From a virus: DNA of 27,799 nt. The notes beneath the pieces are model-generated. The model was not told the DNA's origin. It searched no databases and saw only the letters and a program-made list of their open reading frames with translations. The position numbers and the translations under genes are program-made. This document shows, in pieces, positions 1-27,799 of this stretch; the first letter of the stretch is position 1; each line of letters opens with the position of its first letter. The stretch lies in IMG/VR virus record IMGVR_UViG_3300020448_000031, positions 1-27,799 of that record. The stretch is one strand, 5' to 3'.

Positions 1-219
1 ATACTCCACTTCCTTACCTTCTTTAAAGAGGGTGTGTTAGACTCTAAAAAGGATGACAAGTGGGTCAATACCATGAAGAGATTAGATGATCAGATCTGGT
101 ATTGTAAACAGCAGAAGAGAAACGATAAGACACGTGGTATATTAAAGCAATGGTTTGATGAATCCTTTGCAGACATGTATATGAATGAGGTATTATTCGA
201 TGAACCGAAAATTACATAA
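1..219 (+). CDS. C-terminal end of an unidentified phage protein (5' truncated)
   Basis: The frame is open from the first base of the window and ends with TAA, so the gene begins upstream. A GTG at 34 is in frame but is most likely internal. The visible 72 residues are charged and aromatic-rich, with many Lys, Asp and Trp residues and no motif I recognise. Its position just before the gp47/gp46 block is where T4-like cyanophages carry short conserved genes, sometimes near the late sigma factor gene, but this tail does not look like a sigma factor. The next gene starts inside its last 20 bases, so the two are probably co-transcribed. Confidence 0.7.
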   Translation: MLHFLTFFKEGVLDSKKDDKWVNTMKRLDDQIWYCKQQKRNDKTRGILKQWFDESFADMYMNEVLFDEPKIT

Positions 220-793
220 TCTATTTTCTATACCTGTTTGGCAGGGACATATAGATCCTCCCGAAGGTCTTATAGAAGTACTAGAGGAGAGATATAAGAA
301 ATGTAAGAGAGGTGAATGGGCATCTGAGACGGGATATTCTACGGGAGAATTTGATCTTGAACTTCATATGACTGAACCTCTAGTTGCTGGACTTATAGAG
401 GATATGATGGGATCTGTGTGTGAGTATTGGGATCAACATCTTAAGTTTGCACCTGCTCAAATAGAACCTACTGCATGTTGGTCTAACATACATCAGGAAG
501 GTGATAACACTGGTGAGCATTCCCATTGTAATGGTAAGTTTGGATGTCATATAGCATCTGTATACTATTTGGAGAAGGGTGAGGGTGGTGACATTCAACT
601 TTGTGATCCATTAGATTACATTCGTAGGTTGACCCCCTTGCAGGATGACCACGGTGATGCTATCATAACTGAGACGGTGCCAACTAGGACAGGAGACTTC
701 CTGTTATTTCCTGGATGGATACGTCATCGCACAGAGTTTGCAACTGGACAAAGGCAAGCAATAAGTATAAACTTTAACGGTAATCTTGTATGA
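200..793 (+). CDS. 2OG-Fe(II) oxygenase, PF13759-like
   Basis: Predicted non-haem iron dioxygenase that would use 2-oxoglutarate and O2 to hydroxylate an unknown substrate. Counting from the ATG at 200, the 197-aa protein has a metal-binding H107-x-H109, the strand 'SVYYL' at 120-124, a 'DP' at 136-137, the late segment 'LLFPGWIRH' ending in the distal metal ligand H176, and R185 ahead of 'ISINFN', a likely 2OG carboxylate ligand. That order matches the phage family with consensus H-x-H / FP-W-x-x-H / R-x-x-I-S-x-N. I prefer the ATG at 200 to the one at 185 because GAGG at 187-190 sits nine bases ahead of it. Its end overlaps gp47 by ATGA. The substrate cannot be read from sequence. Confidence 0.82.
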   Translation: MNRKLHNLFSIPVWQGHIDPPEGLIEVLEERYKKCKRGEWASETGYSTGEFDLELHMTEPLVAGLIEDMMGSVCEYWDQHLKFAPAQIEPTACWSNIHQEGDNTGEHSHCNGKFGCHIASVYYLEKGEGGDIQLCDPLDYIRRLTPLQDDHGDAIITETVPTRTGDFLLFPGWIRHRTEFATGQRQAISINFNGNLV

Positions 794-1833
794 AAGTACT
801 CCTAATAACTGATCAGCATTTCGGTGTCCGAAATGATAATCTGCATTATGTTGAGAGGTATCGTAAGTTTTATACTGAGGTAGTCCTACCTAAAATTGAT
901 GAAGAAGGTATCACAGAGGTATTAAATCTTGGAGATACGTTTGATAGAAGAAAGGGAGTTAACTTCGCTTCCTTAGAGGCAGCCAAAGAGATGTGGTTCC
1001 GACCTCTACAAGACAGAGGAGTTAAAATGACAATGCTGTTAGGGAATCATGACATCTATTTCAAGAATACTCTCAGGGTTAATTCTCCTGAGCTTCTCCT
1101 TGGGGAGTTTGATAATATTGAGATCATTTATTGTCCAGGTGAAAGACTTATAGGTGGTAAGAAGATGATGCTTGTCCCTTGGATCTGTGATGAGAATAGG
1201 GAAGCAACATGGGAAGCAATACAGGATACAGATGCTGATTATTGTATGGGTCATCTTGAATTGAATGGATTTGATCCCATACCTGGATATACTATGACAC
1301 ATGGTGATGACCCTACTCCATTACAAAAATTTAAAACGGTATGCACTGGTCACTATCATGTCAAGAGTACTAAATCAAACATTACTTACCTAGGTAATCC
1401 ATGTCAGTTGTATTGGAATGACTACGGTCAGAAAAGAGGGTTTCATATTCTAAATACTAGGGGTAAAGGAAGTCTTAAATTTTATGAGAATCCTTTTAAT
1501 ACATTCCATAAAATATACTATACCGATGAGACATCTTTGTCTCCAGTAGATATTAAAAACCTTGACGGAATGTATGTAAAGGTTATAGTAGAAGAAAAGA
1601 ATGATCAACTTAAATTTGATAGTCTAGTCCGTAGATTACAGGCTGCTGACTTAGCAGACCTTAAGATAATTGAGGACATGGCATATGATCTGGATGATGT
1701 AGATGACGACGTGGAGATAGCAGATACTTTAACTATACTAGAGCAGTGTGTTTCTGACTTTGAAAATAAGGAAGGAATATTTAAGATACTTAAGTCCTTA
1801 TACATGGAGGCATCAGATGTTTGTGCTACTTGA
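790..1833 (+). CDS. gp47: gp47, Mre11/SbcD-like recombination nuclease subunit
   Basis: Nuclease subunit of the gp46/gp47 complex, the T4 equivalent of Mre11/Rad50, which resects double-strand ends for recombination-dependent replication and helps degrade host DNA. The 347-aa protein (T4 gp47 is 339) shows the calcineurin-like phosphoesterase motifs in order: D8-x-H10, GD at 48-49, G85-N-H-D88, GH at 154-155 and GHYH at 187-190. These bind the two catalytic Mn ions. The C-terminal third is acidic and probably contacts gp46. It starts by ATGA overlap with the oxygenase before it and ends 17 bases inside the next small gene. Identity is secure. Confidence 0.96.
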   Translation: MKVLLITDQHFGVRNDNLHYVERYRKFYTEVVLPKIDEEGITEVLNLGDTFDRRKGVNFASLEAAKEMWFRPLQDRGVKMTMLLGNHDIYFKNTLRVNSPELLLGEFDNIEIIYCPGERLIGGKKMMLVPWICDENREATWEAIQDTDADYCMGHLELNGFDPIPGYTMTHGDDPTPLQKFKTVCTGHYHVKSTKSNITYLGNPCQLYWNDYGQKRGFHILNTRGKGSLKFYENPFNTFHKIYYTDETSLSPVDIKNLDGMYVKVIVEEKNDQLKFDSLVRRLQAADLADLKIIEDMAYDLDDVDDDVEIADTLTILEQCVSDFENKEGIFKILKSLYMEASDVCAT

Positions 1834-2077
1834 CAAAAAGACAGGTGGTGTATATGCTGTAAGAGATGACAACCATACCGAGCGTGTGGTGCAGATATTT
1901 CTTGACAAGGATGATGCTGTACGTTATTATCAACTGTTGAGAGCTGATAACTATCCTCGTAAATTATCTGTCCAAGAGATAGAAGAGGATCAAGTGAAAG
2001 AAAACTGCACAATGCATGGATATGCATTCAGTTTTATCAGACCTGACGACTTCGTTATACCACCACCCCAAGATTGA
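1817..2077 (+). CDS. DUF3110-like small protein between gp47 and gp46
   Basis: An 86-aa protein. The ATG at 1817 is chosen because GGAGG at 1806-1810 lies six bases upstream; the open frame extends further up but is not needed. From memory, the pattern resembles DUF3110, a small family of cyanobacteria and plant plastids: G-x-Y near the start, VVQIF, then DDA-x-RY, a Leu-x-Ala-x-x-(Y/F)-P stretch, a Cys followed by a GY pair, and a final VIPPP. The role of that family is unknown to me. It is wedged between the two nuclease subunits with overlap on one side and zero gap on the other, so it is co-translated with them and may modulate the complex. The family call is inference. Confidence 0.72.
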   Translation: MFVLLDKKTGGVYAVRDDNHTERVVQIFLDKDDAVRYYQLLRADNYPRKLSVQEIEEDQVKENCTMHGYAFSFIRPDDFVIPPPQD

Positions 2078-3739
2078 ATGATCGTTTTTGAAAAGATTCG
2101 TTGGAAGAATTTCTTATCTACAGGGAACTCTTTCACATATGTGAATATTACTGATGCTCAATCACATTTGGTCGTAGGACCTAACGGTGCAGGGAAATCT
2201 ACAATGTTAGATGCTCTGTGCTTTGTGTTGTTCAACAGACCATTCAGAAAGATTAGTAAGAGTCAGTTAGTTAATAGTATAAATGAAAGAGAGACGGTAG
2301 TAGAAATAGAATTTCGTATCGGTGGCACAGATTACAAAGTTATTAGGGGTATTAAACCAAATGTATTTGAGATTCATAGAAACGGTAACATACTTGACCA
2401 AGACGCTGCTTCCAAAGATCAACAGAAGTATCTTGAGCAGTCCGTCCTTAAGTTCAACTTCAAGAGTTTCACACAGGTTGTCATCCTTGGTTCATCCACA
2501 TTTGTCCCCTTCATGCAACTCAACGCTCCTGTCAGGAGAGAAGTTATCGAAGATCTATTGGACATCCAGATCTTCTCAAGAATGAATAATATCCTTAAGG
2601 ATCGGATGAAAGATGCAAGAGAGATCCTTAAAGACTGTGAGCATAAGTTAGCGATGTCCGAGAAGGACGTATCAACACAGAAGAAAACCATTGAACAGAT
2701 GGAAAAGATGTCTGCAAAGCATACAGGTAAGATGCAAGCAAGAATTAAAGAGATTGATGGTAAGATTCAAGAAAATTATGCTGAGGTAGAATTATTCACC
2801 AAGAAGATTGATCGAATGCAAGACATACAAGAGAAGTATGATGAGATGAAAGACATGAGAGTTAAGATTCAGAGCAATCTTGACAAGGCAGAGAGGGATT
2901 TAAAGTTTTATTGGGAAAATGATGAGTGTCCTACCTGTAATCAGGTAGTATCAGACAAAACAGCACTGATTGATGGTGCACAGACAAGGAAGGCAAGATT
3001 TTTAAATGGATTGAATGTCATTACTGACTCACTTAACAGAGGAAACAAGCAGATTAAGGAGTTAAAGGAGTATGCAGACAAGATTAATGCTAGTACCCAT
3101 CAATCAAAGGCACTAACCGCAGAGAGAAATAGATTGTTTAAGGATGTTAATAGAGAGACACCTAACATAGATGCTGAGAAGGAAATATTAAAGGAGTATA
3201 GGGACAAGAACCTGGCCATTTCTATCGAGTGTTCAGAAGTTAACAAGGACCATGACAATTTAAAGGTGGTTGGTACCTTACTGAGGGATTCTGGTATAAA
3301 AAGTAAGATCATTAGCAAGTTTGTACCAATTATTAACAAATCTATAAATAAATACTTACAACGTATGGACACTTACTTCAACTTCACACTTGATGATGAG
3401 TTCAATGAAGTAATCAAGTCCAGATATCGAGACGACTTCTCTTATGCATCCTTCTCAGAGGGTGAGAAGCAGAAAATTGACCTATCGTTGCTCTTTACAT
3501 GGAGAGACATCGCTACACTCAAGAACTCTGCTGCTACCAACCTCCTCATACTAGATGAGGTGTTTGATTCCTCTCTGGATGACCAAGCAACTGATGAATT
3601 ACTCAAGATTCTAAGGGGATTGGGTGACAATGTTAATTTATTTGTCATTTCTCACAAAGGGGAGCTACTTCTTGATAAATTTGAGAAAACCCTCCGATTC
3701 AGCAAGACCAATGATTTTTCCAAACTGGCAGCATCATAG
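2078..3739 (+). CDS. gp46: gp46, Rad50/SbcC-like recombination ATPase subunit
   Basis: SMC-like ATPase that partners gp47 in DNA end resection. In 553 aa (T4 gp46 is 560) one sees Walker A GPNGAGKST at 34-42, a Q-loop region near 130-150, a long coiled coil of Lys/Glu-rich heptads at about 165-400 interrupted by a zinc hook C284-P-T-C287, the ABC signature SFSEGEKQK at 458-466, and Walker B LLILDE at 489-494 followed by a D-loop. The coiled coil is short, as in T4. The ATG directly follows the stop of the preceding gene, so expression is coupled. The gene ends the recombination block and is followed by a hairpin. Confidence 0.97.
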   Translation: MIVFEKIRWKNFLSTGNSFTYVNITDAQSHLVVGPNGAGKSTMLDALCFVLFNRPFRKISKSQLVNSINERETVVEIEFRIGGTDYKVIRGIKPNVFEIHRNGNILDQDAASKDQQKYLEQSVLKFNFKSFTQVVILGSSTFVPFMQLNAPVRREVIEDLLDIQIFSRMNNILKDRMKDAREILKDCEHKLAMSEKDVSTQKKTIEQMEKMSAKHTGKMQARIKEIDGKIQENYAEVELFTKKIDRMQDIQEKYDEMKDMRVKIQSNLDKAERDLKFYWENDECPTCNQVVSDKTALIDGAQTRKARFLNGLNVITDSLNRGNKQIKELKEYADKINASTHQSKALTAERNRLFKDVNRETPNIDAEKEILKEYRDKNLAISIECSEVNKDHDNLKVVGTLLRDSGIKSKIISKFVPIINKSINKYLQRMDTYFNFTLDDEFNEVIKSRYRDDFSYASFSEGEKQKIDLSLLFTWRDIATLKNSAATNLLILDEVFDSSLDDQATDELLKILRGLGDNVNLFVISHKGELLLDKFEKTLRFSKTNDFSKLAAS

Positions 3740-3823
3740 CAAGAAGGAGGCAAAGCGTCATCTTAAACCGCAAGCACTCCGACAAGCACGAAAAAGGACT
3801 AGACAGTTGAAAAAGTGTCTACT

Positions 3824-3846
3824 AAACCCTCCCAAGCGGAGGGTTT
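3824..3846 (+). terminator. Hairpin after gp46
   Basis: A perfect 9-bp inverted repeat, AAACCCTCC at 3824-3832 and GGAGGGTTT at 3838-3846, with a CAAGC loop. The run of T after the stem is weak (TTT then CCTATT), so it may act as a leaky terminator or as a 3'-end stabiliser. It lies in the 140-base gap between gp46 and the next gene start, just before a promoter-like segment. The remaining 84 bases of the gap (3740-3823) hold no gene I can support. Confidence 0.72.
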
Positions 3847-3850
3847 CCTA

Positions 3851-3879
3851 TTATAATGTGTATATACAAACGAAATCAC
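3851..3879 (+). promoter_or_regulatory. Promoter/leader element, copy 1 (before the VWA-metallopeptidase gene)
   Basis: TTATAAT at 3851-3857 is a good -10 box. It is followed by TATATACAAA (3861-3870), a short A-rich leader ending AAATCAC, and the ATG at 3880. No good -35 is visible at 17 bases. The same arrangement occurs before the CobS-like gene at 7165-7196. The TATATACA part could alternatively be read as a weak T4-type late promoter (6 of 8 matches to TATAAATA). If TATAAT is used, the RNA starts after the in-frame ATG at 3856, which supports the start at 3880. Confidence 0.55.
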
Positions 3880-6072
3880 ATGCAGAATCAAGAAGTTAAA
3901 GGAAACCTAGCAAAACTACTCGCAACAGAGAACCTAATCGTTGAGCATAGGGTAGTAGAGACAGCATCATTCGATGTGGATCGTAGAGTCTTGCTACTTC
4001 CTATCTGGGATGTGTCTAACACCGTATATAATATGCTAGTGGGTCATGAGGTAGGTCATGCACTATTCACACCCAACACAGACTGGGCAGACATACCAGT
4101 ACCTAAGTCTTACATCAATATTACAGAGGATGCAAGGATTGAGAAACTAATGAAGAGAAAGTTTCCTGGTCTTGCTAAGGATTTTTTCAAAGGATACTCT
4201 CAACTCAATGATCAGGACTTCTTTGGTATAGGTGACATGGAGATTGAGAAACTAAACCTCATCGATAGAATTAATCTACACTATAAGGTAGGATCATATG
4301 CAATCATCCCATTTACTGACGCTGAGATACCCCTCAGAGACGCTACAGGAGAGACAGAAACCTTTGAAGAGGCATTAGAGGTTGCAGAAGCAATTTATGC
4401 ATACGAAAAGAATAAAAAAGAAGAGGAGAAAGTCTCTGCTATCAGTGGAGATAAGGACACAGCAGACATTAATATAGACTGGTCACCAGATGGAGAGAAT
4501 GAAGGTAATGCTGGTGGTCAAGAGGATGGTGATGGTGAGAAAAATAAGACACCTCAAGGATCTGAAGAGGGTGATGGTGAAGATGAAGATGAAGATGATG
4601 ACGAATATGGAGACTACGAGAAGTCAGGTGGTCAGGAAGCAGGTGACTTAGATTCTCTTACTGACAGAGCATTAGCAGAGAATCTAGCAGACCAAGCAAG
4701 TAAGAATGAGCATGAGCGTCCTCAGTATATGGAGATTACAAATGCTGACCTAGGTCATCATGTTGTAGATGCTCATAGAATCAACAGAGAGTCACAAGAA
4801 TTCTGGAATAGTGAGAGATTTACTGTTAAAGACTCTGATTACTTCAGAGAATTAGATTTCACTGATGTTGATGCTGAGTATCGTAAGTTTAAGAGAGAGT
4901 GCTCTCGTGAAGTAAACTATCTCTGCAAAGAGTTTGAGATGAAGAAGGCAGCAACTGCATATGTAAGAGCAACAGTAGCAAAGACTGGTGTTATTGACAC
5001 TAACAAACTTCACCAGTATAAGTTTAATGATGATATCTTTAAGAAGATTACCTCTGTCCCTGATGGTAAGAATCATGGAATGATATTTCTACTAGACTGG
5101 TCTGGATCAATGGCAGACATTATCCATGACACATACAAGCAACTCTTATCATTGTGTCTCTTCTGTCGTAAGTCAAACATTCCTTTCGATGTGTATGCAT
5201 TCGTGCAAGATGGATACTTCTTCCCCGAAGGACATGATAGAGAGAAGTGGGAAGAGAATGGACGTAAGGATACATTCCACATCCCAGATCATTTCTTCCT
5301 ACTTAACTTATTGAATAACAAGTTAAACAATTCAACCTTCGATAAGTATGCAAGAGATATGTGGAGAATCACATACATGTATAACGCAAGATATGGTGAG
5401 TTGAGAAAGCAATGGAATTGGCAGAATCCTTGCACTGTCCCTGATGCTATTCCACCACATCTACAGTTGGGTGGTACTCCTTTGAATGAAGCAATTGTTT
5501 GTCTTCAATCTCTTATCCCACAATTCCAAGCGAAGACTAAGGCAGAGAAAGTACACGTTGCTATCTTAACTGATGGTGAAGCTGCATACTCTGCACAGTA
5601 CGTAGAGACTGAGTGGAATGGTAAGAGAAGGTTACACAGATCTTCTATCAGATCTAATACTCATATCAGAGATAGAAAAAGTGGTAGGACTTTTGCACCT
5701 CAAAGATACAGTCAGTCACAGGGACTTACTAAGCAAATATTACAATACCTTAAAGGTAAATTCCCACAGTGTAACTTCTTAGGTTTCAGACTATGTGTTG
5801 CTAGAGATTTCAATAGATATCTTGCTAACGAGATTGACTATGAAAAGCAAGCACCTTACAAGAATCAGTGGACTAAAAACAAGTCATGTGCTGCTAAGAT
5901 CATGGGTTATCAAGAGATATACTTCATGAATTCTAAGAATCTAAATGATTCTACTGACTTCGAACCTAAGTCTGACTCTAAGGCAGACATTAAGAGAGCA
6001 TTCAGTAAATCTCTTAAGGGTAAGTCAAACAATAAGAAGATCTTATCATCATTCATCCAACAGATAGCATGA
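3880..6072 (+). CDS. Metallopeptidase-VWA protein of CobT-like layout
   Basis: A 730-aa protein from the ATG at 3880; an in-frame ATG at 3856 lies in the promoter and is unlikely. Domains in order: an N-terminal zinc-peptidase-like segment with H56-E-V-G-H60 and a downstream 'ITEDARIEK' whose acidic pair at 83-84 could give a third ligand; a region very rich in Asp and Glu around 200-250; and a C-terminal von Willebrand A domain with a complete MIDAS, D406-x-S408-x-S410, T533 in 'GGTPL' and D565 in 'LTDGE'. Acidic linker plus VWA is the plan of CobT, partner of the AAA+ subunit CobS in aerobic cobaltochelatase, but the HExxH is not part of classical CobT as I know it. With the CobS-like ATPase downstream it suggests a MoxR/VWA-type remodelling or chelatase pair. 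Which of these it does is inference. Confidence 0.85.
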   Translation: MQNQEVKGNLAKLLATENLIVEHRVVETASFDVDRRVLLLPIWDVSNTVYNMLVGHEVGHALFTPNTDWADIPVPKSYINITEDARIEKLMKRKFPGLAKDFFKGYSQLNDQDFFGIGDMEIEKLNLIDRINLHYKVGSYAIIPFTDAEIPLRDATGETETFEEALEVAEAIYAYEKNKKEEEKVSAISGDKDTADINIDWSPDGENEGNAGGQEDGDGEKNKTPQGSEEGDGEDEDEDDDEYGDYEKSGGQEAGDLDSLTDRALAENLADQASKNEHERPQYMEITNADLGHHVVDAHRINRESQEFWNSERFTVKDSDYFRELDFTDVDAEYRKFKRECSREVNYLCKEFEMKKAATAYVRATVAKTGVIDTNKLHQYKFNDDIFKKITSVPDGKNHGMIFLLDWSGSMADIIHDTYKQLLSLCLFCRKSNIPFDVYAFVQDGYFFPEGHDREKWEENGRKDTFHIPDHFFLLNLLNNKLNNSTFDKYARDMWRITYMYNARYGELRKQWNWQNPCTVPDAIPPHLQLGGTPLNEAIVCLQSLIPQFQAKTKAEKVHVAILTDGEAAYSAQYVETEWNGKRRLHRSSIRSNTHIRDRKSGRTFAPQRYSQSQGLTKQILQYLKGKFPQCNFLGFRLCVARDFNRYLANEIDYEKQAPYKNQWTKNKSCAAKIMGYQEIYFMNSKNLNDSTDFEPKSDSKADIKRAFSKSLKGKSNNKKILSSFIQQIA

Positions 6073-6527
6073 TACTATACAAGAAAAACCATTACCCCTC
6101 ATGGGTTTCTTGGGATGATGTAATAAAGAAGCTAGATAGTGAGTTCACTGAGGGGTCTCACTATCTTCAAGTTTCTGGAGGACCATCAGACTTTCATCCG
6201 AGAGTTGGGGTTGTATGTCACAACAATTATTTTCCTGGTACTCTTAATGATCTAGTAAGGTTAGTACAACCTGATCTGGAATCTAAATATGATTACTGTG
6301 ATGTTGATGTGTACGTTTCATTTTGTAAAGATGCATGCAATCATGGTAGACACTGTGATGATAAGGATGTTTTAATTGTACAAGCAATAGGTCGAATGGA
6401 GTATGGATTTGACGATGGGAAATTATATGTGTTGGATCCTGGTGATAGTATTTTTATACCAAAGGGAGTCTATCATAACCCTACTGTCCACAGTCCTAGA
6501 GCAACAGTAAGTTTCGGTTTATTATGA
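6069..6527 (+). CDS. Cupin-fold protein
   Basis: A 152-aa protein. The C-terminal half is a cupin: 'HGRHCDDKD' near 93-101 offers two His and acidic residues as metal ligands, 'VLIVQAIGRMEYGF' makes the first strands, 'LDPGDSIFIPKGVYHNP' near 122-138 carries the classic PGD...P-x-x-x-H second motif, and the end returns to a strand. It resembles the simple cupins used by dioxygenases and sugar-binding enzymes; the substrate is unknown. It overlaps the VWA gene by ATGA and the next small gene by ATGA, so it belongs to the same transcript. It is distinct from the PF13759-like and prolyl-hydroxylase-like oxygenases elsewhere in the window, although the fold is related. Confidence 0.75.
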   Translation: MILYKKNHYPSWVSWDDVIKKLDSEFTEGSHYLQVSGGPSDFHPRVGVVCHNNYFPGTLNDLVRLVQPDLESKYDYCDVDVYVSFCKDACNHGRHCDDKDVLIVQAIGRMEYGFDDGKLYVLDPGDSIFIPKGVYHNPTVHSPRATVSFGLL

Positions 6528-6637
6528 ATTTATTTAAACACCAAAGATTAAAACGTTTACTATCAAAATCATTTCCAGGTAAAAAGATAACTGTAACTGA
6601 TAATAAAGATGGGTCTCAAACGATAACAATACTATGA
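6524..6637 (+). CDS. 37-aa basic small protein
   Basis: ATG at 6524 overlaps the cupin stop (ATGA), and its own TGA overlaps the next ATG at 6634 in the same way, which is the junction style of this genome and the main reason to believe it. The peptide starts MNLFKHQRLKRLLSKSFP, is strongly basic in its first half, and ends with an alternating Thr/Ile strand (QTITIL). I recognise no family. Its basic N terminus could bind nucleic acid, but this is a guess. Confidence 0.6.
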   Translation: MNLFKHQRLKRLLSKSFPGKKITVTDNKDGSQTITIL

Positions 6638-7170
6638 ATATATTTGCAGTAGATGAAGATCCTGCACTAGCAGCATTCGCTTTACCTGATAAGCATATTG
6701 TTAAGATGCCACTAGAGACTACTCAAATGATTGCATTAGTCTTTAGTAAGTGGTATTGGAATGTAGGACCAGTATTAAAATTAGATGGCACTGCATACAA
6801 GACAGAGAGGGGTGCCTTTAGGAATCATCCATGCACTAAGTGGGCAGCAGAGAATGCTGACAATCTACAATGGTTATTTCAGCATGGGATATCATTATGT
6901 CAAGAGTATACTGATAGGTATGGTAAGAAACATGCATGTGAGAATAGTATTAGACTAGCTGCATTAACACAAATGGATAATGGATGTCCAGAGAAACACA
7001 CTCCATTTGTTAGAGCAATGCCTGATACATTAAAGTATGATACTACCATTGATACTATCACTGCATATAGGATGTACCTCAGCACTAAAAAGTGGGCATT
7101 AGATAACTACCGTGTGCCAGATAAGAAACCGTCATGGTTACCTACACAACCTCTCGATATAGGGTTATAA
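6634..7170 (+). CDS. Conserved phage protein, possibly related to pyrimidine-dimer glycosylase/endonuclease V
   Basis: A 178-aa protein. 'MNIFAVDEDPALAAFALPDKHIVKMPLE' style N terminus (Asp then Lys-His-x-x-K-x-x-x-E), then 'NHPCTKWAAENADNLQW' near 64-80 and an 'EYTDRYGKKH' near 91-100. I recall the pattern D-x-x-(R/H)-x-x-K-x-x-x-E, then NHP-x-x-x-W, then E-Y-x-x-R-(F/Y)-G-x-x-H from bacterial and phage proteins placed near the Pyr_excise (PF03013) family. It is not close to T4 DenV in sequence, so a UV-repair role is tentative. DNA repair would fit a phage of the sunlit ocean. It overlaps the 37-aa gene by ATGA and is followed by leader copy 2. Confidence 0.72.
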   Translation: MNIFAVDEDPALAAFALPDKHIVKMPLETTQMIALVFSKWYWNVGPVLKLDGTAYKTERGAFRNHPCTKWAAENADNLQWLFQHGISLCQEYTDRYGKKHACENSIRLAALTQMDNGCPEKHTPFVRAMPDTLKYDTTIDTITAYRMYLSTKKWALDNYRVPDKKPSWLPTQPLDIGL

Positions 7171-7196
7171 TAATAGTATAAACAAAACAAAATCAA
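7165..7196 (+). promoter_or_regulatory. Promoter/leader element, copy 2 (before cobS-like gene)
   Basis: TTATAAT at 7165-7171 with a poor -35 candidate TACACA at 7143-7148 (17-base spacing), followed by TATAAACAAAACAAAATCAA and the ATG at 7197. Aligned with 3851-3879, the TTATAAT box, the TATAwACAAA core and the AAATCAm-ATG end are shared, with a 3-base difference in length. TATAAACA also matches the T4 late box TATAAATA at 7 of 8 positions. No Shine-Dalgarno sequence is present in either copy. Confidence 0.58.
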
Positions 7197-8324
7197 ATGC
7201 CTGTTAAATTACAAGTTACTCCAGAGCAAATAAGAGATTATCTTATCGGAGAATTCGGAGTCAACGTTACAACTCCTGAGTTACAAAATGCATGTGACCA
7301 TTTCGGTCTTGCATATCAAACCGTATCAAAATACATCAGTCAATACAAAGTTAAACGTGGAGTCTGGAACTTAACAGTAGCAGAGACCAAAGAGAAACTA
7401 GAGCAAGTGTATTCACAAGCAAAGACACAGATTGTAGATTCATTTGACCCTGCCTACCTAGCAGGTAAGGATCTGGTACCAGATAGAGATGATCACTTCG
7501 TACCATTCGGTGCCTTTAATGATCTTAAGAAAGTTATAGCATCTAAGATCTTCTATCCAACATTCATTACTGGTCTATCAGGTAACGGTAAGACTTTTGG
7601 TGTAGAGCAAGCATGTGCTCAAGCAAAGAGGGATCTTATCCGAGTAAACATTACAATTGAAACTGATGAAGATGATCTTATTGGCGGTTTTCGTCTCGTG
7701 GATGGTAGCACTGTGTGGCACAACGGTCCAGTTATCGAAGCACTCCAACGTGGAGCAGTTCTACTACTCGACGAGCTTGACCTCGCCAGTAACAAGATCT
7801 TATGCCTTCAATCAATCTTGGAAGGCAAGGGTGTATTCCTCAAGAAACTTGGCAAGTATGTAACACCTGCTGAAGGATTCACAGTCATCGCTACTGCTAA
7901 CACTAAGGGTAAAGGATCAGAGGATGGTAGATTCATTGGTACTAATGTATTGAATGAAGCATTCCTAGAGAGATTCCCAATTACATTTGAGCAAGATTAT
8001 CCTGCTGCTAAAACAGAGATCAGAATGCTTAACAACTACTGTAAGGAATTGGATTGCTGTGATGATAAATATATTGCTAATCTCACCACATGGGCAGAGA
8101 TTATCCGTAAAACATTCAATGACGGTGGCACAGATGAGGTTATCTCAACACGTAGACTTGTGCACATCATCAGAGCATATGCTATATTCTCTGATAGGGT
8201 TAAAGCAATCAAGGTATGCTTGAATCGTTTCGATGATGAAACAAAGCAGTCTTTCTTAGAATTATATGATAAGATAGATAACGAGGTTGACATTGAATCA
8301 CTTGACACAGTACTAGGATCCTGA
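7197..8324 (+). CDS. cobS: CobS-like AAA+ ATPase (MoxR type)
   Basis: A 375-aa AAA+ protein of the type annotated as CobS in cyanomyoviruses. An N-terminal helical region of about 100 residues is followed by Walker A GLSGNGKT at 126-133, an 'EDDLIGGF' motif near 158-165 typical of MoxR/CobS ATPases, Walker B VLLLDELD at 188-195, sensor 1 in 'ATANTKG' near 232-238, and a likely arginine finger in 'AFLERFP' near R259. In bacteria CobS drives cobalt insertion with CobT and CobN; no CobN is in this window. The VWA protein 1.1 kb upstream has the domain plan expected of a CobT-like partner, and both have the same leader. It may instead act as a general remodelling ATPase. Confidence 0.9.
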   Translation: MPVKLQVTPEQIRDYLIGEFGVNVTTPELQNACDHFGLAYQTVSKYISQYKVKRGVWNLTVAETKEKLEQVYSQAKTQIVDSFDPAYLAGKDLVPDRDDHFVPFGAFNDLKKVIASKIFYPTFITGLSGNGKTFGVEQACAQAKRDLIRVNITIETDEDDLIGGFRLVDGSTVWHNGPVIEALQRGAVLLLDELDLASNKILCLQSILEGKGVFLKKLGKYVTPAEGFTVIATANTKGKGSEDGRFIGTNVLNEAFLERFPITFEQDYPAAKTEIRMLNNYCKELDCCDDKYIANLTTWAEIIRKTFNDGGTDEVISTRRLVHIIRAYAIFSDRVKAIKVCLNRFDDETKQSFLELYDKIDNEVDIESLDTVLGS

Positions 8325-8325
8325 T

Positions 8326-8643
8326 ATGATGAAGTATAAGGAAAACGAGACGATCAAGGTCGTGGAAGATTATATCTCCCAGACCTATCGGTCTCACTAC
8401 AGTAACGAAGAGAAGGGGGTCCAAACACTGGATCTCCTTGAAGCAATAGGGACAGCAGAGCACTTCTGTCAGTCTAATATTATTAAGTATGCTTCACGTT
8501 ATAGAAAGAAAGGTAAGCATAAGGATGACGTGCTAAAAATCATTCACTATGCTATACTATTATATTATTTCTCAGGCACCTCTTATCCTGACGATAAACC
8601 AGAAAATGTCCCAACTCCAGAGCAGTTTTTAGATTATGATTAG
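8326..8643 (+). CDS. DUF3310-type protein
   Basis: A 105-aa protein with the core 'EHFCQSNIIKYASRYRKKG' at about 45-63 followed by a 'DDVLKIIHYAILL' helix. This matches the DUF3310 pattern (a small phage family, also found fused to or near nucleotide kinases such as T7 gene 1.7) of a Cys-x-x-N-x-x-KY-x-x-R stretch followed by a Lys-Ala/Ile-x-x-Y helix. Its role is probably in nucleotide metabolism but is not established here. Two ATGs lie side by side at 8326 and 8329. It begins one base after the CobS-like gene and overlaps gp45 by eight bases, so it bridges that gene and the clamp operon. Confidence 0.75.
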   Translation: MMKYKENETIKVVEDYISQTYRSHYSNEEKGVQTLDLLEAIGTAEHFCQSNIIKYASRYRKKGKHKDDVLKIIHYAILLYYFSGTSYPDDKPENVPTPEQFLDYD

Positions 8644-9415
8644 TGCAACACCAACAGGTATTCAACAAGGTGGTCAAGTAGATTTCAAGACCAATATTCA
8701 ACTGAGTAAGAAGACTATTGATATTCTTCGTAACTTCAGTACCATTAATAAGTCGGTACTTATTGAACCTGGTAAGTTTATTCAAACTATGTCAGTCAAT
8801 AAGAATATTATTGGACAGTCACAGATTACTGAGCATATTCCTGAGCAGATGGCGATCTATGATCTACCATTATTCTTAGGTGCACTGTCACTATTCAAGA
8901 AGCCATGGTTATTCTTCCCAGATAAGAAGAAGGTCATCATATATGATGAGGAAACTAAAGGTAAGACAACATTCTATTACAGTGATCCTGAGATCATTGT
9001 AACTGCACCAGAGTTTAACCCTCAACTTCCAGACGTAGAGTTAATGTTTGATCTACCTCAGAATGATATCACTCAGTTGATGCAAGCTGCTAAGGTATAT
9101 GGTGTGGAGGATCTATGTATCAATGGATTTGAAGGTGAGTATAGTGTCTGTGTAAGGGACAAGAAGAATACTACTTCTAATGTATTCTCATTACCTCTTA
9201 AAAAGGTTATCTTTAACCAAGGTAAGGGTGAACTTGATGATGCACCATACAAGTTGACACTAGAGCGTAAGACATTCTGTTTCTGCTTTAAGGTGGAGAA
9301 TCTTAAGTTGATAGACGCAACTTATCATGTGACAATTAGTAATAAAAACATTGCTAACTTCAATTCATTGTCACATAACAATATGAATTACTTTATAGCA
9401 TTGGAGCCAAACTAA
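8636..9415 (+). CDS. gp45: gp45 sliding clamp
   Basis: Processivity clamp: three copies form a ring that tethers gp43 to DNA and, in T4, also activates late transcription. The 259-aa protein (T4 gp45 is 228) has the family features 'QLSKKTIDILRNFSTIN' near 22-38, 'YDLPLFLGALSLF' near 75-87, and a repeated strand-helix pattern with no enzymatic motif. Identity rests on these patterns and on the position directly before gp44. The ATG at 8636 lies inside the DUF3310 gene without a clear ribosome-binding site; a start a few codons further on is possible. It is followed without gap by gp44. Confidence 0.93.
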   Translation: MISATPTGIQQGGQVDFKTNIQLSKKTIDILRNFSTINKSVLIEPGKFIQTMSVNKNIIGQSQITEHIPEQMAIYDLPLFLGALSLFKKPWLFFPDKKKVIIYDEETKGKTTFYYSDPEIIVTAPEFNPQLPDVELMFDLPQNDITQLMQAAKVYGVEDLCINGFEGEYSVCVRDKKNTTSNVFSLPLKKVIFNQGKGELDDAPYKLTLERKTFCFCFKVENLKLIDATYHVTISNKNIANFNSLSHNNMNYFIALEPN

Positions 9416-10348
9416 ATGTTTCTATGGGTAGAGAAGTATCGACCTAAATCTATTGATGAATGCATACTACCCGAAGATACTAAGAAAGTATTCAAAGGAT
9501 TTCTAGAGCAAGAGGAGATTCCAAACCTCTTGCTCTCTGGGTCTGCGGGTGTTGGTAAAACTACCATAGCGAAGGCATTATGTGAAGAGTTAGGAGCAGA
9601 TAGTTATGTCATTAATGGGTCTGATGAGGGTCGATTCTTGGACACTGTACGCAATCAGGCAAAGACCTTTGCTAGTACTGTTTCTCTTACATCTGAATCT
9701 CGTCACAAAGTTATCATTGTGGATGAGGCAGATAATACAACACCAGACGTACAACTATTACTACGTGCGTCGATTGAGGAGTTTCAAAAGAACTGCAGGT
9801 TCATCTTCACGTGTAACTATAAGAATAAAATAATACAACCACTGCATAGTAGATGCTCTGTTATTGATTTTAATATTAAAAAAGATAAGCAGAAGTTGGC
9901 AGCATCATTCTTCAATAGAGTGTGTGAGATACTCACTAAAGAGAGTATTAAGTATGAGGGGAAGGTAGTAGCAGAAGTAGTTACAAAGTACTTCCCAGAC
10001 TTTCGTAGGACTCTTAATGAGTTGCAGAGATATTCTGCTACAGGTGTCATAGATTCTGGTATACTATCAGCAGGTAATGAATTTAGTATAGATAAGGTAG
10101 TTGGCCACCTTCGTAAGAAGGAGTTTACTAACATGAAGAAGTGGGTTGCTCAGAATATGGACAACGAACCACAAGTTATCATGCGTAAGATCTATGATAA
10201 CCTATACAATTACTTTGACCCCAAGTCTATTCCAGAGGCAGTATTGATTATCTCTGAGTATCAATACAAGTCATCCTTTGTGGTAGATCAGGAGGTTAAT
10301 CTGGTTGCATTTATGACAGAGTTAATGATGAGGTGTGAATACAAATGA
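9416..10348 (+). CDS. gp44: gp44 clamp loader ATPase
   Basis: Large subunit of the clamp loader (RFC-like AAA+), which opens the gp45 ring with gp62. The 310-aa protein (T4: 319) starts 'MFLWVEKYRPKSIDECILP', the hallmark of RFC subunits, then Walker A GSAGVGKTT at 42-50, Walker B with DEAD at 103-106, sensor 1 in 'FIFTCNYKNKI' and the SRC motif at 145-147 carrying the arginine finger. The lid and collar domains fill the C-terminal half. The start codon directly follows the gp45 stop (TAA then ATG), and the stop overlaps a 27-aa gene by ATGA. Identity is secure. Confidence 0.97.
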   Translation: MFLWVEKYRPKSIDECILPEDTKKVFKGFLEQEEIPNLLLSGSAGVGKTTIAKALCEELGADSYVINGSDEGRFLDTVRNQAKTFASTVSLTSESRHKVIIVDEADNTTPDVQLLLRASIEEFQKNCRFIFTCNYKNKIIQPLHSRCSVIDFNIKKDKQKLAASFFNRVCEILTKESIKYEGKVVAEVVTKYFPDFRRTLNELQRYSATGVIDSGILSAGNEFSIDKVVGHLRKKEFTNMKKWVAQNMDNEPQVIMRKIYDNLYNYFDPKSIPEAVLIISEYQYKSSFVVDQEVNLVAFMTELMMRCEYK

Positions 10349-10428
10349 ATAACATAGGATTAGAAGTAGTATTCTGGACAGTACTAACAATTTACTTGCT
10401 AACTAAATTCGGTGTCTTTAAAAAATGA
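10345..10428 (+). CDS. 27-aa single-span membrane peptide
   Basis: The ATG at 10345 overlaps the gp44 stop and the TGA overlaps the next start at 10425, both as ATGA. The peptide has one hydrophobic segment, from about residue 5 to 22 (LEVVFWTVLTIYLLTKFG), ending with two lysines, so it would insert once in a membrane with a basic tail. No family is recognised. The exact overlap on both sides makes it more credible than a random short frame. Confidence 0.55.
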   Translation: MNNIGLEVVFWTVLTIYLLTKFGVFKK

Positions 10429-11099
10429 GACAAGATTATCAGACAGTTAATATGTTTCCTGTAAGGTGCTTTAGTTTTAAGGCACCTAAAGCATTGGTTA
10501 AAGATACTCTAGCAAAAGCACATAAGATGGAGTATCGGAATTACAATGCTGAGTATGGAGTTGGTACTTGTCCTGATATCTGTGCTAACCCCGACTATCG
10601 TGACTTGATGTCATGGTTTCAGAAGTGTGTTGACACGTTACATGTTGACAATGGCTGGAACTGTGATAGAGTGGTAGTTAATAAGTCATGGATTAATAGA
10701 TCAGATGCTGGTAGTGGTCATCACCATGCACCACACAGGCATCCTATGTCATGGTTGAGTGCTATCTTCTATCTTACTGAAGGACCACCAACTATATTTG
10801 TTGATCCAATTGCACAGCGAGAGTGGGCACAGTTTCAACTGGATGGCGGACCTATTAGTGATGCCACTCAGTTTGTGAATCCTATACCAGGAGGATTATA
10901 TATCTTTCCTAGTTACCTTATCCATTCTTCTGATCCTAATTTCTCTACCACGGATAGATTTTCTATCTCTTTCAATACATTTCCTTCGGGTAATGTTAAT
11001 GGTGGTGGTTGGGGACAGTCTATGGTTAACATTAAGGTAGAGCAAGCATGGGATGATCTAGGACCACTAGATTTGAAAAGTTATGTCAAGGAAAACTAA
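10425..11099 (+). CDS. 2OG-Fe(II) oxygenase, PF13759-like, tandem copy 1
   Basis: Predicted iron/2-oxoglutarate dioxygenase of 224 aa. Candidate metal ligands are H104 and H106 in 'APHRHPMSW', followed by the strand 'LSAIFYLTEG'. The distal H167 lies in 'FPSYLIHSS', and R178 in 'DRFSISFNTFP' is the likely 2OG ligand. The 'HRHPMS' and 'SISFN' blocks are shared with the next gene, so the two arose by duplication. It starts by ATGA overlap with the 27-aa gene and ends in TAATG with its paralogue. The substrate is unknown; nucleic acid, protein or a small host metabolite are all possible. Confidence 0.82.
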   Translation: MRQDYQTVNMFPVRCFSFKAPKALVKDTLAKAHKMEYRNYNAEYGVGTCPDICANPDYRDLMSWFQKCVDTLHVDNGWNCDRVVVNKSWINRSDAGSGHHHAPHRHPMSWLSAIFYLTEGPPTIFVDPIAQREWAQFQLDGGPISDATQFVNPIPGGLYIFPSYLIHSSDPNFSTTDRFSISFNTFPSGNVNGGGWGQSMVNIKVEQAWDDLGPLDLKSYVKEN

Positions 11100-11746
11100 T
11101 GGTTTGGGAAGCAAGCAACGAACTTAATTTATTCCCTGTTAAAATAAGGGAGTATCGTAAACCAAAGGATGATATACACAAGCATCTTATTGAATTCTTT
11201 GAGACCTATCCTCAACAGTTATCTAACTTTCCAGAGGGTGTTATCACTAGTAGACCTGATCTACACAAGTGTGACAATGAGGACGTAAGAAATCTGGTAG
11301 GATGGTTTGGTGCTTGTCTTGATGAGTATCATAACGAATATCAACTGTACTGTGATAGACTTAAGATCAGTATGTGTTGGTTTAACAAGGCACCTGCTCA
11401 GAGTGGGGTAGGTCATCCACTCCATAGACATCCCATGTCTTATGTGAGTGCTGTATATTATATGACAGAAGGTGCACCCACTGCCTTCGATGATCCATGC
11501 ACACCTAGAGTATATGATACACTAGAATTACATCAGCAGGATAAGATGGTTGATGAGTGGGGTATTTGCGAGACAGTATCGGCAGAGGAAGGTAAGTTAA
11601 TTCTTTTCCCATCATGGTTAAGACACTTCTCTGGTAGACATCTAGACAATTTTGATAGATGGACTATAAGTTTTAACGCATTTCCAGAGGGTAAATGTAA
11701 CACAGGGCCATTCGAGATGCCACAATTAGAGGTTAAAGTATTATGA
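11099..11746 (+). CDS. 2OG-Fe(II) oxygenase, PF13759-like, tandem copy 2
   Basis: A 215-aa paralogue of the preceding protein. Shared landmarks: 'LFPV' near the N terminus, 'HRHPMSYVSAVYYMTEGAP' with H109 and H111 as candidate iron ligands, 'DDP' near 131-133, 'LILFPSWLRH' with distal H176, and R187 in 'DRWTISFNAFPEG'. The catalytic set is complete in both copies, so neither looks like a decayed duplicate. They diverge most in the N-terminal third and between the two halves of the barrel, where substrate specificity would lie. It begins in TAATG with copy 1 and overlaps dam by ATGA. Confidence 0.82.
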   Translation: MVWEASNELNLFPVKIREYRKPKDDIHKHLIEFFETYPQQLSNFPEGVITSRPDLHKCDNEDVRNLVGWFGACLDEYHNEYQLYCDRLKISMCWFNKAPAQSGVGHPLHRHPMSYVSAVYYMTEGAPTAFDDPCTPRVYDTLELHQQDKMVDEWGICETVSAEEGKLILFPSWLRHFSGRHLDNFDRWTISFNAFPEGKCNTGPFEMPQLEVKVL

Positions 11747-12579
11747 AGTATTTGAAGACACCATTAAGATATCCAGGCGGTAAGTCTAGGGTTGCTAAAG
11801 ATTTTATTCCTAAATTCCCTAATAATATTAGTGAATATCGTGAGCCATTCTTAGGTGGTGGTAGTGTAGCACTACTATTCACACAGATGTATCCTGACAT
11901 ACCAGTGTGGGTCAATGATAAATATGTTTACCTGTATAATTTCTGGGTGCATCTCCAGAAGGATGGCAAGAAATTATCAGACGATCTTGTAAGTATTAAG
12001 ACAGATAATTCGACAGAAGATAAGGCTAAGGAGTTGTTTAAAGATGCCAAAGATAAAATACACAAAGAAGATTCTTATACTCAAGCTGTGCTTTTTTGGG
12101 TTCTTAATAAGTGCAGTTATAGTGGACTTACCGAGAATAGTTCCTTTAGTGCAACAGCAAGTAGACAGAATTTTACCATTAAAGGGGCTAGGAACCTCCT
12201 TAATATTTCCAATCTAATAGGTAACTGGAGGATCACTAACCTAGATTACTCTGAGGTTATGCAACAGAATGGTAACAATGTGTTTCTTTTCTTAGATCCA
12301 CCCTATAAAATAGGGACATACCTATATGGTAGTAACGCTGAGTTACATAAGAACTTTAAGCATGAGGAATTCCATGAGAGTTGTAATATATGTAAGCATG
12401 ATTGGTTTGTCACTTATAATAATGATGATGACCTAAAGGAAATGTATAAAGATTATCATCAAGAAGAATTTAAAATCACTTATGGTATGAAGCATAGGCC
12501 AGACAACAAACTAAAGAAAGAATTGTTAGTAGTTAACTACGATGTAAGCACAACACCGCTAGAGGTAATGTATGCATGA
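11743..12579 (+). CDS. dam: Dam-type DNA adenine-N6 methyltransferase
   Basis: S-adenosylmethionine-dependent adenine methyltransferase of the D12 class (T4 Dam and E. coli Dam family), most likely acting on GATC. The 278-aa protein has the first motif 'LKTPLRYPGGKSRV' at 4-17, 'EPFLGGGSVAL' at 34-44 (AdoMet binding), and catalytic D185-P-P-Y188. The C-terminal part carries a variable target-recognition stretch and the usual final strands. It could protect phage DNA from nucleases or mark it for repair. It is wedged between the oxygenase pair and gp62, and overlaps both neighbours. Confidence 0.93.
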   Translation: MKYLKTPLRYPGGKSRVAKDFIPKFPNNISEYREPFLGGGSVALLFTQMYPDIPVWVNDKYVYLYNFWVHLQKDGKKLSDDLVSIKTDNSTEDKAKELFKDAKDKIHKEDSYTQAVLFWVLNKCSYSGLTENSSFSATASRQNFTIKGARNLLNISNLIGNWRITNLDYSEVMQQNGNNVFLFLDPPYKIGTYLYGSNAELHKNFKHEEFHESCNICKHDWFVTYNNDDDLKEMYKDYHQEEFKITYGMKHRPDNKLKKELLVVNYDVSTTPLEVMYA

Positions 12580-12958
12580 GTATCCGTTAAAGGATTATCT
12601 TAACAGCATCAATCTAAAGCAGGGAGATCTCTCTAAAGATGAGAGAGCAATGCAAAAATACCCTGCTTTTGTTGTGAACAAGTGTCTGTCTTCCTTTATA
12701 GACACTGTGATGCATGCAAATGAGATGAATGCCTCTTCACATTTAGATAAAGATCTTCAGTATCAATATTATATACATAGTGTTAGGAAATCTAAGCGAT
12801 TTTCTCCTTGGGATAAGAAGTCTAAAGACTGTGACCTCGACTTAGTGAAAAGATACTATGGTTATAACACTGAGAAAGCTCAGCAAGCGATGAGAATTTT
12901 GACTCAAGATCAAATTGAAGTTATTAGATCTAAATTAGATACTGGAGGAAGACAATGA
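12572..12958 (+). CDS. gp62: gp62 clamp loader small subunit
   Basis: Small subunit that completes the clamp loader with gp44. The 128-aa protein has the conserved start 'YPLKDYLNSINLKQGDL', then 'PAFVVNKCLSSFIDT' and a C-terminal 'RYYGYNTEKAQQAMRIL', the pattern of cyanophage gp62. It is shorter than T4 gp62 (187 aa), as is usual for cyanophages. AGAGG at 12561-12565 lies seven bases before the ATG. It overlaps dam by eight bases and regA by ATGA, keeping the T4 neighbour pair 62-regA although gp44 has been separated from it. Confidence 0.9.
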   Translation: MHEYPLKDYLNSINLKQGDLSKDERAMQKYPAFVVNKCLSSFIDTVMHANEMNASSHLDKDLQYQYYIHSVRKSKRFSPWDKKSKDCDLDLVKRYYGYNTEKAQQAMRILTQDQIEVIRSKLDTGGRQ

Positions 12959-13374
12959 GTGATGAGATCTCGTGGTCTCAAGACATGATGCTAGAAGTTA
13001 CCCTAAAGGAACCAGATGATTTTCTCAAAGTGAGAGAGACATTGACTCGTATAGGTGTAGCATCTCGTAAGGAGCGTAAGCTGTATCAGTCTTGTCACAT
13101 TCTACACAAACGTGGTAAGTACTACATAGTACATTTCAAAGAGTTGTTTGCTCTTGATGGTAAACCTACTAACATAACCCCTAACGATGTGCAACGTCGC
13201 AATCGTATAGCAAAACTACTATCTGACTGGGGCCTAATAGATACTAGTGGGGATATAGAAGACTTAGCACCTCTTAACCAGATAAAAGTTTTATCATTTA
13301 AAGATAAAGGTGAATGGACATTAGAGTCCAAATATAATATCGGTAAAAAGAAAACACCACAGGAGGTGAAATAG
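12955..13374 (+). CDS. regA: RegA translational repressor
   Basis: RNA-binding protein that represses translation of many early phage mRNAs by occupying their initiation regions; in T4 it controls clamp, clamp-loader and its own messages. The 139-aa sequence matches T4 RegA (122 aa) closely in 'EPDDFLKVRETLTRIGVAS', 'LYQSCHILHKRGKYYIVHFKE', the 'LLSDWGLI' segment, and the final 'W-x-x-x-x-KYNIG' strand. The cyanophage version has a short N-terminal extension and a lysine-rich tail. GGAGGA stands six bases before the ATG. It overlaps gp62 by ATGA, as in the T4 order, so autoregulation may also affect gp62. Confidence 0.96.
   Translation: MSDEISWSQDMMLEVTLKEPDDFLKVRETLTRIGVASRKERKLYQSCHILHKRGKYYIVHFKELFALDGKPTNITPNDVQRRNRIAKLLSDWGLIDTSGDIEDLAPLNQIKVLSFKDKGEWTLESKYNIGKKKTPQEVK
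13361..13369 (+). promoter_or_regulatory. Perfect Shine-Dalgarno AGGAGGTGA before the membrane gene
   Basis: Nine bases fully complementary to the 3' end of 16S rRNA, nine bases (from AGGAGG) before the ATG at 13376. Most genes here have weak or no such site, so this gene and hsp20 stand out as strongly translated. Confidence 0.7.
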
Positions 13375-13375
13375 T

Positions 13376-13786
13376 ATGGCTAAGGAAAAAGAAGAAGACT
13401 TGACAAAGAAGGGTATTATTGGTACAATAAAGGACAAAGTATTACCAGATGAGGAGGATGCAGCTGCAATCTTCTCTACTTTTGTGAGACTTGGTGTACT
13501 AGTTTGGTCGGGAGGGATCTTGACGTTAAACTATGTTACTGTACCAGGTTTAGAGCAACAGAAAATTGATCCAACTTTCATAGCTTCGGTTTTTACAGGA
13601 GTTTTAGCTAGCTTTGGCATTCAAACCGCTTCTAAGAAGGGGGATGGTACCATGAAGATGCAGAATGGTGGAGGAGTTGGTGCTGGTTCACCTGGTCCTG
13701 TGCAAACTCTAAGAATAGAGCAAGCACCATTGAAGATCATTGCTGTGGATCCTGGTAAGACTGATGATAAAACCTATAAATTATAG
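13376..13786 (+). CDS. Two-span membrane protein, unknown function
   Basis: A 136-aa protein: a charged N terminus (Lys/Glu, 1-30), a hydrophobic segment at about 34-55 and a second at about 64-82, then a Gly/Pro-rich soluble tail. I do not recognise a family. Its two-helix hairpin with a short loop could suggest a pore-forming or scaffold role, and holin-like proteins have similar size, but no evidence ties it to lysis. It has the best ribosome-binding site of this region, so it is likely made in quantity. It opens a run of small membrane-associated genes. Confidence 0.75.
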   Translation: MAKEKEEDLTKKGIIGTIKDKVLPDEEDAAAIFSTFVRLGVLVWSGGILTLNYVTVPGLEQQKIDPTFIASVFTGVLASFGIQTASKKGDGTMKMQNGGGVGAGSPGPVQTLRIEQAPLKIIAVDPGKTDDKTYKL

Positions 13787-13788
13787 TT

Positions 13789-14055
13789 ATGCAGAAAATT
13801 GTTAACATCATTGCTATTGCGTCTGGTGTTGTATCTCTTTCCGTTGTTGGTGGTGGGGTATATCTTTATACTCAAAAGGATGCCATCATAGAGTCAGTGA
13901 AAGAGAAAGCACTAGGATCTATTGGTGGTGGTGCTCTTAATGGTCTCTCTGGTAGTGCCCTTAAAGGTCTACCTGATTTAAAATCAGCACCTGATGCTGA
14001 TGCACCAACTAGTCCTCAAACACTACCTGACTTTTCACCAGGAGTTAAATTTTAA
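13789..14055 (+). CDS. Small single-span membrane protein
   Basis: An 88-aa protein with one N-terminal transmembrane helix at about 6-27 (IIAIASGVVSLSVVGGGVYL), a short charged stretch, a Gly/Ser/Leu-rich zone with 'GALNGLSGSALKGL' and a Pro/Asp-rich tail. It starts two bases after its neighbour's stop. A TATAAATT box at 13775-13782 (7 of 8 to the T4 late box) lies just upstream but inside the previous gene, too close to be convincing. Function unknown. Confidence 0.65.
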   Translation: MQKIVNIIAIASGVVSLSVVGGGVYLYTQKDAIIESVKEKALGSIGGGALNGLSGSALKGLPDLKSAPDADAPTSPQTLPDFSPGVKF

Positions 14056-14063
14056 ATTAGATC

Positions 14064-14735
14064 ATGTTTACTAAGTTGAAGTCTCCTATGGAGACTAAGT
14101 ACACACGTGAATATTCATCATTTAAAGAACTTATTTTAGGACCAAACTTTGGTTGGTCCTACAATGATCAGGCAACGCCTGGTTACACAGAGTATGTCAA
14201 TCGATCAGTTGAAAGTAATAAAGAAGACTTAGACGAAGGAGAAAGACAAGAGGCACTTAGTGCTGCCGATCAATTAATCAAAGAGCAGACCAACCATGCT
14301 GGTTATCAGATGAGACAGCAGAGGAATGGGGACTTAGCGTTCTATTCTCATGGGTTTTTGCAAGGACCAAGTCCTATGCACAAGTTTTATTCCAACCCTA
14401 ACTCTGAATATCTGGAGTATGTCGAGCCTGTTATTGGACAAATCTTTGAGATAAATAAAATTAACCCACAGGTTGTCTACCGTATTAATGCTAATGCGGT
14501 GCATCCAGTTGACGGTAATGTATTAACAGTACCGCATTATGATCATGAATTCCCTCATAAGAATCTACTTGTATACTTCACTGATGTAGGTGGAGACACA
14601 ATTGCATTCGATGAGCATGGTAAGAAGCATGTCTTCACACCTAAAGAGGATGATATAGTAGTCTTTGATGGACTACATTGTATGGTGCCTCCTAAGAAAG
14701 GAAGACGTGTAATATTAGTAGTAACGTATCTCTAA
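14064..14735 (+). CDS. 2OG-Fe(II) oxygenase, prolyl-hydroxylase-like
   Basis: A 223-aa protein with the catalytic half at the C terminus: H158-Y-D160 in 'VPHYDHEFPHKNLLVYF', a 'GGDTIAF' turn, distal H205 in 'DGLHCMVPP', and the arginine pair 214-215 in 'GRRVILVVTYL' that would bind 2-oxoglutarate. The N-terminal half is mixed and charged and may hold the substrate-binding region. It differs from the 10425/11099 pair, which lack an HxD. It lies between genes for small membrane proteins, overlapping the next by one base (TAATG). Substrate unknown. Confidence 0.82.
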   Translation: MFTKLKSPMETKYTREYSSFKELILGPNFGWSYNDQATPGYTEYVNRSVESNKEDLDEGERQEALSAADQLIKEQTNHAGYQMRQQRNGDLAFYSHGFLQGPSPMHKFYSNPNSEYLEYVEPVIGQIFEINKINPQVVYRINANAVHPVDGNVLTVPHYDHEFPHKNLLVYFTDVGGDTIAFDEHGKKHVFTPKEDDIVVFDGLHCMVPPKKGRRVILVVTYL

Positions 14736-14989
14736 TGGACCTTCAGAAAGTAACAACAGGAGTCACAGCAGCAGCAGTCATAGGTACTGGTGCTACTATA
14801 GGTGGTGGTACCATAGTTGATAACTTTAAAGGTGGACCTGAGAAGAGAGCTACTGCTGAGGAGGTTAGACTGAGGGAGATAATCAGAGAAGAATTATATC
14901 ATCAGCTAGTCAACGCATGGCCGACTACTAGTGGCCCAGTTAAGACGTTGCCGAACCCGAAGGATTACAAGGAGCAACTACCAAAATGA
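14735..14989 (+). CDS. Small Gly/Ala-rich, probably membrane-associated protein
   Basis: An 84-aa protein: residues 7-28 are rich in Thr, Ala, Gly, Val and Ile (VTTGVTAAAVIGTGATIGGG), a possible single membrane pass, followed by a helix with charged heptads (EEVRLREIIREELYHQLV) and a Pro-rich end. No family recognised. TAATG junction before it, ATGA after it. Resembles the 88-aa gene two positions upstream in size and in having an N-terminal Gly-rich span. Confidence 0.6.
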   Translation: MDLQKVTTGVTAAAVIGTGATIGGGTIVDNFKGGPEKRATAEEVRLREIIREELYHQLVNAWPTTSGPVKTLPNPKDYKEQLPK

Positions 14990-15246
14990 GTGGAGATCAA
15001 AGAGATCAGAGTTTAATCTTCTATAGTGAAGAGATGACTGTGACAAAGCAAATTTTAAAACAACATAAAAGGGATCAATCAATGAGCGACATACTCTTTC
15101 ACGTATATGATAAGAAATCAGAGGTGGTAGCCCATACTCTGAGCGTTGAAGAATTGGAAGAGATGTTGAAAGATGAGAAGATCAATACAAGTAAGCATGA
15201 GATTGTCCCAGTATGGGAACCACCTTATGATGAGATATCACAGTGA
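14986..15246 (+). CDS. Conserved-style hypothetical protein, soluble
   Basis: An 86-aa acidic protein with no membrane segment. It has a basic patch near 23-32 (KQILKQHKRDQS), a strand 'DILFHVYD', and an acidic helix 'SVEELEEMLKDEKI'. The ATG overlaps the previous stop by ATGA. A second ATG at 15082 (MSDILFHVYDKKSEVVAHTL) could be the real start, giving a more compact strand-helix protein. No function can be assigned. Confidence 0.6.
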   Translation: MSGDQRDQSLIFYSEEMTVTKQILKQHKRDQSMSDILFHVYDKKSEVVAHTLSVEELEEMLKDEKINTSKHEIVPVWEPPYDEISQ

Positions 15247-15404
15247 TCGAAACTAAATGGTCAGCACAAATATTACTCAACTCAAATAGATTAACCAAAG
15301 TAGAATTCTTCTGTCCATCTAATCTTAGAGAGGATGCAGAAGCAACAGTAAAGGCACTCTATGGTGTCACTGATGTTAGACAATTAACTAGGTTGTGGCG
15401 ATGA
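15243..15404 (+). CDS. 53-aa protein with a GTG start
   Basis: The GTG at 15243 overlaps the previous gene's TGA and the frame runs to a TGA at 15402-15404 that overlaps the next ATG at 15401. The peptide has strands 'AQILLNSNRLTKVEFFCPS' and a helix 'NLREDAEATVKALYG', a compact beta-alpha unit. It fills what would otherwise be a 150-base gap exactly, which is why I call it. No family recognised. Confidence 0.6.
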   Translation: MIETKWSAQILLNSNRLTKVEFFCPSNLREDAEATVKALYGVTDVRQLTRLWR

Positions 15405-16282
15405 CTATCCCTCATATTAATATAAACAACACAGGTATCCCAAACATCTATGTAAATGCTACTGGGATACCTTTAATACGTTCACAAGGCACTGGTATAT
15501 ACCCTGTCCGTGGTGTGTTTGTTAGTGAGATACGTCCTTGGGAAGCACAAACTCATGTTACTACACCTCTAGCACCACCAGTGGTGACAGTTGTAGGTAC
15601 ACCTGTCGTTGACATGCCTGGTTGTGTCAAGGTACACAAAGAGAATGCTAAGAGAGATCCATCTAGTAATAAGAATCTAGTTAACGATGACCCTAAAGGT
15701 AACGTAGTATTATGTGATGCAGGTATGCCATACTATGAGCCACCAGATTATGATGCTAGAGAATTGACATGGCAGACAGTAACACCTGACCAAGAGGAGG
15801 GTGATGAAGGTTTGAATTTAGAAGAGCCTAATGTTGATGCACCAGATACACCAACTCCTGATACAAACATCCCTACTGACAAAGAAATAGAATGTCCTCC
15901 ACCTAATGCTAGACGTATAGGTGATAGGAATCAGAAGGGTGATGAGCAAGTTAAAGAATATAAACTAACACCTGACGGTAAACTCTGTGAGACTATCTGG
16001 GAGCCTGTACCAGCAGTGGAACAGTTTCTACCAACAGCAGGAGTGGTAACAACTACAGCAGTCATAGCAACAGTTGCAACTACCTCTGCTTTATTTGCAA
16101 AACCACTGGCAGATCTCCTATTGAAGGTGATCAAACCAGTGGTTAAGAAGGTTATGACTAAGGTTAACTCTATTATGGGTCGTCAGACTCGGAGACCGTC
16201 CCGATCTGAAGTGTTGGCAGACCAGTACCGTCTGAAGAAGGGGTTACTTCCACTGAAGAAGACGTTGAAGAAGAAGAAGTAG
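15401..16282 (+). CDS. 293-aa membrane-anchored protein with N-terminal TGI repeats
   Basis: Start taken at ATG 15401, which overlaps the preceding stop, rather than a GTG two codons upstream. The N terminus has Thr-Gly-Ile repeated at exact 10-residue spacing (11-13, 21-23, 31-33), a possible small beta-solenoid or binding repeat. A Pro/Asp/Glu-rich stretch follows at about 128-170, then a hydrophobic span at about 213-245 and a very basic tail ending in a run of lysines. Five cysteines are spread over the first 200 residues. This looks like a single-span protein with a long outer or inner domain; a virion or membrane role is possible but unproven. Its last 110 bases overlap the minus-strand gene at 16173. 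Confidence 0.75.
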   Translation: MTIPHININNTGIPNIYVNATGIPLIRSQGTGIYPVRGVFVSEIRPWEAQTHVTTPLAPPVVTVVGTPVVDMPGCVKVHKENAKRDPSSNKNLVNDDPKGNVVLCDAGMPYYEPPDYDARELTWQTVTPDQEEGDEGLNLEEPNVDAPDTPTPDTNIPTDKEIECPPPNARRIGDRNQKGDEQVKEYKLTPDGKLCETIWEPVPAVEQFLPTAGVVTTTAVIATVATTSALFAKPLADLLLKVIKPVVKKVMTKVNSIMGRQTRRPSRSEVLADQYRLKKGLLPLKKTLKKKK

Positions 16283-17114
16283 AAGGGTTAATCCAATTAG
16301 GTTTAGGTAACTGATGCTCGTGAGGTACTAAAGTACCACCTGGTGCTGTTACTACTACATCAGCACAAACAGAATGATAAGGACTAGCTGGGTGGAAAAA
16401 TATACCAGCTTTTTTTAATTCACCACAATTTTTAAGACGAGCTAACTCAAAGTCCAGTCTCTTATTAGATACTAACTGGTTTTGCATATTAATCTGAGCA
16501 GCAGCTGCCTCATGGCATTGCTTCATCAACTTTCTATTAAGAGGGATTGATAGTGTTGCAGAGAGACCAGCATTGAATGACTGGTTAGCAGACATGTCAG
16601 TCCTCACTGGTTTAAACCAAGTAGGAGTCATTGTTTGATTGCTTACTACGTCAGGCACACCATCAGGACCATCTAGATCCATTGTGATCTGCATGTCAGC
16701 ACCATCTTCAAACCATCTACTACCATCTGACTTGGTTCTGGTGTCATACCATGTCTCCCAAGGATAGTTTTTAACTGTCACTGTAGTAGGAGTCATCTTA
16801 CCACTGGTATCAGTCATATTATATTGTGGTTCATCATAAAAATCGATCCAAGGATCTTTTCTTGAATCGGCAAATTGCACATAGGGTGTTAGGTTAAACG
16901 TAGCACCCTGACACTGGACACCACCACCATAGGTGTTGGTTATGTATGGACCTTGTAAAACTTGTATTGCCTGGTTGGTTACTGAGCCCGAACTATTCGC
17001 TATCGGGTTTGCAGTAGCACTAACTCCACCAACTTCTGCTCTTGCAGGTAAGATTTGGATGCCGAGAAGTGCTGCAATTACTGGGTAAACGTACTTGTTG
17101 TGTCTGTTACGCTT
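16173..17114 (-). CDS. Exported protein without a conventional start codon
   Basis: The frame ends at a TAA read from 16175 to 16173 and is open upstream to at least 17387. The upstream portion is only an Arg/Ser/His-rich shadow of the neighbouring gene. The plausible protein begins near 17114 with a signal-peptide pattern: a basic start (KRNRHNK), hydrophobic YVYPVIAALLGIQIL and a cleavage site after PARA. No ATG, GTG or TTG is in frame there. An ATT at 17078-17076 overlaps the TAA of the previous gene by one base, like the TAATG junctions used elsewhere, but would remove the basic start. The body has 'TLSIPLNRKLMKQCHEAAAAQ', four Cys, and a Ser/Thr-rich acidic tail. Function unknown; coordinates mark the likely coding extent, not a proven start. 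Confidence 0.6.
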   Translation of the reverse strand, partial: KRNRHNKYVYPVIAALLGIQILPARAEVGGVSATANPIANSSGSVTNQAIQVLQGPYITNTYGGGVQCQGATFNLTPYVQFADSRKDPWIDFYDEPQYNMTDTSGKMTPTTVTVKNYPWETWYDTRTKSDGSRWFEDGADMQITMDLDGPDGVPDVVSNQTMTPTWFKPVRTDMSANQSFNAGLSATLSIPLNRKLMKQCHEAAAAQINMQNQLVSNKRLDFELARLKNCGELKKAGIFFHPASPYHSVCADVVVTAPGGTLVPHEHQLPKPNWINPSTSSSSTSSSVEVTPSSDGTGLPTLQIGTVSESDDP

Positions 17115-17545
17115 CGGATGGTGGTGACTCTTTGTATTAGAGTCTGGTTGGTCATCCCTGGTCCTTGATAACTCTGTACGAATTGGAAGGCATCCCCTGG
17201 AGTCGTTATTGTGAACGTCCCCTGAGTGTTGAAGTCTAAGTTGTCGTATTGAGAGGTTACGGTGCCTGTTAATGCTCCGTCTCCCGACCCTACTGTTGGT
17301 GAGACTGTCACCGTTGATGTATTCACGTTGGGGTTTAGTGCTGCTCCATCGTTTGAAACGCCTACCCCACTCACTGTGTATTCCCATCCTGTCCTCATGT
17401 CAATCGAATTTATGGTCTCCGTGACCGTACTTTCAGTCTCCGTGTGGGATGTCATTGATCCCTGCTGAAAATTTGGTACCACGGGCACTGCGTTTGCAGC
17501 AGCACCCCCGAAACTAAGCAGTAGTAGTACTAAAACTCGTTTCAT
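17078..17545 (-). CDS. Exported protein with signal peptide, Thr/Ser-rich
   Basis: A 155-aa protein with a clear Sec signal peptide: MKRVLVLLLLSFGGAAANA, cleavage after residue 19. The mature part is rich in Thr, Ser, Val and Asn with many alternating strands (TVTETINS, STVTVSPTV, LTGTVTSQY), typical of beta-rich secreted or surface proteins. It has no Cys. AGGAT ten bases before the start serves as ribosome site, twelve bases after the previous gene. Its last 37 bases overlap the signal-peptide region of the next gene in another frame. Function unknown; a surface or envelope-facing role is inferred. Confidence 0.78.
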   Translation of the reverse strand: MKRVLVLLLLSFGGAAANAVPVVPNFQQGSMTSHTETESTVTETINSIDMRTGWEYTVSGVGVSNDGAALNPNVNTSTVTVSPTVGSGDGALTGTVTSQYDNLDFNTQGTFTITTPGDAFQFVQSYQGPGMTNQTLIQRVTTIRSVTDTTSTFTQ

Positions 17546-17557
17546 TATGTAGCATCC

Positions 17558-18067
17558 TTATCGTATGGTAACTTCTGTGACGAATTGTCCCGTAGCCGAG
17601 GTGCCAGCCCCACCAGCTGTTATTGCCATCGCTCCAGCGGAACTAATGGTACCAGCCAAGTTACCAGCACTACCAGGGGCAGTCGAGACTATATTACTAT
17701 AACCAAGCACGTCACCTACATCAGCAGCAGTAGTAACGATAGCGTCACCTGTGCTTATTGATTGTGTAAAGCTGTATGCATTTCCTTGGGTCGTCTGTGC
17801 TGCATCAGGAAGTGCAAAAGTTGCTACACCTGCTGTGCTGACAGCAGATATACCGCCTAGATTACTAGCTGCACTACCACCTGACGGTGTAATAGTTGTT
17901 GATACACCAGATCCACTAGTGCTATATGTATTTGCTGCTCTAGAAACTGAAGTATAACCCGCATCCACTTGGAGTTGTGTCGAGCTACTAAGTCTATGAG
18001 TCAGATCGGCACGTGCTGCTGTGCCACTCATCAAAATCATACCAAAAAGCAATAATGCTCTTTTCAT
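17558..18067 (-). CDS. Exported Ala/Gly/Ser/Thr-rich protein, first gene of minus-strand operon
   Basis: A 169-aa protein: signal peptide MKRALLLFGMILMSGTAARA, with likely cleavage after residue 20, then a low-complexity mature chain of Ala, Gly, Ser and Thr with no Cys and few charges. The pattern 'SISTGDAIVTTAADVGDVLG' recalls beta-rich secreted fibres or adhesins, but I recognise no specific family. AGGA stands seven bases before the ATG. The similar signal peptides of this and the next protein (both start MKR plus a Leu-rich run) suggest they act together outside the cytoplasm, perhaps in the host envelope or the virion. It is the promoter-proximal gene of the three. Confidence 0.78.
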   Translation of the reverse strand: MKRALLLFGMILMSGTAARADLTHRLSSSTQLQVDAGYTSVSRAANTYSTSGSGVSTTITPSGGSAASNLGGISAVSTAGVATFALPDAAQTTQGNAYSFTQSISTGDAIVTTAADVGDVLGYSNIVSTAPGSAGNLAGTISSAGAMAITAGGAGTSATGQFVTEVTIR

Positions 18068-18081
18068 CCAATTATCCTAAG

Positions 18082-18095
18082 TAGAAGTACTTCTA
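18082..18095. promoter_or_regulatory. 14-bp perfect palindrome in divergent control region
   Basis: TAGAAGTACTTCTA reads the same on both strands. It lies between the start of the minus-strand operon (18067) and a weak minus-strand late-type box at 18094-18101, where a repressor or activator dimer could bind. As RNA it would have no loop, so an operator is more likely than a hairpin. Confidence 0.5.
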
Positions 18096-18101
18096 TTTAG
18101 C
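18094..18101 (-). promoter_or_regulatory. Weak T4-type late promoter for the minus-strand operon
   Basis: GCTAAATA on the minus strand matches the T4 late box TATAAATA at 6 of 8 positions, 26 bases ahead of the ATG at 18067. It overlaps the palindrome by two bases. No -35 element is needed for this promoter class. The call is tentative. Confidence 0.35.
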
Positions 18102-18165
18102 AAATAAAGTATTGTAACAAATGTACTATTTCGGATACCCCTACTGACAATGGCCGAGTATGTGT

Positions 18166-18173
18166 TATAAATA
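18166..18173 (+). promoter_or_regulatory. T4-type late promoter before hsp20
   Basis: An exact TATAAATA, the consensus recognised by the T4-type late sigma factor gp55, in a true intergenic region and in the right orientation 56 bases before the hsp20 ATG. Transcription would start near 18179, at the foot of the UUCG hairpin. Confidence 0.68.
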
Positions 18174-18176
18174 ATA

Positions 18177-18195
18177 GTGTCGCCTTCGGGGACAC
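18177..18195 (+). promoter_or_regulatory. UUCG tetraloop hairpin at the 5' end of the hsp20 leader
   Basis: GTGTC pairs with GACAC and, past one bulged G, CC pairs with GG around a TTCG loop, giving the very stable C(UUCG)G tetraloop. It lies immediately after the predicted late transcription start, so it may protect the 5' end of the mRNA. No T-run follows, so it is not a typical terminator. Confidence 0.6.
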
Positions 18196-18228
18196 CAATT
18201 AACACTCGCTTACTAAAGGAGGACTATT

Positions 18229-18660
18229 ATGTCTAAGATACAGAGATACCGTGCAGCTGATTTGAATCAGTTGATGGATAAGATTTTTACTAACTCGCTA
18301 GGGCTGGATGATTACTTCGAGAGTTTCAACGCTATGGAAACTTCGAACTATCCACCCTTTAATATTGTTCACATAAACAATCACGAGTCTAGATTAGAAG
18401 TAGCACTAGCAGGTTTCACAAAGGAGGAAGTCAATGTCTTCACAGAGTATGGAAAACTTCATATCGAAGGAACCAAATCTGAACCAGATGAGGAAGAGAC
18501 GTTTATCCACAGGGGATTGGCTAAGCGAACTTTCAAGAGGTCGTGGACAATCGCAGAAGACACCCACGTCACAGACGTTGCCTTCGACAACGGACTCCTC
18601 GTTATCAAGTTAGGTAAGATAGTACCTGAGCATCATGCTCGTAAAGATTACCTAACATGA
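18229..18660 (+). CDS. hsp20: Small heat-shock protein Hsp20 (IbpA-like)
   Basis: ATP-independent chaperone that holds unfolding proteins; common in T4-like cyanophages, where it may help capsid or host protein folding. The 143-aa protein has an N-terminal arm with 'LMDKIFTNSLGLDDYF' and a full alpha-crystallin domain from about residue 44: 'LEVALAGFTKEEVNVF', 'GKLHIEGTK', 'FIHRGLAKRTFKRSWTI' and 'NGLLVIKL'. The end is IbpA-like ('VPEHHARKDYL') rather than the plant-type I-x-I. GGAGG at 18218-18222 six bases before the ATG, the exact late promoter and the stable leader hairpin all point to strong late expression. It overlaps the next gene by ATGA. Confidence 0.95.
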   Translation: MSKIQRYRAADLNQLMDKIFTNSLGLDDYFESFNAMETSNYPPFNIVHINNHESRLEVALAGFTKEEVNVFTEYGKLHIEGTKSEPDEEETFIHRGLAKRTFKRSWTIAEDTHVTDVAFDNGLLVIKLGKIVPEHHARKDYLT

Positions 18661-18836
18661 AGACAGAAGATGTCGTTATGCACCCCTTATGGATAGGGCC
18701 TGTGCTGATACTGGGTATGATGGTCATGATACAGACCCTTCATACCCTCACCCACTGGAGGATGGAGATAGATGCTGATGCATACTGTCGAAACAATGCT
18801 GAGTGGGTTGAGAAAAACACGTCAGATGATTACTAA
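18657..18836 (+). CDS. 59-aa single-span membrane protein after hsp20
   Basis: ATG at 18657 overlaps the hsp20 stop (ATGA) and the frame closes with TAA at 18834. The peptide has a hydrophobic span at about 10-30 rich in Met, Leu, Ile and Val, then 'HTLTHWRMEIDADAYC' and an acidic end. It would be co-transcribed with hsp20 and ends 19 bases before a strong terminator, so the two make a closed unit. No family recognised. Confidence 0.6.
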   Translation: MKTEDVVMHPLWIGPVLILGMMVMIQTLHTLTHWRMEIDADAYCRNNAEWVEKNTSDDY

Positions 18837-18855
18837 CATATATAATATACAACTG

Positions 18856-18880
18856 AAGAGACCCGATGGGTCTCTTTTTT
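18856..18880 (+). terminator. Rho-independent terminator after hsp20 operon
   Basis: AAGAGACCC at 18856-18864 pairs perfectly with GGGTCTCTT at 18868-18876 around a GAT loop, and a run of T follows to 18880. It is the clearest intrinsic terminator in the window and ends the hsp20 unit. The next gene's first ATG (18881) touches its T-run. A TATAAT at 18841-18846 stands just before it. Confidence 0.92.
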
Positions 18881-19471
18881 ATGGGCAAGACAATGCAAAA
18901 ATGGTTAGGAATTAGTTTAGGTGCGGTATTTGGACTGTGCCATATAGGTATGATCGGGTTACTAGCAACTAGGCAATCCAATAAGGTACCATATATCAAT
19001 CCTCCAGTAGGAGACTACACTTCATATGTTATCTCAGCAGATGAAGAAGGATACAAGATCAGTTACACTGCTAACGATCCCAAGACAATGCACATCACTA
19101 AGGACATCAAAGAGAAGGGTGGTTTCTTAGGATTAGCAACAAATAAAACTCAAGTTGTTGAGGAGTATGTCATGGATGGTCAGACCAATCAGGGTGGACC
19201 TGTATCTAACAAGAGATCATGGCAAGATCCATCTACTATAGTTAAAGGTGGTGAAGTATCTGATAAGACTGTCGCCTGCATCGAAGCAGTTGGTGCTGCA
19301 AAAGGAACAGGTAGATTGGTTGGTACTAGTGTTGGTGCTAGTGCTGCCCCTGCTCTGTCTGGTATCCCCTTCATTGGTTGGGTAGCTGCAGGTTGGGTAG
19401 CAATGTTTGGCGGTGAGCAAGGTGCTAACATCGGTGGTAACATGGCAGAAGATCTAAACAAGAACTGCTAA
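18881..19471 (+). CDS. Membrane protein with two hydrophobic regions
   Basis: A 196-aa protein if it starts at 18881, or 192 aa from ATG 18893; upstream in-frame codons lie in the terminator. The N terminus has a transmembrane segment (about 9-31, with 'SLGAVFGLCHIGMIGLL'), then a soluble region of about 110 residues with strands and 'KGGFLGLATNKTQ', and near 140-185 a glycine/alanine-rich zone including 'GIPFIGWVAAGWVAMFGG'. The end looks like the Gly-rich membrane-inserting tails of some phage and toxin proteins, but no family is recognised. No ribosome site is visible, and the start region sits directly under a terminator stem. Confidence 0.72.
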   Translation: MGKTMQKWLGISLGAVFGLCHIGMIGLLATRQSNKVPYINPPVGDYTSYVISADEEGYKISYTANDPKTMHITKDIKEKGGFLGLATNKTQVVEEYVMDGQTNQGGPVSNKRSWQDPSTIVKGGEVSDKTVACIEAVGAAKGTGRLVGTSVGASAAPALSGIPFIGWVAAGWVAMFGGEQGANIGGNMAEDLNKNC

Positions 19472-20071
19472 ATGGATGACTTCATAGGGGTGTTTCCTAA
19501 CGCTTTCACAGATGATTTCTGTGGGAGGGTTATGGATCACTTTGATTATTGCAGGTCTAACACTACCTATGTCCGTCCTAGGACAGCAGAGGGAGTAGAT
19601 CCACTAGATAAGAGTGACCATTCAATGTATCTAAATGACATTGATGAGATTAAGGAGTTGAGATTTCTCCATAGAGATTTCTCACAAGAATTCTTTGAGG
19701 GTAGTGGTAGATGTTTGCATCAATATTATAGTAAGTATTCAATACTTAATCGTATTAATACTGATCATGGACCTCGTAGTGGGGTGTTTGATCTTAAGAT
19801 TCAGAAGACAGATCCAGGTGAGGGTTATCATCAGTGGCATTGTGAAAACTTTGATAGGCATTCACAGTCAAGTAGGTACCTTGCATACACAGTATACTTG
19901 AATACTGTAGAGGAAGGAGGGGAGACCGAGTTTCTATATCAGAAACGTCGTATCAAACCAGAGGCAGGTACTCTCGTTGTATTCCCATCAGGGTGGACAC
20001 ATGTCCACAGGGGTAACCCACCATTGTCAGGATCAAAATACATAATCACAACGTGGGAGGAATTTGTATGA
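19472..20071 (+). CDS. 2OG-Fe(II) oxygenase, prolyl-4-hydroxylase type with HxE
   Basis: A 199-aa P4H-like dioxygenase. The iron site reads H123-C-E125 (after 'GYHQW'), so Glu takes the place of the usual Asp. The core strand '[15 protein letters not shown]' and 'TEF' follow, then 'GTLVVFPSGWTHVHRG' with distal His 177 or 179, and K189 in 'GSKYIITTW' as the 2OG-binding Lys of P4H enzymes. The YLNTVEEGG block is nearly identical to that in the oxygenase at 24328, so the two are related. A start one base after the previous stop and an ATGA overlap with the next gene tie it into the operon. The substrate could be a host or phage protein. Confidence 0.85.
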   Translation: MDDFIGVFPNAFTDDFCGRVMDHFDYCRSNTTYVRPRTAEGVDPLDKSDHSMYLNDIDEIKELRFLHRDFSQEFFEGSGRCLHQYYSKYSILNRINTDHGPRSGVFDLKIQKTDPGEGYHQWHCENFDRHSQSSRYLAYTVYLNTVEEGGETEFLYQKRRIKPEAGTLVVFPSGWTHVHRGNPPLSGSKYIITTWEEFV

Positions 20072-20310
20072 ACATGTATGTTAATATGTGCACAGGCACA
20101 GTACCAAAGAAGGACACCTTGACAATTGATATACCTCCAGAGTATACTGATGAGTTCAACCAGATGGTACACATCCTAGCTGAAGAAAAGAATATCACTG
20201 CTCGACGTGCATTCGTTGACCTAGTGAGAAACACATTTGATAACCTAATGGAGAGAGACTATGAGCGTAAAGGTCGTAAGAATGCAAAACGGAGAGGACG
20301 TAGTAGCTGA
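20068..20310 (+). CDS. Small basic protein, ribbon-helix-helix-like
   Basis: An 80-aa protein from ATG 20068, with GGAGG about eight bases upstream. After a short lead, a strand 'DTLTIDIP' is followed by a helix 'EYTDEFNQMVHILAEEKN', a turn, a second helix 'TARRAFVDLVRNTFDNLM', and a tail rich in Arg and Lys (KGRKNAKRRGR). One strand then two helices is the Arc/MetJ ribbon-helix-helix plan, so it may be a small DNA-binding regulator. This is a pattern judgement, not a match to a known protein. Its last 50 bases overlap the next gene. Confidence 0.7.
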   Translation: MNMYVNMCTGTVPKKDTLTIDIPPEYTDEFNQMVHILAEEKNITARRAFVDLVRNTFDNLMERDYERKGRKNAKRRGRSS

Positions 20311-20656
20311 CGTAAAGGAGATCCGTCCTGAGTCAGGTAAGTCTGCCATTGCATACGAATTCCTTGATGCTTTTGTTGTGCAGATCCTTAGATCAACTGA
20401 GGATATGTTTAATGAAGAGGTTGAGGTGCCTATGGATGAGTTGGGTGACATCAAATTGGAATTTTTTCCTTGGTCACCGTTGTCAACAGGCCGAAATATT
20501 GTTACACTGTATTCAGTAGTGGCGATTGCTGATCCACATTCCAATGTCGTAGAGGGATGGAAGACTGCTATAGAGAAATACAAAGCGTTAAAGAGAGACG
20601 AAGATGCTAAAGTTGATTATTCTGAAACACCACCCGACAACCTATTTGCTGGGTAA
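20261..20656 (+). CDS. Sm-fold-like protein, tandem copy A
   Basis: A 131-aa protein beginning 'MSVKVVRMQNGEDVVADVKEI', a pattern common to phage proteins with a probable Sm (Hfq/LSm-like) beta-barrel. It ends with 'LYSVVAIADPHSNVVEGW' and a Lys-rich helix. The same architecture recurs in the next gene: V-x-I-x-D-P near the end and a similar final helix. GGAGAG stands about five bases before the ATG at 20261, supporting the 50-base overlap with the previous gene; a later ATG at 20282 is possible. RNA binding near the polymerase gene is a reasonable guess, not shown. Confidence 0.75.
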   Translation: MSVKVVRMQNGEDVVADVKEIRPESGKSAIAYEFLDAFVVQILRSTEDMFNEEVEVPMDELGDIKLEFFPWSPLSTGRNIVTLYSVVAIADPHSNVVEGWKTAIEKYKALKRDEDAKVDYSETPPDNLFAG

Positions 20657-20852
20657 GATTACAGAGATGGATGAGGAGCCTAGTCTTCTCATTGAGAATT
20701 GTTACTATGTGAATCCAGAGGGGACACTTGAAGAGTATCCCTTACATAGCAGTCAACGTGACATCTTCTTGACATATGAGGATGTTATGACTATAATGGA
20801 TCCATCCTTAACGATAACTAAGTTGTACGAAGAAGCAGTTAAAAGTGAGTGA
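20604..20852 (+). CDS. Sm-fold-like protein, tandem copy B
   Basis: An 82-aa protein if it starts at ATG 20604; a TTG at 20646 or ATG at 20667 would shorten it. I prefer 20604 because its N terminus keeps the strand spacing of copy A (LIIL ... YLLGKITEM against VKVV ... DVVADVKEI). The end 'EDVMTIMDPSLTITKLYEEAV' lines up with 'SVVAIADPHSNVVEGWKTAI' of copy A. It overlaps copy A by 53 bases and the polymerase GTG start by eight, so its translation is coupled to gp43. Function unknown. Confidence 0.68.
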   Translation: MLKLIILKHHPTTYLLGKITEMDEEPSLLIENCYYVNPEGTLEEYPLHSSQRDIFLTYEDVMTIMDPSLTITKLYEEAVKSE

Positions 20853-23334
20853 TTTCTATACTAACCTTTGTTTAGTAGGTGATGACATTCTATACCGTGG
20901 GTATGAGGATGGTGAACCTGTGCAGTATAGAGAGAAGTCAAAACCAGTAATGTATCTGGTACCTGACGCTCAGTCTAAACCTTCCAAGTATAAAACTTTG
21001 GATGGTAGGAAAGCATACCCAAAGCAATTCGATGGTGCTAGAGAAGCACGTGACTTCCTCAGACAGTATGAGAATGCTGCTGGTTTAGAAGTGCATGGGT
21101 ATGAAAGATTCCTCTATCAACATATCGCTCAGAAGTTTACTTCTGATGTTGATTATGATATGACCAAGATGAAAATCTATACGATTGACATTGAGGTCGC
21201 ATGTGAAAATGGATTCCCTGATGTAGCAGCGTCTGCTGAGGAGATGCTATGCATTACTATAAAGGATTTCAATACAAAGAAGATCATCACGTGGGGAACA
21301 CGTGAGTATCAATCGAAGCACGAGTATCGTGTCTTCTGGACTGAAGCAGAGATGCTTGAGGACTTTGTACAATGGTGGGTGCAGAATACTCCTGACATTA
21401 TTACAGGATGGAACTGTAACCTATATGACATACCATATATCTGTCGTAGAGTTGAAAGAATACTAGGAGAGAAGTGGAAGAAGTCTCTGTCACCTTGGAA
21501 GAGGGTATATGACAGGGAGATTATCATTCAAGGACGTACGAATATTGCTTACGATCTTACTGGTGTTAACATCCTTGATTACCTAGACCTTTATAAGAAG
21601 TTTACTTACACTAACCAAGAGTCATACCGACTAGATCATATTGCTATGGTAGAGTTGGATGATGCTAAGTTAGACCACTCACAGTATGAAAACTTTAAAG
21701 ATTTCTATACTAATGACTGGGATCGTTTTGTAGAATACAACATACATGACGTTGATCTTGTTGACCGTCTGGAAGATAAGATGAAACTTGTTGAGTTGTG
21801 TGTTGCTATGGCATATGATGCTAAGGTTAACTTTACTGATGTGTATTCACAGGTGCGAGTCTGGGACACACTGATATATAATGACTTAAGTAAGATCAAT
21901 GTGGTAGTACCACCGAAAAGTAAGACAAAGAAAGATGACAAATACGCAGGAGCATATGTCAAGGAACCGAAACCTGGCATCTATGATTGGGTGGTCAGTT
22001 TTGACCTTAACAGTCTGTACCCTCACCTTATCATGCAGTACAACATCTCCCCAGAAACCCTCTGTGATAGAAGACACCCCACTGCCACAGTTGAAGGACT
22101 GCTCAGTCAGCGAGTACGGATCGATGGAGATTTTGCAGTGTGTGCCAACGGAGCACAATACCGCAAAGACATCCACGGATTCCTACCTCAGATGATGCAA
22201 CGCATCTATGATGAAAGGACAATATATAAGAAGAAGATGTTGGAGGCAAAACAGCAGTATGAAAAAGGACCAACCGAGCAACTCCGACGAGACATTGCTA
22301 AATTTAATAATGTCCAAATGGCAAGAAAAATCCAACTTAACTCTGCCTACGGTGCAATCGGTAACCAATACTTCAGGTATTACAATCTTGCGAACGCTGA
22401 AGCAATCACTCTCTCAGGACAAGTCGCAATCAGATGGATCGAAAACAAAGTAAACAATTATTTAAACAAAGTATTACAAACTGACGGAGAAGATTATGTT
22501 ATTGCTAGTGACACTGATTCTATTTACCTTAATCTTGGTCCTTTGGTACAAGCTGTATTCCCCAGTGGAGAGAAGGACGATCAGAGTACACTTAGTTTCC
22601 TTAAAAAGGTGTGCGATGTGGAACTTGATCGCTATATTGAGAGTGCTTATGAAGAGATGGCAACCTATGTAAATGCCTATGCTCAGAAGATGGTGATGAA
22701 GAGAGAAAACATTGCCAACAAGGGTATATGGACAGCAAAGAAGAGATATATTTTAAACGTATGGAATAGTGAGGGTGTGCAGTATGAGAAACCTAAGTTA
22801 AAGATGATGGGTATAGAGGCAGTCAAGTCTTCTACACCTATGCCATGTCGTACTGCTATTAAGGAAGCACTTAATGTTATTATGACAGGTAGTGAGAGTG
22901 ACACTCAGAAATATATCAAGGACTTCCGAGAGAAGTTTGAAGCTATGTCACCAGAAGAGGTGGCATTCCCTCGTGGTTGTAATAATATAGCAAAGAATAC
23001 ATCTAGTGCTACAATATATGGTAAGGGATGTCCCATGCATGTCAGGGGTGCTCTGTTATATAACTTCTACATTAAGAAGAGGAAGTTACATCATAAGTAT
23101 CCTGTCATACAGGAGGGTGAGAAGATAAAATACTTACATCTTCGTACACCTAACAAGATCAATGAGAATATTATCTCATTCTTCCAGACTCTTCCAAAAG
23201 AATTTGGGCTTGACGAATCAATTGATTATGATTTACAATTTGAGAAGAGTTTTCTTGCTCCTCTCAAAGCCATACTCGACACGATAGGTTGGGATGCAGA
23301 GAAAAAGAATACATTAGACGCACTTTGGTCATGA
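20845..23334 (+). CDS. gp43: gp43 DNA polymerase (family B)
   Basis: Replicative DNA polymerase with 3'-5' proofreading. The 829-aa protein (T4: 898) has exonuclease motif D115-I-E117, the 'YNIHDVDLV' exonuclease segment, polymerase motif A with D387 in 'SFDLNSLYP' (385-393), motif B 'KIQLNSAYG' at 495-503, and motif C D556-T-D558-S. The C-terminal tip ('[10 protein letters not shown]') resembles the usual clamp-binding end. The start codon is GTG, overlapping the preceding stop by eight bases; the next in-frame ATG would delete the first strands. No intein or split is present, so this is a single intact polymerase. Confidence 0.98.
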
Positions 23335-24338
23335 GTTTTTTAAAAGATATAGTAAAAGAGATAGACAATGAATACGCTGCTGTTGTTAGTGATGGTGTTG
23401 CTGCTGGTGACACTAGTGGTTATATCGACACAGGTTCGTACATCTTTAATGGACTTGTCTCAGGTTCAATCCACAAAGGGGTTCCAGGAAACAAAATCAC
23501 TGCTATTGCAGGTGAATCAAGCACAGGCAAAACGTTTTTCTGTCTTGGTATCGTACGTCATTTCCTCGAATCTAATCCTGATGGTGGGGTTATTTATTTT
23601 GAGTCTGAAAGTGCGATAAGTAAGGACTTGATTGAGGATCGAGACATCGATTCCAGTCGTATGATACTGGTACCAGTCAATACTGTCCAAGAGTTTAGGA
23701 CACAAGCAATCAAAGTGCTTGACAAATATATGTCCGAGAAGAATCAACCACCTATGATGATGGTACTTGATTCACTTGGTATGCTATCCACTTCTAAGGA
23801 GATGGAAGACAGTGAAGCAGGTAAAGAGACAAGAGATATGACACGTGCTCAGGTAGTTAAAGCTATCTTCCGTGTGTTGACTTTGAAACTTGGTAAAGCA
23901 AATGTTCCTTTAATAGTTACCAACCATACATATGATGTGGTGGGTGCATATATGCCTACCAAAGAGATGGGTGGAGGATCAGGACTTAAGTATGCTGCAT
24001 CCAATATCATCTACCTTAGCAAGTCTAAGGAGAAGGATGGTAAGGAAGTAGTAGGTAACATTATTAAAGCTAAACTTGCTAAGTCAAGGTTGGCGAAGGA
24101 GAATTCTCAAGTGGCGATTCGATTATATTATGACAACCGTGGGTTGGATCGTTACTATGGTCTGTTAGAATTGGGAGAAAAGTATGGAGTCTTCGAGCGA
24201 AAGGGTAATAGAATTGTCATTGGAGATGATTCTGTATATCCATCGGTTGTATATAAAGACCCCGAAAAATACATCACCCCCGAAATTTTACAAGCACTAG
24301 ATGAGTGTGCAGAGAAAGAGTTTTCCTATGGATCTTAA
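23331..24338 (+). CDS. uvsX: UvsX recombinase (RecA/Rad51-like)
   Basis: Strand-exchange protein for recombination-dependent replication and repair. The 335-aa protein (T4: about 390) has Walker A GESSTGKT at 61-68, '[11 protein letters not shown]' after it, Walker B MVLDS at 144-148, and DNA-binding loops around '[15 protein letters not shown]'. The start at 23331 ([12 protein letters not shown]) overlaps the polymerase stop by ATGA; the frame extends further up without need. It is shorter than T4 UvsX mainly at the C terminus, as in other cyanophages. The end overlaps the next oxygenase by 11 bases. Confidence 0.96.
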
Positions 24339-24894
24339 GGATTATATCGTCACCTATGATGACGTACTTGACGAGAATGTATGCAAGAATGCCATTGAGT
24401 TTTTCAATGAGGATCCAGGCATCGTCACTAGATTTGACGCTAAGATGTGTGGTTTCTCATCTATTAACTTAACTGAGCAGTGTGAGGTCAAGAAGAATAC
24501 CAAGTGGGAACCTGTTAATCAACAGATCATACTAGCAATCAAAGAATGTGGTGAGAGATACATCAAAGACGTTGATTGTGAAAGGTATTGGCCCCAAAAG
24601 AATGCACTTGAGCAAGTCAAGATCAATAAGTATCAACATAAGACAGAGGATAGGTTTGATCGTCACATTGACGTTGGAGATCATAACTCTGCAAGGAGAT
24701 TTCTTACCTATGTCATCTACTTGAATACTGTTGAAGAAGGTGGAGCAACATATTTCAATGACATAGATGTTGAAATTACTGCAAAGTGTGGTAGAGTAGT
24801 GATGTTCCCTTCTACGTGGACATACCCACATACCTACTGTGCACCTAAAGGTGAAGACAAGTATGCAGTATCCACCTACTTACATTATACATGA
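24328..24894 (+). CDS. 2OG-Fe(II) oxygenase, prolyl-4-hydroxylase type
   Basis: A 188-aa P4H-like dioxygenase from ATG 24328 (an upstream in-frame ATG lies inside uvsX). The iron site is H113-I-D115 in '[12 protein letters not shown]', distal H168 in '[11 protein letters not shown]', and K178 in '[10 protein letters not shown]' is the 2OG lysine. '[16 protein letters not shown]' matches the oxygenase at 19472, but here the canonical HxD is kept. Inserted between UvsX and gp41, overlapping both, so it is expressed with the replisome. Replication proteins or host factors are possible substrates; nothing in the sequence decides. Confidence 0.86.
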
Positions 24895-26261
24895 CCTTAA
24901 AGATTGAAGAGATCACCTTAAGTAAACTCATCCTTGATGAGACATATACTAGGAAGGTCTTACCTTTTATAAAGGATGATTACTTTGACACACAATCACA
25001 TAAGATACTTTTTAGTACCTTATCTGATTATGTTAATAAGTTTGAGACCACACCCGAACCCAATGCCCTAAAGATAGAAGTAGAGAAACGTCGGGACATC
25101 TCCGAGGAAATATACAAGGAGGTTGAGCAGTTTCTTAATAATTTAGATAGGGATGCGTATAACGAGGACTGGTTAGTCGAGACCACTGAGAAGTGGTGTA
25201 AAGAAAAGGCAATTTACCTTGCCTTAATGGAGTCTGTCAAGATTGCTGACGGACAAGATAAAACACGTACGAAAGATGCCATTCCGTCTATCATGTCGGA
25301 AGCTATTGGTGTGTGTTTTGATGATCATGTTGGACACGATTACATACTAGATTCTGATGACAGATACGACTTCTATCACAAGAAGGAAGAGAAGATACCC
25401 TTTGATATCGAGTATCTTAACAAGATTACCAAAGGTGGTTTACCTAATAAGACTCTTAACATCGCACTTGCTGGTACGGGTGTCGGGAAGTCTTTATTCA
25501 TGTGCCATATGGCTAGCTCCGTGTTGTTACAAGGCAGGAACGTACTCTACATTACAATGGAGATGGCAGAGGAGAAGATTGCTGAACGAGTTGATGCCAA
25601 CCTTTTGGACATCCCAATCCAATCACTCAACGACCCACTCCTCAGCAAAGAAAAGTACGCCTCCAAGTTGCTTCAGTTAACTAAGAAGACACAAGGTAAA
25701 CTAATCATCAAGGAGTATCCCACAGCATCTGCACATGTGGGTCACTTTAAGGCACTCTTAAATGAGTTGTCTATGAAGAAGGGATTCAGTCCTGATATTA
25801 TATTTGTGGACTACCTAAACATCTGTGCCTCAGCAAGGTACAAAGGAACTATTGTAAATTCTTATACTTATGTCAAAGCGATTGCAGAAGAGTTACGAGG
25901 ACTCGCTGTCGAATTCAATCTCCCGATTGTATCTGCCACTCAAACTACTCGTGCTGGGTTTGGTAGTAGCGATCCTGATCTCACAGATACCTCTGAGTCT
26001 TTCGGACTACCTGCTACTGCTGACCTTATGTTCGCTCTTATATCAAATGAGGAAATGGAGGAGCTAGGTCAGATAATGGTCAAGCAGTTGAAGAATAGAT
26101 ACAATGATCCTACAATGTATAAGAGATTCGTTGTAGGTATTGACAGAGCTAAGATGAGGCTGTATGATTGTGATCAGGGAGCACAAGATGACATCATCGA
26201 TGCAGGTGATATTGAACCTGCCACCGACACTAAAAAAACATTCGAGGGATTTAAGATCTAA
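24891..26261 (+). CDS. gp41: gp41 replicative DNA helicase (DnaB-like)
   Basis: Hexameric 5'-3' helicase that unwinds the fork and works with primase. The 456-aa protein (T4: 475) has an N-terminal helical domain, Walker A AGTGVGKS at 194-201, 'YITMEMAEEKIAERV' (DnaB H1a region, 221-235), Walker B with D308 in 'DIIFVDYLN', and a 'VSATQTTR' segment typical of DnaB motif H3. The C terminus is acidic. It overlaps the oxygenase by ATGA and the next gene by one base (TAATG). Identity is secure. Confidence 0.96.
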   Translation: MTLKIEEITLSKLILDETYTRKVLPFIKDDYFDTQSHKILFSTLSDYVNKFETTPEPNALKIEVEKRRDISEEIYKEVEQFLNNLDRDAYNEDWLVETTEKWCKEKAIYLALMESVKIADGQDKTRTKDAIPSIMSEAIGVCFDDHVGHDYILDSDDRYDFYHKKEEKIPFDIEYLNKITKGGLPNKTLNIALAGTGVGKSLFMCHMASSVLLQGRNVLYITMEMAEEKIAERVDANLLDIPIQSLNDPLLSKEKYASKLLQLTKKTQGKLIIKEYPTASAHVGHFKALLNELSMKKGFSPDIIFVDYLNICASARYKGTIVNSYTYVKAIAEELRGLAVEFNLPIVSATQTTRAGFGSSDPDLTDTSESFGLPATADLMFALISNEEMEELGQIMVKQLKNRYNDPTMYKRFVVGIDRAKMRLYDCDQGAQDDIIDAGDIEPATDTKKTFEGFKI

Positions 26262-26911
26262 TGGCTGATAAGACTTTTACAAATGAACCTGGTGCTAATT
26301 ACGAACAGGACAAGGCAGCAGAAGAGATATCTAATGCTGCTAGAGACAAGGTAGATGATGCTAAGGACAAAGGACAAGATGTCTATGACAAGACTGCTAA
26401 GACACCAGAAGAGCAGTCTAAAAACATGGGTACTGCCCACAAGAGTAAGAAGATCCTAGATGAAAAGATTAAAGACAAGAACAAGAAGGGTAAGAAACCT
26501 ACGAAATTTGAGATTGATCTTGATAACTATACAGACTTTGTGGATCGTGTTACTAGTCCACCAAGTAAGGACTTTAATGCACTACTTGCAAGATACGGTG
26601 AGTTAAAAGGTGCTGGATGTGACATTGCTAGACTAGATACTGCTGCATCAGGATTATGCTCAGAGTCTGGTGAGTTTATGGAGATTGTTAAGAAGTTAAA
26701 GTTTCAAGGTAAGCCATATAATGATGCACAGAAAGAGCATCTAACCAAAGAGTTGGGTGATATTATCTGGTATGCCGCACAAGCATCATTAGCATTAGGA
26801 GTTAGACTCGATGAGGTTATATATACTAACACTCTGAAGTTAGCAGCACGTTACCCTAATCAAATGTTTGAGGTGGGATACTCAGAGAATAGAGCACCTG
26901 GTGACATATAA
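26261..26911 (+). CDS. MazG-like nucleotide pyrophosphohydrolase with charged N-terminal extension
   Basis: A 216-aa protein in two parts. Residues 1-80 are highly charged, almost free of hydrophobic clusters, with repeated Asp-Lys steps such as 'ARDKVDDAKDKGQDVYDKT', resembling disordered LEA-type sequence. Residues 85-210 are an all-alpha MazG-type domain: E135-S-G-E138 and E141 for metal, 'KFQGKPYND', then E164-x-x-D167 in 'ELGDIIWYAAQ', and 'EVIYTNTLKLAARYP'. MazG enzymes hydrolyse nucleoside triphosphates or (p)ppGpp-like alarmones, which could keep host metabolism favourable or clean the dNTP pool beside gp41. It is longer than the simple MazG of many cyanophages because of the extension. 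Confidence 0.85.
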   Translation: MADKTFTNEPGANYEQDKAAEEISNAARDKVDDAKDKGQDVYDKTAKTPEEQSKNMGTAHKSKKILDEKIKDKNKKGKKPTKFEIDLDNYTDFVDRVTSPPSKDFNALLARYGELKGAGCDIARLDTAASGLCSESGEFMEIVKKLKFQGKPYNDAQKEHLTKELGDIIWYAAQASLALGVRLDEVIYTNTLKLAARYPNQMFEVGYSENRAPGDI

Positions 26912-27093
26912 TGGCACAAGAACCATACACACATGGTAATCTATCGGTTGTGGTACCGATGGATGACATGAAAGACATTCTTAAACAGATGTGGAAGTCA
27001 CGTTCCACTGAACCTAGAATGGGTGAGTTGTACAAGAAGTACCATCATCTTGTAGAGCTTGCAGACATAGATCCAAACCCCTGTGATATCTAA
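26911..27093 (+). CDS. 60-aa hypothetical protein
   Basis: Small soluble protein linking the MazG-like gene (TAATG) and the last oxygenase (11-base overlap). It shows a strand 'NLSVVVPMDDMKDILKQMW', then a helix 'GELYKKYHHLVELADI'. I recognise no family. The tight overlaps on both sides support it as a real gene. Confidence 0.65.
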   Translation: MAQEPYTHGNLSVVVPMDDMKDILKQMWKSRSTEPRMGELYKKYHHLVELADIDPNPCDI

Positions 27094-27616
27094 TCCTTTG
27101 AGAATAGTTGATGACTTTTTAGATTCTGATTCACACCTTAAAATAAAGGAGAGTCTAGAGTATAAAGATTTCTGGACATACGATCCTTGTATAGCAGGTA
27201 GTATGTCAGATCAGATTAAAGATGGTCAGTTATGCCATCTGTTTTTCTTTGAGATGTATAGGTCACCACATATAGAGGTATTGTTTCCTATCATAGGTAG
27301 GATAAAACCTATGGCAATCTGGAGGATCAAAGCAAATCTTCAACTGCATGGTGGAGAGGAAGGATATAAAAGCAACTGGCACTATGACTTTACAGGTGAT
27401 GGATATCCTGTAGAAGATATGACGACTGCCATATACTATGTCAATAGTAACAATGGATACACTGAGTTTGAGAATGATACTATAGTACCATCGGTTTCCA
27501 ACCGTATGGTATTCTTCCCTAGTAACCTGAAGCACAGAGGAGTCAATGCTACCAACGTTAAGTGTCGTTATGTCATCAATTTCAATTATTTCACAATGAA
27601 GCTTGACAAGAGTTGA
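27083..27616 (+). CDS. 2OG-Fe(II) oxygenase, prolyl-hydroxylase-like
   Basis: A 177-aa dioxygenase starting at GTG 27083 inside the previous gene; TTG 27098 is an alternative. The iron site is H100-Y-D102 in 'NWHYDFTGDG', followed by 'TTAIYYVNSNNGYTEFE', 'RMVFFPSNLKHRG' with distal H151, and R162 in 'CRYVINFNYF' for 2-oxoglutarate. It is the seventh oxygenase of the window and closes the replisome operon before the promoter and structured region. Its N-terminal half ('LRIVDDFLDSDSH') resembles the start of other phage P4H-like proteins. Confidence 0.84.
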   Translation: MISNPLRIVDDFLDSDSHLKIKESLEYKDFWTYDPCIAGSMSDQIKDGQLCHLFFFEMYRSPHIEVLFPIIGRIKPMAIWRIKANLQLHGGEEGYKSNWHYDFTGDGYPVEDMTTAIYYVNSNNGYTEFENDTIVPSVSNRMVFFPSNLKHRGVNATNVKCRYVINFNYFTMKLDKS

Positions 27617-27638
27617 CAGAGGGTGTATATTATAAATG
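27603..27638 (+). promoter_or_regulatory. Sigma70-type promoter with overlapping late-type box
   Basis: TTGACA at 27603-27608, a 17-base spacer and TATATT at 27626-27631 (5 of 6 to the consensus). A second TTGACA lies at 27613-27618. TATAAATG at 27631-27638 matches the T4 late box at 7 of 8 positions, so the next transcript may be made both early and late. It overlaps the end of the last oxygenase gene and faces the structured leader. Confidence 0.65.
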
Positions 27639-27698
27639 TGCTGATCACACATCGGGAGTGACTGAATAAACTTACTGGCATTTTGCTGGTTAAGGTGA

Positions 27699-27755
27699 TG
27701 AGACACAGGTGGTGCTGCTGACGCAAGTCAGAACCGACCTACCAGTCGGGTCTCA
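27699..27755 (+). ncRNA. Predicted three-way-junction RNA in the leader of the next gene
   Basis: Three nested pairings fit without conflict. P1 is TGAGAC (27699-27704) with GTCTCA (27750-27755). P2 is CTGAC (27718-27722) with GTCAG (27727-27731) around a GCAA tetraloop. P3 is CCGAC (27734-27738) with GTCGG (27745-27749) around CTACCA. It lies in the 5' leader of the next gene, downstream of a strong promoter. It does not match the glnA or cobalamin riboswitch sequences as I remember them. The class is unknown and it may be a cis-regulator or a small RNA. Confidence 0.5.
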
Positions 27756-27761
27756 GGCAGA

Positions 27762-27799
27762 GTGAAAATTACTTACTGTAGTAATGCCTCGCTCTTGTT
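27762..27799 (+). CDS. Possible start of the next gene (truncated by window end)
   Basis: The frame from GTG 27762 (MKITYCSNASLL) is open to the window end and reads like a protein start. An alternative ATG at 27784 in another frame (MPRSC) is also open. No clear ribosome site distinguishes them. A weak inverted repeat, ATTACT with AGTAAT, covers 27768-27785. Too short to identify. Confidence 0.25.
   Translation, partial: MKITYCSNASLL

Follow-up and report, generated by a model that had tools for sequence, protein, structure and literature searches.

Surveys of marine viruses routinely list cobS among the auxiliary metabolic genes for cobalamin, and the partner of its product is usually called a ‘peptidase’. 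A cobST gene cluster of tailed viruses has been described within the cyanophage core, with the VWA protein named CobT and the ‘peptidase’ label deemed mistaken (Liu et al., 2021; PMC8651126). An earlier note on the DNA analysed here had stated that cyanophage cobS is usually treated alone, which in view of this description is outdated. In group 2.2 jumbo phages, a MoxR-vWA pair with an N-terminal metallopeptidase has been reported, and a role in virion assembly was proposed for it (Iyer et al., 2021; PMC7824862). The layout of NorQD comprises an N-terminal domain, a flexible linker and a VWA domain with MIDAS, with a single-ring AAA+ partner (PMC13036017). The cobaltochelatase CobN-CobS-CobT likewise combines an AAA+ protein, CobS, with a VWA protein, CobT, which has an acidic linker and a MIDAS.

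The DNA examined here is a viral stretch of 27,799 nucleotides (IMG/VR record IMGVR_UViG_3300020448_000031), hereafter called the window, and it carries the very same cyanophage genes as the cobST cluster: a CobS-like AAA+ ATPase and a VWA protein (Table 1). The assignment of the ATPase to the MoxR/CobS type was confirmed, since it scores 59 bits on AAA_5 (PF07728; cut-off 22) and its Walker A and B motifs are intact and invariant. CobS of the solved cobaltochelatase is its nearest single-ring PDB relative by sequence (E 1.6e-22), and CbbQ/NorQ are its best fold matches; on the curated CobS model (TIGR01650) it remains below the cut-off (67.8 bits vs 558.55). The acidic linker and the VWA domain with complete MIDAS, also described in the earlier note, are present as claimed, the MIDAS residues being invariant in relatives. 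In the structure model, the N-terminal domain consists of strands followed by two long helices bearing HExxH and NxxEDxRxE, and the NITEDARIE segment likely supplies the third metal ligand. The best PDB fold match of the VWA domain is the NorD VWA in NorQD complexes. PDB searches with the VWA protein, by direct phmmer and by profile, gave no match, and no Pfam domain was found on it.

Table 1. Features of the VWA-cobS region (window coordinates).
Feature	Position	Strand	Basis or remark
VWA-promoter upstream dyad GACAGTTGAAAAAGTGTCTACT	3802..3823	+	matrix scan; kept 5' of VWA gene in relatives
9-bp hairpin between dyad and -10	3824..3846	+	fold; hairpins frequent at this spot in relatives
VWA-gene -10 hexamer TATAAT	3852..3857	+	28 bp 3' of dyad; TTATAAT = 3851-3857
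VWA-gene initial region and short A/C-rich leader	3858..3879	+	TATATACAAA at 3861-3870; no Shine-Dalgarno
VWA protein, 730 aa, phrog_459 ‘peptidase’	3880..6072	+	family match
HEVGH, residues 56-60, zincin-type HExxH motif	4045..4059	+	H56, E57, H60 invariant, 43 relatives
NITEDARIE, residues 80-88	4117..4143	+	N80, E83, D84, R86, E88 invariant, 43 sequences
Acidic low-confidence linker, residues ~190-255	4447..4644	+	pLDDT <50; 19/40 residues acidic
VWA domain, complete MIDAS D406-x-S408-x-S410, T533, D565	5068..5949	+	invariant in 43 sequences
Cupin/JmjC-like protein, phrog_4992	6069..6527	+	overlaps VWA stop codon; not in every locus between pair
Pyrimidine-dimer glycosylase-like protein, PF03013, phrog_624	6634..7170	+	family match
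cobS-promoter upstream dyad GCCAGATAAGAAACCGTCATGG	7116..7137	+	matrix scan; within end of 6634-7170 gene
cobS -10 hexamer TATAAT	7166..7171	+	28 bp 3' of dyad; TTATAAT = 7165-7171
cobS initial region and leader	7172..7196	+	TATAAACAAA at 7177-7186; no Shine-Dalgarno
CobS/NorQ-like AAA+ ATPase, 375 aa, phrog_249	7197..8324	+	family and PDB matches
Walker A GLSGNGKT, residues 126-133	7572..7595	+	G126, S128-T133 invariant
Walker B LLLDE, residues 189-193	7761..7775	+	invariant

Is the VWA protein a CobT, as its layout had suggested? The two are loosely alike in that both have a C-terminal VWA domain with MIDAS (DxSxS...T...D), but the resemblance does not extend to sequence, and an identification as CobT on that ground was rejected. 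Within the VWA family there was no match to TIGR01651 or PF11775, and PF06213 was hit in only 1 of 43 members, at E 0.074. The profile of the VWA protein matched authentic CobT with a probability of 5.5, as against 99.5 for a cellular HExxH-VWA group. HExxH is missing in 20/20 authentic CobT sequences, which also have another N-terminal sequence, whereas HEVGH is invariant in the phage family. A search for relatives of the ICP2-type CobT among viral contigs returned none. The locus thus differs from the published cobST account in that the CobT models fail and the invariant HExxH domain speaks for a peptidase-like fold. Compared by description, the jumbo-phage pair is similar, combining a MoxR AAA+ protein with a neighbouring VWA protein that bears a fused metallopeptidase domain at its N-terminus; unlike the present analysis, that account is not concerned with plasmid, ICE and replication contexts or with the promoter. 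NorQ-NorD (and CbbQ-CbbO) provide the best fold matches for both phage proteins, but sequence identity is low and the NorQD target, iron insertion into cNOR, has no counterpart in the phage.

The proposal that the two genes form a conserved AAA+/VWA pair was borne out. Cyanophage records hold each gene in equal counts (365/61/24), and practically all T4-like viruses of marine cyanobacteria have both. Wherever the contig is long enough, the VWA gene lies 5' of cobS on the same strand; one case is unclear (L065), with no clear VWA match within the 3.3 kb 5' of cobS, where the contig ends. In S-CRM01 the two genes have moved jointly, staying together though gp44/gp45 sit elsewhere. The two genes fit the definition of a MoxR-VWA gene pair, a MoxR gene beside a VWA-MIDAS gene with both conserved jointly. 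All genes of these phages share one phylogeny.

The near-identical starts of both genes are real: each has TTATAAT and a TATAwACAAA core, and neither has a Shine-Dalgarno site. This leader proved to be the 3' half of a longer promoter, in which the inverted repeat GACAGTT-N4-AAsTGTCcAC is followed at 28±1 bp by TATAAT. The upstream dyads had escaped the earlier note, as had the use of the promoter at other genes in related genomes. With a scoring matrix whose training set left out the window and its closest relatives, the complete element was found in the window at two genes only, at 3802-3857 (VWA) and 7116-7171 (cobS). The scores at the two genes were 32.0 and 24.3 bits and that of the next best site only 4.9, in line with the claim that no other gene start in the window has this arrangement. 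Shuffled controls (n=100) gave a mean maximum of 10.2 bits and a largest value of 24.2, which places the full element above chance. The TATAWACAAA core by itself is at chance in the window (11 matches with at most one mismatch vs 7.9 expected); TATATACAAA and TATAAACAAA are its sole exact matches there.

Alignment of upstream regions across cyanophage relatives showed that the promoter design is kept at both genes in nearly all of them: the dyad was found in 134 of 143 regions, and in 123 of these 134 the distance to the best TATAAT was 27-29 bp. Losses of the dyad were too few to show whether the two genes lose it jointly (p 0.10). In a single locus, L081, the -10 region at both genes has been swapped for one other block, TGTTACTCACC, located 43-44 bp 5' of each ATG. 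Covariation between the arms of the dyad stays within the level expected from column composition, which marks the dyad as a site in DNA rather than an RNA hairpin; in the window, the cobS dyad also folds no better than shuffles. A T4-type late promoter, TATAAATA, is similar in having a single A/T-rich box near -10, but it was rejected since the box at both window genes is TATAAT with a fixed upstream dyad.

Other genes use the promoter as well. A scan of four complete cyanophage genomes revealed ~10-18 such sites per genome, mostly 5' of small genes, and the co-users are mainly a cluster of small genes of no known function and DNA methyltransferases. Therefore, the promoter marks one regulon and not a dedicated two-gene machine, and co-regulation by itself is no proof of a complex, since the other users are mostly unrelated small genes. 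Of the argument that a shared leader means one machine, the common promoter design stands, and its restriction to the pair does not. Doron et al. reportedly described in 2016 a conserved early-gene element 5' of a subset of promoters in Syn9 and P-TIM40, both among the genomes scanned here. The pair's promoter is probably this element, the two being set together by description.

The cyanophage pair is located among T4-type replication genes. Relatives on IncC plasmids adjoin ssb, bet, exo and toprim, those on IncHI2 plasmids adjoin DUF3150 and toprim, and those of phages nickie, ICP2, T5S1, RHph_X66, BUCTxx99 and PhiR41_1 lie near polymerase, primase, ligase or recombinase genes. ICE-like elements also carry relatives, and in Roseobacter phage CRP-810 the pair has no clear replication genes adjoining. 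None of the relatives inspected had a cobalamin gene next to it. The neighbourhood is an indirect argument, since phages often put unrelated metabolic genes in replication modules. Of 12 VWA proteins from mobile elements that were checked, 2 have no HExxH, and peptidase activity is therefore not essential in all of them.

Taken as a whole, we lean towards the notion that the pair is one MoxR-VWA remodelling machine resembling NorQD, which is linked to DNA replication or recombination and made from matched regulon promoters. The CobS-like protein would assemble into an AAA+ ring, on which the VWA protein would dock via its VWA domain, by analogy with NorD on NorQ. The MIDAS and the N-terminal HExxH domain, joined by the acidic linker, may hold and remodel a target protein, and possibly cut it; this target would most likely be a phage DNA replication or recombination protein rather than a cobalt chelatase. 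Each gene would have a separate promoter, both belonging to one phage regulon; in these promoters the dyad 28 bp 5' of TATAAT would stand in for a -35 box and presumably be bound by an activator working with host RNA polymerase. Both subunits would be made simultaneously, probably early, and apart from the surrounding T4-type replication genes.

A cobaltochelatase role has already been proposed for these genes (PMC8651126): viral CobS and CobT would team up with host CobN to insert cobalt in the corrin ring, and the greater supply of (pseudo)cobalamin could serve, for instance, ribonucleotide reductase. We find this unlikely, but the model is still alive because CobN scores over its cut-off in both of the picocyanobacterial genomes tested, neither of which has CobT, and the match of the ATPase to the solved CobS also speaks for it. 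Against it, the VWA protein fails the CobT models and keeps invariant the HExxH that authentic CobT lacks, the CobS model gives the ATPase 68 bits against a cut-off of 558.6, the inspected relatives have no cobalamin gene next to them, and CobN is missing from 4 of the 6 genomes that carry the ICE-like form. The B12 label of the machine is doubtful because the plasmid and other-phage relatives have genes of DNA replication and recombination around them.

The promoter and the neighbourhoods also bear on the remaining alternatives. That the pair is a virion-assembly chaperone with peptidase, maturing or assembling capsid or tail proteins, was proposed for the jumbo-phage pair (PMC7824862); it seems quite improbable here, as TATAAT with a dyad is not the T4-type late TATAAATA, and relatives of this pair, itself among replication genes, occur on conjugative plasmids, which make no virions. 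An early remodeller or protease acting on a host protein, in takeover or counter-defence, would fit a promoter common mainly to small genes of no known function and DNA methyltransferases, a set typical of takeover genes. We nevertheless regard it as rather improbable, since the pair is kept in the replication/recombination modules of widely differing phages and plasmids, whereas genes for takeover are variable, and no host target is known for it. It could finally be argued that the common leader is due to chance or is a generic host-type promoter that says nothing on joint function, given that its core alone is at chance and that other genes in the genome bear the promoter; this is very hard to reconcile with a full element present only at these two window genes and at both in nearly all relatives.

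If the pair is a remodelling machine, cobalamin gene counts in surveys misread cobS, and the most abundant marine phages have a core function that has gone unnoticed. It is tempting to go further, though only tentatively, and to suggest that the cyanophage core cobS may not be a B12 gene at all: with the ‘peptidase’ it could form a zincin-armed AAA+ remodeller, a replication/recombination accessory with matched early-regulon promoters, whose family extends across phages, conjugative plasmids and ICE-like elements. The same pair occurs in an E. coli K-12 phage (PhiR41_1), so that the question can be put to the test in a genetically tractable host, one that is not known to make the corrin ring.

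Some minor observations concern the gene starts. Translation begins at ATG 3880 (VWA gene) and ATG 7197 (cobS); ATG 3856 of the open reading frame list falls within the -10, and relatives do not share it as a start. The missing Shine-Dalgarno core is weak evidence, because 17 of 28 other starts checked in the window also lack one. The VWA-gene transcript is predicted from the promoter sequence to start at ~3864, and the hairpin at 3824-3846 probably serves as intrinsic terminator for the gp46 operon that precedes it.

The VWA and cobS genes begin as the earlier note described, and the leader that it proposed they share is real at both, but the TATAWACAAA core taken alone occurs at chance level. 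The upstream alignment that it recommended was run with regions of both genes collected from more than 80 relatives, and a longer common element was found: a 22-bp inverted-repeat site (GACAGTT-N4-AAsTGTC-CAC; the dyad), 28 bp, TATAAT, an A/C-rich leader of about 20-30 bp, and ATG. The dyad is present in 134 of the 143 upstream regions, and in 123 of these 134 it lies 27-29 bp from the best TATAAT. Its spacing to the -10 is constant with or without an intervening terminator hairpin, which argues for a promoter element and not a terminator by-product. No covariation was found between the dyad arms, so an RNA-hairpin reading is not supported. In the window, as in several relatives, the cobS dyad lies over the final codons (VPDKKPSW...) of the gene before it, so the same bases seem to be coding sequence and promoter element at once. 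At some loci (L023, L058, L076 and L080), TATAAT lies upstream of VWA or cobS, but no dyad can be recognised at one of the genes or at either; these loci may have a variant site of other specificity.

The element was scored with a matrix whose training set excluded the window and the four loci closest to it. The two window sites scored 32.0 and 24.3 bits and the third best 4.9; when the window was shuffled 100 times, the highest scores averaged 10.2 bits (largest 24.2). A matrix built from VWA sites only found the cobS site at 23.0 (shuffle maximum 19.1), and one built from cobS sites only found the VWA site at 31.4 (shuffle maximum 23.0). Each gene's matrix therefore finds the other gene's site, indicating one element common to both, of which the cobS copy is the weaker. 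In the divergent phage L081 the usual -10 region is missing at both genes; both have instead the block TGTTACTCACC, which lies 43-44 bp ahead of the ATG. Similarity continues beyond the block, and the contig holds no copies of it but these two. This single case fits joint control of the pair.

Coordinates of features in the window and in relatives
Feature	Location	Remark
Dyad, VWA gene	window 3802-3823	
Terminator hairpin	window 3824-3846	between dyad and -10 of VWA gene
VWA gene	window 3880..6072 (+)	730 aa, phrog_459
Pyrimidine-dimer glycosylase-like gene	window 6634-7170	adjoins pair
Dyad, cobS	window 7116-7137	
cobS	window 7197..8324 (+)	375 aa
ATPase residues 1-60	window 7197-7376	small N-terminal domain, helix-turn-helix-like pattern in model
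manA RNA (Rfam RF01745)	window 27636-27799	138 bits; truncated by window end
Shared block at both genes	L081:679-722 and L081:2791-2835	divergent phage; also L071
Pyrimidine-dimer glycosylase-like gene	L210:6037-6531	Roseobacter phage CRP-810; adjoins pair
Plasmid/ICE-like form with DUF3150 as steady third gene	L207:1786-9779, L208:3376-8014	
Synechococcus phage S-SKS1 VWA gene	NC_020851.1 91339-93360	unannotated

The element is not exclusive to the pair. A motif common to many genes would have spoken against the earlier note, and in part this is the case: the complete genomes hold 10-18 sites above 18 bits (P-TIM40 13, Syn9 10, S-PM2 18, P-HM1 11), where random sequence yields 0-0.2. The majority lie in one small-gene cluster (P-TIM40 46-56 kb, Syn9 44-53 kb, S-PM2 5-24 kb, P-HM1 31-39 kb). 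In P-TIM40 and Syn9 this cluster contains hypothetical proteins, methyltransferases and a helicase; within the P-TIM40 replication region the element occurs only at the VWA and cobS genes. A novel element reportedly governs early genes in Syn9 and P-TIM40 (abstract by Doron and colleagues, 2016), and we take the element described here to be probably the same. We infer early timing of both promoters. The genes of marine T4-like cyanophages fall into early, middle and late classes, and middle control of the motA/asiA type is absent (PMC5780444).

The window is a 27.8-kb T4-like cyanophage fragment with the order gp47, gp46, VWA protein, cupin-like protein, pyrimidine-dimer glycosylase-like protein, CobS-like ATPase, DUF3310, gp45, gp44, then gp62, gp43, UvsX-like and DnaB-like genes; the closest isolate found is P-TIM40 (CobS 70% identity, VWA 42%). 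That the two genes co-occur across cyanophages is borne out by equal counts, relatives of each being found in 365 Synechococcus, 61 'Cyanophage' and 24 Prochlorococcus records. In the contigs of relatives both genes are on one strand, the VWA gene first and cobS 50-2,700 bp downstream of it; S-CRM01 keeps the pair together, with a terminator in between, and has gp44 and gp45 on the opposite strand. The view that cobS is usually discussed alone does not hold, since a cobST cluster has been published as part of the cyanophage core, in a paper that calls the peptidase annotation of cobT a mistake (PMC8651126).

The CobT layout proposed for the VWA protein is correct as to the acidic linker and complete MIDAS, but CobT family models do not recognise the family and an HExxH is present. 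Across 43 aligned sequences, H56-E57-x-x-H60, N80, E83, D84, R86 and E88 and the MIDAS residues D406, S408, S410, T533 and D565 are invariant, and the linker is variable. Profile comparison of the family gave 5.5% probability against 20 authentic CobT proteins and 99.5% against a cellular HExxH + ED(A/V)RxE + VWA group; authentic CobT, in which HExxH has been lost, nevertheless matched the same group at 99.6%. One superfamily thus includes both CobT and the phage protein, each on a branch of its own. The VWA protein as modelled by AlphaFold2 (mean pLDDT 75) best matches the NorD VWA domain in NorQD complexes, with weak E-values of about 6e-4. For the ATPase, the model resembles CbbQ and NorQ, and the sequence matches solved CobS (1.6e-22) from residue 81, leaving the N-terminal domain uncovered.

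Relatives occur in 2,326 plasmid records, mostly conjugative, with the order AAA ATPase, ssb, bet, exonuclease, DUF3150, VWA and, further on, a toprim protein in IncC, and AAA ATPase, DUF3150, VWA, toprim in IncHI2. In marine gammaproteobacteria the cellular matches take an ICE-like form (AAA_5/CbbQ_C ATPase, DUF3150, VWA, RadC). No DUF3150 counterpart is visible in the cyanophage. Cyanophage profiles match 12 mobile-element or cellular VWA proteins, 10 of which retain HExxH. In other phages the pair adjoins ligase and polymerase (nickie), primase and polymerase (ICP2, T5S1), polymerase III alpha (RHph_X66, PhiR41_1) or recombinase and polymerase (BUCTxx99), and in CRP-810 endonuclease V and an integrase are nearby.

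By analogy with NorQ-NorD, the phage pair may act as an AAA+ ring with a VWA partner, whose HExxH domain would serve as a protease or an additional grip; the gene neighbourhoods suggest a client in DNA replication or recombination. A role in cobalamin synthesis keeps a low probability for cyanophages, because both picocyanobacterial genomes tested have CobN and lack CobT. The inspected plasmid, ICE-like and phage neighbourhoods contain no cobalamin genes, and of six genomes that carry the ICE-like form four lack a CobN-type protein, so that the pair as a class can do without CobN. A role in virion assembly, as suggested for jumbo phages with this layout (PMC7824862), fits less well, given relatives on plasmids and a non-late promoter.

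The earlier observation thus stands, and the co-regulated, CobS-CobT-like machine drawn from it stands in part only. The pair is already known and the promoter probably so; what the analysis adds is the connection of the two, together with evidence that places the VWA partner among the HExxH-VWA proteins of mobile elements and not with CobT.
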